This document shows positions 1 through 64,000 of a DNA stretch of 64,000 bases, piece after piece. This DNA is from Pseudomonadota bacterium (GTDB lineage: Bacteria; Myxococcota_A; UBA796; GCA-2862545), in NCBI GenBank assembly GCA_023954855.1, contig JAGSGY010000010.1:1-64000 (forward strand), read 5' to 3'. Made by a program: the position numbers and the translations under genes. Positions within the stretch are counted from its first letter, which is position 1, and each line of letters begins with the position of its first letter. The notes below the pieces were generated by a model, which was given only the letters and a program-made list of their open reading frames with translations, was not told where the DNA came from and made no database searches.

Positions 1-69
1 CGTAGTTGTAGGGTGCGGTCATGATCACTCCGAGACCTCATCGTAGTCGAGGTCGCGCTATGCACTCGA

Positions 70-429
70 ATGCCTGATCGCCGCGCCTACCAGCACATCT
101 TCGAGCAAGCGAACAGCCGCCTTCACGACTTGAGTGACGACGGGTGTCGTGACTTGGAGATCGCTCAGACCCGAGCGTTACGCGTGATCGGTCCGCGCCC
201 CGAGATGCTCCGCACCCTCGTCCGCACCATGAAGGAGGAGCCTGCGGGACCTGCATTCAAGCAGCGGGCCCATCACACCATGCGTCGACTCTTCAAGGCC
301 TGCTTCGACGCGGATCTGCGCGCCGAGACGTTTCAGACTGCAATCAACGCCTACCTCGATGGGCAGACCGAACTCGCGGCGAAGTGGCTGACGATCGATG
401 TCTTGCTTCGCCCTTGGGGAGAGCACTGA
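70..429 (+). CDS. Hypothetical protein, 119 aa
   Basis: I do not recognise this protein. It is a short, charged, probably all-helical cytoplasmic protein with no signal peptide, membrane segment or cysteine-pair motif. The ATG at 70 is the likely start; no clear Shine-Dalgarno sequence precedes it. Opposite-strand reading frames over the same stretch are low-complexity and are shadows. Its next neighbour on the same strand is a lipoprotein about 100 bases downstream, with no evident functional link. The coding call rests on an uninterrupted frame with GC-rich third positions and non-biased protein composition, so confidence is moderate. Confidence 0.55.
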   Translation: MPDRRAYQHIFEQANSRLHDLSDDGCRDLEIAQTRALRVIGPRPEMLRTLVRTMKEEPAGPAFKQRAHHTMRRLFKACFDADLRAETFQTAINAYLDGQTELAAKWLTIDVLLRPWGEH

Positions 430-527
430 GCGACAGCCGTGTGTCGAACGCGACCAGTCTCTGAAAACCCCCGGAGATCGCTGAATGCGGCTGCCTGTGT
501 CACAGTCCCATTCGCGGAGGTGCAGAC

Positions 528-1397
528 ATGTCGACTCGACTCATTCTTCTTCTCTCGCTCGTAGCCTGCGGAGATCCGACAGCTGAGGACGAGGTGCCAC
601 AGGACAGCGGGCAGTCGTCCGCGGAGGGGCCAGAGGGACGGTGGCGCTTTGATCGAGTGGAGGACCGCGATGGAACGGTCTTCACACGGGGAGAGGACCC
701 AGGAATTGCCGGAGACGCGGTGTTCACCTGGACATCCGATGACGCGGGGGACCTTGCGATCCGCTTTCTCGCCCTCGACCAGTACGTGCCCGCAGATGAG
801 CCGGACACCCCCACCTTCCCGACCCGTGTGGAGGGGGACTCCTGGCTTCTCGACACCGGGGACACCCTGGTGTTCACTTCGACCCTCGATGGGGACTCGT
901 GGAGTCTAGAGGTGGACGACACGCATCCAGAGAACGAGGCGACGGATGGACCCGCACTCATGGTCATGACGCGGATTCCAGAGCCCGCCGGCCTGATGGT
1001 CGGGACCTGGGATCTCGGCTCCATGACCCAGGGCAGTGACACGATGGCGGGGGGCGCGTGCGTGCAGGACGGAAACGAGTACATCCGCTTCACCATGAGC
1101 TTCGAGGTGGACTCGACCTTCATGTTTACGCAGTCGACGGTCGATGAGCGCTACTCGGACAGCGAGTGCACCCAGCTCATCAGCTCGAGTTCGAGTACCT
1201 CGACGGGCATGATCGAAGAGGCTGGGACTGAGGTGACGCTGTACTTCAGCCCAAGCGAGGGCGACGGACCTCCTGCGATGCAGGTCGTCTTCGACATCAG
1301 CGAGGACACCGACCTGACCCTCACGCGGACGGCCTGCTTCCCCACCACTGAGTGCGCGGAAGGGGTGCCAGACACGATGGTCCTCACGCCCGGTTGA
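528..1397 (+). CDS. Putative secreted lipoprotein, 289 aa
   Basis: The N-terminus is a short type II signal peptide ending in a lipobox (LVAC, cysteine at residue 14), followed by an acidic Asp/Glu/Ser linker. The mature protein should therefore be a lipid-anchored envelope protein. The body (residues ~35-289) is rich in Thr, Ser, Asp and aromatic residues with alternating polar/hydrophobic spacing, suggesting a beta-rich lipocalin-like or beta-sandwich fold, but I recognise no family. A GGAGG at 517-521 precedes the ATG with normal spacing. Its TGA abuts the TGA of the convergent aldehyde dehydrogenase gene (TGATCA, 1395-1400), with no space for a separate terminator. Confidence 0.75.
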   Translation: MSTRLILLLSLVACGDPTAEDEVPQDSGQSSAEGPEGRWRFDRVEDRDGTVFTRGEDPGIAGDAVFTWTSDDAGDLAIRFLALDQYVPADEPDTPTFPTRVEGDSWLLDTGDTLVFTSTLDGDSWSLEVDDTHPENEATDGPALMVMTRIPEPAGLMVGTWDLGSMTQGSDTMAGGACVQDGNEYIRFTMSFEVDSTFMFTQSTVDERYSDSECTQLISSSSSTSTGMIEEAGTEVTLYFSPSEGDGPPAMQVVFDISEDTDLTLTRTACFPTTECAEGVPDTMVLTPG

Positions 1398-2768
1398 TCA
1401 CCAGACGAGGGTCTTGAGGAAGGTGAACTCCGCGATCGCGTAGCGCACTCCCTCTCGGCCCAGGCCGCTGTTCTTCACGCCACCGAAGGGAAAGTGCTCA
1501 GAGCGGAAGCCGGGTCCGTCGTTTACGGCCATGGCTCCGACATCGAGCGCCTCGAACAAGCGCTTCACCCGGCTGATGTCCTGGGTGAAGACCCCCGCTT
1601 GCAGGCCGAAGGGGGTCTGGTTGACGCGGGCGATGAGCTCGGCCTCGTCGGCAAACGAGAACAGTGGCATCACCGGGCCGAAGGTCTCGTCGGCGCACAG
1701 ATCGGCGCTGTCGGGCACATCCTGCAGCACGGTCGGCCAGACCAGAGTGCCCTCGCTCTTTCCGCCGATGAGCAAGGTCGCACCGCCCTCGACGGCTCTG
1801 TGAATGCGCTCAATGGCCTCATCGGCGGCGCGCTGGCTCACGACCGGGCCGACGAAGGTGTCCTCGGCGAGAGGGTCGCCAACCACCAGCTTCTCGGTCG
1901 CGGCGACGACCTTGGCCTTGAAGGTCTCGAAGATCTGTTCGTGGACGAAGACCCGCTTTGCGGCGGTGCAGCGCTGACCGGCGGTACCGAAGCGCTGGCT
2001 GACCGCAGTCGCGACGGCCACGTCGATGTCGGCATCGGGAAAGACCATCAACGGGTCGTTGCCGCCGAGCTCGAAGAGGAGCTTCTTGCCGCCAGCATCG
2101 CGAGCGATGGCCTTCGCTGTAGGCACGCCGCCGGTGAAGCTGATGACCTGAATCCGGTCGCCGGCGATGACCTCGCGCAACGCCGGAATGTCTGGCACCA
2201 AGCACTGCAAGGTCTCGGCTGGAAAGCCAGCCTCGTGGGCGAGCTCCGTCAGTCGCATCGCAGAGCGTGTGTTCTGTGGGCCTGGCTTGAAGAACACGGG
2301 GCATCCTGCCGCAAAGGCTGGGCCAATCTTATGAAGCGCGAGGTTGATTGGGTAGTTGAAGGGCGTGATCGCGAGCACCGTCCCGATGGGACGGCGGTGC
2401 ACAATGCCCCAGCTGCCGCGTATGGGTGGGTAGGCGTCGCTATCGAGGACCTCTCCGCGGATCTGCTTGGCCTCGTCGGCTGAGCAGCGCACGGTGTTGG
2501 CTGCCCGGACGAGCTCTGCGCGCGCATCGACCAGGGTCTTGCCGATCTCGTTGCTGATGAGCATCGACAGCTCTTCGGCATGGGTGTCGAGCAGATCGGC
2601 GAGCCTGAGCAGTGCGGTGCTGCGGGCGTGGGCCGTCAGGCTCTTGAACACCTTCTTTCCGGCGTCCAGCTGGTCGAGCGCGGCCGAGACCTCGTCCTGC
2701 GTGGCGTACTGGAAGGTGCCCAGCTCGCTGGCGTCGTAGGGGTTGCGAACGGTGTAGCTCTGGCTCAT
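1398..2768 (-). CDS. NAD(P)-dependent aldehyde dehydrogenase
   Basis: This is a 456-residue aldehyde dehydrogenase superfamily enzyme that oxidises an aldehyde to the acid with NAD(P)+ in the cytoplasm. Visible catalytic elements in order: Asn138 in TPFNYP, Lys161 in the cofactor region KPGPQ, Glu233 in FELGGND and the nucleophile Cys267 in GQRCTA. All are intact. The length suits non-phosphorylating glyceraldehyde-3-phosphate or succinate-semialdehyde dehydrogenase types, but substrate cannot be told from sequence. The open frame extends 36 codons further upstream, but the ATG at 2768 is preceded by GGAGGG at good spacing and is chosen. It is divergent from the AsmA-like gene across a 131-base gap. 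Confidence 0.9.
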   Translation of the reverse strand: MSQSYTVRNPYDASELGTFQYATQDEVSAALDQLDAGKKVFKSLTAHARSTALLRLADLLDTHAEELSMLISNEIGKTLVDARAELVRAANTVRCSADEAKQIRGEVLDSDAYPPIRGSWGIVHRRPIGTVLAITPFNYPINLALHKIGPAFAAGCPVFFKPGPQNTRSAMRLTELAHEAGFPAETLQCLVPDIPALREVIAGDRIQVISFTGGVPTAKAIARDAGGKKLLFELGGNDPLMVFPDADIDVAVATAVSQRFGTAGQRCTAAKRVFVHEQIFETFKAKVVAATEKLVVGDPLAEDTFVGPVVSQRAADEAIERIHRAVEGGATLLIGGKSEGTLVWPTVLQDVPDSADLCADETFGPVMPLFSFADEAELIARVNQTPFGLQAGVFTQDISRVKRLFEALDVGAMAVNDGPGFRSEHFPFGGVKNSGLGREGVRYAIAEFTFLKTLVW

Positions 2769-2899
2769 CGGCCCTCCGAGGTCTGGCTCTAGCTCGATGC
2801 TTAAGGCGTACGCCACGGCGGGGAGCTGGGCCGACACCTTGCTGTCAATGCGGTAGCCGAGGGGTGGTGTCGGCAATACCCAGTTCTCGCGGAGGCTGG

Positions 2900-5620
2900 A
2901 TGAACAAGCGTGTGTTGGGCGGACTCGGCGTGGTCGGTGGTGTGCTCGGGTTGGTCGTCGTGGGCGGCGGCATGGCCCTCAAGGGCCGCGTACTCGACAA
3001 GCTGACTGCGGAGCTGACCGCCTCCGTCGACGCCAACGTCGCCATCGGCGACGCGAACGCCTCGTTCTGGACCAGCTTTCCGGCGATCGGCGTGCACCTG
3101 ACTGATGTCACCGTGGATGGGGTCGCGGACTTCGAGGGCGAGCGATTGCTCAGCGCTGGCGAGATCTCGATCTACGTGGATGTGTTCTCGGCCTTCTCGG
3201 GCGACAGCGTCACCATCGATGGCTTCGCGATGCGTGATGCCTCGGTTCACGTCATCGTCGACGACGAGGGCCGCATGAATACCGACATCGTCGCTGCGGG
3301 GGACGACGAGGGCGATTCGGGCACCACTGAGCTCCGCCTCGAGAGCGTGGACCTCGAGCAGTTCGACTTCCGCTACGAAGACCGTGCAGGCGGCACCGAT
3401 GTGACGCTGGTGGGCATGAACCACAGCTCTGCGGGCGGCATCTCCGGTGACGTGGCCTCGCTCGACACCGAGACCACCATCGACGCACTGACGGCCTATG
3501 CGGGCGGAATCACCTGGCTCGGCGAGGTTGAGACCGGCCTGACGGGTGCCGTGGCCTATAACCTCGCGACCGGTGGCCTGGACCTCCAGAACGCCAAGCT
3601 GTCGCTGAATGCGCTCGATATCGGCCTTGACGGAGGCTTCGTACCCAGCGGCGACGACTACGACATCAAGCTCGCGTATGAGACCGCCGACAGCTCGTTC
3701 AAGACCCTGCTCTCGATCCTTCCCGCGGCCTACACCGAGGACTTCGCTGGCGTCGACGCGACGGGCACCTTCACGCTGAAGGGCACGGCTACGGGCCTGT
3801 ACGCGACCGAGGGCGACAACCTACCCGCCTTCGACCTGCTCATCGACGTGCCTGAGTCGAGGGTGCAGTACCCCGACCTGCCGTCTGCCGTCGAGGGGCT
3901 CTCGGCCAAGGTCCAGGTGTCCCATCCGCAGGGGCCGACCGACGCCGTGATCGTCGACGTCGAGCGGTTTGGTTTCACCCTCGACGGGCACGAGCTCGAG
4001 GGGCGGCTCGGTGTGAAGCACCCGACGACCGACCCCGACATCGACCTGATGCTCAAGGGGGACCTCAACCTTGGGGCCTTGTCGAAGGCGTGGCCGATGC
4101 CCGGCAAGGAGTACGCCGGCGACATGAAGCTCGACCTCGAGCTGGGGGGGCGTCAGTCTGCCTTTGAGGGCACGCGAGTTGGCGACATCACCGCCCGCGG
4201 AAAGAGCGTGATCTCCGGGCTCGTGTACACGAGTGCCGACTCGGCTGACCCCTTGTACGTCGACACCCTGATCTTCAAGGCGACACCTCAGCATGTCGAG
4301 GTCACCGATCTGGCGTTGCGGACCGGCTCCAGCGACATTCGCGGCGTGGGTTTCTTGGAGCATCCCGTCGCCTACGCGCTCGGCCGGGGCAACCTGACCG
4401 GTCAGTTCAGCATGCGCGGAAAGCGCCTCGATCTCGACGAGATGAGTGCCGGCGGCGACACCGAGAGCACCGAGGACGATGGCGCCCTGGTGACGGTGCC
4501 CACGGACCTCGACCTGGTGATCGGCTCGAAGTTCGACACGCTCGTCGCGCAGGGCGTCGAGGTCGAGCAGATGCGCGGCGACCTGATCGTCCGCGACGGC
4601 GCGATCACCATGCGCGACGTGCAGGTCTCGATGCTCGGCGGCCGCGTGGAGCTCAACGGAAGCTACACCGCGCCCACGGCGGAGGTGGCCGATCTCGACC
4701 TGCGCATCGCCGCCATCGACCTCGATATGGTGCGCACCTTCGAGGCCTTTCCGGCGCTCGGGCGCATCCTGCCCGCCGCGGTTGGGGCCAAGGGCCTGTT
4801 TGACTCAGGCATCCAGATGAAGGGCCGGCTTGGCCCCGATGGGGGGCTGGTGCTCGAGTCTCTCGCGTCGGATGGAAGCGTGCTCACCCGCGGACTTCAG
4901 GTCGTGCCGGGCTCGCTCACCAAGCTCGCCGAGAAGCTCGGCAAGACCGAGTTCGGCCGGGTCGACCTCGATGGCGCCAAGATCTTCTTCTCCATGCTCG
5001 ACGGCAACCTCGTCGTGAAGCCCTCTGCGCTGCGGATTGGCTCGGCCTCGACGATGCTGCACGGGGGCGTTGGCGTGCTCGCGCAGACGCTCGACCTGAA
5101 GATGGACATGGCGGTCCCGACTCAGGCGCTCGCCGGAAGCCCGTTGCTCGGCGGCAAGACCCTGCCCATTGGCCAGACGACCTTGGTTCGTGTCGGGCTC
5201 GGCGGCGGCTGGGATGACCCCAAGATCACCACCGACCTTGCCGCTACCGCGGGAGACGTGGCCCGGGCCGTCGTCACCGAAGCGGTGGGCGAGGTTGCGG
5301 GCGACGCCATCGCCGAGGCGAGTGCGCGCGGTGATGCCCTGATTGCCGAGGCGAAGGTGCAGGCGGCCGAGGTTCGAAAAGCGGCGGCGACGGCAGCTGC
5401 CGCGGTGCGCAAGGAGGCCAAGAAGGCCGGCGACGCGCTGATCGCCGAGGCGACCAACCCGATCACCAAGAAGGTGGCCGAGAAGGCGGCCGAGAAGCTG
5501 GGCGTCGATGCCGACAAGCAGGCGACCCGGCTCGAGACCGAGGCCGACACCCAGGCGACGGCGCTGGTGAGCGCAGCCGAGAGAAAGAAGGCCGAGCTGG
5601 TCGCATCGGCAGGCCGCTAG
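2900..5620 (+). CDS. AsmA-family envelope protein, 906 aa
   Basis: A long AsmA-like protein with one N-terminal membrane segment (residues ~4-28, Gly/Val-rich) and a periplasmic body of repeated beta-rich AsmA/DUF748-like modules up to about residue 780. Members of this family are thought to move or scaffold lipids between inner and outer membrane. The last ~120 residues are very rich in Ala, Glu and Lys (repeated EAxxKA patterns) and should form a long helix or coiled coil, which is atypical for AsmA. An in-frame ATG 12 codons upstream exists, but GGAGG directly before the ATG at 2900 decides the start. The TAG shares CTAG with the convergent macrodomain gene. Confidence 0.82.
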   Translation: MNKRVLGGLGVVGGVLGLVVVGGGMALKGRVLDKLTAELTASVDANVAIGDANASFWTSFPAIGVHLTDVTVDGVADFEGERLLSAGEISIYVDVFSAFSGDSVTIDGFAMRDASVHVIVDDEGRMNTDIVAAGDDEGDSGTTELRLESVDLEQFDFRYEDRAGGTDVTLVGMNHSSAGGISGDVASLDTETTIDALTAYAGGITWLGEVETGLTGAVAYNLATGGLDLQNAKLSLNALDIGLDGGFVPSGDDYDIKLAYETADSSFKTLLSILPAAYTEDFAGVDATGTFTLKGTATGLYATEGDNLPAFDLLIDVPESRVQYPDLPSAVEGLSAKVQVSHPQGPTDAVIVDVERFGFTLDGHELEGRLGVKHPTTDPDIDLMLKGDLNLGALSKAWPMPGKEYAGDMKLDLELGGRQSAFEGTRVGDITARGKSVISGLVYTSADSADPLYVDTLIFKATPQHVEVTDLALRTGSSDIRGVGFLEHPVAYALGRGNLTGQFSMRGKRLDLDEMSAGGDTESTEDDGALVTVPTDLDLVIGSKFDTLVAQGVEVEQMRGDLIVRDGAITMRDVQVSMLGGRVELNGSYTAPTAEVADLDLRIAAIDLDMVRTFEAFPALGRILPAAVGAKGLFDSGIQMKGRLGPDGGLVLESLASDGSVLTRGLQVVPGSLTKLAEKLGKTEFGRVDLDGAKIFFSMLDGNLVVKPSALRIGSASTMLHGGVGVLAQTLDLKMDMAVPTQALAGSPLLGGKTLPIGQTTLVRVGLGGGWDDPKITTDLAATAGDVARAVVTEAVGEVAGDAIAEASARGDALIAEAKVQAAEVRKAAATAAAAVRKEAKKAGDALIAEATNPITKKVAEKAAEKLGVDADKQATRLETEADTQATALVSAAERKKAELVASAGR

Positions 5621-6336
5621 CCCTCGAAGCGCACGATGCGGACCTCGGCAGCGGTCGGGATCTGCTGGAGCGCGTCTTCGAGCACCGCCAGGGTCCCGTC
5701 GTCACCAAGGCCGCCGGTGCCCGCACCGAGTAGCGGAAAGGCGACCGACGCGAAGCCGTGTTCGTTGACGATCGCCATCGCACTCTTCGCGCTGTCGCGG
5801 ATGGCGGCCTCGCTCGACCGCCACAGCATGTCGATGGTGGCGACGTGGATGATGCCGCGGTGCGGAAGCTCGCCCGCCGAAGTGAGCCTCGCGTGACCGA
5901 GGGGAAGGGGACCGGTGCGGCCGATCTCACGGAACGGCTGCTTCCCGGCCCGGCGCTTGATGGCTCCTGAGACACCCTGAAGCATCAGCATCCACCAGGG
6001 AATGATGTTGCGATTCCACGCATTCACGATGACCTCGACGTCCTGATCGAGAAGGTCTCCGGAGACGAGCCGCACCTTGGTTCGGGAGTCGGCTCTTGCG
6101 GCGGCGGCCAGCTCATCGAGCCGCTCGCGCTTGCGTGCCTCCGACAGCGTGCACTGGCCGATCCAGTGGGCCTCATGGGCATCTTGAGAGTCGATGACCG
6201 CACGCGTCCAATAGGTGCCGCACTCGCCCGCACACCACACACAGGCATGCTCCATCGCCCCGCCGCCACACTCGGTGCAGTCGTCGGTGTGCGCACCGCT
6301 CGACCAATCCGCGTTGCAGCTCGTGCAGGCCGGCAT
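5617..6336 (-). CDS. Macrodomain protein with Cys-rich N-terminal region
   Basis: A 239-residue protein with two parts. Residues 1-~60 hold several cysteine pairs (CTSC, CTEC, CVWC and further single Cys), a likely zinc-binding treble-clef or ribbon. Residues ~95-239 are a macro domain: VRLVSGDLLDQDVEVIVNAW near the start gives the adenosine-contacting Asp and the INAAN-like strand (here VNAWN), and FPLLGAGTGGL provides the phosphate-binding Gly-rich loop. Macro domains bind or hydrolyse ADP-ribose derivatives. The Cys-rich head suggests nucleic-acid or protein recognition. The start ATG (6336) overlaps the TGA of the upstream minus-strand gene as TGATG, implying translational coupling. The frame continues upstream but there it is antisense to other genes. 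Confidence 0.85.
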   Translation of the reverse strand: MPACTSCNADWSSGAHTDDCTECGGGAMEHACVWCAGECGTYWTRAVIDSQDAHEAHWIGQCTLSEARKRERLDELAAAARADSRTKVRLVSGDLLDQDVEVIVNAWNRNIIPWWMLMLQGVSGAIKRRAGKQPFREIGRTGPLPLGHARLTSAGELPHRGIIHVATIDMLWRSSEAAIRDSAKSAMAIVNEHGFASVAFPLLGAGTGGLGDDGTLAVLEDALQQIPTAAEVRIVRFEG

Positions 6337-6677
6337 CAGAGTTCCTCTCGCGAGGAGTCGAGGTGGGCCGGAAGTGCCTCCGAGGCCGTGGTGCGCAGCC
6401 AATCCACCACCCCCTGCTCCGTCCAGACCATGGTAGGGCAGGGGATGAGCTCGGCATTGCGCAGGACATCGAACTCGCCGTCGCGCTGCCGCACCTCGAG
6501 CCGGTCTTCGATCAAGTGGCAGGTCATCGGCCCACCGCCGTTGTCGGTCTGGATGGTGAGCACAAACTCGCCATGGCCGTGCTCCAGGGCAAAGTGTGGA
6601 CGCTCGGGCGGGATGACCCGCAGCGAGTGGGCCTCGAGCTCGTCGACGAGCTGGAGAAGGGCGTCTTCGAGTGACGT
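6336..6677 (-). CDS. Small hypothetical protein coupled to macrodomain gene; start uncertain
   Basis: An open frame encoding roughly 113 residues ends in TGA overlapping the ATG of the macrodomain gene. It has no signal peptide or recognised domain; it looks like a small mixed alpha/beta cytoplasmic protein with an acidic N-terminal helix. No ATG, GTG or TTG lies in frame between the body and the opposed start of the gene at 6747. The best-placed candidate is ACG at 6675-6677, preceded by GGAG at five bases. The alternatives are a start far upstream (6947), which would run antisense through the next gene, or a sequence error. The frame and end are more secure than the start. Confidence 0.5.
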   Translation of the reverse strand, partial: TSLEDALLQLVDELEAHSLRVIPPERPHFALEHGHGEFVLTIQTDNGGGPMTCHLIEDRLEVRQRDGEFDVLRNAELIPCPTMVWTEQGVVDWLRTTASEALPAHLDSSREEL

Positions 6678-6746
6678 GGTGACTCCTTCGAGCTGATTGG
6701 GTGAGGCGGAAGGAAATTGTACCCGCCCGCCAGGTAAGCTCTCGCC

Positions 6747-7787
6747 ATGATCGCACTGATCGCCATGGCACTCGCGGGGGCCGCCGAGCACGAAGAGAAC
6801 ACCTTCGCCTTGGTGTTTCAGGGCCTTGAATGGGCGACCCCCGACCTGCGCTTCGAGCTCGGGGAAGGCCCGGTTCGCACCGTCTTGTCGTGGCCTGTGA
6901 CGCCGGTGTCGGCGTCCGTGTGTCGCGTCTCGAGGTGCCGCGTTCATTTGCTCGCCGAGCCCTATGTCGAGCCGCAGCTGCGCCTGGGTTCGCCTACGAC
7001 CCGCTTGTTGGCAGGCTCGCAGCTTCTCGTCATGTCACGGGGCAAGGGCCTGGGCGTGTCCTTGGATGGTGCCGGTGTGTACGCGTCCAAAGATTGGGGC
7101 TGGGCGGCTGGTGGCGGGCTGACCTGGGGCGGCGGGGCCAACCGGCATGTCCGCGGGCGCTTTGCGCTGCGCAGTCGGTACGTCTCTGTGGCTGAGGCCT
7201 CCCACGTGGAGCTCTCGCTCGACATCGCGGGGCCGGTCTCACCGCGCGGTTGGGGGCTCATCGTGCGGAGGGAGTCGGTCGACACCGAGCCGGGCTTCTG
7301 CGCGCCCGACACGCTCCAACCCGTCGAGCCCATCGAGGACTGCGGCAAGAACTGCATCGAGGACGAGCTGCCCTGGGATCCTCGCTACGAACAGGAACTC
7401 CTGCCGGCCTGCGACCCGATCGGGTGCATGCCCGGCATGTGTGGTCCCGTCAAGGATGGCTGTGGCGGCACCATGCACTGCGGCTTCTGTGAGGAAGAGA
7501 TCCTGCCGGTGTGTGACCCGATGGGCTGCATGCCCGGCATGTGCGGCGAGTTCAACGACTGCGGCATGGTCACCAACTGCGGCCCGTGCCCCGAGGAGCT
7601 CGAGTGCTTGCCCGCGGTGTGCGAGGTGGGGGTCTGCGGGACGCTTCCCGATGGATGCGGTGGGTGGCTCGACTGCGGCATCTGCGACGAACCGGCCTGC
7701 ATTCCCGAGGGCTGTCAGCCGGGTACATGCGGCGCGCAGCCCGATGGCTGTGGAGGCAGCCTCGACTGCGGTCCGTGCGGGCCATAG
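6747..7787 (+). CDS. Secreted protein with four Cys-rich DGCGG repeats
   Basis: A 346-residue exported protein. A short hydrophobic signal (residues 1-13, ending AGAAE) is followed by a beta-rich domain of about 190 residues that could be a small barrel or sandwich, and then by four Cys-rich units of about 35 residues (residues ~217-346). Each unit follows C-x3-GC-x2-G-x-CG-x4-GCGG-x2-CG-x-C, with the third unit slightly altered. Such DGCGG repeats are common in secreted proteins of Myxococcota; their fold is presumably disulfide-stabilised and the function is unknown. The gene starts at an ATG facing the minus-strand pair. The next gene follows after eight bases. Confidence 0.8.
   Translation: MIALIAMALAGAAEHEENTFALVFQGLEWATPDLRFELGEGPVRTVLSWPVTPVSASVCRVSRCRVHLLAEPYVEPQLRLGSPTTRLLAGSQLLVMSRGKGLGVSLDGAGVYASKDWGWAAGGGLTWGGGANRHVRGRFALRSRYVSVAEASHVELSLDIAGPVSPRGWGLIVRRESVDTEPGFCAPDTLQPVEPIEDCGKNCIEDELPWDPRYEQELLPACDPIGCMPGMCGPVKDGCGGTMHCGFCEEEILPVCDPMGCMPGMCGEFNDCGMVTNCGPCPEELECLPAVCEVGVCGTLPDGCGGWLDCGICDEPACIPEGCQPGTCGAQPDGCGGSLDCGPCGP
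7396..7784 (+). repeat. Four tandem Cys-rich DGCGG-type coding repeats
   Basis: Four imperfect ~100-base units encode the Cys-rich modules of the preceding protein. Shared marks are CDP.GCMPGMCG in the first two and DGCGG..DCG.C in the first, third and fourth. The second unit replaces DGCGG by a shortened form without the double glycine. Confidence 0.75.
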
Positions 7788-7795
7788 AACTTCGC

Positions 7796-9742
7796 ATGCG
7801 ACACGTCCTTCTCTTGCTGGCTCTCGGCGCTTGCCAACCCGACCCGATCGTCGATGTGGGGGTGGACACCGATCGCGTCGGCGGCGTTCTGGATGGACCC
7901 GCGGTGGTGCGCATCGCTGCCGTAGAGACAGGCGGCGTACCATCGGAGGCCAATCTGGTGATCACGTCGACAGGGCCCACCTCGCCTCTGGCTGCAGACG
8001 TCGAAGGCCCGTTCGAGATCGAGGGCAGCTGGGGTGGCTTTGTGGACGGAGAGGAGTCGCGGAGCTTCAGGTTGTCGTTTACCGGAAGTACCGACGTCGT
8101 CGGTCATCACGTGGGTTCCGCCGCGTTCACCGACGGCGAACAGGTGGTGGAAGTGGCACTCGCCGCAGCCGTCGTCTCTGCAGATCTGCCCGACGACGTC
8201 ATCTGGACTGACGATGGGCACGGGGTCTCCGCCTTTGCTGCGATGCCCTCCGCGCCGTTTCCGGTCGATGGCGGACAGTGGACCGACCCCACCGTGTGGA
8301 TCTGGATTCCCGACGGCCTCGAGGCGCCGTTTGCCACTGTGACTCACCTGCACGGGCACAACGCCGTCGTCGCGGACATGCTCTCGACCAAGCACCTGCC
8401 CGACCTGTTCGCGGTAGCCGGTCGAAATGCCGTGGTCATCGTGCCGCAGGGGCCCGTGTCCGCGGCGAGCGGTGACTTCGGCAAGCTCATGCAGGACGGG
8501 GGGCACGCAGCGCTCGTGCAAGACGTGGTCGGGCTGCTCTATCGGGATGCGCTCGTTGACCTGCCTAAGACCGAGGGCGTCGTGCTGACCTCGCACTCCG
8601 GCGGCTACCGCGCAACCGCACGCATCATCGAGGACGGCGGTCTTCCCGTCGACCAGGCCCACCTCTACGACTCGCTGTACGGCCAGTCCGCGACCTTCGA
8701 GTCGTTTGCCCTGAGAGGAGGCGTGCTGCGGTCGAACTACACGACCTCTGGCGGGACCGGCGCGAACAACACCGCGCTCGCGAGCGCCCTCAGCTCAGCC
8801 GGCGAGTCCGTGAGCGACGACTTCTCGGATGCGGGACTTCGCGGATCCTCGATCTCGATTGGCTGGACCCCGGCCACGCACGCAGAGGTCATGCGCGACG
8901 ACCGCAACATGCAGCGCTGGCTCGAGGTGGCGCTTGCTCCACATCGACACCGTTCGCCCGAGCTCCTGGCCGCTGTCCACGAGGGGGCCACCGCCTCGGT
9001 CGTGTGGCGAGATGAAGGGCGTGAGGTCGTCATCGAAGGCTCGTCCGATGGCGTGAGCTGGTCCGAGCTCGGCGCCGCCACCGGGGGAACGGCCACGGTG
9101 GATGGAGCCGCTCACCTCCGCGTGCGCACCGCCGAGAGCTTGCCCTCCGACGTATACAGCGCGCAGGGATCGGACTGGCTCGTCGTCGATGGCTTCGACC
9201 GGTTCATCGGCGGGAGCTACGGCGAGCACACGCACGGGTTCGCCGGTCGTATCGGTGCTGCACTCGGTCAGGCGAGCTCCGCGAGCAACGAAGCCGTGGT
9301 TGAGGGACTTGTGGACCTCGATGACTTTGGGGCGGTCGTGTGGTTGCTCGGGGATGAGTCCTCGGCCGACCGGACGTTCACTGAGGTCGAGCAGAGCGTG
9401 CTCGCCGCCTATGTGAGCGGTGGTGGCAAGCTCATCGTGTCCGGCGCCGAGGTGGGCTTTGCGACGGACACCGCCTTTCTGAACGGGACACTCGGAGCGA
9501 CTTTCGTCTCCGACAACGCGGGGAGCACGGTCGCGGGGGGCTTCGAGTTCGGTGTCGCTTATCCGGAGGACTACCCTGACGTGCTCTCGGGCGGAGCCAC
9601 CCTGTGGGCTTACAGTACGGGCGGGGCGGCGGCGGTCGTGTCGAATGCGCAAGTCGTGACGGTCGGCTTTCCCATCGAGACCCTGGCCGAGTCTGACCTC
9701 GTGGCGGCGTTGACGGAGCTGCGTGAGGCGATCGGTCGTTAG
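7796..9742 (+). CDS. Alpha/beta-hydrolase lipoprotein with C-terminal golvesin/xanthan-lyase-like domain
   Basis: A 648-residue lipoprotein: lipobox ALGAC with the acylated cysteine at residue 14, then an Asp-rich linker. Residues ~135-380 look like a PHB-depolymerase/esterase-like alpha/beta hydrolase, with an oxyanion-type segment THLHGHN and a nucleophile elbow TSHSGGY (Ser within HSG). A His near PATHAE could complete the triad. Residues ~440-648 (starting near VYSAQGSDWLVVDGFDR) resemble the domain appended to some amidases and xanthan-lyase-like proteins. A cell-surface esterase or deacetylase is plausible but the substrate is unknown. The start is the first ATG after the previous gene. 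The TAG shares TTAG with the opposed downstream gene. Confidence 0.72.
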   Translation: MRHVLLLLALGACQPDPIVDVGVDTDRVGGVLDGPAVVRIAAVETGGVPSEANLVITSTGPTSPLAADVEGPFEIEGSWGGFVDGEESRSFRLSFTGSTDVVGHHVGSAAFTDGEQVVEVALAAAVVSADLPDDVIWTDDGHGVSAFAAMPSAPFPVDGGQWTDPTVWIWIPDGLEAPFATVTHLHGHNAVVADMLSTKHLPDLFAVAGRNAVVIVPQGPVSAASGDFGKLMQDGGHAALVQDVVGLLYRDALVDLPKTEGVVLTSHSGGYRATARIIEDGGLPVDQAHLYDSLYGQSATFESFALRGGVLRSNYTTSGGTGANNTALASALSSAGESVSDDFSDAGLRGSSISIGWTPATHAEVMRDDRNMQRWLEVALAPHRHRSPELLAAVHEGATASVVWRDEGREVVIEGSSDGVSWSELGAATGGTATVDGAAHLRVRTAESLPSDVYSAQGSDWLVVDGFDRFIGGSYGEHTHGFAGRIGAALGQASSASNEAVVEGLVDLDDFGAVVWLLGDESSADRTFTEVEQSVLAAYVSGGGKLIVSGAEVGFATDTAFLNGTLGATFVSDNAGSTVAGGFEFGVAYPEDYPDVLSGGATLWAYSTGGAAAVVSNAQVVTVGFPIETLAESDLVAALTELREAIGR

Positions 9743-10197
9743 CTGTCGAGTAGCGCGGCCCATGTGGCCGCATTCTTCGGACTGGTCAGGTTGGTGAAGC
9801 TCGTCAGCTCGGCGCGCGCGTCCGCGTACAGTTCACTGTCGGGAGCCAGTTCAGCGAGCCGCTTCACGGCGTGGGTGAGTGCCGGAATCGCTTGATCAAA
9901 GGCGCCCATGGCACCGAGTACGCTGCAGTGTGTGACGCGGGCTTCGAGGGCCAATGTCGCAGAACCCGCTTGGTGGGCGCTGGCTTCGGCGACCTCGAGG
10001 ATCGCGAGGGCTGAAGTCAAGTCGCCCGCGCGAGCTGTCATGGCTCCAAGCTCGACCTGAAGCTGGCACGCTTCAACGGGGAGTCCCTCCGCGAGCAACT
10101 CTCGGCGCGAAGCTTCGAGAATGGCGCATGCGCCCGTGATGTCGCCGTTGTCAGCGCAAGCGTCCGCCCGATCGAGCGCGAGGTTGAGGGTCGTCAT
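9739..10197 (-). CDS. Small TPR-like helical-repeat protein
   Basis: A 152-residue cytoplasmic protein made of amphipathic helices in pairs, with TPR-like spacing of Ala, Leu and Gly (for example ADNGDITGACAILEAS and ARAGDLTSALAILEVA, then GAFDQAIPALTHAV). About three to four degenerate TPRs can be counted. Such proteins are protein-protein adaptors. No catalytic motif is seen. It stands alone on the minus strand, opposed to the hydrolase lipoprotein with which it shares a 4-base stop overlap. Confidence 0.7.
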   Translation of the reverse strand: MTTLNLALDRADACADNGDITGACAILEASRRELLAEGLPVEACQLQVELGAMTARAGDLTSALAILEVAEASAHQAGSATLALEARVTHCSVLGAMGAFDQAIPALTHAVKRLAELAPDSELYADARAELTSFTNLTSPKNAATWAALLDS

Positions 10198-10340
10198 GGA
10201 GTCTCCGTCGGCGGGACTTATCCCCTTCGAGCGCGCGTTGTCTGTCGCTCGGCATGGGCACGCGCTCGCGGCAACTTCAGACCGTGATGATTGCGGTGCG
10301 GGGGTCTTGCCCGGTACCCTTCCCTCATAGGAGTGAGACC

Positions 10341-13300
10341 ATGCGTGGACTCTTGATCGTGAGCCTGGCGTTGCTAGGTGCCTGCAAGGACGACGGCACC
10401 GAGGAGACCGGCTCTAGTGGGCCCACCGCCCCGGAGGTGACGACGGATCCCGCGGACGAGGCGCAGTCCGACGCGGATGTCTCTCCGGTCATCGTCACCG
10501 AGAGTGAGGGTGGCGACGTCAGCTACAGCTATTCCTGGCTGTCCGACGCCGGCGTCGAGTGGGGCGAGGAGACCCTCGCGGCCTCGGCAACGGCCAAAGG
10601 CCAGGAGTGGACCTTGACGGTTACGCCGTCCGCGGGTGGCACGAATGGCACGAGTGCCCAGGCCACGGTGGCGATCGTGAACACGCCGCCTACCGTATCC
10701 AGCGCCGAGTTCATTCCCTCTGTGCCGACAGTGGGCACAGACCTTTCGTGCATTCCGATTTCGTCCAACGACTACGACGCCGATAGCCTGACGTTCTCCT
10801 ATGCGTGGACCAAGGATGGGAGCGCCATCTCCGAGACGAGCAACACCCTGCCCGGGTCCGAGGTCGCCTCGGGCGTCACCATCGAGTGCGCACTGACGCC
10901 AAATGACGGCGAAGATGACGGCAACACGGTGACGGTTTCCGGTGTGGCGAACAATGCGCCGCCGACCGCCACCGGCTCGACCTTGTCGCCGACCTCGATC
11001 ATCTCGACCGAGGACCTGACCTGCGCTGGCGTCGGCGGTGCCGACCCTGATGGCGACACGGTCACCTTCGTCTACGAGTGGACGGTCAACGGCACGGTGG
11101 TCAGCGAGACCGGCGCGACGCTCGCCGCGTCCAACTACGTGCACAACGACGTTGTGATCTGCACGGCCGTGCCGTTCGATGGCGCCTCTGAAGGCACGGG
11201 CGTGGCAAGTACCTCGATCACGGTGGGGAATGCACCGCCGACGGTATCGCTTGCGAGCATCGGACCGACCGGCCCGTTCGCGGCCGACACACTGACTTGC
11301 ACGCCGACGGGCTCGGACCCGGACGGCGGCTCCCCGACCTGGACCTACACCTGGACGGTGAACGGCAATGTGCTCACTAGCGAGACGACCGACTCGCTCG
11401 CGTCGGGCAACTTCGTCTACGACGACGCCATCTCATGTTCGGCGACCCTCACCGACGAAGGGGGCCTGAGCGCGTCCGCGAGCTCGTTCACCATCTACAT
11501 CGAAAACACGCCACCGGTGGTCACGGGCGTGGCCATCTCCCCGTCGACGGCGAGTGCGAGCGATGCGCTGACGTGTAGCTACGGCGCCACCGCCGATGCG
11601 GATGGCCAGAGCGTGGGCGTGACCTACTCCTGGACCGTGAACGGCAATGCCGCAGGCACGGGTGCGACGTTGGCGGCCGGGTCCGCGAGTCGCGGACAGA
11701 CCGTGGTTTGTTCGGTGACCCCCAACGATGGTGTCTCGAACGGCTCGGCCGGCACAGCCTCCATCACGGTGCAGAACGACGCGCCGCCGACGCCGACGGC
11801 GACGATCACGCCGAACGGAGCGACCACCTCGGATGCGCTGACCTGCTCGGCGAGCCCTACGGTGGACGCGGATGGCGACACCATCACCTACAGCTACGCC
11901 TGGTTCGACGGCACGACAGCACTTGGCACCGGCGCCACGCTGTCGGCCGGTCTTGTGGTTCGCGGTGACACCGTGCGCTGCGAGGCGACGGGCAACGACG
12001 GTACCGTCGACGGGCCGATGGGCTCCGGCACGCTGGTCATCAGCAACACCGCACCGACGCTGGCTACGGCAACGCTGAGCCCGACCTCGGCGAACTCGAG
12101 TACCACCTTTGGGTGTACGCCCGGTGGCTCGGATGACCTCGATGGGGATCAGGTCAGCTACATCTACCGCTGGACGGCGGGTGGAAACACGATCAACGGC
12201 GCGACGAGCAACAGCCTCACGGGGGCGAACTTCTCGGGCGGCGATGTCATCCAGTGCCACATCACGCCGACCGACACCTATGACCCGGGCAGCGAAGTGA
12301 GCTCTGGTACGGTGACCGTTCAGAACTCCGTACCGGGGACCTTCACGGCGACGGTGACGCCGACGTCGCCAGAGGCCCAAGCCGACGACTTGATTTGTTC
12401 CGGAACGTCCATCGACCCTGATGGCGACGCCCTCACCTACGCCGCAGAGTGGGAGTGGGAGGACTATGGGTTGACGGCGCGGGCGTGGAGCCTGGGCGTG
12501 GAGAATAGCGGAGCGAGCGGCCGCACCAACGATGCGGTGAACGCGGCGGATACGGTCGCCGGGCGTCGGTTCCGGTGTCGCCTCACGGCCTCGGACGGCG
12601 GAACGGCCAGCACGACAACCGCCTATTCCGCTTGGGTCACGGCGGGCTCTCCTCCTGGCTGTGGTCCGACCTACGATGGATCGAGCCAGCTGGCTGGACC
12701 CTACCTGGCGCACAACGAGTGCTTCTACCAAGGTGGAACCGCGCTCACCTGCGACCAGACCTGCTCTGCTGCGGGCCTGTCAAACAGCAGTTTGAACCCG
12801 CACAACGCGTGGCCTGACGCCTGTTCTGGCGGACCCGGTGCAGAGGACCCCACCACGTGGTTCTTCGAGCACGGAAATCCGAACAACGGCTCCAGTGTCT
12901 ACAGTTATGCCTCTGCAGGCCTCGGCTACACCTACAGCGGCGGCGTGTACACAGGAAAGTGCAACACCAACACCCCGAGCTGGGGTGGCACATATGAAGG
13001 TGAGCGCAGTCCGGGCGGTGGCATTTCGCTCGTTTGCTCTTGTGGTGAGCAGACCGCGGTCTCGGTCGGTGGCACAACGAGCACGCCGACCAACAGCTGG
13101 GGCTACGGTTCGGTCTACAAGCCCACCAAGGATATGGCGTCGTTCCGTTGGGGGGCGCTCGCTGGGTTCCCCACCGTGTCTGGATGCTCGCTCGATTGGT
13201 ACATCTACGAGAACGTCGATGGCAACCCCAAGGGTCCGTGGACGCGCCTGTACTCGGGTCAAATGCCCGCCGTCAGCACGAGCAACACCTACTACTACAT

Positions 13301-13541
13301 CGAGCAGGACGTAAAGCTGTACGCCGGACGCACGTATCTTTGGTACACGGACAGCGCGTGCGCGGTGAACCAGCCGTACACGACCGCTACTGGGAACACG
13401 CCCGTGGGTACACATGAAGGTTTCTGCCAGGTCAACGGCACGACCTACACGGGTTACTCCACGGCCTTCGCGCCGACCGAGACCAACTGCTCCGCGCCGT
13501 CCACCCCAGATTGGGCCGGTATCTTCACGATCGCGAACTAG
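10341..13541 (+). CDS. Large Ig/PKD-repeat lipoprotein (copy 1)
   Basis: A 1066-residue surface lipoprotein. The signal peptide ends in lipobox LLGAC (cysteine at residue 14), followed by a KDDGTEETG linker. Residues ~30-760 are about eight Ig/PKD-like repeats of ~85-90 residues, each with a Pro-Pro boundary, a TLSP-type strand, a conserved LTC cysteine, a DPDGD-type acidic loop, a Y.W strand and a second cysteine, so each module could hold a disulfide. The last ~280 residues form a different Cys-rich domain (marks: CDQTC, WPDACSGG, EHGNP, GLGYT, VYTGKC) shared with the neighbouring paralogue. GGAG precedes the ATG at 10341; the longer upstream frame is not needed. Likely an adhesin or matrix protein. 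Confidence 0.85.
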   Translation: MRGLLIVSLALLGACKDDGTEETGSSGPTAPEVTTDPADEAQSDADVSPVIVTESEGGDVSYSYSWLSDAGVEWGEETLAASATAKGQEWTLTVTPSAGGTNGTSAQATVAIVNTPPTVSSAEFIPSVPTVGTDLSCIPISSNDYDADSLTFSYAWTKDGSAISETSNTLPGSEVASGVTIECALTPNDGEDDGNTVTVSGVANNAPPTATGSTLSPTSIISTEDLTCAGVGGADPDGDTVTFVYEWTVNGTVVSETGATLAASNYVHNDVVICTAVPFDGASEGTGVASTSITVGNAPPTVSLASIGPTGPFAADTLTCTPTGSDPDGGSPTWTYTWTVNGNVLTSETTDSLASGNFVYDDAISCSATLTDEGGLSASASSFTIYIENTPPVVTGVAISPSTASASDALTCSYGATADADGQSVGVTYSWTVNGNAAGTGATLAAGSASRGQTVVCSVTPNDGVSNGSAGTASITVQNDAPPTPTATITPNGATTSDALTCSASPTVDADGDTITYSYAWFDGTTALGTGATLSAGLVVRGDTVRCEATGNDGTVDGPMGSGTLVISNTAPTLATATLSPTSANSSTTFGCTPGGSDDLDGDQVSYIYRWTAGGNTINGATSNSLTGANFSGGDVIQCHITPTDTYDPGSEVSSGTVTVQNSVPGTFTATVTPTSPEAQADDLICSGTSIDPDGDALTYAAEWEWEDYGLTARAWSLGVENSGASGRTNDAVNAADTVAGRRFRCRLTASDGGTASTTTAYSAWVTAGSPPGCGPTYDGSSQLAGPYLAHNECFYQGGTALTCDQTCSAAGLSNSSLNPHNAWPDACSGGPGAEDPTTWFFEHGNPNNGSSVYSYASAGLGYTYSGGVYTGKCNTNTPSWGGTYEGERSPGGGISLVCSCGEQTAVSVGGTTSTPTNSWGYGSVYKPTKDMASFRWGALAGFPTVSGCSLDWYIYENVDGNPKGPWTRLYSGQMPAVSTSNTYYYIEQDVKLYAGRTYLWYTDSACAVNQPYTTATGNTPVGTHEGFCQVNGTTYTGYSTAFAPTETNCSAPSTPDWAGIFTIAN

Positions 13542-13595
13542 CCGAGGAACTCCGCGGTTTCAGCGACCGCTCTGAGTGTCGACTCCGGCACTGAG

Positions 13596-13788
13596 CCGCC
13601 AGGCCGCGGGTCTTGAGCGAGGCCCTGCGTCCGTCGGCCGGTGGACGAACCTCAGGAGTGGAACGATTGCCGTGACCGCCGGCGGCTTCAGTACCTACGA
13701 GGTGCCTGGATACTCCCCGAGTTGGACCCCTCCAAACTGCAGCAACAACGGCACCGCGTGGCGTCAGACGTGGAAGTTCTCGCCGTAG
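13596..13788 (+). pseudogene. Remnant of a third repeat-lipoprotein C-terminus
   Basis: The 420-base gap between the tandem paralogues holds a short frame whose end reads GGFSTYEVPGYSP, then PPNCSNNGTAW and a terminal KFSP. It aligns in spacing with the end of copy 1 (EGFCQVNG..YTGYS, TNCSAPSTPDWAG). It lacks a signal peptide, a repeat region and a convincing start. I read it as the decayed tail of another copy. The rest of the gap (13542-13595 and 13789-13961) shows no gene; only the Shine-Dalgarno sequence AGGAGAG just before 13962 is recognisable. Confidence 0.45.
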
Positions 13789-13961
13789 TTGAGCCAAAGG
13801 AACGGTCTTAGCGCACCTCCGAGGTTCCGGGCGTGCCGAGTTCACTTCGCACCGTGGGCGGGCTTGACCACCGACTCGCTCGCGGCTGCCGGCCTGTGAA
13901 CTTGCACCATCGTTGCGTTTAGGAGGGGTTGCCCTGTACGCTGCTGGCAAAGGAGAGACCC

Positions 13962-16900
13962 ATGCGTGGACTCTTGATGGTCAGCTTGGCCCTGCTTGGT
14001 GCCTGCAAAGACGATGGAAGTGGCGGCGACACGGGGACTTCGGGGCCCACTGCACCGGGAGTGACTACCGATCCCGCTGAAGAGGCACGCTCAAACGAAG
14101 ACGTGTCTGTGGTGATCGAGACCGAGAGCGAGGGCAGCGGTGAGATCAGCTACACCTACCTGTGGTTGTCCGACGCTGGCGTCGAGTGGCCCGAGGACGT
14201 ACTCGCGGCTTCGGCGACGACCAAGGGTGATGAGTGGACGGTCACGGTGACCCCCACGGCCGGTGGCTCGACGGGCACGAGTGCACAGGCCTCGGTCGCA
14301 ATCGTGAATTCCCCGCCGACGCTGGCGAGCGCCGAGTTCATTCCGTCGGTACCCACGGTGGGAACGGATCTCGTGTGCATCCCCGTCGGTGGAGCCGACG
14401 ACGACGGCGACGACCTGACCTTCAGCTATGCCTGGACCAAGGACGGCAGCGCGATCTCCGAGACGACCAACACCCTGCCGGGCAGTGAAGTCACTTCAAA
14501 CGTCACCATCGAGTGTGCGCTGACCGTGAACGATGGGGAGGAGGACGGCAACACGGTCACCGTGTCCGGTGTGGCGAGCAATGCCCCGCCGACCGCGACC
14601 GGCTCGACGCTCTCACCCACGTCGATCATCTCGACCGAAGACCTGACCTGCGCCGGCGTGGGGGGTACCGACCCCGATGGGGACACGGTGACGTTCGTCT
14701 ACGAGTGGACGGTGAACGGCACCGTGGTCAGCGAAACGGGAGCGACGCTGGCCGCCTCCAACTACGTCCACAACGACGTGGTGATCTGCACGGCGGTGCC
14801 CTTCGATGGCGCCTCCGAGGGCACGGGCGTCGCAAGTACCTCGCTCACGGTGGGCAACGCGCCGCCGACGGTCACGCAGACCGCCATCGGACCGACGGGC
14901 CCCTTTGCAGCGGACACCCTCACCTGCACACCGACCGGCTCGGACCCTGACGGTGGCTCGCCGACCTGGACCTACGCTTGGACGGTGAATGGGAACGTGC
15001 TCACCAGTGAGACCACCGACTCCCTGGCATCGGGCAACTTTGTCTATGACGATGCCGTCTCCTGCGAGGCGACGCTCACCGACGAGGGGGGCCTGAGTGC
15101 CTCGGCGAGTTCGTTCACCATCTACATCGAGAACACGCCGCCAGGGGTCAGCGGCGTGGCGATCTCGCCGTCCACCGCCAGTGCGAGCGATGCGCTGACC
15201 TGCAGCTACGGTGCCACCACCGATGCGGATGGCCAGAGCGTCGACGTGACCTACTCCTGGACGGTGAACGGCAGCGCCGCCGGAACTGGAGCGACTCTGG
15301 CCGCGGGCTCGGCGAGCCGTGGACAGACCGTCGTTTGCTCGGTCATGCCCAACGACGGCGTGGCGAACGGAACGGCCGGCACCGCCTCGATCACGATGCA
15401 GAACGACGCGCCTCCGACTCCGACGGCGACGATCACGCCGAACGGAGCGACGACCTCCGACGCCCTGACCTGCTCGGCGAGCCCCACCGTCGACGCAGAC
15501 GGCGACACGATCAACTACAGCTACGCCTGGTTCGACGGCACCACCTCACTCGGCACAGGCGCAACGCTGACGGCCGGTCTTGTGGTGCGCGGCGACACCT
15601 TGCGCTGCGAGGCCACCGGCAACGACGGTACCGTCGACGGGCCGATGGGCTCGGGCACGCTGGTGATCAGCAACACCGCGCCGACGCTGGCTACGGCGAC
15701 GCTGAGCCCGAGCTCGGCAAACGCGAGCACGACCTTTGGGTGTACGCCCGGTGGCTCCGATGACCTCGACGGCGATCAGGTCAGCTACATCTACCGCTGG
15801 ACCGCGGGCGGGAACACGATCAACGGCGCGACCAGCAATAGCCTCACGGGGGCGAACTTCTCGGGCGGCGATGTCATCCAGTGCCACATCACACCCACGG
15901 ACACCTATGACCCGGGCAGCGAGGTGAACTCTGGCACGGTGACCGTGACGAATGCGCCGCCGATCGGCTTGACTGCGACGGTGTCGCCGACCTCTCCGGC
16001 AGCACAGGTCGACAACCTCTCGTGCGACGGCACGGCCACAGACGCGGACGGTGACACGATCACCTACACCGCCTCCTGGGAGTTCCTCAACTACTCCGAC
16101 ACGTGGGTTCCTTGGACCACGGGTGTCTACAGCAGCGGGGTGACCGGACGCACCAATGACATGCTCGATCGCGACGACATCGCGCCCGGCCGCAGCTACC
16201 GCTGCACGCTGTCGGCCACCGACGGCAATGCGACCCCGATTACCGCGACGTCGGCGGCCAAGGCGATCGCTGCGGCACCGGAGTGCACCGGCGGCGTCTA
16301 CACCGGCGGCACGGTTGCCGGACCCTTGGCCTGGTATGGCGAGTGCCTCTACAGCGGTGCTCGCGGTCAGTCCTGTGACCAGACCTGTGCACTGCAAGGT
16401 CAGACCAATGTCTCGCACTTCGCCTACGACCTCTGGCCGGATGCGTGTTCCGGCGGCGCGAAGGCGACCGACCCGGTGCTCTGGTACTACGAGCACGGAA
16501 ACCCCGGAAACTCGGTGGGTACGGCCCACAACTTCAGCGGTGCCGGACTTGGCTACACCCGCAACAACCAGGTGTACACGGGTAAGTGCACGACGGGGAA
16601 TGCGATCTACGGCGTGTTGCCAGGCACCACGAACGGCGACTCCAACGTGTCCTCGATCTGCGCCTGCGGCGACGAGGAGCTGGTGACGGTCACCGGTACG
16701 ACCTCCAGCTTTAGTTCCTCCAACTTCTACCGAGGCAACACCTACCTCGTCTCGGAGGACGTCGCGCTCAACGCCTACAGCGTCTACGTCAACCCCACCG
16801 CGACCTGCACCCTGGACTACTACGTGTTCTCGGGCACCAGCACCAGCGGTCCGTGGACCCGGTTGTTCAATCGGTCAGAATCCGAGGCCGCGGGAGCGGG

Positions 16901-17132
16901 GTTCAAGTTTGTCGACAACGTGAATCTCAAGCTCAAGGCGGGCACGTACTACAACATCGGGGCGGCCTGGAACTGCACGAGCACCATCTACTACACCACG
17001 CAAACCGGTGCGTTCGACATCGGAAGCTTCTCGGTGTCCGCGTACTCGAATTCCTATACGGGCGACATCAATTTCCAGCCCCAGCAGAGCGGAGCGGCGC
17101 ATTACCACCAGCGCCACTACCTCTACCGCTAG
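13962..17132 (+). CDS. Large Ig/PKD-repeat lipoprotein (copy 2)
   Basis: A 1056-residue paralogue of the gene at 10341, with the same architecture: lipobox LLGAC, short Gly/Asp linker, about eight Ig/PKD-like modules each with paired cysteines, and a C-terminal Cys-rich domain with CDQTC, WPDACSGG, EHGNPGN and GLGYT. The repeat region is almost residue-for-residue the same as copy 1, whereas the last ~150 residues differ strongly, as expected if the C-terminal domain carries binding specificity. AGGAGAG lies seven bases before the ATG. The stop shares CTAG with the opposed oxidoreductase gene. Probably displayed on the cell surface; no partner is evident. Confidence 0.85.
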   Translation: MRGLLMVSLALLGACKDDGSGGDTGTSGPTAPGVTTDPAEEARSNEDVSVVIETESEGSGEISYTYLWLSDAGVEWPEDVLAASATTKGDEWTVTVTPTAGGSTGTSAQASVAIVNSPPTLASAEFIPSVPTVGTDLVCIPVGGADDDGDDLTFSYAWTKDGSAISETTNTLPGSEVTSNVTIECALTVNDGEEDGNTVTVSGVASNAPPTATGSTLSPTSIISTEDLTCAGVGGTDPDGDTVTFVYEWTVNGTVVSETGATLAASNYVHNDVVICTAVPFDGASEGTGVASTSLTVGNAPPTVTQTAIGPTGPFAADTLTCTPTGSDPDGGSPTWTYAWTVNGNVLTSETTDSLASGNFVYDDAVSCEATLTDEGGLSASASSFTIYIENTPPGVSGVAISPSTASASDALTCSYGATTDADGQSVDVTYSWTVNGSAAGTGATLAAGSASRGQTVVCSVMPNDGVANGTAGTASITMQNDAPPTPTATITPNGATTSDALTCSASPTVDADGDTINYSYAWFDGTTSLGTGATLTAGLVVRGDTLRCEATGNDGTVDGPMGSGTLVISNTAPTLATATLSPSSANASTTFGCTPGGSDDLDGDQVSYIYRWTAGGNTINGATSNSLTGANFSGGDVIQCHITPTDTYDPGSEVNSGTVTVTNAPPIGLTATVSPTSPAAQVDNLSCDGTATDADGDTITYTASWEFLNYSDTWVPWTTGVYSSGVTGRTNDMLDRDDIAPGRSYRCTLSATDGNATPITATSAAKAIAAAPECTGGVYTGGTVAGPLAWYGECLYSGARGQSCDQTCALQGQTNVSHFAYDLWPDACSGGAKATDPVLWYYEHGNPGNSVGTAHNFSGAGLGYTRNNQVYTGKCTTGNAIYGVLPGTTNGDSNVSSICACGDEELVTVTGTTSSFSSSNFYRGNTYLVSEDVALNAYSVYVNPTATCTLDYYVFSGTSTSGPWTRLFNRSESEAAGAGFKFVDNVNLKLKAGTYYNIGAAWNCTSTIYYTTQTGAFDIGSFSVSAYSNSYTGDINFQPQQSGAAHYHQRHYLYR

Positions 17133-18283
17133 GCGAACACCGCCGTCCGTCGGTACCACTCAGAGTCGAGGCGCCGCGTGCGAACGTCGGCGTCGTCGAC
17201 GCGCAGTCGGATGGCCTGCTCTCCGCTCACACCCTCGACGACCTTCTCCCACAGGCCCCAGGTGTGTGGAGAGGTTCGCGCCAAGCAGAAGTCGACGGGC
17301 TGCCACTCACCGTCGCCGATGCGGATCTGCCACAACACGCCGTCGACCGCGGGTCCCCAATACAGCCCGATGATGCGGTGAAGCACCCGGTCGCCGTCGA
17401 CCCAGCGCTCGACCCGCACGGGTGCCGCGGTCGGGTCCCGGGTGGCCGCGATGTAGTCGACGGCCAGGGCAGGGGAGCCTGGCTGGTGCGTGCGCTGCGC
17501 AAACTCCTGCATCTGCGACGTGGCGGGCTCGCTGTCGTCCACGAACACCATCGCGTTGACCCACTTGATCATCGCGCAGCCCCACCACTGCGGGATCAGC
17601 AGGCGAACGGGCGCTCCGTGATCGCCGTCGAGGGGCTCTCCGTTCATGTGGGTCACCAGCCATCCCTCGCGTAGATCGGCGAGCGAGAACACCCAGGACG
17701 CGCCTTCGGTCGAGCCTGAGCTGGCCTGGCTGTGTGTGTCGAAGCCGTCCACGCGAACTTGAGTGGCGGTGGCCTGAACACCGAGGCGGTCGAGAAGTCC
17801 GTCGATGGCCATCCCCGAGAACGCCGCTGCGCTCATCAGCCCAAAGCCGCCATAGGCGCTGTTGCCCGAGCACTCCAGGTAGATGGGGCCGGTGTCCTCG
17901 ATGAGGTCGCTGTGGTCGGCGAGCGTGAAGCTCGAGTCCGTGGCCAACCCGCTGACGGCGATGGACCAGGCGGTGGGCTCGATCTGATCGGGCTCACCTG
18001 TACGCACGTAGAAGCGCTCCAGGGGCAGGACGAGGCTCGATGGGTCCAAGGTCGACAGGTCCACGACGTAGCGGCGATCCAGGCCGTCACCCGTGGACTG
18101 CTCGAGCGGGCGGTCGGCTTCACCGGAGAAGCCGAGTATGCGATCGAAGCTGGCTCCGGAGAGAGCGGCCGGGCACAGGCCATCCGCGGAGCTGTCAGCG
18201 GTATCCCCTTCGTCGTCGCCCTTGCAGCCTACAAGCAGCGAGGAGAGCAAGGACGTCACCACCGTGCGTCGCGTCGGATTCAT
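17129..18283 (-). CDS. Sulfite-oxidase-family molybdopterin oxidoreductase, Tat lipoprotein
   Basis: A 384-residue exported protein. The N-terminus NPTRRTVVTSLL has a twin-arginine motif and a lipobox-like end (LVGC, Cys20), so it may be a Tat-exported lipoprotein. The core matches the oxidoreductase molybdopterin-binding domain: ECSGN carries the molybdenum-ligand cysteine, HGAPVRLLIPQWWG and IKWVNAM match the cofactor-clasping segments, and the last ~100 residues fit the Mo-co dimerisation domain. The family oxidises sulfite or reduces sulfoxides in the periplasm, but the NRR that usually follows the Cys motif is absent, so the substrate is open. It lies 48 bases after a propeller lipoprotein gene and is probably cotranscribed with it. 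Confidence 0.85.
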   Translation of the reverse strand: MNPTRRTVVTSLLSSLLVGCKGDDEGDTADSSADGLCPAALSGASFDRILGFSGEADRPLEQSTGDGLDRRYVVDLSTLDPSSLVLPLERFYVRTGEPDQIEPTAWSIAVSGLATDSSFTLADHSDLIEDTGPIYLECSGNSAYGGFGLMSAAAFSGMAIDGLLDRLGVQATATQVRVDGFDTHSQASSGSTEGASWVFSLADLREGWLVTHMNGEPLDGDHGAPVRLLIPQWWGCAMIKWVNAMVFVDDSEPATSQMQEFAQRTHQPGSPALAVDYIAATRDPTAAPVRVERWVDGDRVLHRIIGLYWGPAVDGVLWQIRIGDGEWQPVDFCLARTSPHTWGLWEKVVEGVSGEQAIRLRVDDADVRTRRLDSEWYRRTAVFA

Positions 18284-18331
18284 TCGGCCTCCACGGCTTG
18301 CGTGTCTCGTGAAGACATCGATCGTTACGGC

Positions 18332-19252
18332 CTACTCGTAGACCAAGACGTCGCAGATGGGGCCGGACCCGGTGCCCTCTTGGGCGAGGATGTGAATGCG
18401 TCCACTCGGCCCGGTGGCGATGCCTCCTGCGAAGCCAGCGTAGGCCACGGGTAGTGCCGTATCCACGCGGTCGACCAGGTCAGGCGAGAATGCCGCAATC
18501 GCGCGCGTCGGCTGGTCGAAATCCGTCGTGCTGACGTAGACGAGCCCGCCATCGCCGAGGGTGAGGTAGCTCCCGGCACGCACCAGGACGGCGGGTGCGA
18601 TTTCGGTACCGCTTGCGTCAAACTTGCGCAGCATCACCGGTCCGTTGTCGACTACCGGGCTCGAGCTATCCGCGGTGAGCGCGAAGATCTGCTCGTCGGG
18701 GGTAACGGCGATGTCGAGGGGTACATCGACCAGGTCGATCGAGTGCATCACGGCGCCGTCCGCGAGAGAAAGCGCATGCACCTGGCTGGTGGCGCCATCG
18801 GCCACGTAGAGCCGCTCCTCGCCATTCACCACGGCGGTGTCTAAGCCGAGCAGCAGGCCGCCAGTGAGCGTGACGCCGTCGGTCCAGAGGGCGTCTCCCG
18901 AGGTGCCGTCCCACTTCATGATGACTTCGCCGGTCGTGTCACCGCCCTTGCTGACGTACACGGCTCCGTGGCTATCGACGGCGACATCGGTGCCGTAGCC
19001 CGAGACGAGGCCGCCACTCACGACAGCCGTCAACGCGGAGCCATCCCACCGCTCCAGCGTGTCCTGGTTGTAGTTCCAGAGCAACACATGCCCGTTGGGG
19101 GCAACGTCGAGCCCCTTGGTGGCGACCACCGCGTTGGTGTCCAGGGTCTCGACCAGCGTGAGGGTGGCGGGAAGCACGCCCACATCATCGCTATCGTCCA
19201 TCGCCTCGTCGGCGGTACAGGCCACGAGGAGCAGAGGCAGGCACCAGCGCAT
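18332..19252 (-). CDS. Beta-propeller (NHL/SMP-30-like) lipoprotein
   Basis: A 306-residue lipoprotein with lipobox LLVAC (Cys12) and an acidic linker. The body consists of repeated blade-like units with G-x-V-Y-V-S/A-D patterns (GTDVAVDSHGAVYVS, RLYVADGATSQVHAL, GDGGLVYVST, TGPSGRIHILA), suggesting a six-bladed NHL-type propeller. Such propellers bind partners or small molecules in the periplasm. The start at 19252 is chosen because it begins the signal peptide; the longer frame upstream lacks one. It is followed on the same strand by the molybdopterin oxidoreductase, so it may act with that enzyme, though nothing in the sequence proves this. Confidence 0.72.
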   Translation of the reverse strand: MRWCLPLLLVACTADEAMDDSDDVGVLPATLTLVETLDTNAVVATKGLDVAPNGHVLLWNYNQDTLERWDGSALTAVVSGGLVSGYGTDVAVDSHGAVYVSKGGDTTGEVIMKWDGTSGDALWTDGVTLTGGLLLGLDTAVVNGEERLYVADGATSQVHALSLADGAVMHSIDLVDVPLDIAVTPDEQIFALTADSSSPVVDNGPVMLRKFDASGTEIAPAVLVRAGSYLTLGDGGLVYVSTTDFDQPTRAIAAFSPDLVDRVDTALPVAYAGFAGGIATGPSGRIHILAQEGTGSGPICDVLVYE

Positions 19253-19328
19253 CGCACACTCCGGGTTGGCGCTCCTTCTACACGGTGCGCTTGCCGACCG
19301 CGACGACGCAAGCGCGTATACTCCGCCC

Positions 19329-20897
19329 ATGTCGACTCTCAGCCGAGCTGGCTCCATCTTCGTGCTGCTCGTCCTCGCGCTTGGCGTCTGGTTTCGCGTG
19401 GTCGGGCTCGAGGACAAGGTGCTCTGGCACGACGAGGTCTACACCCGAGTCTTTGCCTCTGGCTTTCAGAGCGAGGACTGGCAGCAGGCACTGTTCACTG
19501 CCGAGGTGCTGCCGGTCGACGAGGTTCGTCGTTTTCAGCGCTATGACCCCTCAAAGGGCGTGATCGACACCGTGCGGGGACTCGCCCAGGACGAGCCGCA
19601 GCATCCGCCGATCTACTACGTCGCCATGCGCCTGTGGATGGGGGTGTTCGGAGACTCAATCGGCACGCTGCGAGGCCTCTCGGCCTTGGCGGGCATCGCG
19701 ATGGTCCCGGCCATGTTCTGGTTCTGCTGGGAGCTGTTTCGAAACCGCCGCTCGGCCTGGATGGGTGCTGTGGTGGCGTCGAGCTCGCCCTTCTTTGTGC
19801 TCTACGCTCAGGAAGCGCGCGAGTATGCGCTGTGGGGGACGCTCATCGTGCTGGCCTCTGCCGGCCTGCTGCGCGCCATCCGTCTGACAGAGCAGAGCGC
19901 GTCTTCGAGCTGGGCGTGGGGTCTGTACGCGGGACTCGTGGCGGCGGCGCTGTACACCTCGTTCTCGACCGCCGCGGTGGCGATTGCGCACGTCGCCTAC
20001 ATCGTCTTGAGAGAGCGCGGCACATTCACCCCGGCCGGCGTGCGTGCGGCTGGAGCCTTGTCGTTGAGTGCATTGTTGTTCTCGCCGTGGGCGTGGATGC
20101 TGTGGACCCATTTCGAGGCGTTTCAGGCGTCGATGGCCTGGTCGAAGATCATCATCATTCCGCGGTCGGAGCTGTTGTGGACGCTTGGACTGAACGCGAG
20201 CCGGATTGTGGTCGACCTCTGGGATGGCTTCGATCACGTCGGCGTCTCAGTCGCCGTCCTGCTCTGTGCGGTGCTGTTGACGTGGGTCGTCGGGGTGCTG
20301 ATTCGCGAGTGCGAGCGCGAGGTGTGGCTTCTCGTCGTGCTGCTGATTGGGGTGCCCATCGGCCTTCTGCTTGGTCCGGATCTGCTCTGGGGAGGCATCC
20401 GATCCGTGTCGGCCCGCTACCTCATTCCGTCGTGGATCGGACTTCAGGTCGCGCTGACCTACGTCGTCGCCCAAGAGAAGACCTACGCCAGGGTGCTCGC
20501 AGGGCTCGTCGTCGGTGCGGGTCTGATCAGCTGCGTGTCGAACGGCTCGAAGACGGCGGTGTGGACCAAGGGGGTGAGCGTTGCCCTTCCCGAGGTCGGT
20601 GAGCTCATCTCAGGGGCCGACCGGCCGCTGGTTATCGGAAACCGTGAGCGCCACCACCCCGGCAACCTGCATGCGCTCGCGAACCGCGTCGACGACGACA
20701 CCCACATGCAGCTGCTCTGGACCGGTCACGAGGTGGACTACGCACTGCCACAGGGCTTCGAGACCGTGTTCCTGTTCAGCCCAATTCCGCCGTTTGTGGA
20801 CCAGCTCACGGCGGGCGGAGAGCTCGAAGCAGTGCTGCTCGTCGACGATCTGCACCTGCAGCTCTACGAGTTGGTGCCGGCCTCTTCGGGGCGGTAG
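19329..20897 (+). CDS. GT-C-fold membrane glycosyltransferase (PMT/ArnT-like)
   Basis: A 522-residue integral membrane protein with a leading hydrophobic segment (residues ~7-25), a periplasmic loop carrying WHDEVYTR and then about nine further membrane spans, ending in a soluble periplasmic tail of ~120 residues. An Asp-Glu pair in the first loop is the catalytic hallmark of GT-C glycosyltransferases of the PMT/ArnT/GT39-GT83 group, which use polyprenyl-phosphate sugars on the periplasmic side. PQHPPIYYVAMRLW and SGTLRG-like context (SIGTLRGLSA) match the family. Target (lipid, protein or glycan) is unknown. The ATG at 19329 starts the first membrane helix. The end overlaps the opposed ferritin-like gene by 34 bases. 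Confidence 0.85.
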   Translation: MSTLSRAGSIFVLLVLALGVWFRVVGLEDKVLWHDEVYTRVFASGFQSEDWQQALFTAEVLPVDEVRRFQRYDPSKGVIDTVRGLAQDEPQHPPIYYVAMRLWMGVFGDSIGTLRGLSALAGIAMVPAMFWFCWELFRNRRSAWMGAVVASSSPFFVLYAQEAREYALWGTLIVLASAGLLRAIRLTEQSASSSWAWGLYAGLVAAALYTSFSTAAVAIAHVAYIVLRERGTFTPAGVRAAGALSLSALLFSPWAWMLWTHFEAFQASMAWSKIIIIPRSELLWTLGLNASRIVVDLWDGFDHVGVSVAVLLCAVLLTWVVGVLIRECEREVWLLVVLLIGVPIGLLLGPDLLWGGIRSVSARYLIPSWIGLQVALTYVVAQEKTYARVLAGLVVGAGLISCVSNGSKTAVWTKGVSVALPEVGELISGADRPLVIGNRERHHPGNLHALANRVDDDTHMQLLWTGHEVDYALPQGFETVFLFSPIPPFVDQLTAGGELEAVLLVDDLHLQLYELVPASSGR

Positions 20898-21370
20898 CTC
20901 GCCAGATCGAGGGTTGGGCGCGCACCGAAGGGGAATCGAGACCGAGCGAGGGCGAGGAAGAACGCCCGATGGTCCGCTTCGTCCTGCTCCATGGCGTCGA
21001 GCTCTACAGCCAGGTCTTCGCGATCGACGCGCCGCGCCGCCTTGGCTGCACGGCGGTAGTCGCCGACGCCTCCCACCTCGAACTGGGCCGCTCCAAACGC
21101 GGAAGCCCATTCTCCCCACACGTAGCAGCCGAGGCCGACGACCGTACCGATGGCGAGAAACAGCCACTCGAGCACGATGAACGGCCGTGCATCGAGGGCT
21201 TCCATCATCTCGCCCACGCGGGCGCGATGGCGGAGCTCTTCGGTCTCGATGAAGGCGATGTGGGCCGCCACGTCGGGGTCCGACGTCGCCGCAGAGTGGC
21301 CGCGGTAGGCCGTGGAGGCACCGATCTCGGTGGAGTAGGCGACCTTGAGATGGAACCGCAGCCAGAACAT
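20864..21370 (-). CDS. Ferritin-like di-iron protein (COQ7/rubrerythrin-type)
   Basis: A ~168-residue helical protein with di-iron ligand patterns: TEIGAS in the first helix, ETEELRH (E-x-x-H) in the second, and MEQDEADH (E-x-x-x-x-x-H/D) in the last. This arrangement is that of ferritin-like proteins, with length and a membrane-leaning hydrophobic middle (PFIVLEWLFLAIGTVVGLG) resembling COQ7-type hydroxylases or a small vacuolar-iron/rubrerythrin relative. Function could be hydroxylation, oxidase activity or iron handling. The start at 21370 has GAGG four bases upstream; an ATG nine codons earlier is possible. The 3' end overlaps the opposed glycosyltransferase gene by 34 bases, an unusually deep overlap. 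Confidence 0.7.
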   Translation of the reverse strand: MFWLRFHLKVAYSTEIGASTAYRGHSAATSDPDVAAHIAFIETEELRHRARVGEMMEALDARPFIVLEWLFLAIGTVVGLGCYVWGEWASAFGAAQFEVGGVGDYRRAAKAARRVDREDLAVELDAMEQDEADHRAFFLALARSRFPFGARPTLDLASYRPEEAGTNS

Positions 21371-21445
21371 GCGACCTCGCGAGGTTGAAGGTGGCATAAC
21401 CGCGAGGGCAGTGGTGGTCTGTGCAGATTGTCCGCAGACGCCCGC

Positions 21446-22303
21446 ATGGTCTACGCTTCGGGTATTGCTGGTTTTGGAGCACGAATCGGACCTTCAAGCC
21501 AACTGGATGCGATCGAGCAGGACTGTGAGGTCCAGGCCCAGGGTGCGCGTGCGTGGGCGCGTCGGCTTGCGCCCTGGCTCGCGGCTCTGTCGGTGGTTGG
21601 CCTCGTGATCTTTGTCACGCTCGTGCCCCGTGGAGACCCGTCTTTGCTGACGGTGGAGCAGGTGTGGGGCAAGGCGCCCTATGGCGACGACGTGCGGTAC
21701 TTCGCCGAGCGCTGCATCAGCGGGGGGCCTCTACCCGAGCGGTGTGAGGAGTATGGTGTGTGGATGGAGGGCGCGCACGCGAGCTCGATCTACAACGCGC
21801 CCGAACCCAGTGCCGAGATGGTGGATCGGGCCTGGGGGCGTCGGGCGAGGGGCGTCACCTATTTACGCCGGTTGGCCACCGCGACGCTCGCGGGCGAGGG
21901 CCCACTTCTGAACAGCCTGCGCCTCGGATGGGGGCGCACCATCGTGATGCTTGGACTGCTTGCGGGACTTGGTGGGGCGCTCGGGATGTGGGGATGGGCG
22001 CGCCGCAGGGGGCCGCTGTACCGCATCACAGTGAGTGCATCGGTCATTCGGGTGGGTGGGCAGCGCATCCCGGTCGAGGAGCTGCTCGCGTGCGAGATCA
22101 AGGGCGACGCACTGGTCCTTCGTCTGACTCGTTCGCGAATGACCACGACGCCAGCCCTCGGCCTGACGCCCAATGAACTCGATGAGCTGGTCGAGAGCAT
22201 TCGGCCGCTGATCTTGAGCTCGGACGAGCGTCGGGAGCGCGCGCGGCTGCACATGGAGGTGGTTCGGGGACGGCGAGACCTGGCGGGTCGAGCGAAGTCC
22301 TAG
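21446..22303 (+). CDS. Two-span membrane protein of unknown function
   Basis: A ~285-residue protein with a short cytoplasmic N-terminus, one membrane segment (residues ~45-62), a non-cytoplasmic domain of ~85 residues containing two cysteines (ERCISGGPLPERCEEYG) that could form a disulfide, a second membrane segment (~165-185), and a basic cytoplasmic C-terminal domain of about 100 residues that looks PH-like (IRVGGQRIPVEELLACEI). I recognise no family with confidence. The start is uncertain: TTG at 21428 and ATG at 21446 lack a convincing Shine-Dalgarno sequence. The TAG shares CTAG with the opposed synthase-glucanase gene. Confidence 0.62.
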   Translation: MVYASGIAGFGARIGPSSQLDAIEQDCEVQAQGARAWARRLAPWLAALSVVGLVIFVTLVPRGDPSLLTVEQVWGKAPYGDDVRYFAERCISGGPLPERCEEYGVWMEGAHASSIYNAPEPSAEMVDRAWGRRARGVTYLRRLATATLAGEGPLLNSLRLGWGRTIVMLGLLAGLGGALGMWGWARRRGPLYRITVSASVIRVGGQRIPVEELLACEIKGDALVLRLTRSRMTTTPALGLTPNELDELVESIRPLILSSDERRERARLHMEVVRGRRDLAGRAKS

Positions 22304-24846
22304 GGCTCCGGCGTGGGCTGAATCCACTCCGCTTCGTCTTGCCACTGGCCGCTGCGCGTGGCCGGCGGGTCGATCCACGAGAGCAGGCGCGAGAAGGCCG
22401 AGGGCCGCAATGTCGAAATCGAGATCGACCGGAACTCCGCCTGCACCGGCAGGTCAGAGCCGTCGAACGGACCGACGAGCTCTTCGCTGCACATCGGCCA
22501 GGCGTTCATGTGCAATCGCATCGGCAGGTGGGGAATCGGCGTCGGCCGTCCTGCCGTGCGCTTGTGAATCAGCACATCGTCGACAAACCAGCGGATCTCG
22601 TCGACATCCCACTCCACGGCGTACGTGTGGAAGTCATCGGCGGCGTCGAAGCCCAGATCGATGAGCACCGGCGTGCCGCGGTAGCCGTAGTTGTAGAGGT
22701 CACCGTCTTCGCCGGGGTTGTAGTAGACGTTGAGCATGATCTTCGTGGTGTCCTTGCCCAAGAACTCGGTGTCGATCTCTTGCCACGGGTCGAAGCGGTA
22801 CAGGAACATGGCCGAGATGACTCCCGAGCCGCGCGCGGGCTTCATCGTCGTCTCGAAGCGGCCGTACAGGAAGTGCGCGTCGTCGGTGTCTTTGGTGGCC
22901 AGATCGCCTGCGGTGTAGTTGCGATCGTGCCGATCTCCCGGCTGAATGCGCATCGCCATGCCGCCGTCGGTGCCGGGCACGATGTTGTCGGGCGAGAAGG
23001 CGGCCTCGTTGCAGAAGAAGGTCGAGTCCATTTTGTCCCAGTAGGCGGGATCGAGGGTGTCGAGCGTGTCCTTGCGGACCAGGTCAAAGCCGCTGCTGCG
23101 GCGGGTCCATCCAGGGGCCTCGCTGTCGCAGTAGCCGGCGAGTCGAGCGGGATGGACGATCCATGGGTCCCCGTCGTGCTCGAGGGCTCGGCAGTGGGCG
23201 TCCGAGACCACGACGCGGGTGGCACGGGTGGCCCCGAAGAGGGCGATGGCAACGCCGCCGAGTGCGAGCCACGGAATCCAACGGGCGGGCTTGTTCATGG
23301 TGGGGATGGCCTTGCGAAGCGCATGGGGAATCGATGAGGTGAGGTGCCAGCTGCTCTTGATGTCGACCACCGGCGATAAGGCGACCGCCGTGTTCGCGAC
23401 CTCCTCGACGGTGTGCTGGGGGGCGCGCGCGACAGCACGCCAGTGCTGCCGATCAAAGACATAGTCACTGATGCCGATCAGCACGCCGGCAATGTCGAGG
23501 TAGAAGGCGACCGGGTAGCTGATGACTACCGCAATAAACGAGCCGATGCCGAGCTGACCGAGGCCCTGCAGCCCGACGAGCAAGAACAGAAGCGGTGTGC
23601 ACAGGGCCACCAGTCCGACGGCCTGCACTGAGCCAGGAATCGGCAACGCCGCGCGACCGAGGTCTTCGAGCAAGATGGCTTGTGCCAGGTTCAGCCCGAT
23701 GACGATCGCCGGAAAGAACCAGGCGAAGACGACCACGATCTCGGTGAACAACGAGCCCCAACGGAGCGAGCGCTGTGTCCTCGCGACCGCGATGGCGAGA
23801 ACTACCGCCACCATGGCTGCCCCTGCCAGTGACACGGCGTTGAGGGCGGGCGCGTAGAACAGGCCGATCAGGAGGTGCAGCACAAAGACCAGCAGCACGA
23901 TCAGGTAGTGCGTGCCGTGAAACATGAACTGTACACGCTCGGCGGCCGACAGCGACGAGGCCCCCAGCGAGCGCAGGTGCCGAAAGAAGGCCTCGGTGTG
24001 GCCGTTGGCCCAGCGACGACGGCGGGCGAGGAAGCTGTACAGGTCGGGCGAGACCTCTTCTTCGCTGCCGCTCCACGGATTGTGGATGATGCGATGGCCT
24101 TGCATCAGCAGGCCGTAGCCGTAGTCGGTGTCCTCGGTGATGCAGCTGTTGAAGGCATTTGCGGCCAACAGCTTGGTGTCCATGACCACGGTGGTTCCGG
24201 TAAAGAACACCGTCAGCCCTAGCCGCGTGAAACCGATGTTGTAGAGCTCGCAACCGATGTGCTGGTGAAGGGCATCCCAGAGCCCAAACAGGCCTCGGGC
24301 CGAGATCGGCGCGCGGGTGGCCTGCAGGAACGAGGCGTCCTGTTCTTTGAGCAGGATGATTGAGCTTCGCAACCAGTCGGGCCGGGCTTGGTGGTCACAG
24401 TCGAGGATGGCCGTGTACCGGGTGGTCAGCTCGGGGCGGGCCCAGTTGAGCTTGTCGCTCTTGGGATCACTGCCGGTGAAGGCGACGAGCACCCGTCGGG
24501 GGTTCGCGCTGAGTTCGACGAGCGCGTTGTCTCCGCTGAAGTCTGCGTCCGGATAGCGCTGCTTCAAGAAGGGCAGGGCGGTGTCGTTTCGGTCCTTGAC
24601 CAACAACGTGATGGCGACGGTGCCGTGGTGGTCCTGCCGCTCCAGAGAGTGGATGACCCGCAGCGCACCCTCTCCCTCGTTTCGCGCCGGAATCAGGACA
24701 GCGACCGAGTCGTCAGGAGTGCCTTCGAAGCTGCGCGTGGCCGGCGCCCCAGGCAGAAAGGCGGCCATGGCCATGTACTGCCCAATGGCGTAGGCGCCGA
24801 GCACCACCGTGAGGACAGTGCAGACCCAGAGAATGGTCGTCGTCAC
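22300..24846 (-). CDS. GT2 polysaccharide synthase fused to GH16 glucanase
   Basis: An 848-residue protein. Residues 1-~25 are a membrane helix; ~45-300 are a processive family-2 glycosyltransferase with D149xD151 (DCDH), TED237-239 and RRRRW275-279, the signature of cellulose/chitin/curdlan-type synthases; ~305-490 hold several membrane spans; a further helix at ~545-560 leads to a non-cytoplasmic C-terminal GH16 domain (~600-830) with the catalytic EIDTEFLG near residue 690. A synthase extruding a beta-glucan would thus deliver product straight to a tethered hydrolase or transglycosidase. All catalytic residues of both halves appear intact. One continuous frame with no internal start supports a genuine fusion. 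The product sugar is not predictable. Confidence 0.88.
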   Translation of the reverse strand: MTTTILWVCTVLTVVLGAYAIGQYMAMAAFLPGAPATRSFEGTPDDSVAVLIPARNEGEGALRVIHSLERQDHHGTVAITLLVKDRNDTALPFLKQRYPDADFSGDNALVELSANPRRVLVAFTGSDPKSDKLNWARPELTTRYTAILDCDHQARPDWLRSSIILLKEQDASFLQATRAPISARGLFGLWDALHQHIGCELYNIGFTRLGLTVFFTGTTVVMDTKLLAANAFNSCITEDTDYGYGLLMQGHRIIHNPWSGSEEEVSPDLYSFLARRRRWANGHTEAFFRHLRSLGASSLSAAERVQFMFHGTHYLIVLLVFVLHLLIGLFYAPALNAVSLAGAAMVAVVLAIAVARTQRSLRWGSLFTEIVVVFAWFFPAIVIGLNLAQAILLEDLGRAALPIPGSVQAVGLVALCTPLLFLLVGLQGLGQLGIGSFIAVVISYPVAFYLDIAGVLIGISDYVFDRQHWRAVARAPQHTVEEVANTAVALSPVVDIKSSWHLTSSIPHALRKAIPTMNKPARWIPWLALGGVAIALFGATRATRVVVSDAHCRALEHDGDPWIVHPARLAGYCDSEAPGWTRRSSGFDLVRKDTLDTLDPAYWDKMDSTFFCNEAAFSPDNIVPGTDGGMAMRIQPGDRHDRNYTAGDLATKDTDDAHFLYGRFETTMKPARGSGVISAMFLYRFDPWQEIDTEFLGKDTTKIMLNVYYNPGEDGDLYNYGYRGTPVLIDLGFDAADDFHTYAVEWDVDEIRWFVDDVLIHKRTAGRPTPIPHLPMRLHMNAWPMCSEELVGPFDGSDLPVQAEFRSISISTLRPSAFSRLLSWIDPPATRSGQWQDEAEWIQPTPEP

Positions 24847-24933
24847 GGTGAGGAGTCCGGGAGGAAGGGCAGCTGACGACTTCCGGGTAACGCCGTCCTC
24901 GGCGGACTCCCAGTCCAGGAGGGTTTCGACTAG

Positions 24934-24963
24934 CTATGACCAGAAAGGTGAGTACAGTCATAG
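24934..24963. promoter_or_regulatory. Inverted repeat before the ABC1 kinase gene
   Basis: CTATGAC (24934-24940) and its exact complement GTCATAG (24957-24963) flank 16 bases and end four bases before the ATG at 24967. A protein bound here would block ribosome access or transcription. The downstream gene pair encodes a TetR repressor, a natural candidate, but this is inference. Confidence 0.35.
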
Positions 24964-24966
24964 ATA

Positions 24967-26286
24967 ATGAAACGTATTCCCCATCGCTTCTTTGCGCGCG
25001 CCTCGGCCACGGCTCGGGTCGCCGGTCGCCTTGGTCTCTCGGCCACGAGGCGGGTGGTCGGCCACTCGGCCCTCGAAGATGCGCGTCTCGGGGAGTTCAT
25101 GACCCAGGAGCTCGACCAGATGAAGGGCCTGGCGATGAAGGTCGGCCAGATCTTGTCGTACATGGATGTGGGGCTTCCCGAGGACACCGTCGGCAAGCTC
25201 GCGAAGCTCCAGACGGGCGTTTCACCGCTTGATGCGGAGGTGATCCGAGCCCAGGTGCAGCACTCGCTCGGTGCACCGCTCGAGCAGCTGTTCGAGCGAT
25301 TCGACGGGAAGCCAGTCGCGGCGGCGAGTGTGGGCCAGGTGCATCGGGCGCGGTTCGCAGGCAACGAGGTTGCCGTCAAGGTGCGCTATCCGGGCGTAGA
25401 GCAGACGCTGGTGAGCGACTTTGCGCGCTTGGTGCCCATCGCGAGGCTCGCCAGTGTTGCCACCCAGGTCGATGGACAAGCCCTTGTCGCCGAGCTTCGC
25501 GACCGCATGCGACTCGAGTGCGACTACGGCCAGGAAGCCGCCTGGCAGCGGGCGTTCGCACAGGCGTTCGCCGACGACTCCGACCTTCGCGTGCCCGGCG
25601 TGGTGGCCTCGCGGTCCACTGGGGACGTGCTGACGACCCACTGGTGCGATGGGCAGTCCTTCGAGAAGCTCTGCGAGGAGCCACCCCTACAAAGAGAGGC
25701 TGCCGCACGCACGCTGGCTCGGTTCGCGTTCATGTCCGTCTTTGCGCACGGAGCACTGCAGGCCGACCCCCATCCCGGCAACTTCATCTTCCGCCCGGCC
25801 GGCGAAGTCGTCGCATTGGACTTCGGCTGTGTGCGGCCCTTCGATGCAGAAGTGGTCGAGGCCTTCCGAGCGGTTGCGCGCTGCGTCGTGCTTCGCGACC
25901 GGTCCTCGTTTCGCGATGCCGTGGTGCGTCTGGGCATCGCTCCCCGCCCACGCAAGCTCGACTGGGACGGCATGTGGGCCATGATGGGATGGATGTTTGA
26001 GCCCTATCTCGAGGCCCGCTTCCGGTTCGAGCGCAGCTGGTGGCAGTCAGGGCTGCACTTCACGCGGCCGAGCAACCGAAACCTTCGGCACCAGGCGCTG
26101 CCACCCCAGTACCTCTGGCTCCAGCGCATGCAGTTCGGGCTTCACGCGGTCCTGCTTCGGCTCGATGTCGAGGTCGCGTTGCGGGACGTCCTTCTCGATA
26201 CGCTCGAACAGCCACTCAAGCCGATCACTCCGATTGCCGACCCCAGAGGAGGCCCAGAAGATGGCGCGCGCATTCAGCCAGAGTGA
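24967..26286 (+). CDS. ABC1/UbiB-family atypical kinase
   Basis: A 439-residue member of the ABC1/COQ8/UbiB protein-kinase-like family. Diagnostic motifs: KVGQ (58-61, the family KxGQ), the Ala-rich nucleotide loop PVAAAS (~117-121) replacing the usual Gly-rich loop, Lys138 in VAVKVRYPG, the catalytic loop ADPHPGNF (~270) and the metal-binding LDFGCV (~287). Unlike UbiB, no C-terminal membrane helices are seen. Such proteins support isoprenoid lipid metabolism, probably through ATPase activity. It overlaps the following TetR gene by 26 bases, an arrangement that suggests coexpression. The ATG at 24967 is preceded by an inverted repeat rather than a strong Shine-Dalgarno sequence. Confidence 0.9.
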   Translation: MKRIPHRFFARASATARVAGRLGLSATRRVVGHSALEDARLGEFMTQELDQMKGLAMKVGQILSYMDVGLPEDTVGKLAKLQTGVSPLDAEVIRAQVQHSLGAPLEQLFERFDGKPVAAASVGQVHRARFAGNEVAVKVRYPGVEQTLVSDFARLVPIARLASVATQVDGQALVAELRDRMRLECDYGQEAAWQRAFAQAFADDSDLRVPGVVASRSTGDVLTTHWCDGQSFEKLCEEPPLQREAAARTLARFAFMSVFAHGALQADPHPGNFIFRPAGEVVALDFGCVRPFDAEVVEAFRAVARCVVLRDRSSFRDAVVRLGIAPRPRKLDWDGMWAMMGWMFEPYLEARFRFERSWWQSGLHFTRPSNRNLRHQALPPQYLWLQRMQFGLHAVLLRLDVEVALRDVLLDTLEQPLKPITPIADPRGGPEDGARIQPE

Positions 26287-26854
26287 GCAAGCGAGGATTC
26301 GGGCGCGGCTTCTCGAGGCTGCGGCGGAAGCGGTGCTCGAGACGGGCTTCAAGAACACTCCAGTCGAGGCGTTGACGCAGTCTGTAGGCATCTCGAAGGG
26401 GGCCTTCTACAGCTTCTTTCCGAGTAAGGCGGCGCTGTGGATGGCGATGCTCAGCGCGAGCGAGGCGTCGATGCGTGCGGAGCTTACCGCCATCGTCGAC
26501 GGGCCACCCGAGGGGCTGCTCGACCGCACCCTGCGGTTTCTCTTCGCGGCCTCCACCCGTCCAGGGCTTCAGGCCATGCGGGACCCCGAGGACTTGGCCT
26601 GGTTGCTGCGGGCGTTGCCCGAGGGTGCCCTTGCCTCGGCCCGAGCCGACGACGACGCGTGGTTTGCGGCCCTGCTTGATCGGCTGATCGCGAGGGGAGC
26701 GGTGGCTGCGGACACGTCTGCTCTTGCCTTTGCGGGCATCGCGCCGACAGCGCTGGCCATCGCCCAGGGCGAGGCGCTCACAGGTGCTGCGCACGAGGCC
26801 GTCGTGGAGCTGCTGATCGAGGGTCTGGTGCTGCGCTTGTCTCCGTCGCGGTAG
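26261..26854 (+). CDS. TetR-family transcriptional regulator
   Basis: A 197-residue TetR-type repressor. The N-terminal helix-turn-helix spans residues ~15-60 with the family pattern ILEAA-like RLLEAAAEAVLETGF, then VEALTQSVGISKGAFYSFF with the recognition helix. The C-terminal Ala/Leu-rich helices should form the ligand-binding dimer domain. GAGGAGG about eight bases before the ATG at 26261 sets the start inside the kinase gene. It probably controls the kinase-regulator pair, possibly through the inverted repeat at 24934-24963. Whether it also acts on the KstR-like palindromes 25-28 kb away cannot be judged. Confidence 0.9.
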   Translation: MARAFSQSEQARIRARLLEAAAEAVLETGFKNTPVEALTQSVGISKGAFYSFFPSKAALWMAMLSASEASMRAELTAIVDGPPEGLLDRTLRFLFAASTRPGLQAMRDPEDLAWLLRALPEGALASARADDDAWFAALLDRLIARGAVAADTSALAFAGIAPTALAIAQGEALTGAAHEAVVELLIEGLVLRLSPSR

Positions 26855-26896
26855 CGCTCTTTCGTCCCAGAGGTGTCCAAGCAGCAGGAGGACGCC

Positions 26897-27661
26897 ATGT
26901 ACCGTCTACTGCCCATCGCCGCGCTTGCCGCTGGTTGTGTCATCGTCAGCCCCGAGACCGTCGACCGCGACACACTCACCCTCAACGAAGACTACGAGTC
27001 CGTAGTTATCGACCTGCCGGCCGGCGACATCGCTGTCGCGGTGGGCGATGTCACGGACATCCGTATCGAGCGCATTGCCCGATACCGTGGCGATGACGCC
27101 CCCGAGCTGCGTGCCGAGGTCGTCGACGGGGTGGTGCACCTCTCGGCGGACTGTCGTCGCTGCAGCGTCGATCACCTCGTGGTTCTGCCGCACTCCGCTC
27201 CGGTGGCGACTGAGACCGGCGCCGGAAATCTCGGCTTTCGCCACCTCTCGTCGCCGCTGCTTGGCACGTCCGGCGCTGGCAACATCGAGGTCTCCGGGCA
27301 TACCGGCGATGTGGACCTACGGACTCAGGCTGGAAACGTCGAGCTGGGTGATGTCGCGGGAGAGCTGCTCATCGAGACCAGTGCCGGGAACATCATCGGG
27401 GAGCTCGTCAGCGCCGAGTTCCTCGACGCATCCACCCAGGCTGGAAACGTCGAATTCGAGCTGATTGACGCGCCCATGCACGTCAGCCTCGGAAGTCAGG
27501 CGGGCAACGTCTCGCTCGACCTGCCCTCGGGTACCTACGCCATCGAGGCGTGGACCTCCGCTGGACGCACCGACATCGACAACCTCGTGCACGACCCGCT
27601 CGCGGTTCGAAGCCTGACGCTGCACAGCTCCGCAGGCAACGTCTCGGCGCAAGGCTTCTAG
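26897..27661 (+). CDS. DUF4097-like beta-helix lipoprotein
   Basis: A 254-residue lipoprotein with lipobox LAAGC (Cys14). After a short beta-rich stretch the chain contains repeated AGN-I/V-x-L/V turns at ~20-residue spacing (GAGNLGF, GAGNIEV, QAGNVEL, SAGNIIG, QAGNVEF, QAGNVSL, SAGNVSA). This is typical of right-handed beta-helix/beta-solenoid proteins of the DUF4097 putative-adhesin type. Location should be periplasmic or outer membrane. GGAGG precedes the ATG at 26897. It lies between the TetR gene and the opposed phosphatase-like gene, which begins its stop six bases further on. Confidence 0.8.
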   Translation: MYRLLPIAALAAGCVIVSPETVDRDTLTLNEDYESVVIDLPAGDIAVAVGDVTDIRIERIARYRGDDAPELRAEVVDGVVHLSADCRRCSVDHLVVLPHSAPVATETGAGNLGFRHLSSPLLGTSGAGNIEVSGHTGDVDLRTQAGNVELGDVAGELLIETSAGNIIGELVSAEFLDASTQAGNVEFELIDAPMHVSLGSQAGNVSLDLPSGTYAIEAWTSAGRTDIDNLVHDPLAVRSLTLHSSAGNVSAQGF

Positions 27662-27667
27662 GAGGAC

Positions 27668-29425
27668 CTAGTGCACGTAGCCGAGGGCCTCGAGAGCCTC
27701 CCGCATGCTCTCGGCTGCATCGGTTGGCGGGGTGTGGCGCAGTCGGTCGAGCCACGGCTGAATGTCCAGAAGCAGGTCCTCATCGACCGGAAGTGGGTGT
27801 AGCTCATGGGGGTCGTTGCCGAGGTCGTACTGCTCCACCGTCCGCGCGCCCGGGGGGAGCGTCACCAACAGCTCACGCGTGCCTTGTCGGAGCAGCACCT
27901 TCGGGATCATCTGGGGAGGGGCGTGGCCGTGAGCTGGGCCGAGGACGGCAGAGACCATCGGCACGTCCCATGTCTCAGTCTCGCCGAGACCGGCCCGCGC
28001 TCGGAGCGCCTGGGCCAGGGGAAGCGTCGAGACGGGGCCAGCCGGGCAGTTCCCACTTGAGAGCAGCAGGGGGACCTCGGTGTTTGCGCGGTAGAGGTGC
28101 CGCTGGTGCGACGCGTGCTCGTGGTGCTCGGTGAGGCTCTCGCCGTGGTCTCCGACCACCGCCCAGACGTCGGGCATGGCGCCGGTTCGCTGCTCGAAGA
28201 GGGCAAAGGCCTCGGCGATCATCGCGTCGGTGTCGGCCACTTCCGCGAGGTATTGCTGCGTGGCCATGGCCGCGGTCGCGTCGCGCCGCGCTCCTGCCTC
28301 TGCCGGGAGGCCATGCACATCCCCGAACAGCTCCGTCTGCAGGACCGCCAGCTCGGTGGCGGCCACGCCGGACTTCGGAGGTGGCGAGACGGGGTGGCGA
28401 TCGAAAGCGGAGGCATCGGGGAGGGCGTGCGTCTGGCCCGCGCGTTTCACACCGTCGGCCGTCGGGGTGTAGGGCCGATGCGGGTCGTAGAGGTGGACCC
28501 ATACAAAGAGGGGGGCCTCGACCGGCTCCATGGCCGACATCCTCGCGAGCGTCGCGGGTCCATCGCGTTCGAAAGCGGGAGAGTGGCCTAGGGCACTCAA
28601 CAGCGGTCCGATCGTCGCGGAGCGAAGGGCCATCCAGTCGTCGAGGTCGTCATCGTAGTGGTGGAAGCCTCGTGCATAGCCGAGGGCGCCGTCGAGCATC
28701 GCGCTGCTCACAAAGGCTTCGGTGCGATAGCCAGCTGCAGCGAAGTCCTCCGCGAGCATGGGGACCGTCGGTAGAGCCCTCGCGTTCAACAGCACGCCGA
28801 GCTCAATGGGGTGCGTGCCCGAGAGGAGCGCGGCGTGGCTGGGACCCGTGAGCGGCGCCGTCGAGAACGCGGGTGCCGGCGCGCAGCCACGCTTGGCGAG
28901 GGCGTCTGTGAACGGCGTCAGCCCGGGCTGGAGGGCTTGGGTAGAGGAGGAACGGCTGTCGGCTCGCCAGGTGTCGACGGTCACGAGCAGCACGTTGGGC
29001 TGGTCCGAGGCTACGGGCAATGGCGCAGCAATCGGTCGGCGGGCTGCAGTCAACGTGAGGGTGAGCCCGACCGAAAGCCCGATCACGAGTGCACGCCTCT
29101 CGTCCGGGATGTGCGCTAGCGAAGCCAGGGTCAGCGCAGCGAGGGTGCCTCCGATCCACATGCCCACATGAGCCGGGTCAGCGATGCGCAGCAGCGACAG
29201 GAGTGCGACCGCGATCAGTACGGCGGACCCGTACCTGCTGTGGTCGCGGTGGTGGGGCGCGACGACCCATGCCACAACGACCCAGGCAAGACAGCTTGCT
29301 GCCGCAAGGCGCGCCACATCGGTGGGTCCCACCGGGGTGCAGAGCAGGGCGATGCCTGCGTCGGTGAGGCCCAGTGCGAGTCCCCATGCGGTTCGACGAG
29401 CCACCTCGCCGCGGTCGAGTGTCAT
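27668..29425 (-). CDS. Membrane alkaline-phosphatase-superfamily (sulfatase-like) protein
   Basis: A 585-residue protein with four to five N-terminal membrane spans (residues ~10-135) and a soluble sulfatase-like domain (~150-585). The metal site is visible in LLVTVDTWRADS and GDHGES, with a His cluster following. At the nucleophile position, where sulfatases have C-x-P-S-R, the protein reads LTGPSHAALLSG, so a Thr takes the Cys place. That points to phospho- or phosphoglycerol/phosphoethanolamine-transferase-like chemistry rather than formylglycine sulfatase activity. The start at 29425 is the first Met before the hydrophobic region; the Shine-Dalgarno match is weak. Likely acts on envelope lipids or glycans outside the inner membrane. 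Confidence 0.82.
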   Translation of the reverse strand: MTLDRGEVARRTAWGLALGLTDAGIALLCTPVGPTDVARLAAASCLAWVVVAWVVAPHHRDHSRYGSAVLIAVALLSLLRIADPAHVGMWIGGTLAALTLASLAHIPDERRALVIGLSVGLTLTLTAARRPIAAPLPVASDQPNVLLVTVDTWRADSRSSSTQALQPGLTPFTDALAKRGCAPAPAFSTAPLTGPSHAALLSGTHPIELGVLLNARALPTVPMLAEDFAAAGYRTEAFVSSAMLDGALGYARGFHHYDDDLDDWMALRSATIGPLLSALGHSPAFERDGPATLARMSAMEPVEAPLFVWVHLYDPHRPYTPTADGVKRAGQTHALPDASAFDRHPVSPPPKSGVAATELAVLQTELFGDVHGLPAEAGARRDATAAMATQQYLAEVADTDAMIAEAFALFEQRTGAMPDVWAVVGDHGESLTEHHEHASHQRHLYRANTEVPLLLSSGNCPAGPVSTLPLAQALRARAGLGETETWDVPMVSAVLGPAHGHAPPQMIPKVLLRQGTRELLVTLPPGARTVEQYDLGNDPHELHPLPVDEDLLLDIQPWLDRLRHTPPTDAAESMREALEALGYVH

Positions 29426-29485
29426 GGCCGACCCTACCGCGTGGATCTGGCCCGGTGCTTGCACTGGTTCAGGGCGGAGGATGTC

Positions 29486-29812
29486 ATGTCAGCCGACGTC
29501 AAGAAGAACCTCAAAGACCAGCTCTCCCGTCTACTCGTGCGCCACGACAAGCTCGACGCGCACCTGACCAACGCAGACCGCGAGGTCCCGGCCGACTGGG
29601 ACGACCGGGCCCAGATGATGGAGAACGACGAAGTTCTCGAGGGAATCGATGCCGTCACGCGCGACGAAATCGTGCAGATTCGCGCGGCCCTGAATCGCAT
29701 CGACCGGGGAACCTACGGCGTATGCGCGCGGTGCGAAGAGTCGATCTCGGATGGACGTCTCGTCGCCGTGCCGACCGCCGCGCTCTGCATCAACTGCGCC
29801 CGGGCAGAGTGA
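29486..29812 (+). CDS. TraR/DksA-type C4 zinc-finger protein
   Basis: A 108-residue protein with an N-terminal helical hairpin rich in Asp/Glu/Lys and a C-terminal four-cysteine zinc finger, CARCEE...CINC, as in DksA/TraR/YbiI proteins. DksA-family proteins bind the RNA polymerase secondary channel and modulate promoters in the stringent response. The spacing and the GTYGVCARCEESIS context match the family well. GGAGG at 29476-29480 precedes two possible starts; the ATG at 29486 is in frame. The ~240 bases downstream to the next gene hold nothing I can recognise. Confidence 0.88.
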   Translation: MSADVKKNLKDQLSRLLVRHDKLDAHLTNADREVPADWDDRAQMMENDEVLEGIDAVTRDEIVQIRAALNRIDRGTYGVCARCEESISDGRLVAVPTAALCINCARAE

Positions 29813-30053
29813 CACTGAGGGGTGTGGCATTTCGCCCGTGCTGCGCTCGGTGCAGCACTGGCGCAGGCCCGATTGCTCGATCCGATCGAGTGGTCCGGCT
29901 CCCTTGCCGCATCCTGACATCCCTCTGATCCGCGTCACTGCGGCACTTTGAGGTGTTTTTGCTCGATGTGCCCCCAAAGCGCGGCCGCGGCCGCTCGTCG
30001 CCTAGTGCCCTGCCTGCTAGGGTGCGGCGGTCCACTCGGAGGGATTTGCCTTC

Positions 30054-32114
30054 ATGAGCTCTCTCATTCTCGTTCTCGGCGCGATCGGCGCACTCGCGTG
30101 TTTCGCGATGCTCGGCCTCGGAATCATGGGGCGTCGTGTCCCAGTTCTTGGGTACGTCGGCGCACCACTGCTCGTGCTCATCATCGCGTCAGTCGCAACC
30201 ATGTCCAGCGCAGGCGGCACCATCGCCTCGCTCGAGGCTGCCGACATTACGCAACTTCACCTCGTGGCGAACGGCGGTCTCAAAGACGCCCTCGCGACGA
30301 ATGCCAGCGGCCGCCTCTGGGCTTCCGCTGTTCTAGTCCTCGCGGTCTGGTGTGCGGCGATTCCCGCCGTCATCAAGTCCGGCCGGGACTGGGGCTGGAC
30401 GGTCGTTGATGCCGTCTTCGCCATCATTCTGCTCATCGGCGGTGCCGTCGCGACCTTGGTGCTCGGCACCAAGTGGGGCGTTGCCAGCCAGATGATGCCG
30501 GTTCTCGGCGTCATGGGCGTCGGCGGCGTTGGCGTCGCAGTGGCCTCGCTTCGTCGCGGCCTCTTCGAGGATGCCGAGCGCGTTGCAGCGCTCCGCTTCA
30601 CCGCCGGTATCGCCTTCATCGCTGCAGTCGGCCAGATTGGCCAGTACGCGATGGCCGCGACCGAAGTCGAAGTGCTCGAGAAGGCCCTCACGGCGTCTCC
30701 CGACTCGCTCGACACCACCATGATCGTGGGCCTCGAGACGCTCTCGCGCGTCACGAACCTGGCGTGGCTCACCTGGGGCTTTGGCTTCCTCATCGGCTTG
30801 TGCGGGCTCTTCATGGAGCTTGGCGAGGCGGTGCAGAAGTACCTCGTCATCGACGCCGCAGCGATCACCGCCTTGGCAGCAGTCATGCTCGTCACCCGCG
30901 GTCTCGAGCGTAGCGCCATCAACGATGTGCGCGAAGTCGGCAACCTGGCGCCGCTCACCGAGCTCATCGACGCGATGGGCATCGAGCTGCCGGCCTCCGC
31001 CATTGCCATGAAGGGAGCGCTGGTCGATGCCCGCGCTTCCGAGGGTGGCTTCGGCGACGTGCTGGTGCTCGAGAAGAGCGTGCCGGCCGAAGGTGCCGAG
31101 CCCGTCACCCAGTGGATTCGCCGCTACAAGTGGAACGGCGGCGGCTGGGATGCCGACGAGACTCCGCTTGCTCAGGCGCAGCTCACCGCGCGCCCTGTCC
31201 TGCTCGCAGCCAGCGGCTCGATGCAGAGCCAGTACCTGTTCGAGGCGATCGAGAAGGCACCCGCTGGTGCCAGCCTCCTCGTCCGCATGGGCGAGATCCA
31301 GAACGACATCCCGGCGATGGCCAAGCAGCGCAATGGCGCGCTCTTGCCGCTCACCGTCTCCACCCAGGCTGATCCTACCAATCAGATCTGGGCCCGCGCC
31401 GACAAGCGGGGCCTCTACTACGGTCCCATCCGTTGGTACGGCACCGGAGACGAAGAGAAGGACCTGATTGCGCGCGCCGACTCTGCTTTCGAGCAGACCG
31501 AGAGCGCTGGCATCACGCTTCTCATCAACGAGCGTTCGATGGTCCGTCAGGTCGTGGATTACTGCCTCGCAGGCACCATGACCGCCCAGGACGAGAGCGT
31601 CGTTGCTCGTGAGGGCGTCTGGTGTGAGCTGTCGCAGGAGACCTTCGAGGACTTCCGCGCGACCGCTGCCGATGGCTGGGAAGCTCCGAAGCCCGAGGGC
31701 CTCAAGCTGTCCATGACCGTCGACAAGCGCTTGCCCGAAGGCATTGGCCAGCTGCTCGAGAACGAGCTCGGCGCCATGGCCTTCTGTCAGCAGAAGGCGG
31801 TCGACTTCGGCGAGGAAGAGGGCCTGTCTGGCCGCTACGCCGCAAGCTTCGAAGTCACCCAGAAGGGCAAGATCGGCTGGCATGAGAATGCCGAGGCACC
31901 CCGCCGCAGCCGTACTCCCGAGCTCGAGAACCGCGTGGTTCGTAAGTGTGTCCGTAAGCGTATGGACACCATCGTCTGGCCCGAGCACGAGGTCGAGACC
32001 GACCCCGAGAAGGAAGACGACTACACGACCATCGAGTACACGATCGTGTTCGGCGACCCGCCGCCCCCGAGCGAGGACCTCGAACTCGACCTCGAGGAAG
32101 AAGAGGAAGAGTAG
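30054..32114 (+). CDS. Multi-span membrane protein with TonB/AgmX-like C-terminal domain
   Basis: A 686-residue protein. Residues 1-~310 contain about seven to eight membrane spans. A non-membrane region follows; its last part (~565-670) resembles the AgmX/PglI C-terminal domain: two cysteines (FCQQK and RKCVRK), a beta-strand SGRYAASFEV, a basic NRVVRKCVRKRMD and a terminal WP motif. That domain is TonB-like and occurs in gliding or trafficking proteins of Myxococcota. The extreme C-terminus is strongly acidic (DLEEEEEE). GGAGGG precedes the ATG. A good intrinsic terminator follows at 32134. Exact family is not recognised; a scaffold or energy-transducing role in the envelope is an inference. 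Confidence 0.65.
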   Translation: MSSLILVLGAIGALACFAMLGLGIMGRRVPVLGYVGAPLLVLIIASVATMSSAGGTIASLEAADITQLHLVANGGLKDALATNASGRLWASAVLVLAVWCAAIPAVIKSGRDWGWTVVDAVFAIILLIGGAVATLVLGTKWGVASQMMPVLGVMGVGGVGVAVASLRRGLFEDAERVAALRFTAGIAFIAAVGQIGQYAMAATEVEVLEKALTASPDSLDTTMIVGLETLSRVTNLAWLTWGFGFLIGLCGLFMELGEAVQKYLVIDAAAITALAAVMLVTRGLERSAINDVREVGNLAPLTELIDAMGIELPASAIAMKGALVDARASEGGFGDVLVLEKSVPAEGAEPVTQWIRRYKWNGGGWDADETPLAQAQLTARPVLLAASGSMQSQYLFEAIEKAPAGASLLVRMGEIQNDIPAMAKQRNGALLPLTVSTQADPTNQIWARADKRGLYYGPIRWYGTGDEEKDLIARADSAFEQTESAGITLLINERSMVRQVVDYCLAGTMTAQDESVVAREGVWCELSQETFEDFRATAADGWEAPKPEGLKLSMTVDKRLPEGIGQLLENELGAMAFCQQKAVDFGEEEGLSGRYAASFEVTQKGKIGWHENAEAPRRSRTPELENRVVRKCVRKRMDTIVWPEHEVETDPEKEDDYTTIEYTIVFGDPPPPSEDLELDLEEEEEE

Positions 32115-32133
32115 ACACTCGACTCTTCTCACT

Positions 32134-32163
32134 CAAGGCCCCGCCACTGTGCGGGGCCTTTTT
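32134..32163. terminator. Rho-independent terminator
   Basis: A perfect ten-base stem (AAGGCCCCGC / GCGGGGCCTT) closes a six-base loop and is followed by four T. It terminates the membrane-protein gene and, having an A-rich start, may also serve the converging envelope operon. Confidence 0.9.
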
Positions 32164-32185
32164 GTCTGTCCGGCCGACGTCGTGC

Positions 32186-33544
32186 CTAGAAGGCGATCTC
32201 TGCGCCGAAGTGCGCATGCGAGAGCGGTGCGATGCGACCGATCGTGCTCTCGCTGCCTCCCGTGGCCACCGTGGTGCCCATCGTGAGCTCGACCTGGTCT
32301 CGCACGAGCGCATGCAGCTCGACGGTCCCCATGGCCCCCTCAAAGTCTGTGAGCCCGGACGCGAGCACTTGCACGGTGTCCGAGGCGGTCACCTGCACGG
32401 CGAGCGCGGCGTAGTCCTTGATTTCGCCGCGGCTGCGCTCGAGAGGCGTGCCGTGAACCCATTGGGCGTTGATGAGGGCGCGGCCAAAGAAGCGCTCGAT
32501 GCCCACGACCCAGCGGCCGAAGACCTGCCCATCCTGAATCACCGTGCGGGGGAGGGGATCGGGGATCTCGTCGATCACGCCGAGCCCAACTAGGCCATCG
32601 AGCTGGCCTCGACGCGCGGTGATGGCGGTCTCCTCGGGCAAGAAGGCGCCGCCTTCGACCCACATCGCGATGTCGCCGGGCAAGGCGGCCTTGGCCTCGA
32701 GGCCGGCCATCCAGAACACGGGGTAGACGACGGGCACACCGACATCCACGCGGTCGCTATTGCTGGCAAAGCCGACCAGAAGCGCTTCGCCGCCGACCTG
32801 CGGCAGGGAGTCGCGGCCCCGGTAGCCGACCAGGGCAAGGTCGACGTCTGGAGTCTGGGCTGAGAGGCGAAGGCCGGCCCCCGCGAAGCCTAGGCGGGCG
32901 TCGGGGACATCGGTGCGCGTCTCGAGCTCGCCGAGCTCCACATTCGGGGCGCCGAGGTCCGCGAAGTCGAAGAGGGTGTCGGCATCGGCGAGGATGTCGA
33001 GCTCCCCGGGCATGCGAGCAGGGCGGAAGAGCGGCGCGACCACAGCCTCGGCGGCGACCCGTCCTCCGCGCAACGAGAGGCTGGCGGTGGGCAGGCCCAA
33101 TCGCTTGTCGAAGCGGGTGGGATCGGCCAGGTCGTAGGGATTCACAACGTCGACGGGGCTGATGCCGTCGGCGACGCCCCAGGCGTGTCGCTGCTGTCCG
33201 ATGATCACTTCGACGACGGGATCTTGGACCCGCGCCATGCGAATCCACGCCTCGTCCAGGTCGAAGGTCAGCGGCTGAATGCGTGTGTTGTCGCTCGCGT
33301 CGGCGACCTCGTCCACACCGGTGGGGGTGCGAAGCCGGATGGCGCCGCGCACTCTCCAGCTGATGCCGTCGTTTGGCGCGTCTTCCAGGCGTCCGCGAAG
33401 GACCAATAGGTCCTGGAAGTCGAGCCACCGGCAGTCCGCCGCCGTCGAGGGCGTACAGCCCGCCGTGCCGAGGCGAAGGTGGGTCTCGAGTCGGCCGCCC
33501 GCGTCGGGCGCGGCGAGCGCCAGGCTAGCGAGCAGGCCAAGCAC
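32186..33544 (-). CDS. Outer-membrane beta-barrel protein, DUF1302-like
   Basis: A 452-residue protein with a short signal peptide (residues 1-~12, LLASLALAAPDA) and a body of alternating amphipathic strands ending in a terminal Phe (GAEIAF), as in outer-membrane barrels. The segments EVIIGQQRHAWGVADGISPVDVVNPYDL and PVFWMAGLEAKAALPGDIAMW-like context resemble DUF1302 barrels, which are typically encoded beside LolA-like proteins, as here. The start is a GTG at 33542-33544 overlapping the TAG of the upstream lipoprotein gene (TAGTG), so translation is coupled. Likely part of a lipid or hydrophobic-compound export system, though no RND transporter gene is in the window. Confidence 0.75.
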   Translation of the reverse strand: MLGLLASLALAAPDAGGRLETHLRLGTAGCTPSTAADCRWLDFQDLLVLRGRLEDAPNDGISWRVRGAIRLRTPTGVDEVADASDNTRIQPLTFDLDEAWIRMARVQDPVVEVIIGQQRHAWGVADGISPVDVVNPYDLADPTRFDKRLGLPTASLSLRGGRVAAEAVVAPLFRPARMPGELDILADADTLFDFADLGAPNVELGELETRTDVPDARLGFAGAGLRLSAQTPDVDLALVGYRGRDSLPQVGGEALLVGFASNSDRVDVGVPVVYPVFWMAGLEAKAALPGDIAMWVEGGAFLPEETAITARRGQLDGLVGLGVIDEIPDPLPRTVIQDGQVFGRWVVGIERFFGRALINAQWVHGTPLERSRGEIKDYAALAVQVTASDTVQVLASGLTDFEGAMGTVELHALVRDQVELTMGTTVATGGSESTIGRIAPLSHAHFGAEIAF

Positions 33545-34050
33545 TAGCGACGGGTTCCACTCAGCGAGAGCACTACGTCGCAGCCCGCGGTGTTCGACAC
33601 GACCGGGCAGCTCGCCTCATCGAAGGAGCCGAGCTCGAGGGTGGCGGTCCCGTGAACGCTGTCAGCGTCATCGATGGTCAGGTCGACGTCGATGAGGGCG
33701 TCGATCAGGCATCCGGGATTGTTCTCGGAGTCGTACTCGACGTCGGTCGTCTGTGCACCGCGAATCTCGCGGGTCTCTTCGTCGCCGCTGACCTCGACGG
33801 GCATGGACCCGAAGGGGTCGGCCAGGTCGATGCTGTAGCTGGCGGGCAGCTCGTCCAGCGCTGGCACGTAGATCGGCGTGCCGAAGTCGTTGGCGGTGCC
33901 TTCGGGCATGAACAGCGTGTCGAAGGCGCCGTCGAGGCAGCCGTCGTCGACGTCCGTGGTCTGAAAGTCGAAGTCCCCGCTCGCGAAGCTCGCCCCGGTA
34001 CCGGAGGGGTTGCAGGCCATCATCAGCAGGGCGGGCAGAACAAAGCGCAT
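33544..34050 (-). CDS. Small secreted lipoprotein, 168 aa
   Basis: A lipoprotein with lipobox LMMAC (Cys13), followed by a beta-rich acidic domain containing four further cysteines that may form two disulfides. I know no family. GAGGAA precedes the ATG at 34050. It sits between the LolA-like gene (7-base gap upstream) and the barrel gene (1-base stop/start overlap downstream), so it is very probably a component of the same envelope machine. Confidence 0.75.
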   Translation of the reverse strand: MRFVLPALLMMACNPSGTGASFASGDFDFQTTDVDDGCLDGAFDTLFMPEGTANDFGTPIYVPALDELPASYSIDLADPFGSMPVEVSGDEETREIRGAQTTDVEYDSENNPGCLIDALIDVDLTIDDADSVHGTATLELGSFDEASCPVVSNTAGCDVVLSLSGTRR

Positions 34051-34057
34051 GGATTCC

Positions 34058-34750
34058 TCAGTGCGAGAGGGCGTCGAGTCGAAAGCGATCGTCCTCGAGA
34101 CCTTGGTCGAAGGCGACCTCGGTCACGGTAGCGTGGGTGGAGCGCGTGTGGGTCACATCGGTCACAACGACGCTGTGGGCCACGAAGCGGCCGTCGACAT
34201 CTCGGTAGTCCGAGAACTGGATGCGGCGCACGACCGCGCCGCTGGCATCGAAGTGCTCTACCGTTGTGGGCAGAGCGTCTTCGGCGCGAACGACGAGGTC
34301 CACGCGGGGCGACGCGGGCTTTGCGCCGTCCGCGGGGGTGAGGGTCAGGGCGTTCTCGCCGGTCTTCGTGGCGACGTATTCGGTCGACCAGGACAACCGC
34401 GCGAGGTCCTCCATCGCGAAGTCTGTGCCGATGAAGGCGTCACCGCGGGCCTTGCCGACGATGCGCCGTGCTTTGCCGTAGGCCGGCAGGTACAGGTAGA
34501 CCGTCTCGCCGTCTGGGACGAGCAGGCTGATGCCCGACAGGCGCTCGGGTTCGGCAAACCGAATGAGGCGTTTCTCGTCGCCCTTCTGCCAGATGTCCAT
34601 GGCTCGCTGTACCGTCTGGCCACGCCGGTCGGTGGTCTCGATGGACAGGGCTAGGTGAAGGTCGTCGCCGCGCTTCGCCGCCTCATCGATGCGCGAGAGG
34701 AGGTCGGAGGCGTCGTCCGCGAAGGCGAGGGCGGTGAGCAGAGCTAGCAT
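34058..34750 (-). CDS. LolA-like outer-membrane lipoprotein-sorting protein
   Basis: A 230-residue periplasmic protein with a signal peptide (MLALLTALAFADDA). The rest matches the LolA/DUF4292-like half-barrel used to carry lipids: RAMDIWQKGDEKRLIRFAEP, then GISLLVPDGETVYLYLP, and KARRIVGKARGDAFIGTDF. The GTDFAMEDLA segment is typical of the LolA-like subfamily paired with DUF1302 barrels and MMPL/RND transporters rather than of housekeeping LolA. Its ATG overlaps the TAA of the preceding lipoprotein gene (TAATG). A role in lipid or lipoprotein delivery to the barrel encoded downstream is inferred. Confidence 0.82.
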   Translation of the reverse strand: MLALLTALAFADDASDLLSRIDEAAKRGDDLHLALSIETTDRRGQTVQRAMDIWQKGDEKRLIRFAEPERLSGISLLVPDGETVYLYLPAYGKARRIVGKARGDAFIGTDFAMEDLARLSWSTEYVATKTGENALTLTPADGAKPASPRVDLVVRAEDALPTTVEHFDASGAVVRRIQFSDYRDVDGRFVAHSVVVTDVTHTRSTHATVTEVAFDQGLEDDRFRLDALSH

Positions 34751-35262
34751 TAGGGCGTGGCCTCGAAGCCGGCAATCAGCGAGTAGGAGCCGCCGTCCGA
34801 CGTCGTCGCGTTCGCGTTGATGGTCGAGACCACCGTTCCGTCGGTGCGCTGCTCGACGAGCCAGGTGCCTGTGCTCCACTCGTTGGCGTCGACTGTCTCG
34901 GTGCCGATGACTTCGAGCGTCGCCGAACCTCCCGTGGCGTCCAGGGACTGGGGACCGAATGCCGTAATCGACTGGCGGAACACAGCAACCGGGCCGTCCG
35001 AGACAGAGAGAACCCACTGTGCGAGAAGGCCATCTGTGCTGACGCACGCGGAGGGCTGGCCATCTGCGAGGGTGGTGGTCTCGTCGTAGCCGACGAAGAG
35101 TGTGACACCGTTCTGGATGTAGGTGGTCGCCATGACACGCGCCGAGCGCGGCTCGACCATCCCGTCCGGGCACGCGTTGGTATCCGAGGTGTCGGCCGGG
35201 GTCGTTGAACCGTCTGTGCAACCGAATGTGAACACCAGGGCGACAAGAACTGCTGTGCGCAT
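34750..35262 (-). CDS. Small secreted lipoprotein, first gene of envelope operon
   Basis: A 170-residue lipoprotein with signal peptide ending in FTFGC (Cys15) and a Thr/Asp-rich linker, then a beta-rich domain with two cysteines (ACPDG and ACVST). No family recognised. GGAGG precedes the ATG at 35262, which is preferred over a longer frame that lacks a signal at its N-terminus. It heads a four-gene minus-strand operon (lipoprotein, LolA-like, lipoprotein, barrel) and is divergent from pyrF across 78 bases that must hold both promoters. Confidence 0.75.
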   Translation of the reverse strand: MRTAVLVALVFTFGCTDGSTTPADTSDTNACPDGMVEPRSARVMATTYIQNGVTLFVGYDETTTLADGQPSACVSTDGLLAQWVLSVSDGPVAVFRQSITAFGPQSLDATGGSATLEVIGTETVDANEWSTGTWLVEQRTDGTVVSTINANATTSDGGSYSLIAGFEATP

Positions 35263-35340
35263 GCGTTCCTCCGAACGCAGGTTAACCCCGGCGCGGTCCG
35301 GTCGACAGCGACGGGACCCAACCCATCGAGCGAGGATGCC

Positions 35341-36231
35341 GTGCAGAGCTTCGCAGACCGCCTTTCCGATGCCGTGCGAGACCGCCGCACCCCGCTCTGT
35401 GTGGGCATCGACCCGCACCTACACTTGCTGCCGACTTCGGTGCGGCGCCGGTTCGAAGGATTGTCGGGTCGTGCGTACCGCGAGGCGGCGGCCATCGCAG
35501 TGGGCGACTGGGCGGTGATGGTGCTCGAGGCGGTTGAAGGCGCGGTTCCCGCCGTGAAGCCACAAGTGGCCTTCTTCGAGGCGCTCGGGGCACCCGGCGT
35601 GGTCGCCCTGGAGAGAGTGGTCGACGTGGCGCGCCAGCTCGACCTCATCGTGGTGCTCGATGCGAAGCGCGGGGACATCGGCTCTACGGCGGAGGCGTAC
35701 GCGCATGGGGCCCTCGATGATGACGGCCCACTCGCGAGCGACAGTGTGACCCTCGCGCCGTACCTGGGACCCGAGTCTCTCGCCCCGTTCCTAAAGCGCT
35801 GTGACGCTGGGAAGGGCGTGTTTCTTCTGGTGCGAACCTCGAATCCCGGTGCGTCCGTTTGGCAGACCGAGGGCGCCGAGCCTGCCGCCCCAAAGGTGGC
35901 GGCCTGGGTCGAGGCCCAATCCGCCGAGCGGCTCGGTGACTGCGGTCTTGGTCCCGTGGGTGCGGTGGTGGCTGCCACGGTTCCAGACGAGGCAAAGGCG
36001 TGGCGTGCGGCAATGCCGAGCGCCTGGTTCCTCGTGCCTGGCTACGGCGCGCAAGGAGGCGGCGCTGCCGATGTGGCTCCGCTCTTCCGCGACGACGGAC
36101 TTGGGGCGCTCATCAACTCCTCGCGAGGGGTGTTGTTCGGCGAGGGCGACGAAGACGATTACCGAGCCGCGGTGAGGCGGCGGGCAGATCGCGCCGCGGA
36201 TGAGCTCGGACGAGTTGCCGGACTTCGCTGA
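35341..36231 (+). CDS. pyrF: Orotidine 5'-phosphate decarboxylase (type 2)
   Basis: A 296-residue PyrF that decarboxylates OMP to UMP, the last step of de novo pyrimidine synthesis. The catalytic Lys/Asp network is intact in VLDAKRGDIGST (family DxKxxD), with VGIDPHL near the N-terminus, VTLAPYLG and a terminal VNS-like INSSRGVLF for phosphate binding. The length (~300) and the DPH start place it in the longer type 2 class rather than the ~230-residue E. coli class. The start is GTG at 35341; no in-frame ATG fits better. The gene stands alone between a divergent operon and bolA. Confidence 0.92.
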   Translation: MQSFADRLSDAVRDRRTPLCVGIDPHLHLLPTSVRRRFEGLSGRAYREAAAIAVGDWAVMVLEAVEGAVPAVKPQVAFFEALGAPGVVALERVVDVARQLDLIVVLDAKRGDIGSTAEAYAHGALDDDGPLASDSVTLAPYLGPESLAPFLKRCDAGKGVFLLVRTSNPGASVWQTEGAEPAAPKVAAWVEAQSAERLGDCGLGPVGAVVAATVPDEAKAWRAAMPSAWFLVPGYGAQGGGAADVAPLFRDDGLGALINSSRGVLFGEGDEDDYRAAVRRRADRAADELGRVAGLR

Positions 36232-36289
36232 GCCTGGTTGCCCACGGGCGTGTGTGTGATTACGAAGGCGGTTCGCCAAAGAGGGCCCC

Positions 36290-36541
36290 ATGTTCGCTGC
36301 TGAGCGCATTCGAGAGATGGTCGAGGACACGCTTCCCGACTGCACCTGCCTCGTGATCAACGAGATGAACGACGGTGAGCATTTCCAGGCAGAGGTCGTC
36401 TCGTCGGCCTTCGAAGGTATCTCGCTCGTCCGCCAGCACCAGCTGGTCTACAAGGCGCTCGGCGGCCACGTCGGCACTGATATTCACGCTCTTGCTCTCA
36501 AGACCTACGCGCCAGCTGCATGGCCGCATGGAGACCGCTGA
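36290..36541 (+). CDS. BolA-family protein
   Basis: An 83-residue BolA/IbaG-type protein with the family pattern DGEHFQAEVVSSAFEG, then VRQHQLVYKALG and IHALALKTYAP. The His in the DGEHF segment and the Cys in PDCTC are possible cluster ligands. BolA proteins pair with monothiol CGFS glutaredoxins to form or sense [2Fe-2S] clusters, and exactly such a gene follows with a one-base TGATG overlap. That makes a coupled BolA-Grx iron-sulfur unit very likely. Confidence 0.93.
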   Translation: MFAAERIREMVEDTLPDCTCLVINEMNDGEHFQAEVVSSAFEGISLVRQHQLVYKALGGHVGTDIHALALKTYAPAAWPHGDR

Positions 36542-36867
36542 TGTCCGCTCAGGAACGCATCCAGAAGCTCGTCGATGACAACCGAGTCCTTCTGTTCATG
36601 AAGGGCAATCGCGCCTTCCCTCAGTGCGGCTTCTCCATGCGAGCGGTCAACATGGTCGGTGCTCTCGGCGTCGCGTTCGAGACCGTCGACGTGCTCGCTG
36701 ACATGGAGATCCGTCAGGGCGTGAAGGAATTCTCGGCCTGGCCGACCATTCCGCAGCTCTACATTGACGGCCAGTTCATTGGCGGCTCCGACATCTGTTG
36801 GGAGCTGTACCAGAACGGCGAGCTCGAGAAGCTCGTGGCTGAGCATCCTCGGGTCGAATCCGAGTGA
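36541..36867 (+). CDS. grxD: Monothiol glutaredoxin (CGFS type)
   Basis: A 108-residue Grx4/GrxD-type glutaredoxin. The active site is FPQCGFSMRAV, with a single CGFS cysteine that ligates [2Fe-2S] together with glutathione; WPTIPQLYIDG and GGSDICWEL are the other glutathione-binding parts. The usual KGT before the site is KGN here, a mild deviation. The ATG overlaps the TGA of bolA. It is followed by a hairpin and then the SNF2 gene. Confidence 0.93.
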   Translation: MSAQERIQKLVDDNRVLLFMKGNRAFPQCGFSMRAVNMVGALGVAFETVDVLADMEIRQGVKEFSAWPTIPQLYIDGQFIGGSDICWELYQNGELEKLVAEHPRVESE

Positions 36868-36874
36868 GTCGCTC

Positions 36875-36892
36875 CCTCTCTGGACCGAGAGG
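36875..36892 (+). promoter_or_regulatory. Hairpin covering the SNF2 Shine-Dalgarno sequence
   Basis: CCTCTC (36875-36880) and GAGAGG (36887-36892) form a six-base stem around the loop TGGACC. GAGAGG is also the best ribosome-binding site for the GTG start at 36898. There is no T run, so this is not a terminator. Pairing would reduce SNF2 translation. Confidence 0.45.
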
Positions 36893-36897
36893 CTGCT

Positions 36898-39831
36898 GTG
36901 CTCGATGAACTCCTGACCTCCGTCCGAGGCGTCGCCAGTGAGCGCGCTTGGGGCGCAGCGGTGCAGCTTGTTCGCGATGGCGCAGTGGTCGGGGTGTCGG
37001 ACGACGGCGAGGAGATTCATCTGCTCGTCAAAGCGCGTGGACGCGCTCGGCCGCACGATGTCTACCTTTTCCTCGACGACACCGACTGGGATTGCGACTG
37101 CGCGTTGCCTGGCAAGGCGTGCCTGCACGTGTGCGCGGGGATCATCGCGACCCGTGAGGGGCGTCTCTCTGGAGACGGACTCCCCGAGCCCAAGAAGGCC
37201 TTCAAGGTTCAGATCCGCTACGACTTCACCCGCATGGGGTCGGCGCTCTCGGTCCGCCGACAGCTTGTGTACGCGGACGGTCGCATCGAGCCGCTCACGA
37301 AGTCGCTCGCACGCTCGGACGTCATCGCGGAGCGCGGTGATATCCAGGCCGAGAGCCTGCTCGCCACGGCTCCCGCAGGGGCGCTTCCCGCCGAGACCCT
37401 TCGGCGCTTGCTCGTGTTTCTCGAGGGTGTGCCGCCGGCCACGCTCGATGGCGAGCCCCTGGCCATCGAGGCTTCCCCCGTCCTGTTCCGCGTGCGCGTC
37501 GAGGACCAAGATGAGGGCTTCAAGCTCCGTCTGGTTCGTCCGCCCGGTCTCGACGAACTCTTCCGCGGTGCGGCCCTCACCGAGGGCCGGCTCCATCCGA
37601 CCAGTCACGGTCGACTGTCCTCGGATCAGCGGCGAACGCTCACCTCCGGGGTGAGCTTTGCGAAGGACCGCGTGGGACGCCTCGTCTCGGATGTCCTTCC
37701 GCGCCTGCGCGACCAGATTCCCGTCGACGTAAACACGACCCGTCTCCCCGAAGGCGACGCCCTCAAGCCCCGCGTCGAGCTGGCCCTTACGGAGGTCCCC
37801 GCCGGTCTCGAAGTGCAGGCCCGCGTCGTCTACGGCGATCCCATCGTGGCGCGCGTCGAACAAGGCGTGCTCAAGGCCCTCTCGGGTGTCGTTCCGGCTC
37901 GAAACCTCGGTGCAGAACGCGCGATTGGGCACGAGTTCGAGTCTCGAATGGGCATCAGCGTGGGCATGACCCGGCTGTATCCACCGGTCGATGCCGCGGT
38001 GTTCCTCACCAAGCGCCTGCCCCTGTTCAACGGCTCGGTGCAAGGCCGCGTCGACGCCTCGCGCTTCGAGATCGCGACCCTTCCGCCGAGCTTCAAGATG
38101 GACGTGGTCGACGGAGACGATGGCGACTTCCGCGTTGACCTCGACTTCATGACCGAGGCGGGTCAGTCGATCGAGCCCATCGAAGTGCTTCGGGCGTGGA
38201 CCGCGCGTCGCCCCCTCGTCCCGCTGCTCGACGGTGGCTATGCGCCGCTGCCGAAGGAGTGGCTCGCCGAGCACGGTGCGGTGTTGCGCGAGCTTCTCGA
38301 GGCTCGCAGCCAAGACGGCACGGTACCGAAGCAGAGCGTGGCCTCACTCATGGATCTCGCTGAGAGCACGGGTGCCCGCGTGCCTCCCGACCTCAGCCGC
38401 CTGCGCGAGTTTCTCGAAGGCGGCGAAGGGCTCGTCGAGGTCGATGCGCCCGACGGGTTGCTCGCCGATCTACGCCACTATCAGCGCGCTGGCGTCGGAT
38501 GGCTTCGCTTCCTGCGCAAGGTCGAACTCCACGGCGTCCTCGCCGACGACATGGGTCTCGGTAAGACGCTGCAGGCGCTCTCGGCGGTGCTCGATGTTGG
38601 CGGTCGTTCGCTGGTCGTCGCCCCGACATCGGTGCTCTCGAACTGGAAGAGCGAGGCCGCCCGCTTTGCGCCCGGACTCAAGGTCTGCATGTACCACGGC
38701 CCCAACCGCGTCCTCGATCCCGACGCGGACCTGGTGCTGACCTCGTACACGCTGCTGCGCATGAATCTCGCGGAGCTCTCGGCCGAGACCTGGACCTACG
38801 CGATTCTCGACGAGGCGCAGGTCATCAAGAACCCGCAGTCCCAGACCGCCCGCGCGGCCTGCAAGCTCCGAGCGGACTACCGGCTCTGCCTGTCCGGAAC
38901 GCCGGTCGAGAACCGTCTCGAAGAGCTGTGGAGCCTGTTCCGCTTCTTGATCCCTGGCTTCTTGGGCAGCCTCGCGACCTTCAAGGCGCGCTTTGCCCGA
39001 CCGATTGAGGCGGGTGATCAGGACGCCGCAGCGTCGTTGCGCCGTCGCATTCGGCCCTACGTGCTTCGCAGGCTCAAGTCTCAGGTCGCCACCGAGCTTC
39101 CGCCTCTTACCGAGATGGTGGTCAGATGTGGCCTCGCGACTGACCAACGCAAGGTGTACGACGCCGTGCGCATGGCGCAGCGAGCCCGCGTGCGCGAAGT
39201 GCTCTCGGACGGCAATGTTCGGCAGGGACAGGCCCTTGCCGTGCTCGAGGCGCTGCTTCGCATGCGTCAGGCGGCCTGCGATCCGGCGTTGCTGCCCGGT
39301 GACGCCGGGCAGGGAGCCTCGTCTGCGAAGCTCGACCGCCTCGAGGAGCTGCTGGTGGACCTCGTGGTCGACGACCACAAGGCCCTGGTCTTCTCGCAGT
39401 GGACCTCGATGCTCGACCGCGTCGAGGAGCGTCTGCAGTCTTTGGGCATCAACTGGGTTCGCCTCGACGGCTCCACGCGCGATCGCGCCACGGTGATCGA
39501 GGCTTTCCAGGATCCTTCGGGCCCGCCAGTATTCCTGCTCTCACTCAAGGCAGGTGGCACCGGGCTCAACCTCACCGCTGCCGACTACGTCATCCACCTG
39601 GATCCCTGGTGGAACCCCGCCGTCGAGCAGCAAGCGACGGACCGCGCGCACCGTATTGGGCAGGACAAGCCCGTTGTGGCGCTCAAGCTCGTGGCAGAGG
39701 GCACCGTCGAGGAACGCATTCTCGCGCTGCAAGAGGCCAAGAAGGACGTCGCTGAGGCTGCGCTCGGCGGCGAAGGCGGCATCCTGCGCGCGATGACAGG
39801 CGATGAACTCCGAGGACTCTTCGACGCCTAG
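36898..39831 (+). CDS. SNF2/RapA-like helicase with SWIM zinc finger
   Basis: A 977-residue superfamily 2 ATPase. A SWIM zinc finger near residues ~62-80 reads WDCDCALPGKACLH (CxC...CxH). A long middle region is typical of bacterial SNF2 proteins with DUF3670/SNF2-assoc-like domains. The ATPase core starts at ~520: DDMGLGKT (~549-556), DEAQ (~637-640), LSGTPVENR, and in the second lobe GGTGLNLTAADYVIHLDPWW and AHRIGQ (arginine finger). All motifs are intact. These proteins translocate on double-stranded DNA and may remodel transcription or repair complexes. Start is GTG at 36898, five bases after GAGAGG. Confidence 0.92.
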   Translation: MLDELLTSVRGVASERAWGAAVQLVRDGAVVGVSDDGEEIHLLVKARGRARPHDVYLFLDDTDWDCDCALPGKACLHVCAGIIATREGRLSGDGLPEPKKAFKVQIRYDFTRMGSALSVRRQLVYADGRIEPLTKSLARSDVIAERGDIQAESLLATAPAGALPAETLRRLLVFLEGVPPATLDGEPLAIEASPVLFRVRVEDQDEGFKLRLVRPPGLDELFRGAALTEGRLHPTSHGRLSSDQRRTLTSGVSFAKDRVGRLVSDVLPRLRDQIPVDVNTTRLPEGDALKPRVELALTEVPAGLEVQARVVYGDPIVARVEQGVLKALSGVVPARNLGAERAIGHEFESRMGISVGMTRLYPPVDAAVFLTKRLPLFNGSVQGRVDASRFEIATLPPSFKMDVVDGDDGDFRVDLDFMTEAGQSIEPIEVLRAWTARRPLVPLLDGGYAPLPKEWLAEHGAVLRELLEARSQDGTVPKQSVASLMDLAESTGARVPPDLSRLREFLEGGEGLVEVDAPDGLLADLRHYQRAGVGWLRFLRKVELHGVLADDMGLGKTLQALSAVLDVGGRSLVVAPTSVLSNWKSEAARFAPGLKVCMYHGPNRVLDPDADLVLTSYTLLRMNLAELSAETWTYAILDEAQVIKNPQSQTARAACKLRADYRLCLSGTPVENRLEELWSLFRFLIPGFLGSLATFKARFARPIEAGDQDAAASLRRRIRPYVLRRLKSQVATELPPLTEMVVRCGLATDQRKVYDAVRMAQRARVREVLSDGNVRQGQALAVLEALLRMRQAACDPALLPGDAGQGASSAKLDRLEELLVDLVVDDHKALVFSQWTSMLDRVEERLQSLGINWVRLDGSTRDRATVIEAFQDPSGPPVFLLSLKAGGTGLNLTAADYVIHLDPWWNPAVEQQATDRAHRIGQDKPVVALKLVAEGTVEERILALQEAKKDVAEAALGGEGGILRAMTGDELRGLFDA

Positions 39832-39893
39832 CGCAGCTTCGCTTTGTTCGGAACCACCTCGTCCCGTTGCGGTCACTCTGTATGGGAGGCCTC

Positions 39894-40781
39894 ATGGGGC
39901 GAGCGGATGTGTATCGACAGCGGGCGGTTCTTGGCTTTGGTGGAGTGCTGGCGTGCGCCGCTCTACTCTTGTTTGGGCTGACCGAAGTGTTCAACGAACA
40001 AGATGCTCGAATGGCTCGGGCCCGCGCCGAAGCGGTGGTGCACACGGTGCCCGTCGTCGTGGCTTCGACCACGCTCTACCCGGGCTTCGAGATCCGGGCG
40101 GAAGACCTCGAGATCGTGCAGATGGACCCCGAGGTCGCTCCGGCGGATGTCAGTGGGACCGTAGGCCAGCTGGTCGGTCGCATTCCGGCCGAACGCATGC
40201 TTCCCCGTGACCCCGTACGCGAGGCACGCTTGGCGAGCTTTGGGGAGTCCCGTGGACTCGCGGCCCTGATCCCGAACGGACTTCGCGCCCTCTCGTTGGA
40301 CTTGCGCAACGCCCCAGCTGGCGCCGGCTTTCTGCTTCCCGGTGACCGTGTCGACGTGCATGTCACCGCCAGTGCGGATGCCGGGCTCGAGTCCTTCGTG
40401 CTGCTCGAGAACGTGGCCGTGCTGGCGGTCGACGGCTCCATGACAGAGGAGACGCGCCAATCTGGGGAGAAGCAGTCGATCGGCAAGCAGAGTCCTGCGA
40501 TCACGCTGCTCTTGACGCCCGAAGAGGCTGTGAAGGCCACGCATGCCCATCGCGAAGGTGTGGTGGCATTGGCCTTGCGGTCGCGCATCGACCTGGACCA
40601 AGTGGCCACCACGGCGGTCAATATGCGAGATCTTCTGGGACGAAACGAGGTCATCGAGCCCCGTCGCTTTGTGCCCAACCATGCGGAGCCCAACCAGGGC
40701 CGAGAGATGTTCATCATCCGCGGACCGGATGTCGAGACGGTGACCTTTCCGGTGACGGAAGGGGAGTCGGTAGGACTCTGA
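39894..40781 (+). CDS. cpaB: Flp pilus assembly protein CpaB (copy 1)
   Basis: A 295-residue CpaB/RcpC-type protein: one N-terminal membrane segment (residues ~13-30), then a SAF/AFP-like domain (VPVVVASTTLYPGFEIRAED region, ~48-110) and the RcpC/CpaB core (GLRALSLDL...GDRVDVHVTA, ~125-250). CpaB is a periplasmic component of Flp/Tad pilus secretion. Upstream ATG and TTG codons are possible, but GGAGG four bases before 39894 supports this start. The neighbouring gene is a second CpaB-like protein; no other tad/cpa genes are in the window. Confidence 0.85.
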   Translation: MGRADVYRQRAVLGFGGVLACAALLLFGLTEVFNEQDARMARARAEAVVHTVPVVVASTTLYPGFEIRAEDLEIVQMDPEVAPADVSGTVGQLVGRIPAERMLPRDPVREARLASFGESRGLAALIPNGLRALSLDLRNAPAGAGFLLPGDRVDVHVTASADAGLESFVLLENVAVLAVDGSMTEETRQSGEKQSIGKQSPAITLLLTPEEAVKATHAHREGVVALALRSRIDLDQVATTAVNMRDLLGRNEVIEPRRFVPNHAEPNQGREMFIIRGPDVETVTFPVTEGESVGL

Positions 40782-40842
40782 GGCCCGCTGGGTTAGTATC
40801 AGGCGGTGGCGCTGCAAGGCGCATGCTGCTGGGGAGATCGAG

Positions 40843-41724
40843 ATGGCGAAGAAAGAGAGCAACGGCGGGCGCGCGCTCGCCGTACTTGGGTTCGGTGTGT
40901 TGTTGCTCGGTCTCGGTGGTTGGGGCTTCTACAAGATGACCACCTACTACGACAACAAGATCGCAGAGGCGCGCCGTCCACCCGACACGATCGAGGTCAT
41001 CGTCTCGGCTCGCGACCTGTTTCAGGGCATTGCGATTACCGAGGAAGATCTGTTCCAGATCGACATCGAAGAGAAGTTCGTGCCCGCAGGTGTGTACCGC
41101 TCTGCTGACCACGTGATTGGTCGGGTGCCCCGCGACCGCATCCTCGCGAACGAGTTCGTTCGCGAAGAGCGCTTGGCTGACGCCAAGGCCGGTGTCGGAC
41201 TCAACGCCTTCATTCCGCGTGGCATGCGTGCCATCTCGTTCAACATCACGAACGCAGCGGCTGGCGCTGGCTTCGTCCAGCCCGAGAACTACGTCGACGT
41301 GCTGGTGACCATCACCAACGCCGAGACCGGAGAGCGCGAGACGCGTCCGGTGCTTCAGGCGGTGTACGTGCTCGCCGTGAACAGCCACACGGGCGTCAAG
41401 ACCGACCCGAGCCCCGAGGGCGGCAAGAAGAAGAAGAAGAAGCGCCGTCACGCGCCTTCTGTCACCTTCGCCGTGACCCCTGACCAGGCCGAGGTACTGA
41501 CCCAGGCCACGAGCGAGGGCGCACTTCAGATCTTGATTCGCAACGGCATGGACCCGGGTGTGGGCGAAGAGGACGTCAAGGACGTCGTCGGCTTCACCTT
41601 CGAGTCGCTGCGTCCCAAGCCGCCGCCGCGTCCGGTTCGTCCCAAGGTTGCGCCGAAGCCGGTTGAGCCGCAGGGACTCATCATTCAGCGCGGTAGCCGC
41701 GTCACGTACGAAGAAGACCACTAG
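40843..41724 (+). CDS. cpaB: Flp pilus assembly protein CpaB (copy 2)
   Basis: A 293-residue CpaB-like protein with the same plan as the preceding gene: membrane segment (~10-30), SAF domain (IEVIVSARDLFQGIAITEED), and RcpC core (GMRAISFNITNAAAGAGFV, YVDVLVTI). Between the last core strands lies a strongly basic insertion (a run of Lys then RRH, near residues ~192-202) not found in copy 1, and the C-terminus is Pro/Lys-rich. The two share about the same length and motif order but are clearly diverged, so the duplication is old. A terminator follows at 41747. Confidence 0.85.
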   Translation: MAKKESNGGRALAVLGFGVLLLGLGGWGFYKMTTYYDNKIAEARRPPDTIEVIVSARDLFQGIAITEEDLFQIDIEEKFVPAGVYRSADHVIGRVPRDRILANEFVREERLADAKAGVGLNAFIPRGMRAISFNITNAAAGAGFVQPENYVDVLVTITNAETGERETRPVLQAVYVLAVNSHTGVKTDPSPEGGKKKKKKRRHAPSVTFAVTPDQAEVLTQATSEGALQILIRNGMDPGVGEEDVKDVVGFTFESLRPKPPPRPVRPKVAPKPVEPQGLIIQRGSRVTYEEDH

Positions 41725-41746
41725 GCCGTTTTTTCGGTGCGGTGTG

Positions 41747-41774
41747 AGGCGGGGCAAATGCTCCGCCTTTCTTG
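41747..41774. terminator. Rho-independent terminator
   Basis: AGGCGGGG and CTCCGCCT pair over eight positions (one G-T) around the loop CAAATG and are followed by TTCTT. It ends the cpaB pair and lies just before the stop of the opposed MFS gene. Confidence 0.7.
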
Positions 41775-41775
41775 C

Positions 41776-42888
41776 TCAGAGGCGGGTCAATCGCAGGGCG
41801 AGGACTGTGGCCACTACCGAGAGGGCAAGCGATGCGGTGAACACGGCCGGCGGGCCCCCAAGCGGCAGTAGGACGCCTGCGACTCCCATGCTGGCCAGGT
41901 AGCCGAAGCCCCAGCCGGCGGCGGGAAACAGGGACTGCGCCGTTGAGGCGAGGCCCTTCGGGGCGCGCTCGGCGACCAGCCGGGTGCCGCCGATCCAGAA
42001 CGCGCCGAAGCCAAGCGCGTGGAGCAGCTGCGCGGCGATCAGGAGGGTCGGGTCGGTGGACCACGCGGTGACGGCCCACCGGGGAAGGCCTGAGACGGCG
42101 GCGAGTACCAAGAGTCCCGCTGGACCGATGCGGTCGAGCAGTCGTCTGCCGGCGGCCATCACCCCGATCTCGCCGGCGACACCCACGGCGATGGCCACGC
42201 TGGCGACGGTCTCGGGCAGCGACAGCCGTGAGATGTGCAGGGTGAAGAGCGTGTCGTATGGGGTGATGGTCATGCCTTGAATCAGCGAGAGCATGAGCAC
42301 CAAGCCGATCGTGCGGTCGGAGATCAGGGTCTTGATCTGCGCCCACCCTGGCGGAGAGCTCGGTTGCTCGCCAGGTGGAAGGGTCCATGCGACCATCGCG
42401 GTGATGAACAAGAGGACCACGGCTGCAGCGAGAGGGCCGTTCGAGTCCACGGTTCGGAGTGTGCTCGCGGCGAGCACCAGTAGCAGGTACGCCAGCGAGC
42501 CCCAGGCGCGCACCGAGCCGTATCCGCCACCCAATCGCTGAAGAGCAAGCGCATCGACAATCGGGAACTGGGGCGCCCGCATGAACGAGAACGAGAGCAG
42601 GGCCGCCGCCAGCAGAAGAGGGGTGGGGGCGACAAGGACAGCGACACCGAGCAAGGCGGCCGAGCCCGTCGCGAGTCGCAAGATGAGCTGAGGGCGGCCG
42701 AGGCGATCCGCGACCCAGGCCCAGCTGGTGCCCCCCATCAGCCGTCCTGCGGGAAGCAGTGCCAGGGTGGCCGCGATCGCCCGATCGTCGATGGCGCGAT
42801 CGGCGAGCATCAAGGACAAGAAGGGGATGAAGGACAGCGAGCCAATCGAGGCTGCGTAGTACAGCGATAGCCGCAGATAGAGGCTCAT
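41776..42888 (-). CDS. Major facilitator superfamily transporter
   Basis: A 370-residue membrane protein with about twelve hydrophobic spans. The loop after span 2 has WAWVADRLGRPQLILR, the MFS motif A (G/D-x-x-x-D-R-x-G-R). The pattern and the short N-terminus resemble the nucleoside-H+ symporter/LacY-like MFS_1 group; substrate unknown. GGAGG before the ATG at 42888 decides the start, and the ATG overlaps the Lnt stop by four bases (ATGA), so the two genes are translationally coupled. No link between Lnt activity and this transporter is known to me. Confidence 0.86.
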   Translation of the reverse strand: MSLYLRLSLYYAASIGSLSFIPFLSLMLADRAIDDRAIAATLALLPAGRLMGGTSWAWVADRLGRPQLILRLATGSAALLGVAVLVAPTPLLLAAALLSFSFMRAPQFPIVDALALQRLGGGYGSVRAWGSLAYLLLVLAASTLRTVDSNGPLAAAVVLLFITAMVAWTLPPGEQPSSPPGWAQIKTLISDRTIGLVLMLSLIQGMTITPYDTLFTLHISRLSLPETVASVAIAVGVAGEIGVMAAGRRLLDRIGPAGLLVLAAVSGLPRWAVTAWSTDPTLLIAAQLLHALGFGAFWIGGTRLVAERAPKGLASTAQSLFPAAGWGFGYLASMGVAGVLLPLGGPPAVFTASLALSVVATVLALRLTRL

Positions 42889-44231
42889 GTACGCCTCCGA
42901 GCGACCAGGGCGAGCAGTGCCGCTAGTCCGAGCCACGGCTCGGCGGACACGGGCGCCCACCAGGGCCTGTCGATGTCGATCATGCCAACGTGTACCTCGC
43001 CGACTGCCCCGGTATCGCCATCATGGGTGTCCGTGAGCAGCGGCAGGGCTCCGCGGGGGGTGATGATTGCGGACCGGCCGCTCGTCGCGGGTCGGACGGC
43101 CCAGCGCTGGGTACGGACCGCGGCGAGGACGCTCATCGAAAGGTGCTTGTCTTCGGCTCCTTCGAGTGCGAGCCACCCGTCATTCGTCGCCAAGAGCAAC
43201 GGCCCTGTGCTGTCGCGGGCGGCCTCACGCAGGGCGCCGGGAAGGAGGTCTTCAAAGCAGATCAACGGTGCGAAGCTCACGCCGGCGACGTGAAGGATGC
43301 GGGGTCCCTGGCCGGCCACGAACGTCTGGTCGCCGAGTCCCAGAAAGCTGCGCTCGGCGAGGGGCACCAGGTGGACCTTGTCGAAGGCGGTGTCGCCAGT
43401 GAGCCGGTTGTGGCCGTCGACGACATGGCCGATGACGGTGGGCAGGGGTGGTGCGGGCGGACCGGCGTGAGGCCATGAGGTCTCGGGGGTCAGCGCAATC
43501 GAGGCACCTGCTGCACGAGCGCGGTGGAGCAGGTTCACAAGCTCGCGCGAGCGACGGTCGGCGGTGCTCGGTCGCTGTGCTTCGAACACGCCCGTGTTTG
43601 GCTGGACAACCGCGACGGGAAGCGTTGGCGCGGGCTGGGGGAGTGCCCACCAGAGCGCTCCGCCCAGCACCCAGATGCAGACTGCGGCGAAGCCTTCGAC
43701 GCGTCCGGCGCGGATCATGGCTCCGCTGGCGCCGAGAAGGGCCACAAGCAGCGGCGTGCCCAGCAGCGCGACAGGCCAGAGCAGAGGCGGACTCGACGTG
43801 AGGAGCGCCGCCAGATCGATCGGAATGGGCCACCAGGTGAGCAAGCTGGTCACGAAGGCAAGACTGAGAGCGAGCGGTGCAATGCCGCGGTGCTCGTCAC
43901 TCGAGAGTCCGGCGGCGAGCGCGAACGGAAGGGCATGCAACGCCGCGAGTCCGAGCCAGAGCCAGAGTCCGCCGCCGTCGCCGTAGGTGTTCCAGATGGC
44001 GGGCAGCTCTCGGAACCACAGCCCCGTGGTCACCAAGCCGCAGAGGCCGCCGCGCAGAGCATCACCCACACGGTGGCCGGTGAACAATCCAGCAAAAGCG
44101 ATGGCGCCGGCGAGTGCGAGTGCCGCCCCAAACGGGTGGCCGAAGGCCCATCCCCACAACAGTCCTGCGGCGAGGGCCCAGAGGGTCGCTTGTTGGCTGC
44201 GGGGCGTGGCGATGGCGTCGGGCACCCGCAC
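42885..44231 (-). CDS. lnt: Apolipoprotein N-acyltransferase
   Basis: A 448-residue Lnt, which N-acylates the terminal cysteine of lipoproteins in the inner membrane. The N-terminal ~195 residues have about six membrane spans; the periplasmic nitrilase domain carries the Glu-Lys-Cys triad at E250 (LTPETSWP), K285 (DKVHLVPLAE) and C325 (LICFED). A last hydrophobic segment ends the protein. It is somewhat shorter than E. coli Lnt (512). Start is probably the GTG at 44229-44231. The window encodes at least ten predicted lipoproteins and also Lgt, so the maturation pathway matches its clients. Confidence 0.92.
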   Translation of the reverse strand: MRVPDAIATPRSQQATLWALAAGLLWGWAFGHPFGAALALAGAIAFAGLFTGHRVGDALRGGLCGLVTTGLWFRELPAIWNTYGDGGGLWLWLGLAALHALPFALAAGLSSDEHRGIAPLALSLAFVTSLLTWWPIPIDLAALLTSSPPLLWPVALLGTPLLVALLGASGAMIRAGRVEGFAAVCIWVLGGALWWALPQPAPTLPVAVVQPNTGVFEAQRPSTADRRSRELVNLLHRARAAGASIALTPETSWPHAGPPAPPLPTVIGHVVDGHNRLTGDTAFDKVHLVPLAERSFLGLGDQTFVAGQGPRILHVAGVSFAPLICFEDLLPGALREAARDSTGPLLLATNDGWLALEGAEDKHLSMSVLAAVRTQRWAVRPATSGRSAIITPRGALPLLTDTHDGDTGAVGEVHVGMIDIDRPWWAPVSAEPWLGLAALLALVARRRT

Positions 44232-44287
44232 CTTTGCTCTGTCTGATGTCGGCGTGCCAGCCGGCGAGACGTGCTACCCAACAGGCA

Positions 44288-45220
44288 ATGCGCGCTGCCT
44301 TGCTGCTTCTTCTTCTCGGCTGTACCCAGGTCGGCCACCGCCTTGACCCTGGGGACGCGCCGGCGGCTGCGTCGACCAGGCAGGCTGGTGTGAGTGCCGA
44401 GGCGCGTGCTTGGGCACTCAAGGCCCATGTGGCCGAGGACCTCGGTGACATCGAGGAAGCGGAACGCGCCCTTCAGTGGGTGCTCCGCCTTGAGCGCGCG
44501 GAGCCGGCATCTTGGGTGCTCTGGGGGCTGTTTCTCGAGCGTCAGGTACGCCATACCGAAGCGGCCGAGGCTTTCGAGTCCGCACTGGAGCGCGACGCTC
44601 ACCACGGGCCCGCACACAAAGCTCTCGGTGATCTCCTGGCGCGTGCTGAGCGCTTCGAGGAGGCCGTGGTACACCTCGAGGCCGCGCTTACGGCCGGTGT
44701 CTCAGGGGATGCCTTTGAGGTCCTGGCGCGTCTATACAAGCGTATGGACCTTAGCGCCGAGCACCAGACTCTCATCGACCGTTGGCTACTCGTCGCCATC
44801 GACGACGCGGATGAGCGGCTGGTGCGGGCCCAGTCCACCCTGGCCGCCGAGCGTCCAGACGATGCGATGGCCGATCTTCTCTACGTCGTCGAGCGTCGCG
44901 ACGACCCGCTGGCGGCTGAGCTCTTGGTCGAGGCCGCCCTTCGCGCTTGTCGTCTGGGGACGACGCTCGACGAGTCTCGCCGTCTGGGCCTCGACGCGGA
45001 CCCCGCGTATTCTGCGTCGATGGCTCGGCTTCTCGAGCACGCCGCGGGTGGGACCTGTGGGGCCGTCGAGCTTCAGCAGAGTGCTCGGGCAGCCACCCCT
45101 TGTGAGGCGCGTGCGCTGTTGTTGCGTGCGCGCGAGGCCGCTCCCCTGCTATCGGGTCTGGCCGAAGAGCTTTCGAGTGCGCGTCACGCGTGCGAGACTG
45201 CCGGTCCGGAGGGTCCTTGA
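44288..45220 (+). CDS. TPR lipoprotein
   Basis: A 310-residue lipoprotein with lipobox LLLGC (Cys11). Residues ~40-140 contain about three TPR units (EDLGDIEEAERALQWVLRLE, RHTEAAEAFESALERD, AERFEEAVVHLEAAL), followed by further degenerate helical repeats and a C-terminal part with three cysteines. It may scaffold an envelope complex, as many TPR lipoproteins do. It is divergent from lnt and overlaps the following lipoprotein gene by four bases (TTGA). Confidence 0.78.
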   Translation: MRAALLLLLLGCTQVGHRLDPGDAPAAASTRQAGVSAEARAWALKAHVAEDLGDIEEAERALQWVLRLERAEPASWVLWGLFLERQVRHTEAAEAFESALERDAHHGPAHKALGDLLARAERFEEAVVHLEAALTAGVSGDAFEVLARLYKRMDLSAEHQTLIDRWLLVAIDDADERLVRAQSTLAAERPDDAMADLLYVVERRDDPLAAELLVEAALRACRLGTTLDESRRLGLDADPAYSASMARLLEHAAGGTCGAVELQQSARAATPCEARALLLRAREAAPLLSGLAEELSSARHACETAGPEGP

Positions 45221-46014
45221 AGGCCGCTGCTCGCCTGTTCACACTGCTTCTACTGCTCTCGTGTGGTCCCAAGCCGCCACCGAAGGCGCCTGAGACCGAT
45301 GTGTCAGCCACCCTCGAGATGGCTCGTGCGCGTCCGGCTCCGGAGCGTGCTCAAGCGCGGTTCACCATCAAGCTTCGCAGCAAGCCGCTCGAGCTCGCGG
45401 GGACCACCGGTGGTGGACTCGTCGTCGACCGGCCCGGCCGACTGCACATCGAGATCTTCGGTCCTCTCGGCTCGTCCTTGCTCAAGGTCACCAGCGATGG
45501 CGAGGCCCTCGGTGTACTGCTGCCCAAGGAAGAGCGGCAGTTGCTTGCCCCGTCGGCGGACGAAGCTCTGCTCGAGATGAGTGGGGGCACACTGAGCCTC
45601 GACGATCTGGCGGGCGTATTGCTTGGAGACCTTCCTTTCGATGTGGCCGAGGTCAAGGCCTCACGCGTGCTCGAGGATGGCAGCCATCAGCTCGACCTTG
45701 AGGCCCAGGGCGTGAGCGTCCAGGCTGATCTCGACCCGGCGACGGGCACGCCGAAGCACCTGGTGGCCACCGACGGGGATGGCGTGATGATGGTGGAGGC
45801 CACCTATGGTCCCTTCACCGAGATCGACGGACTGCTCTGGCCGAGCGAGGTCAAGCTCTTCCTGCCAGCTGTCGACCTGACCACATCGCTGCGCTTCAAG
45901 GGCTGGAAGTCAGTGGACGAGGCACCCCCGGTCTTCGACCTCACGCCTCCGGAGGGCTTCCTCACCGAAGACCTTCAAGAGGCCCTCAAGGGCCTCAAGC
46001 CGCTCGAGGACTAG
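45217..46014 (+). CDS. LolB/DUF4292-like lipoprotein
   Basis: A 265-residue lipoprotein with lipobox LLLSC. The body has the strand order and motifs of a LolA/LolB half-barrel: ARFTIKLRSKPLELAG, then GLVVDRPGRLHIEIFGPLG, and LLAPSADEALLEM, ending with LDLTPP-like DLTPPEGF. LolB receives lipoproteins at the outer membrane, and DUF4292 proteins are relatives; housekeeping LolB identity is not certain. The start is TTG at 45217 with GGAGGG just upstream, and it overlaps the TGA of the TPR lipoprotein (TTGA). The TAG shares CTAG with recJ. Confidence 0.72.
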   Translation: MKAAARLFTLLLLLSCGPKPPPKAPETDVSATLEMARARPAPERAQARFTIKLRSKPLELAGTTGGGLVVDRPGRLHIEIFGPLGSSLLKVTSDGEALGVLLPKEERQLLAPSADEALLEMSGGTLSLDDLAGVLLGDLPFDVAEVKASRVLEDGSHQLDLEAQGVSVQADLDPATGTPKHLVATDGDGVMMVEATYGPFTEIDGLLWPSEVKLFLPAVDLTTSLRFKGWKSVDEAPPVFDLTPPEGFLTEDLQEALKGLKPLED

Positions 46015-47711
46015 GACGCGTCGCTGATCACGAGCTGAAGTCGACGCCGGCCATTCCAGGTGTCGATCTCGAGCTTTCCGAGCAGATCGACCGGGCCTTC
46101 TTCGAGGCGCGCCTTGTGCTCGGCACCGTCCCACCAGATGGCATCCACCTTGGTGCCGCCGATGCGGCACTTGAGCAGGCGACCGTTCGCGCGGATGTCG
46201 ATGTACCTGGCCTGCACGCCACGCACGGCCAGCCGCGGACGGGGGTTGCCCATTCCAAAGGGTCCCAGCGAGGAAAGGTCGTGCTCGAGGCTCTCGTTGA
46301 GATCACGGGGGTCCACGTCGGCGTCGTAGCGGTAGCGGCGGACCAGGTCGTCGGACGGGGTGGTCTCACGGACGTAGGTGGAGAGCCGTTCTCCGAGTTC
46401 TTCGAGCTTGTCCGTGGGGACCGTGAAGCCCGCTGCGGCGGGGTGGCCTCCGTACCGGACCAGGATGTCCTGCACGCTGTCGAGGGCCTCGACTGCGTGG
46501 ACGCCGGGAATCGAGCGGATGCTACCGACCGCCTGCTCTCCCTGGATGCTGACGACGGCGGCGGGACGATAGACCTCGTCCTTGAGTCGAGAAGCGACGA
46601 TGCCGACGACGCCTCGGTGCCAGCCTGCCTCTTCGGTGCCGGAGACCACCACGAAGTCCGGTGGGTCGTCGCCGGCCTGCGCGATGGCGGCATCGACGAG
46701 ACGACGCTGGATCTCCTTGCGCTCGGTGTTGAGCTGATCGATCTCCTGGGCCATCGCCCGGGCGCGCTCGGGGTCGCGACAGTTCATCAGCTCGACGACC
46801 ATCTTCGCGTCCGCCAGGCGGCCGGCAGCATTGATGCGCGGACCAATTCGAAATCCGAGGTCACTCTCGCGGATCTCGCCGAGCTTGAGCGCCGAGGCAG
46901 TGAGCAGGGCCTGCAGTCCGGGGTGGTGCGGCCCGCGGTTGAGCATGTCGAGCCCGAGGGCGACGATGGCGCGGTTCTCGAGAGTGGTCAGGGGCACCAG
47001 GTCGGCGACGGTGCCGATCGCGGCGAGCTTGAGCATCGACCGAACAATGGCGTCGCGCTTTGGGTGCTTGGCGAGCAATCCCTGTGCGAGCTTCAGGCTG
47101 ACGCCGCAGGCTGCGAGGCTGCGGTTCGGGTAGCTGCACAGTCGCTGGGGCGGGCAGAGGACCAAGGCATCAGCCGGAACATCGGCGCCGTCAGGAAGGT
47201 GGTGATCACAGATCAAGACGTCCACGCCGCCATTCTTCGCGAGCGTGACCGCCGCGTGATCACGCACCCCAATATCGGCGGTGACGATGAGATCGATTCC
47301 GTCGGCGACGGCCTTTTCGGCGGCCTGGACCGAGAATCCGTAGCCCTCTTTGAAGCGATTGGGAATGTGGTAGTCGATCTGGGTGCCGCCGCCGGCCAGG
47401 GTGAGCCCGGCCTGCAAGATCAGCGACGAGGTGGTTCCATCGACGTCGTAGTCGGTGATGATTCGGACCTTCTGCCGGTCGCGATTTGCTTGCTCGAGGC
47501 GGGCGAGCGCGGGCGCCATGTTGTGCATGAGCGCGGGGTCGTGAAGGTGCTCGAAGCGTGGCGTGAGCAGGTCATCGGCTGAGCCCGTCTTCCAGCGAGA
47601 GGCGAGGCAGCGGGCCGCGACTGGGGAAAGTCCGCTCGCGAGGAGGGCCTCGACGCGCGCAGCAGGGGCGTCGGCGAGCAGCCAGGTCGCCCCGCTTAGG
47701 GAGGTCGTCAT
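46011..47711 (-). CDS. recJ: Single-stranded-DNA-specific exonuclease RecJ
   Basis: A 566-residue RecJ, a 5'-3' single-strand exonuclease in recombination and mismatch repair. Metal-binding motifs: D87 and D89 in TDYDVDGTTS, then TADIG, DHH at 169-171, and the DHHA1 part with GWHRGVVGIVASRL and GGHPAAAGF. Length is typical. It is preceded on the same strand by the MglA-like gene, 28 bases away. Confidence 0.95.
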   Translation of the reverse strand: MTTSLSGATWLLADAPAARVEALLASGLSPVAARCLASRWKTGSADDLLTPRFEHLHDPALMHNMAPALARLEQANRDRQKVRIITDYDVDGTTSSLILQAGLTLAGGGTQIDYHIPNRFKEGYGFSVQAAEKAVADGIDLIVTADIGVRDHAAVTLAKNGGVDVLICDHHLPDGADVPADALVLCPPQRLCSYPNRSLAACGVSLKLAQGLLAKHPKRDAIVRSMLKLAAIGTVADLVPLTTLENRAIVALGLDMLNRGPHHPGLQALLTASALKLGEIRESDLGFRIGPRINAAGRLADAKMVVELMNCRDPERARAMAQEIDQLNTERKEIQRRLVDAAIAQAGDDPPDFVVVSGTEEAGWHRGVVGIVASRLKDEVYRPAAVVSIQGEQAVGSIRSIPGVHAVEALDSVQDILVRYGGHPAAAGFTVPTDKLEELGERLSTYVRETTPSDDLVRRYRYDADVDPRDLNESLEHDLSSLGPFGMGNPRPRLAVRGVQARYIDIRANGRLLKCRIGGTKVDAIWWDGAEHKARLEEGPVDLLGKLEIDTWNGRRRLQLVISDAS

Positions 47712-47739
47712 CGTGTCCTTCAGGTGCGCGTGAGCGGCG

Positions 47740-48870
47740 TCAGTACCAGAACAAGAAGCCTAACAAGAGCCCCGCGAGCAGGCCGCCCACCAGGCCGGCG
47801 ATGCCCACCCAGATCGAGATGTCGGATCCCTCTGGCTCCTCCTGGCGCATCTGGGAGGGCAGCTCGATCTTATCTGGGAGGGACGCGGTCGCTGGCGAGG
47901 CGTTCAGCACCGGTGCGGGGGTGTGCGACGAGGTGACGGGCGCGGGTAGGGGGGCGACGTCCGTCGGGCGGTTGATCAACACGAGCGGGAGGAGCTTGGG
48001 CTGACCACCGCTGATCCGCTCCATGACGACATCCATGACGATGCGGTCTCCCTCCATGTGCACGCCACGGACTTCAGCCGGTCGCATGCCCAGGAACTCG
48101 CGCGGCTGGAACGGCAGCTCGTACTCATCCCCGCGGTGCAGCGTGTCGAAGTCTCCGGTGGCCTGTGTCTGATGCTCGGCGTGGGCGATGGCCTCGATGT
48201 GGCGCTGAATGATGTCTTCGTCGCGATCGCGGGTGGCGCGGTGTACGGCCGTGAGCGTGATCGAGGTCTCGCTGCCGGAGAGGTTGTCGCGAATGCGACT
48301 AACCGTGACACCGACGATCTTCTTATGGGTCTGGCCGACGCCAATCGCATCTTTGGCGACGGCTTCGGTGACGGGAAAACCGTAGGGATTCAGGTCGTAG
48401 ACCACCTTCTCGCTCGGCGCGGCGTTGGGGTCGTCGGTGTGGTTGACCTGCAGGACCATGGGCAGCGAGGCCATCTCGATGCCTTGCTCGGCAAGCGCTC
48501 GCTCGAGTTCGAGCAGCGCGTCGACGTTGACCTGGTCCTTTCCGGGGCGCGCATCGGCGATGAACACGATGGCGTCAGTGCCCTTGAGCACCTCTTCGCG
48601 ATGAATCGGGTGCAGCAGACCGCCGGGCATCGAGTAGACGCGGAAGCGCGTCGAGAAGCCAGTGATCGGTGCGGTGCCCTCGGGCACGTAGTCGAAGTAC
48701 CTGGTTCGCTCGGCTTCTTCGCCAGGTCCGAACTCGTGCAGTCGGCTGCGTTCTCCGGCGCGCACGGTCTCGTGCAACACCTGAAGATTGGTGTTCGTGC
48801 CTGCGCCAGGGGCGCCGAAGTAGACCACCTTGGCGGTGATCTCACGATGTGCGAAGTTGATGAGGGCCAT
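47740..48870 (-). CDS. Membrane-anchored MglA-like protein with degenerate GTP-binding site
   Basis: A 376-residue protein. Residues 1-~200 match the MglA/gliding Ras-like GTPase family along the chain (FAHREITAKVVYFG, FDYVPEGTAPITGF, STRFRVYSMPGG, GTDAIVFIADA, PMVLQVNHTDDPNA). However, the P-loop reads GAPGAGTNTN where MglA has GPGLCGKTTN, so the phosphate-binding Lys is Thr25 and the Mg-binding Thr is Asn26, and the base-recognition NKxD is NHTD at 143-146. A linker and a C-terminal membrane anchor (~353-376) follow. It may be a nucleotide-free pseudo-GTPase that docks polarity or motility partners at the membrane. Start at 48870 begins the G domain. Confidence 0.82.
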   Translation of the reverse strand: MALINFAHREITAKVVYFGAPGAGTNTNLQVLHETVRAGERSRLHEFGPGEEAERTRYFDYVPEGTAPITGFSTRFRVYSMPGGLLHPIHREEVLKGTDAIVFIADARPGKDQVNVDALLELERALAEQGIEMASLPMVLQVNHTDDPNAAPSEKVVYDLNPYGFPVTEAVAKDAIGVGQTHKKIVGVTVSRIRDNLSGSETSITLTAVHRATRDRDEDIIQRHIEAIAHAEHQTQATGDFDTLHRGDEYELPFQPREFLGMRPAEVRGVHMEGDRIVMDVVMERISGGQPKLLPLVLINRPTDVAPLPAPVTSSHTPAPVLNASPATASLPDKIELPSQMRQEEPEGSDISIWVGIAGLVGGLLAGLLLGFLFWY

Positions 48871-48952
48871 CACTTGGCAGTATAGGCGCAGCGTTCCGGC
48901 GGTGCCGCGCTGGCGGTTCGGGGTTATCGCCCCGGACGTCAAGGAGTGCTCG

Positions 48953-49810
48953 GTGAAGCCACTCATCGGACCGTTCGAGGTCCCCATCTTCCGCATCCCC
49001 CTCCCCGACTTCCTTCCGTGGGAAGAGGCGCCGATTCACGGCTTCGGGATTCTCGTCGCTCTGGGCTTCTTGCTCGGCGGCAACGTGGCCATGAAGGCCG
49101 CGGAGCGTCGGGGCATGGATCCCGAGGTCATCAACCGCCTGATTGGCTGGCTGATCGCGGGTACCTTCATCGGCGGTCACGTCGGCTACGGCCTGATGTA
49201 CAAGCCCGACGAGTACCTCGCCGACCCGATTCAGTTCCTGTACATGTGGCAGGGCCTGTCCAGCTACGGCGGCTTTGTGGCCTGTGTGCCGATCGCGATC
49301 TGGTTCTTCAAGCGCGAGGGCGTGCCGCTCTGGCCCTACGTCGACTCGGTGGCCATTGGCCTGACGCTCGGCTGGTTCTTCGGGCGCATGGGTTGCTTCG
49401 TGGCGCACGATCATCCGGGAAGCCCGACGGAATTCGCCCTGGGCGTCTACGGCATCTGCCTCAACGAGGGTCCGAGCGTGGCTTGCCACGACATGGGCCT
49501 TTACGAGGCGATCTGGTCATTCGCGATGTTCGTGATCTTCATGGCTATGGACCGCGTGCCACGCACCCCGGGCATCTACGCAGGCATCCTGGCGGCAGCC
49601 TACGCCCCGGTTCGCTTCGGCATGGACTTCCTGCGTCCCTTCAACCACGACCCCCGCTACCTCGGCCTCACGCCGGCGCAGTGGTGGTGCTTCGCGTTCT
49701 TCGCGCTCGGCGTCTACGTCGTCGTGGTGCGCGTTCGCAGTGGTGATGCGCCCGTGTGGAAGACCGAAGGCGAAGACGACGCTCCGACCGACGAGGCCAC
49801 AGCCTCCTAG
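48953..49810 (+). CDS. lgt: Prolipoprotein diacylglyceryl transferase
   Basis: A 285-residue inner-membrane Lgt, which attaches diacylglycerol to the lipobox cysteine as the first lipoprotein maturation step. The seven-helix topology and Lgt signature are present: HGFGILVALGFLLGG near the start and FFGRMGCFVAHDHPGSPT (GRxGCF with the conserved Arg and His/Gly) at ~145-162, then AAAYAPVRFGMDFLR with the conserved Arg. Start is GTG at 48953 with AAGGAG upstream. It is divergent from the MglA-like gene over 82 bases, and its stop shares CTAG with the opposed nucleotidyltransferase. Confidence 0.94.
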   Translation: MKPLIGPFEVPIFRIPLPDFLPWEEAPIHGFGILVALGFLLGGNVAMKAAERRGMDPEVINRLIGWLIAGTFIGGHVGYGLMYKPDEYLADPIQFLYMWQGLSSYGGFVACVPIAIWFFKREGVPLWPYVDSVAIGLTLGWFFGRMGCFVAHDHPGSPTEFALGVYGICLNEGPSVACHDMGLYEAIWSFAMFVIFMAMDRVPRTPGIYAGILAAAYAPVRFGMDFLRPFNHDPRYLGLTPAQWWCFAFFALGVYVVVVRVRSGDAPVWKTEGEDDAPTDEATAS

Positions 49811-50559
49811 AGCTGCCCAAGCCGTGCCCGAACCAGCCAGTCCTCGATGTCGGCTGCGTTCGGCGCTTGCTCGGGGAGCTTGCTCGACGCGCGGGCCTCG
49901 GCGAGGTCCTTCGCGAGCCCGTCGAAGGCGGCCCGGTGATGCTCGTCGAGGGCTGCGGGCAGGGCGCACTTCTCGCCATGCTCGCGCTTGAAGGCGACGA
50001 GCTCGGTGACGTCCCGCCCGTACAGCGGAGCGAGGGTGTTCACGTTCGGCTCGATTGTGCCCGTCTTCAGCAGGTGCATACCCGTCAGAGCCACACGGTA
50101 GGCGTAGAGCGCGGTCTTTGCGCGCCGCTTGCTCGCGTGCTCACGGCGCATTCCCTTCAGGTAGCCGCTGTAGTGGCGGTAGCTCTGCAACGACACGCTC
50201 TGCTCTGCGAGCTGCCGGAGCTCCTCGGAACCGTTCACCAGCTGGAGTGGGCTTGTGAAGCGCTCCAGCATGTTGCCATTGCCGCGCAGTAGCAGGGACA
50301 GCGCGGTGCGGGCTTCATGGGTCGTCAGGTCGCACTCCACGTCCTCGAAGATCTCGAGCGCATCGTGCGCCTCGGTGGGTGCGTGCAACCCGAGCAGGTC
50401 GCGGGTCGGGGCCAGGTGCATGCCCTTGATGTCGAGGTCGCTGTCCTCGCTTGGAAAGCCGTAGATGTGGGCGCCGGTGACCGCACACTGCACGACGCGT
50501 CCTGGTGGGGGGCGGTGCTCGAGAAAGCGCCGGCAGATGTCGAGGTCGGGGATCAGCAT
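49807..50559 (-). CDS. RlaP-type (PF10127) nucleotidyltransferase, second of pair
   Basis: A 250-residue DNA-polymerase-beta-superfamily nucleotidyltransferase. The N-terminal catalytic motif is VTGAHIYGFPSEDSDLDIKG: a G-S/A loop followed by D-x-D with the conserved IKG. A third Asp is likely in the DVECDLTTHE strand. The C-terminal two-thirds is helical. RlaP (RNA-ligase-associated polymerase-beta) proteins have been linked by comparative genomics to RNA repair, but no RNA ligase is present here. The first codon overlaps the end of the upstream paralogue by seven bases. Confidence 0.85.
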   Translation of the reverse strand: MLIPDLDICRRFLEHRPPPGRVVQCAVTGAHIYGFPSEDSDLDIKGMHLAPTRDLLGLHAPTEAHDALEIFEDVECDLTTHEARTALSLLLRGNGNMLERFTSPLQLVNGSEELRQLAEQSVSLQSYRHYSGYLKGMRREHASKRRAKTALYAYRVALTGMHLLKTGTIEPNVNTLAPLYGRDVTELVAFKREHGEKCALPAALDEHHRAAFDGLAKDLAEARASSKLPEQAPNAADIEDWLVRARLGQL

Positions 50560-51677
50560 CCGAGGGCCTGCTCGACGAGGGAGACGCACAGGGCGTCGAT
50601 GGCCGCGCGGTCGGGTCGCTCGGGAACGGCGAAGTCGGCGGTCTTCAGGCCGCGTAATTGCTTCATCGCGGCGTCTGACCACTCGATCAGTGCGTCGTAG
50701 GACCAGGCTCCAGCTCGGATCGCGCGCAGCTCGTCGCCGTCGATGTCGCCCCTCCAGACGATGCACTGGCCGGTCTGGGCGATCTCCACGCCCATGCGGA
50801 GCAGGCGAACCAAGTGGGCGCCGTGCTTGGTGTCGTACCCAAACTCGGCCTCGAGGGCGGCGCGATCGGGGTTTCGGTTCCGCTTCCAGCCTTGGTACTT
50901 GCGCCACTCATCGCGCGCGCTCTGGTAGCGGCGCTCGCGCTTCATCACCTCGACCAGGTGGTCGTCGAGGCCCACCCACCGGGCACCGGCATCCCACAAG
51001 GCGTCATCCGAGGCGAGGCGAAGCTCGGTGAGGGTGATGGCGATGCGGTCGTGCACCTTCACGCGCTCTGCGGCGTCGAGCTCCGACAGATCGAGTTCCC
51101 AGCGGTCGAGCTGCTTCTGTACGGCGGCTGCGGCGGCTTCGTAGTGGCTCTTCGGAATCAGCGCGACCTCGGGCAGTCCGAAGTCCGAGCGGGTGGGGGC
51201 GCTCTCTTTGCCGTGGTGGTGCCAGCGGTAGTGAAGGCGAATGCGTGACAGCTGCTGGTTCGCGTAGCCTGCGAAGGTGTGCACGCACTTTGCGGAAAGA
51301 AACAGCTCACGCTGGTCGCGAAGCTGCTCTCCGAGGGGCGTGGCGAGGCGAAGCTCCTCGTCCCGACAGAACAACGACTCGAGCACATTGGGGTTCGCCG
51401 AAGTGGCGAGGGTCACGAACTTGCGTAGGTCGTAGACGCTTCCCTCAAGTCCGGTGCGGCCGGCGATGGCCAGCTCGTCCGCGTTCAAGTCTTCGACGAA
51501 GACATCGAACTGCGAGGCGTCATCGGCCTGCTCGAAGCGGTGGGCCACCCCGTGAAAGTAGCGGGCGGGCGGAATCGCCATGCCCTTGAGGTCGATGTCC
51601 GAGGCATCGGTGTGAAGGCCATGAGCGCGGCTTCCGGCGATCGTCAGCAAGTGGGTGTGCGCGCGCAGATCGAACAA
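50553..51677 (-). CDS. RlaP-type (PF10127) nucleotidyltransferase, first of pair
   Basis: A 374-residue paralogue of the next gene, with the same N-terminal fold (IAGSRAHGLHTDASDIDLKG, where GSRAHG and D-x-D are the catalytic loop and metal ligands) and a third Asp in QFDVFVED. It carries a longer helical C-terminal part with many conserved-looking Arg, His and Trp residues (for example HYRWHHHG and WRKYQGWKRNRNP), possibly for nucleic-acid contact. The start is TTG at 51675-51677 with GAGG upstream. It is divergent from the acyl-CoA operon. Confidence 0.85.
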   Translation of the reverse strand: MFDLRAHTHLLTIAGSRAHGLHTDASDIDLKGMAIPPARYFHGVAHRFEQADDASQFDVFVEDLNADELAIAGRTGLEGSVYDLRKFVTLATSANPNVLESLFCRDEELRLATPLGEQLRDQRELFLSAKCVHTFAGYANQQLSRIRLHYRWHHHGKESAPTRSDFGLPEVALIPKSHYEAAAAAVQKQLDRWELDLSELDAAERVKVHDRIAITLTELRLASDDALWDAGARWVGLDDHLVEVMKRERRYQSARDEWRKYQGWKRNRNPDRAALEAEFGYDTKHGAHLVRLLRMGVEIAQTGQCIVWRGDIDGDELRAIRAGAWSYDALIEWSDAAMKQLRGLKTADFAVPERPDRAAIDALCVSLVEQALGC

Positions 51678-51801
51678 GGAGGTCCTCGCGGTGAAGCTGA
51701 AGCCTAGCCGGTCCGGAGCCGCTGACTCAAGGTGTGGCCGACGTTGGTTGCACGTCGGTCTTCAAGTTTGACCCACGCGTCACGCATCGACTTGGCACCC
51801 A

Positions 51802-51821
51802 AAGTAGAACATGTTCTACTT
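51802..51821. promoter_or_regulatory. Perfect palindromic operator, KstR-like (site 1)
   Basis: AAGTAGAACATGTTCTACTT is a perfect 20-base palindrome. Its core TAGAACATGTTCTA (51805-51818) fits TNNAACNNGTTNNA, the published motif of the TetR repressor KstR in actinobacteria. It ends eight bases before the Shine-Dalgarno GGAGG of the enoyl-CoA hydratase gene, the expected place for a repressor site. Confidence 0.75.
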
Positions 51822-51840
51822 CGCCACCCGGAGGTCCGAA

Positions 51841-52635
51841 GTGAGTGAGCCACACCTACTTGTCGAGCGTGAAGGTCACGTCGTCACGGTCACGTTCAAC
51901 CGCCCAGAGGCGCGCAATGCGTGGAGCCTCGAGAGCATGGCCCGCATGTGGGATGCCTGGCAGATGATCGACGAGGACCCCGAGGTTCGCGTCGCCATTC
52001 TCACCGGCGCCGGTGGCACCTTCTCGTCCGGCGCGGACCTGAAGCTGATGCACAGCGACCAGTCCGACAACCCGTGGCACGCGCGCTTTCGCGAGGATCC
52101 AGAGCTGCACTGGAAGGCGATGCTCCGGCACTACCAGCTGAAGAAGCCGCTCATCGCCGCGGTCGAGGGCTTCGCGCTCGGCGGTGGTACCGAGATCCTC
52201 CAGTGCACGGACATCCGCGTAGCTGGGCGCAGTGCGGTGTTTGGTCTGACCGAGGCGAAGTACGGGCTGTTCCCTCTCGGCGGCTCGACGGTGCGTCTGC
52301 GGCGGCAGATTCCGCACACGATGGCGATGGACATGCTGCTCACCGCGCGGCGGGTCTCGGCCGAGGAGGCCCTGTCCTTCGGGCTGATCGGCAGGGTCGT
52401 CGACGACGGCGAGGCCTTGTCCACGGCGAAAGAGATCGCTGCGATGATTGCGGCCAACGGCCCCATCGCCGTGCAGGCGATCAAGGCGAGCACGATGGCC
52501 TCCGACATGCTCTCCGAGGCCGAAGGACTCGCGCAGGAGCTGGTGATCGGCCAGCCCGTCTTCAAGAGCGAGGACGCACGCGAGGGCCCCAAGGCCTTTG
52601 CCGAGCGCCGCACCCCCAACTTCAAGGCCCGCTAG
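51841..52635 (+). CDS. Enoyl-CoA hydratase/isomerase (EchA-like)
   Basis: A 264-residue crotonase-fold enzyme. NRPEARNAWS at ~20 and the oxyanion segment GAGGTFSSGADLK at ~58-70 are present, as is EGFALGGGTEIL (~110-121), with the catalytic-position Glu in GLTEAKYGLFPLGG. It hydrates enoyl-CoA esters in beta-oxidation. Length and context resemble EchA19 of the actinobacterial cholesterol cluster (inference). The start is GTG at 51841, with GGAGG seven bases upstream; an ATG at 51811 lies inside the operator and is not a likely start. It is followed after nine bases by an acyl-CoA ligase gene. Confidence 0.88.
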   Translation: MSEPHLLVEREGHVVTVTFNRPEARNAWSLESMARMWDAWQMIDEDPEVRVAILTGAGGTFSSGADLKLMHSDQSDNPWHARFREDPELHWKAMLRHYQLKKPLIAAVEGFALGGGTEILQCTDIRVAGRSAVFGLTEAKYGLFPLGGSTVRLRRQIPHTMAMDMLLTARRVSAEEALSFGLIGRVVDDGEALSTAKEIAAMIAANGPIAVQAIKASTMASDMLSEAEGLAQELVIGQPVFKSEDAREGPKAFAERRTPNFKAR

Positions 52636-52644
52636 GGAGTCGAC

Positions 52645-54165
52645 ATGGACATGAGCAACCTACCGACGTTCACCTTGTGGACGCGCACCGACCGCGACAG
52701 CGTGGCGGTCATTGCCCCCGATGGCACCGAGTCCACGGTCGGACAGCTGCAGGATGCGGCGAACCAGATCGCTCGCAACCTCCAGGCACTGGGCCTGCAG
52801 AGGGGCGACACGGTCGGCTACTGCATGCGCAACTGCACCGAGATCATCGAGGTGATGCTCGCCACGCAGCAAATCGGCATCTACGTGGTGCCCTGCAACT
52901 GGCACCTCACCAAGCACGAGACGACCTACATTCTCGAAGACTCCAACGCGAAGGTGGTCATCGCCCATCCCGAGTTGGTCGAGCTCTGCAACGGCACGAG
53001 CGCGCGGGTGTTTGCCGTGGGCGGCGCCGACGGTGTCGAGGACTACGCCTCCCTGAAGTCCGGCCCGACCGAGCCTCCCGAGAACCGCGCAGCCGGCGCG
53101 ACCATGACCTACACCTCTGGAACGACGGGTAAGCCCAAGGGTGTTCGCCGTCCGCTTCCCGACTCGCCGCCAGAGCCCGTGGCGTCCGGCTACGCGATGT
53201 TCATGATGGTCTACACGATGAAGGCCGGAGAGGGGGTGCACCTCGTCGGCTCGCCGATGTACCACACGGCTGTCGTCTATTTTGCCGTGTCCACGCTGCA
53301 TCTCGGCCATCAGGTCGTGATCATGGACAAGTGGACGCCGAAGGGCATGCTCGAGCGCATTCAGCAGTACCGTGTGACCAACTCACACATGGTGCCGACC
53401 CAGTTCTCGCGCTTGCTCGACTTCGAAGATCGGCTCGAATACGACGTCAGCAGCATTCAGCAGATGGTGCATGGCGCCGCACCGTGCCCCCACCCGGTCA
53501 AGAGAGCGATGCTCGAGTGGTGGGGGGATGCGGTCTACGAGTACTACGCGGCCTCAGAGGGCGGCGGAACCATTGTCTCGCCGCAGGAGTGGACCGAGCG
53601 TCCCGGCACTGTCGGCAAGGCCTGGCCTACCGCCGAGATTGCGATCTTCGACGACGACGGCCACCGCGTGCCGGCGGGTGAGGTCGGCACCGTCTACATC
53701 AAGATGGCTCAAGGCTTCGAGTACCACCGCGACAAGGACAAGACCGAGAAGGCGTGGCGCACCGACGGCTACTTCACCGTGGGCGATGCCGGCTACATGG
53801 ACGCTGACGGCTACCTGTTCCTCTGCGATCGCAAGGCCGACATGATCATCAGCGGCGGGGTCAACATCTACCCGGCCGAGATCGAGAGCGTGCTCACTGA
53901 GCATCCGCGCGTGCTGGATGTCGCCGTGTTTGGCATTCCAGACGAGGACTGGGGCGAGCAGGTCAAGGCGGTGATCGAGCCCAAGGGCGGCATCACCGAA
54001 GGCCTCGAAGATGAGCTGTTGAGCTGGGCCCGCGAGCGCATTGCCAAGTACAAGTGCCCGCGTTCGATCGACTTTGTCGAGGTCATGCCGCGCGAAGAGA
54101 ACGGCAAGCTCAAGAAGCGTTTGCTGCGCGATCCGTACTGGGCGGCGGTGGGTCGGCAGATCTAG
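52645..54165 (+). CDS. Acyl-CoA ligase (FadD-like), first of two
   Basis: A 506-residue AMP-forming acyl-CoA synthetase. Motifs: YTSGTTGKPKG (~155-165, phosphate loop), YYAASEGGG (adenine site), TGDAGYMD-like VGDAGYMD, DRKADMIISGGVNIYP and, near the C-terminus, the catalytic Lys in EENGKLKKR. It activates a carboxylic acid to its CoA ester via an acyl-adenylate. Length and context fit the sterol-side-chain FadD17-type ligases, but substrate is not read from sequence. GGGAG precedes ATG 52645; an ATG two codons later is also possible. The following 361 bases carry no gene but two operator sites. Confidence 0.9.
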   Translation: MDMSNLPTFTLWTRTDRDSVAVIAPDGTESTVGQLQDAANQIARNLQALGLQRGDTVGYCMRNCTEIIEVMLATQQIGIYVVPCNWHLTKHETTYILEDSNAKVVIAHPELVELCNGTSARVFAVGGADGVEDYASLKSGPTEPPENRAAGATMTYTSGTTGKPKGVRRPLPDSPPEPVASGYAMFMMVYTMKAGEGVHLVGSPMYHTAVVYFAVSTLHLGHQVVIMDKWTPKGMLERIQQYRVTNSHMVPTQFSRLLDFEDRLEYDVSSIQQMVHGAAPCPHPVKRAMLEWWGDAVYEYYAASEGGGTIVSPQEWTERPGTVGKAWPTAEIAIFDDDGHRVPAGEVGTVYIKMAQGFEYHRDKDKTEKAWRTDGYFTVGDAGYMDADGYLFLCDRKADMIISGGVNIYPAEIESVLTEHPRVLDVAVFGIPDEDWGEQVKAVIEPKGGITEGLEDELLSWARERIAKYKCPRSIDFVEVMPREENGKLKKRLLRDPYWAAVGRQI

Positions 54166-54446
54166 TGGCTGCAGTCGCGTCTGATGAGATGCGTGCATGG
54201 GCCCTTCGAGCCGTCGGCGCTTCCGAACGAGGCGAGCCCGACTCAGCGATCCTCTCTACAGCGCGGGGACCCTACGAGCAGGTTTCGCAGAAGGGCATCT
54301 AGGGCCGGTAGACGGCGCCCTTGGCTCTGGATGTGTCCGCGCCGAGTTCCCTGCTTGGGGCGCGGATTGTGGAGCGGCGAAACCGCCTCGATCCGGCTGT
54401 TTGAACAGGCCCAGGAGGGCTTTTCAAAATCCCTTGCATCCCCGAA

Positions 54447-54460
54447 TAGAACATGTTCTA
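54447..54460. promoter_or_regulatory. Perfect palindromic operator, KstR-like (site 2)
   Basis: TAGAACATGTTCTA is identical to the core of site 1, a perfect 14-base palindrome fitting TNNAACNNGTTNNA. It lies about 80 bases before the SCP2 start. Confidence 0.75.
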
Positions 54461-54477
54461 GTTCCTCTCACTTCAAG

Positions 54478-54491
54478 TGAAACATGTTCTA
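54478..54491. promoter_or_regulatory. Palindromic operator, KstR-like (site 3)
   Basis: TGAAACATGTTCTA also fits TNNAACNNGTTNNA, with the left flank diverged from perfect symmetry. Its centre is 31 bases, close to three helical turns, from that of site 2, so two repressor dimers could bind the same DNA face. Confidence 0.65.
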
Positions 54492-54526
54492 CCTGGGCCC
54501 GATGTGGCCGCTGGCAGGGGGCTTTC

Positions 54527-54868
54527 GTGGCAACACGCATCAACACCGTTCAGGAATACTTCGACACTTTGGGCGACCGCTTCGTCGCGAGCGCGGCCGA
54601 GGGCGTCAGTGCCGTCTTCCAGTTCGACATCTCGGGTGACGGCGGCGGCATCTGGCACATCGTGGTCGAGGACGGCGGCATGGCGGTCCACTCCGGCGCG
54701 CATGCCAGCCCTTCCTCCACGGTCACCGCGAAGGCCGCTGACTACGTGAAGATCGCCAATGGCGACATGAATGGTCTGCGCGCGGTCATGACCCGCAAGA
54801 TGAAGATTGCGGGCAACTTGGTCATGGCTCGCAAGATGCAGAACATGTTCCCGACGGGGAACATCTAG
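54527..54868 (+). CDS. SCP2 sterol-carrier-domain protein
   Basis: A 113-residue stand-alone SCP2 domain. The typical strand order (SAVFQFDISGDGGGIWHIVVE, then SSTVTAKAADYVKIANGDMN, and AVMTRKMKIAGNLVMARKMQ) is complete. SCP2 domains bind sterols or acyl-CoAs and present them to enzymes. It begins the second transcription unit; start GTG at 54527 with a G-rich Shine-Dalgarno sequence upstream, and the next gene starts after two bases. Its presence among lipid-transfer thiolases favours a sterol or other bulky lipid substrate. Confidence 0.88.
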   Translation: MATRINTVQEYFDTLGDRFVASAAEGVSAVFQFDISGDGGGIWHIVVEDGGMAVHSGAHASPSSTVTAKAADYVKIANGDMNGLRAVMTRKMKIAGNLVMARKMQNMFPTGNI

Positions 54869-54870
54869 AG

Positions 54871-55821
54871 ATGGGCGCGGACGTCGAACTCGTCTCGCCG
54901 TTCGTCCTCGAATACGCCTACAAACGCAGTACAGGACCCGTGATTGGACGGTTTCTGACTTCGCTGCGCGATGGGCGTATCGAGGGTGTGCGCACGGCCG
55001 CTGGTCGGGTGCTCTGCCCTCCGGTCGAGTACGACCCCGACACTGGGGAGGACGTCCAAGACTTTGTCGAGGTGGGGCCGTGTGCCACGGTGCTCACCTG
55101 GACCTGGATCGATGCGCCGCTTCGCGACCATCCGGTGCAGGTGCCGTTTGCTTTCGCGCTGGTCCAGCTCGAAGGCGCCGACACATCGATGCTGCATGCG
55201 GTGTGCGCCCCGCGCGAGGACATGGCGACGGGCATGCGGGTACGGGCGGTGTTTCGCGATGAGCGCGTTGGAAGCATCACCGACATCGCCCACTTCGAGA
55301 TCGACACGGGTGTGTCGAAAGACCTCGTTCCGAACGAGGCGACCGAGCCGATCACCCGCTTCAAGGCGCCGACGCGTCTCGAGTACGTCGTGGCGGCGGG
55401 CGCAACCACCGCCGAGTTCCTTCGCGGTGTGCTTCGTCGCGAGTTGATTGGCCGTCGCTGTCCCAGCTGCGAGAAGATCTACCTACCGCCGCGTGGGTCG
55501 TGCCCGACCTGTGGTGTTCGCACTACAGAGCTCGTGCCGATGGCGCAGAAGGGGACGGTCACGACCTTCTCGGTCATTCGCATTCCCTTCGAGGGCCAGG
55601 TGCTCGAGCCGCCTTACGCCGCGGCACACGTGCTCTTGGATGGCGGCGACACTCCGCTGCTGCACATCGTCGGAGACGTCGATGTCGACCTCGTCCGCAT
55701 GGGCATGCGTGTCGAGGCGGTCTGGGCAGAACAGCTCGAGCCGACCCTCGCTTCTGTGCGCTACTTCCGGCCCATCGACGAGCCCGATGTGCCTTACGCC
55801 GAGATCCGGGGGCATGTCTAA
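54871..55821 (+). CDS. Double DUF35/OB-fold protein, thiolase partner
   Basis: A 316-residue protein with two DUF35 modules. The second (~180-316) has an intact rubredoxin-like zinc ribbon, CPSCEK...CPTCG, followed by the OB fold. The first (~30-170) has the same fold pattern, but its zinc ligands are replaced (GVRTAAGRVLCPP keeps only one Cys). DUF35 proteins act as partners of thiolase-like enzymes, for example ChsH2 with Ltp2 in steroid side-chain retro-aldol cleavage. Length and order (DUF35-Ltp-Ltp) resemble the Rv3521-ltp4-ltp3 unit of Mycobacterium (from memory). Its TAA overlaps the next ATG (TAATG). Confidence 0.85.
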   Translation: MGADVELVSPFVLEYAYKRSTGPVIGRFLTSLRDGRIEGVRTAAGRVLCPPVEYDPDTGEDVQDFVEVGPCATVLTWTWIDAPLRDHPVQVPFAFALVQLEGADTSMLHAVCAPREDMATGMRVRAVFRDERVGSITDIAHFEIDTGVSKDLVPNEATEPITRFKAPTRLEYVVAAGATTAEFLRGVLRRELIGRRCPSCEKIYLPPRGSCPTCGVRTTELVPMAQKGTVTTFSVIRIPFEGQVLEPPYAAAHVLLDGGDTPLLHIVGDVDVDLVRMGMRVEAVWAEQLEPTLASVRYFRPIDEPDVPYAEIRGHV

Positions 55822-56855
55822 TGGCACTCCGAGACGTCCACGTGGCGGGCTTTGCCCAGCTACCCAACCGCATGAACCTCGACGACTACGACGAGGCCGA
55901 GATGGTGCAAGAGATCACCGCCAAGGCCCTTGCCGATGCCGGCCTCGAGCGCTCTGATGTCGGCTTCACCTGCTCTGGGTCCAATGACTACGTCATGGGC
56001 CGGCCGTTCTCGTTCGCGATGGCTATCGATGGACTGGGGGCCTGGCCTCCGATTCGCGAGTCGCACGTCGAGATGGATGGCGCCTGGGCGCTGTACGAGG
56101 CCTATGTCCGGCTTCAGCACGGCGATGTCGACGTGGCTCTGGTCTACGGCTTCGGAAAGTCCTCGCTCGGCAGCGTCGATGCGGTGCATACCCTCGAGCT
56201 CGACCCGTATTCGCTGGCGCCGCTCGGTGTCGATCCGCACGCCATGGCGGCCATGCAGGCTCGGCTCCTCATCGAGTCCGGTGAGACCACCGAGGCCAAG
56301 CTGGCGCACATCTCGTGCCGCTCGCGACGCGATGGCAACAAGAATCCGAATGCCCCGCACGCCGATGAGGCCGATGCCGACGCCCTTCTCGCAGATCCGT
56401 ATGTGAGGGAGCCGCTACGGGCCCACGACCTGCCGGTTCGCACCGACGGTGCATCGTGCGTCGTGCTTCGTGTCGGCGGTGGCGGCCCACGCATTCGCGG
56501 CATTGCCCACATCATCGACGCGCACCAGCCGGGCTTTCGCGACCTGACGACCTCTGCATCGGCGACCAAGGCTCTTGCGGCTGCGGGTGGCGCCGGGGGT
56601 GTGACCGTCGCTGAGCTGCATGCGCCGTACACCTCGCAGGAGGTGATTCTCATCAAGGCGCTCGGTCTCGGCGAAGACGTCACCATCAACCCGTCGGGTG
56701 GGGCGCACGCGGCCTGCACGCCGATGGTGGCTGGATTGACTCGGATTGGGGAGGCGGCTCTCGCCGTGCGAAACGGGGCCCCTGCGGCGCTCGGGCACGC
56801 GACGTCGGGTCCACTGCTACAGCACAACATGATCTGCGTGTTGGAGGCCGAATGA
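55821..56855 (+). CDS. Thiolase-like lipid-transfer protein (Ltp4-like), no catalytic Cys
   Basis: A 344-residue thiolase-fold protein of the SCPx/lipid-transfer class. The segment where thiolases carry the acyl-enzyme Cys reads HVEMDGAWALYEAYV, so the nucleophile is missing, while the C-terminal GGAHAACTP and GHATSGPLLQHNMI keep the fold. In the steroid Ltp2-ChsH2 system such cysteine-less thiolases act as retro-aldolases together with DUF35 partners, which suggests aldol cleavage rather than thiolysis here. Start ATG overlaps the DUF35 TAA by one base; the stop overlaps the next ATG (ATGA). Confidence 0.82.
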   Translation: MALRDVHVAGFAQLPNRMNLDDYDEAEMVQEITAKALADAGLERSDVGFTCSGSNDYVMGRPFSFAMAIDGLGAWPPIRESHVEMDGAWALYEAYVRLQHGDVDVALVYGFGKSSLGSVDAVHTLELDPYSLAPLGVDPHAMAAMQARLLIESGETTEAKLAHISCRSRRDGNKNPNAPHADEADADALLADPYVREPLRAHDLPVRTDGASCVVLRVGGGGPRIRGIAHIIDAHQPGFRDLTTSASATKALAAAGGAGGVTVAELHAPYTSQEVILIKALGLGEDVTINPSGGAHAACTPMVAGLTRIGEAALAVRNGAPAALGHATSGPLLQHNMICVLEAE

Positions 56856-57988
56856 ACGAGCGCTGTGCCGTCATTGGCATTGGACAGACCCAGTACGCGG
56901 CAAAGCGGGGCGACGTGTCCATGCCTGGCCTCGTGCGCGAAGCCGCCAAGCGGGCCCTCGAAGACGCCGGTCTGACCTGGGCCGACATCGATGCGGTCGT
57001 GCTCGGCAAGGCGCCCGACATGTTCGAGGGTGTCGTTCAGCCAGAGCTGTTCATGGCCGGAGCCCTCGGGGCCGTCGGAAAGTCGATGATCCGGGTGCAC
57101 ACGGCGGGTTCGGTCGGCGGGTCGACCGCGGTTGTGGCCTCTCACCTCGTCAGCTCGGGCGTACACAAGCGCGTGCTCACGGTGGCCTACGAGAAGCAGT
57201 CCGAGTCGAACGCAATGTGGGCGCTCTCGCAGCGCTTTCCGTTCAATCCGCCGGTCATGGCGGGTGCGGGCGGCTACTTTGCACCGATCATTCGGGCCTA
57301 CATGGCGCGCACCGATGCGCCTGATCACATCGGCTTGAAGGTTGCGGTGAAGGACCGGCAGAACGCGGCTCTCAACCCGCTCGCCCACCTTCAGATGCCC
57401 GACATCACCGAAGAGATGGTCCGCGCCTCACCCATGCTCTGGGACCCGGTCCGCTACCTCGAGACTTGTCCGAGCAGCGACGGTGCGTGCGCGATGATCT
57501 TCTCGTCGGACGGCAGCGAGGTCGACAACCCGGCCTGGGTGCTCTCGACCGCGATGCGCTCCGAGCCCATGCTCTTCCCCGGGCGCGACGAAGTGAATCC
57601 GCGTGCCGGTGCGGACTGTGCGACCTCGGCGTACAAGGATGCGGGCATCACGCCCGATCAGCTCGACTGCGCCGAGATCTACGTGCCCTTCTCTTGGTAC
57701 GAGCCGATGTGGCTCGAGAACCTGCACCTGTTCGAGTCGGGCTGGAAGGCGATCGATGCCGGCCACACCCACCTCGGTGGCAAGCTGCCGATCAACATGT
57801 CTGGTGGCGTGCTCTCGTCGAACCCGATTGGCGCGAGCGGCATGATTCGCTTCGCCGAGGCGGCGAGACAGGTGCGCGGCACCGCCGACAAGCACCAGGT
57901 CGATGGCGCGAAGCTTGCGATGGGACACGCGTATGGCGGTGGGTCCCAGTTCTTCTCGATGTGGATCGTTGGACAGGAGCGTCCCTGA
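56852..57988 (+). CDS. Thiolase-like lipid-transfer protein (Ltp3-like)
   Basis: A 378-residue second thiolase-fold protein. N-terminal MNERCAVIGIGQTQYAAK and the GGxSGGxxxA-type HTAGSVGGSTAVVASHLV are typical of the SCPx/acetyl-CoA acetyltransferase family, but the nucleophile position is Ala/Gly rather than Cys. The C-terminal NMSGGVLSSNPIGASGMIR matches the active-site loop of the family. Length fits Ltp3 (~390). It forms a pair with the preceding gene and may be its heteromeric partner. Its TGA overlaps the following ATG (TGATG). Confidence 0.82.
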   Translation: MNERCAVIGIGQTQYAAKRGDVSMPGLVREAAKRALEDAGLTWADIDAVVLGKAPDMFEGVVQPELFMAGALGAVGKSMIRVHTAGSVGGSTAVVASHLVSSGVHKRVLTVAYEKQSESNAMWALSQRFPFNPPVMAGAGGYFAPIIRAYMARTDAPDHIGLKVAVKDRQNAALNPLAHLQMPDITEEMVRASPMLWDPVRYLETCPSSDGACAMIFSSDGSEVDNPAWVLSTAMRSEPMLFPGRDEVNPRAGADCATSAYKDAGITPDQLDCAEIYVPFSWYEPMWLENLHLFESGWKAIDAGHTHLGGKLPINMSGGVLSSNPIGASGMIRFAEAARQVRGTADKHQVDGAKLAMGHAYGGGSQFFSMWIVGQERP

Positions 57989-59550
57989 TGAGCTCGATTT
58001 TCAATCTTGCCGACTTGTTCGAGTCCCTTGCCGACGCCTTTCCTGACCGACTTGCGGTGGTGTCTGGCGACCTGCGCCTGACGTACGGCGAGCTCGATCA
58101 GCGGGCGACGCAGCTGGCGAACGCCTTCACTGCGCAGGGCCTCGGAGAGGGCGACCACATCGGTCTGTACCTGTACAACGGGCACGAGTACATCGAGGCC
58201 ATGCTCGCGGCCTGGAAGATCCGTGCACGTACGGTCAACGTCAACTACCGCTACGTCGCGGAAGAGCTGCGCTACATCTTCGAGAATGCCGAGCTGAAGG
58301 GCCTTCTCTACGAGGATGAGCTGACGGATCACGTCAACGCGACCAAGACCGACGCGATGACGATGATGCTCAGCACCGCAGACTACGAGTCGACGGTCGA
58401 CGGTGGAGCCAACACCCGTGACTTCGCCCCACGCAGTGACGATGACCTGGTCATCATCTACACCGGCGGAACCACGGGAATGCCGCGCGGCGTCATGTGG
58501 CGGCACGAGGACCTGTTCTTTGCTGCACTGCAGGGCGGAAACCCAGGCGGTGAGTCCTTTCCGACGCCCGAAGAGATGGTGCGCCAGCTGACGATCAACG
58601 GCGACGGCCTGCACATTCACTGCCCCGCACCGATGATTCATGGCTCTGGCCAGCTCGCCGCCTGGATTGCCCTGTTCAACGGCGGCGTGGCCGTCGTCGT
58701 GCCTGGCCGGTCCTATCGGCCTGACGAGACACTGCGCCTGTGTGCACAAGAGAACGTGCACTCGATCAACATCGTCGGTGACGCCATGGCGCTGCCGCTC
58801 GTCGAGGTGCTCGAGAAGGGTGCGAGCTACGACTTGAAGGACCTCTCGGTGATCTCGTCGGCGGGTGCGGTGCTCTCCGCGAACGTGCTCGAGAAGCTCG
58901 AGTCACTGATTCCGTCTGCGATGGTGATGAACAACTTCGGCGCGTCCGAGACCGGTCACCAGGGCACCGCGTTCTACGAGGACGGAAAGGCCGTCTGGGT
59001 CTTCGACGACCGCCACAGCATTGTGGTCGACGAGAACCTTGATCCGGTTCCGCCGGGCTCCGACATCGTCGGAAAGCTGGCGCGCTTCGGGCACATCCCG
59101 CTGGGCTACTACAAGGACGAGGTCAAGACTGCGGAGACGTTCTTCGAGAAGAACGGGCAGCGCTTCGTGATTCCGGGCGACATGGCGATGGTCGCCGAAG
59201 ACGAGACCGTGATCTTCCTCGGTCGCGGGTCGGTGTGCATCAACACCGGCGGCGAGAAGGTCTACGCCGAAGAAGTCGAAGAGGCTCTGAAGCACCATGA
59301 GCACGTGTTTGACGCAGTGGTGGTTGGTCTTCCCGACGACCGCTGGGGCCAGCGTGTCGAGGCGCTCATCACGGCTCGGGTCGACGAGCCCGACCTCGAG
59401 GCCATCAACCAGTTCTGCCGCACCAAGCTGGCTGGGTACAAGACCCCGCGCCAGATCTGGGTGGTCGACGATCTGAACCGGCAGCCCTCGGGCAAGCCGG
59501 ACTACCGCTGGGCTCGCGAGCGAGCCACCGAGCTTGGAGCGAGCGCATGA
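57988..59550 (+). CDS. Acyl-CoA ligase (FadD19/FadD3-like), second of two
   Basis: A 520-residue AMP-forming ligase clearly distinct from the first one. YTGGTTGMPRGVMWR (~157-171) is close to the wording I recall for FadD19, the mycobacterial steroid-side-chain CoA ligase, and GASETGHQG, GRGSVCINTGGEKVYAEEVE and QPSGKPDYRW supply the adenylate and catalytic-Lys motifs. It would activate the longer or remaining side-chain acid. Start ATG overlaps the previous stop by one base, and the end overlaps the SDR start (ATGA). Confidence 0.9.
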   Translation: MSSIFNLADLFESLADAFPDRLAVVSGDLRLTYGELDQRATQLANAFTAQGLGEGDHIGLYLYNGHEYIEAMLAAWKIRARTVNVNYRYVAEELRYIFENAELKGLLYEDELTDHVNATKTDAMTMMLSTADYESTVDGGANTRDFAPRSDDDLVIIYTGGTTGMPRGVMWRHEDLFFAALQGGNPGGESFPTPEEMVRQLTINGDGLHIHCPAPMIHGSGQLAAWIALFNGGVAVVVPGRSYRPDETLRLCAQENVHSINIVGDAMALPLVEVLEKGASYDLKDLSVISSAGAVLSANVLEKLESLIPSAMVMNNFGASETGHQGTAFYEDGKAVWVFDDRHSIVVDENLDPVPPGSDIVGKLARFGHIPLGYYKDEVKTAETFFEKNGQRFVIPGDMAMVAEDETVIFLGRGSVCINTGGEKVYAEEVEEALKHHEHVFDAVVVGLPDDRWGQRVEALITARVDEPDLEAINQFCRTKLAGYKTPRQIWVVDDLNRQPSGKPDYRWARERATELGASA

Positions 59551-60272
59551 GACTCGAAGGAAAGACCGCCGTCATCACCGGTGCCGCGAGTGGCATTGGT
59601 CGCGCGATGGCGCGTAAGTTCGCGGCGGAGGGCGCCAACATCGTCGTGGTCGACATGGACGAGGGGCGGCTGGGCAAGGTTGTCGCCGAGCTCGAGTGCG
59701 AGATGATCTGCGGCGACATCACCGACGAAGCGGTGATTGCGAAGATGTTCGACCGCGAGAAGGTCGACATCCTCTGCAACAACGCCGGCATTCTCGATGC
59801 GCTCACCCCGCTGCATCTCGCCGATGACGCGCTGTATGAGCGGGTCATGCATGTGAACGTCGCAGGTCCCTTCCGGGCCATGCGCGCGGTGCTTCCGAAG
59901 ATGGTCGAGGCGGGCTCGGGAACGATCCTCAACACCTGCTCGGCCGCCGCACTGACCGGTGGACGGGCTGGCGCGGTGTACACGGCCTCCAAGCACGCGC
60001 TGCTCGGCTTCACTCGGTCCACGGCCTGGTTCTACGGTGGACAGGGCGTTCGCTGCAATGCGATCGCGCCCGGTGCCATCGAGACGAAGATGCACTTTCG
60101 GCAGCAGCCGAACATGGAGGGCTTCGCGGCCTACCAGAAGCACTTCTCGACGATGCCGCGCCAAGGAAAGGCCGGCGAGGTTGCAGCGCTCGCTGCCTTC
60201 CTCGTCAGTGACGACGCCTCGTATGTGAACGGCGAGATCATCAGCGTCGACGGCGGTTGGAACAGCTTTTGA
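59547..60272 (+). CDS. Short-chain dehydrogenase/reductase
   Basis: A 241-residue classical SDR. TGAASGIG (11-18) is the NAD(P)-binding turn, NNAG follows near residue 76, and Tyr/Lys in YTASK with a Ser ~13 residues earlier complete the catalytic triad. The Asp in VVVDMD after the second strand favours NAD+. In an acyl-CoA degradation operon a 3-hydroxyacyl-CoA or hydroxysteroid dehydrogenase is likely. Start overlaps the ligase stop (ATGA). Confidence 0.92.
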   Translation: MRLEGKTAVITGAASGIGRAMARKFAAEGANIVVVDMDEGRLGKVVAELECEMICGDITDEAVIAKMFDREKVDILCNNAGILDALTPLHLADDALYERVMHVNVAGPFRAMRAVLPKMVEAGSGTILNTCSAAALTGGRAGAVYTASKHALLGFTRSTAWFYGGQGVRCNAIAPGAIETKMHFRQQPNMEGFAAYQKHFSTMPRQGKAGEVAALAAFLVSDDASYVNGEIISVDGGWNSF

Positions 60273-60280
60273 GCGAGTTT

Positions 60281-60937
60281 ATGCAGCGCTTCTTTGCGTT
60301 CGATCCAGGCGAGGATCCGTCCTGGAAGGCGCGTCGTCGTCTGGGAGAAGCCGGACGCGAGCTGGCCGAGCGCTGCGTGGATGCCACACCGGATGCCGAT
60401 GCGATCAACAAGGCCGCGGAGCTCGTAGAGCAGGCTGTGGCTTTGCTCGGCGTGGGCCCCACACCGGCTGAGGTCTTTGCCGACGGTCGCTTTCACGCGG
60501 ACCCCGCGCGCTATCTCGATCGGAGCGCGATGTTTGGCGACAGCAATCCGCTGGCTCCGCCGATGCATCTGCGCTGGGAGAATGAGCGCAGCGTGTGTGA
60601 CATGGCGTTTGGATGGCGTCATGGGGGGGCACCGGGCATCGTGCACGGCGGGCTGATCGCGGCCGCGCTGGATCAGGTCTCGGGCCACTGCGCGACGCTG
60701 GCGGGCCGTAGTGGGCTGACCGTGCAGCTTGACGTCACCTATCGAAAGGCTGTCCCGGTGGGCACGCCCTTGCGTCTCGAGGCGTGGGTCGAGACGGCCG
60801 AGAAGCGCCGCACCTTCGTGCACGCGACGTGCACGTCCGGAAAGGTCGTCTACGCGACATCCATCGGGATCTTCGTCGTGATGGACCGCTCGAAGATGCG
60901 CAATGTGCTGAATGGCGACGAATCGTCGTCGAGCTGA
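60281..60937 (+). CDS. Hotdog-fold thioesterase (PaaI-like)
   Basis: A ~218-residue protein with a helical N-terminal extension of ~75 residues and a PaaI/4HBT hotdog domain: GIVHGGLIAAALDQVSGH is the catalytic helix region, then VTYRKAVPVGTPLRLEAWV. It should hydrolyse acyl-CoA, possibly rescuing CoA from dead-end esters. Two starts fit: ATG at 60281, or TTG at 60269 overlapping the SDR stop as TTGA; the latter would add four residues. I keep the ATG. Confidence 0.8.
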   Translation: MQRFFAFDPGEDPSWKARRRLGEAGRELAERCVDATPDADAINKAAELVEQAVALLGVGPTPAEVFADGRFHADPARYLDRSAMFGDSNPLAPPMHLRWENERSVCDMAFGWRHGGAPGIVHGGLIAAALDQVSGHCATLAGRSGLTVQLDVTYRKAVPVGTPLRLEAWVETAEKRRTFVHATCTSGKVVYATSIGIFVVMDRSKMRNVLNGDESSSS

Positions 60938-60943
60938 GGACTC

Positions 60944-62113
60944 ATGTACATCGACACCACACCAGAACAGAAGGCCTTTCAGGCCGAGGCGCGGGCGCTG
61001 TTCGCTCGTCTGATGACGCCGGAGCTTCGCGAAGAGCTGGTCGACCAGGAGGGTGGGGGACCGCGCTACTACGAGGCCATGGAGGAGCTCGCGGCGGGCG
61101 GCTGGCTTGGCGTCGGTTGGCCCAAGCAGTTCGGTGGCCAGGAGCGCCCTCCGATCGAGGAGTTCCTGTTCTTCGATGAGGCGCACCGCTCGGGCTTTCC
61201 CATTCCGCTGCTGACGCTGAACACGGTGGGTCCGACGCTGATTCGCTTTGGCACCGAGGAGCAGAAGGCGGACTTCTTGCCTCGCATCCTCGCGGGCAAG
61301 CTCCACTTCTCGATCGGCTACACCGAGCCATCAGCGGGCACGGACCTCGCGAGTTTGGTCACGACGGCCGTACGCGACGGCGATGACTACGTGATCAACG
61401 GCCAGAAGATCTTCATCTCTCTCGCCGATTTCGCCGACTACCTGTGGTGCGCATGTCGGACCGATCCCGATGCGGCCAAGCACAAGGGGATCAGTATGAT
61501 CCTCGTGCCGATGAACGCGGAGGGCGTGAGCCACACCCCGATTCGAAACCTCGGCGACTCCAACATCCACGCGGTCTACTTGGACAATGTGCGGGTGCCG
61601 GTGAGCAATCGCGTCGGCCCCGAAAACGGCGGCTGGAAGATGATCACCACCCAGCTCAACCACGAGCGCATCGCCCTGATGATGGTGGGTCCGCTCGCCC
61701 GGCTCTCGGCCGAGGTGCGGGACTGGGCGCGCGACACCGAGGACGACGGCACGGCCATCCTCGACAAGGCCTGGGTCCGCCGCAATCTGGCCACGGTCGA
61801 GGCCAAGCTCGAGGTGCTGCGCCTGATGAACTGGCGTCAGGCCTGGAAGATGGGCACCGCCCACGTCAGCATGCAGGAAGCGAGCGGGCTCAAGGTGTTC
61901 GGCAGCGAGTTCTATGTCGAGGGCTATCGACTGCTTCTCGAGATTCTGGGCGTGCAGGGCATGGTCAAGCACGGCGACACGGCCTTGCTTCGAGGCGAAC
62001 TAGAGCGGCACTACCGCGCGACACTGGTGCTGACGTTTGGCGGCGGTGTGAACGAAGTGCAGCGCGACATCATTGCTATGGCGGGGCTTCGGCTTCCGCG
62101 GGCCCCGAGGTAG
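60944..62113 (+). CDS. Acyl-CoA dehydrogenase, larger subunit of a pair
   Basis: A 389-residue FAD-dependent acyl-CoA dehydrogenase. N-terminal helical part includes GWLGVGWPKQFGG; the flavin-binding strand reads GYTEPSAGTDLASL and INGQKIFIS; the C-terminus is FGGGVNEVQRDIIAMAG, then LRLPRAP, close to what I recall of FadE29-type steroid dehydrogenases. It introduces a double bond next to the CoA thioester carbonyl. The adjacent smaller gene should encode the second subunit of an alpha2beta2 enzyme, as in ChsE1-ChsE2. Start is ATG 60944, six bases after the previous stop. Confidence 0.9.
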   Translation: MYIDTTPEQKAFQAEARALFARLMTPELREELVDQEGGGPRYYEAMEELAAGGWLGVGWPKQFGGQERPPIEEFLFFDEAHRSGFPIPLLTLNTVGPTLIRFGTEEQKADFLPRILAGKLHFSIGYTEPSAGTDLASLVTTAVRDGDDYVINGQKIFISLADFADYLWCACRTDPDAAKHKGISMILVPMNAEGVSHTPIRNLGDSNIHAVYLDNVRVPVSNRVGPENGGWKMITTQLNHERIALMMVGPLARLSAEVRDWARDTEDDGTAILDKAWVRRNLATVEAKLEVLRLMNWRQAWKMGTAHVSMQEASGLKVFGSEFYVEGYRLLLEILGVQGMVKHGDTALLRGELERHYRATLVLTFGGGVNEVQRDIIAMAGLRLPRAPR

Positions 62114-62115
62114 AC

Positions 62116-63066
62116 ATGGACTGGTCCGAGAGCGAGATGCAGGAGGCCGTCGGTGGCCTTGCAAAGCAGGTCTTTCACGGCGAGTCCGACCCTTGGGCGG
62201 CACTGGTCGAGTCCCAGGTGCTCGAGCTCGATGGCATGCTCGAGATTGCGACGCTGCTCGTCGAGGCTGGGCGTGCTGGGGCGGCGGTGCCGGTGTTCGA
62301 GACTCTTGTGCTCGGCGCACCCATCGCGCAGTTTGGGACGGCGGTGCCAGCGGGCACGGTGTTGACGGCCGGCTTGATCGAGGCTCAGAGCCGGGACCCG
62401 AGAAGGGCGCGCACGCGCATCGTCGACGGCAAGCTCTCGGGCGAGAAGGTCTGTGTACCCTGGGCCGACAAGGCCGAGTTCATCGTCGTGCCGACTGCGG
62501 ATGGCGTGGCGGTGGCCCGACTCGCCGACTGTGCGGTGACCATGGGCATGGGTACCCACGATCAGCCGGTGGGAACGGTGTCCTTCGATGGAGTGCCTTG
62601 TGAGCGCCTCGGTGGTGACGAGGTCCTCGACTGGTGGCTTCCTCGTGTCGATGTGGGCGTCTGTGCGCTGCTCTACGGGCTCTCGAAGCAGGCGCTGATC
62701 CTGACCGCCAAGTACCTGAGCGACCGCAAGCAGTTCGGCCGGTCGGTCGGCAGCTTCCAGGCCGTGCAGCAGCGGGCCGCGGATGCTTGGATCGACCTCA
62801 ATGCGATGGAAGTGACGCTCTGGCAGGCGGCGTGGCGCGTGTCCGAGGGACTCGGATCCGAGCGCGAGCGCGCGATCGCTCGGTACTGGGCGTCCGAGGG
62901 GGCGCACAATGTGACCGCTGCGGCCCAGCACCTGCACGGAGGCTTCGGTTTCGACCGTGATTACGCAGTTCACCGCTACTTCTTGGCGGTCAAGCAGCAC
63001 GAGTTTCTCTTGGGTGGCGCCAACGCCCAGCTCGAGGCGCTCGGAGACGTGGTGGCGGCGAGTTAG
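62116..63066 (+). CDS. Acyl-CoA dehydrogenase, smaller subunit of a pair
   Basis: A 316-residue acyl-CoA-dehydrogenase-like protein, about 70 residues shorter than usual (~385), starting two bases after its partner. It keeps the C-terminal helical core (SDRKQFGRSVGSFQAVQQRA, then QHLHGGFGFDRDYAVHRY) but the N-terminal and middle domains are shortened and the TEPxAGS-type flavin loop is missing. Short, diverged partners of this kind occur in the heterotetrameric FadE pairs of steroid catabolism. It is the last gene of the coupled operon. Confidence 0.86.
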   Translation: MDWSESEMQEAVGGLAKQVFHGESDPWAALVESQVLELDGMLEIATLLVEAGRAGAAVPVFETLVLGAPIAQFGTAVPAGTVLTAGLIEAQSRDPRRARTRIVDGKLSGEKVCVPWADKAEFIVVPTADGVAVARLADCAVTMGMGTHDQPVGTVSFDGVPCERLGGDEVLDWWLPRVDVGVCALLYGLSKQALILTAKYLSDRKQFGRSVGSFQAVQQRAADAWIDLNAMEVTLWQAAWRVSEGLGSERERAIARYWASEGAHNVTAAAQHLHGGFGFDRDYAVHRYFLAVKQHEFLLGGANAQLEALGDVVAAS

Positions 63067-63095
63067 GCGCCGTGGGTGCTATGATCACGCACCTC

Positions 63096-64000
63096 ATGCG
63101 ATACCTTCCCGTCCTTGCCCTCCTCGCCCTCCCGGGCTGTCCGAAGAACTCCCCCGATGGCGCGCTCGATCTGGGCGCCGAGGCGGTGGGTGAGGTGGTG
63201 GAGCTCAACTTCGGCTGGGCAGACGCGTGGGAAGCCGACACCAAGGTGCATGTGTCGTACTCCGAGAACGACCGGGTGCTCCTTGATGAGCGCACGGCCT
63301 CGCACGTGCGTCTGCGCCAAGCCCATGGGGCCGTGTTCCTCGTCTGGGGCGAGGGCCAGGTGCGTCCGGTCACTCAGGTCGCGCCCGCGCCGTCGCACTC
63401 GTGGATTGGCCTGCATCTTCATCTCGCTCGCCGTCCGCTCATTGAGCGCGTCGAATTGACGGGAGAGTTTGCCGGCGCCGGCCGCATCGAGCTCCTCGAC
63501 GCGGCCCAGGAAGAGGCGTACACGAGCTGGACTGAGTCCCTGCTCGAAGGCATGACCGGACGGGCTCGCGTTCGAAAGGAGCGGGCCCTCGAGCAGGGCA
63601 AGGAATGGTTCTCGGAAGAGCAGGCGCAGGCCATCCTGCGCGAAGAGCACGAGAGCATCACCGGTCGGTGGATCGGAAGGGCGCTCGAGATCGGCAAGCC
63701 GAAGGTCGAACGCGGATCGATCTACGTGCCCGCGGCCGGGGGCATGGTGTCCGCCTCGGTCACCATCAAGGCCGAGGGCTATGAGCCTTGTCCCGGAGAG
63801 CCGCGCAAGCGCTGCATCCTCCTTCTTCGCGATGCCGAGGCCGACAGTCGTCTACTGACGCGGCAAATGCAGAGCTGGACCGACGACCAGGCGCTGATCA
63901 TGGGCCGGCAGGCGCCGAAGCTCGGCCTGGTCGAAGCCAATCGCATCGAGCGGGTCTGGGTCGAAGCCGAGTCTCTCCGCCCTTGGCGCGAGGAAGACAC
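63096..64000 (+). CDS. Lipoprotein, partial at the window edge
   Basis: An open frame starting at ATG 63096 (an in-frame ATG at 63081 is also possible) runs without a stop to the end of the window, so only the first ~301 residues are seen. The N-terminus is a type II signal with lipobox LALPGC. The rest is a mixed beta/alpha region with a charged helical stretch (~150-195, EEQAQAILREEHE) and two cysteines close together (CPGEPRKRC). I recognise no family. It is separated from the dehydrogenase operon by only 29 bases and could be part of the transcript, but function gives no support for that. Confidence 0.75.
   Translation, partial: MRYLPVLALLALPGCPKNSPDGALDLGAEAVGEVVELNFGWADAWEADTKVHVSYSENDRVLLDERTASHVRLRQAHGAVFLVWGEGQVRPVTQVAPAPSHSWIGLHLHLARRPLIERVELTGEFAGAGRIELLDAAQEEAYTSWTESLLEGMTGRARVRKERALEQGKEWFSEEQAQAILREEHESITGRWIGRALEIGKPKVERGSIYVPAAGGMVSASVTIKAEGYEPCPGEPRKRCILLLRDAEADSRLLTRQMQSWTDDQALIMGRQAPKLGLVEANRIERVWVEAESLRPWREED

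Follow-up and report, generated by a model that had tools for sequence, protein, structure and literature searches.

Gene organization between lgt and recJ

The window, i.e., the whole stretch of 64,000 nucleotides that was analyzed, carries on its minus strand (47740..48870) a gene for a predicted tail-anchored MglA-like pseudo-GTPase of 376 amino acids plus stop, recognized by its open reading frame, MglA homology and orthologs. The frame runs from an ATG at 48870 to a stop codon at 47740-47742, and these coordinates are exact: the start codon is backed by the alignment of M1 with M1 of MglA and by the N-termini of orthologs, which read MA-x-[IL]-N-F or similar. Co-directional recJ (46011..47711, minus strand) follows 28 bp downstream and is part of a conserved locus. 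On the other side lies lgt (48953..49810, plus strand), which codes for prolipoprotein diacylglyceryl transferase; this divergent neighbor is also conserved, with 82 bp between the two starts. Beyond it, two adjoining, overlapping minus-strand ORFs (49807-51677) with GSRAHG- and GAHIYG-type motifs have a nucleotidyltransferase-type look.

A degenerate MglA-type G domain

Residues 1-194 (48289..48870, minus strand) form a degenerate G domain. Solved MglA proteins matched this region in phmmer searches of PDB with E values of 9e-38 to 6e-35 and only small gaps, the best being T. thermophilus MglA (9e-38); M. xanthus MglA gave 5e-35 and is 36% identical. The collinearity with MglA proposed in the original prediction is thus borne out. 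Pfam and NCBIfam offered no useful family for the protein; the Pfam Arf model matches canonical orthologs, and in the two pseudo-GTPase orthologs tested it gave either no match or one below cut-off.

Three nucleotide motifs are altered. In the degenerate P-loop, G19-A-P-G-A-G24-T25-N26 (48793..48816, minus strand), Thr25 and Asn26 align to Lys25 and Thr26 of MglA, and the resulting GAPGAGTN departs from GxxxxGK[T/S]. The G3 segment S80-M-P-G-G84 (48619..48633, minus strand) replaces TVPGQ, with Gly84 at the position of the catalytic Gln (MglA Q82). In G4 (48433..48444, minus strand), N143-H-T-D146 lies on NKRD, so that H144 stands for K142 of MglA and the sequence falls outside [NT]KxD. The P-loop and G4 substitutions had been predicted from the window and agree with the alignment to MglA; the change of PGQ to PGG and the retention of Arg55-Thr56 are additional features. 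These two G2 residues (48703..48708, minus strand; MglA R53-T54) include the intrinsic arginine of group 1 proteins, and N143, D146 and both P-loop glycines are retained as well.

In M. xanthus MglA, the single substitutions K25A, T26N, Q82A/R and K142A fall on the same positions; with each of them, function in motility was lost and the protein was no longer detectable (PMC3000849). A retained protein altered at all four positions must therefore be stable in some other way.

C-terminal anchor and glycine zipper

The G domain is followed by a conserved helical extension (RDNLxG ... H224 ...; 48166..48288, minus strand), which is common to canonical orthologs of family f4, and by a small conserved segment of about residues 245-305 (47956..48138, minus strand), which is beta-strand-like in a low-confidence model; AlphaFold2 run with two sequences gave a mean pLDDT of 37.8 for the protein. 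The C-terminus is a predicted transmembrane helix (47752..47808, minus strand) with a glycine zipper, G359xxxG363xxxG367(xxxG371). The best 19-residue Kyte-Doolittle window scores 2.29 at residues 355-373, three residues from the end, and the next best 0.97. In all 20 orthologs from the family of the window, the only strong hydrophobic segment by hydropathy is likewise at the extreme C-terminus, 0-7 residues from the end, which upholds the earlier proposal of a C-terminal anchoring helix. Because the anchor is C-terminal and there is no signal peptide, the G domain is predicted to be cytoplasmic.

Glycines 359, 363 and 367 are invariant across the 20 orthologs. GxxxGxxxG occurs in all 20 anchors, compared with a mean of 2.6 and a maximum of 8 of 20 in 2000 shuffles, and also in 18 of the 20 canonical f4 orthologs that are complete. 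Such a pattern is usually a mark of helix-helix packing, and the anchor looks, from its sequence, built for self-association.

Conservation and phylogeny

The family of the window (f1) comprises 21 genomes in 14 genera, and f2, f3 and f4 are sister families in the same order. The pseudo-GTPase gene was found in 20 of the 21 genomes, the exception (G007) being 85% complete. In all 20 of these orthologs the Lys of the P-loop and that of NKxD are missing, as is the catalytic Gln, and the same losses throughout the family are far beyond chance. Position 25 is occupied by C (8), S (6), T (4), V (1) or L (1). G4 is mostly NHxD, with His144 in 15/20 and both Asn143 and Asp146 in 19/20; both P-loop glycines are retained in all 20, and the G2 Arg is only partly kept (10/20). 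GTPase homology is thus combined with missing nucleotide motifs, conserved in orthologs, as in pseudoGTPases defined by sequence. Sequences aligned from this locus in f2, f3 and f4 are canonical (GKTT, PGQ, NKRD). The view of the altered motifs as a conserved trait therefore stands for the family itself, where every copy shares them, and does not extend to the sister families, the only place where canonical motifs were seen.

In a G-domain tree of 74 rows, the 20 pseudo-GTPase sequences formed one clade (100/100), nested within a 100/99 clade with canonical f4 proteins and the protein of G004 (f2). The two canonical f3 proteins were placed outside this clade, so that locus and anchor are the grounds for treating them as orthologs. 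Branches in f1 are longer than those of canonical orthologs, the copy in G016 being very diverged, and owing to such long branches the inner placements are unsure.

In f1, f3 and f4 the gene sits between divergent lgt and recJ, often with a LolB-like gene next; a neighbor missing from the locus table may reflect a contig end or divergence of that neighbor. In f2, the G004 gene is near lgt and is cut short by the contig end, which leaves the anchor unseen, and G002 has no such gene beside lgt and recJ. In the seven genomes of f5 and f6 that were read, lgt and recJ are close together, and an MglA-like gene was not detected in the interval, which in some cases is filled by other ORFs.

Comparison of the window gene with that of its genus relative G001 (78% identity) by the Nei-Gojobori method gave dN/dS of 0.26 overall and 0.23 for the G domain, estimates that rest on this one pair; RecJ gave 0.23 for the same pair. 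RecJ of G001 has the opposite strand sign in the locus table and was taken from the minus strand of L033 for this comparison.

MglA/MglB partners, pili and flagella

The genome of the window is 97% complete. No second MglA-like match was found in it, and so no canonical MglA, and no Robl_LC7/MglB match, a coupled MglB being a feature of functional MglA. It should be noted that orphan MglAs exist and that a coupled MglB is not strictly defining. The pseudo-GTPase serves no detected MglA/MglB switch in this genome. Similarly, at the depth of this search a canonical MglA was not found in 16 of the 20 f1 genomes with the gene; G022, which is among the 16, gave a marginal extra MglA-like match (E 3.8e-4). 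The other four (G001, G011, G012, G020) contain a canonical soluble MglA, all with Robl_LC7 genes. Robl_LC7 was unmatched in 14 of the 21 f1 genomes, and its matches were also rare in sister-family genomes with canonical tail-anchored MglA.

PilM was above cut-off in 0 of 21 f1 genomes versus 35 of the 42 from elsewhere in the order. PilT was above cut-off in 45 of 63 genomes: the 42 outside f1 all had best E values of 1e-130 or stronger, and from the matches listed we infer that the other three are G008, G011 and G013 (~1e-104). Among the matches listed, PilT-family matches in f1 are few and mostly around 1e-50. The absence of PilM together with these mostly weak matches suggests that type IVa pili were largely lost in f1. 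In the genome of the window, where the best PilT-family match is 2e-52 and PilM and FliF were not detected, these markers point to the absence of flagella as well as of type IVa pili. We also considered a link between the gene and type IVa pili, which was rejected: no f1 genome has PilM above cut-off, but f5 and f6 keep pili without the gene, so the association amounts to one coincidence on the tree and is not a test.

Possible function of the pseudo-GTPase

Motifs, orthologs, clade and hydropathy together support a membrane-tethered, MglA-derived pseudo-GTPase, as originally proposed. Compared with group 1 MglA of M. xanthus and T. thermophilus, a Ras-superfamily polarity GTPase, it has a collinear G domain, the G2 Arg-Thr, the P-loop glycines and the G4 Asn and Asp, but lacks the P-loop Lys/Thr, the catalytic Gln and the NKxD Lys, adds about 180 residues that end in the transmembrane helix, and has no MglB detected in its genome. 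With the canonical tail-anchored MglA of sister families (for example L054 and L062 of f4, L068 of f3) it shares the lgt/recJ locus and the C-terminal helix and, in the case of f4, the glycine zipper and the extension after the G domain; these proteins differ in their intact GKTT, PGQ and NKRD and in a longer, often Pro-rich linker.

The reading that we consider somewhat probable is a nucleotide-independent, probably oligomeric membrane scaffold derived from such a GTPase. The ancestor would have been a tail-anchored orphan MglA-type GTPase, encoded between lgt and recJ across the order. In the f1 ancestor, K25 and T26 (the phosphate/Mg residues) would have been lost, as well as the Lys of G4 and the catalytic Gln, and the protein would since then have been retained as a pseudo-GTPase under ordinary purifying selection. 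The single C-terminal helix would hold the G-domain fold in the cytoplasm and could self-associate via the glycine zipper, giving a constitutive membrane platform whose retained surfaces may bind a partner once bound in a nucleotide-dependent manner by the ancestral GTPase. Such use of a GTPase fold as an interaction domain is known from the eukaryotic pseudoGTPases CENP-M, the p190RhoGAP pseudoGTPase domains and Rnd proteins, which have lost nucleotide binding or hydrolysis (PMC10211241, PMC5593906) and belong to a separate lineage; CENP-M is a precedent for a scaffold (PMC10211241). As for the wider proposal, that throughout f1 a Ras-like GTPase of the MglA type became a constitutive scaffold, oligomeric and membrane-bound, and that canonical orthologs persist at the sister-family locus, we regard the case as evenly balanced.

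Several other functions were weighed against this scaffold. Since Asn143, Asp146 and the P-loop glycines are conserved, weak or unusual guanine binding may still occur, and the protein could be a sensor without hydrolysis that holds a guanine ligand via the Asn/Asp of NHxD next to a remodeled phosphate site. The frequent His144 and the limitation of position 25 to small residues (Cys/Ser/Thr in 18/20) are in line with this idea; against it, the G4 Asn also makes structural contacts. According to the MglA classification (PMC4316618), the Lys of NKxD is often missing from groups 2 and 3, and CvnD9, a group 2 protein, shows GTPase activity, but in the present family the P-loop Lys and the adjacent Ser/Thr are changed too, and single changes of this kind left no detectable protein in M. 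xanthus (PMC3000849). On balance we consider such a sensor unlikely. A decaying relic left behind by the loss of type IVa pili would agree with the PilM and PilT-family results, the longer f1 branches and the diverged G016 copy, but the gene is intact in 20/21 genomes of 14 genera, its G domain evolves at a dN/dS of 0.23 and the zipper glycines are invariant, and, as seen in f5 and f6, the locus need not contain it; a functionless remnant appears quite improbable.

The original prediction had favored a fixed receptor or antagonist of the MglA/MglB polarity switch. An MglA-like fold on a membrane tether would suit that role, and four f1 genomes do carry canonical MglA and Robl_LC7 genes, but the genome of the window and most others of the family had no canonical MglA match, and two-thirds had no Robl_LC7 match. 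With neither MglA nor MglB detected in the genome of the window itself, this role was rejected there, and we would hardly expect it in the family. We think it very improbable, too, that the protein serves its neighbors directly, for instance by tethering RecJ or by helping to handle Lgt-dependent lipoproteins at the membrane. That the gene keeps its place between the two in f1, f3 and f4, with short gaps in the window, would fit, but housekeeping genes commonly show conserved order, lgt and recJ stay near each other in f5 and f6 without the gene, and RecJ is a soluble DNA repair enzyme, which counts against its tethering.

If the scaffold reading is true, the order would offer a before-and-after pair for a Ras-like switch becoming a structural protein. 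Depending on the family, this one locus encodes either a GTPase with intact motifs or a pseudo-GTPase, or has no detectable gene of the kind, which makes it testable which MglA-like function survives without a nucleotide switch and which membrane partner is bound. The locus is also a warning that MglA homology alone does not imply a GTP switch. Wuichet and Sogaard-Andersen, in classifying the MglA groups, noted that G4 varies in groups 2 and 3; the parts of their classification covered here do not describe a pseudo-GTPase of the present type (PMC4316618). A limited search of the open literature (without bioRxiv and most subscription papers) found no described MglA-type bacterial pseudo-GTPase or tail-anchored example, and the pseudoGTPase literature found concerns other proteins.

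Other MglA-like proteins

In f9, a family of the same class, the MglA-like proteins L076, L077 and L078 keep GKTT and NKRD, but where the catalytic PGQ would stand they read CPGA, CPGP or CPGS; these motifs suggest proteins that bind GTP and lack the usual catalytic Gln. L078, a complete copy, likewise ends in a transmembrane helix. Two diverged soluble proteins have altered P-loops, GAGKRS together with NHQD in L079 (G002, f2) and GAGRKT in L080 (G049, f5), possibly by independent motif loss. Outside the order, L073 and L074 (G063, f7), both canonical MglA-like proteins, carry a long C-terminal extension that ends in a transmembrane helix, and tail-anchored MglA may therefore predate the order.
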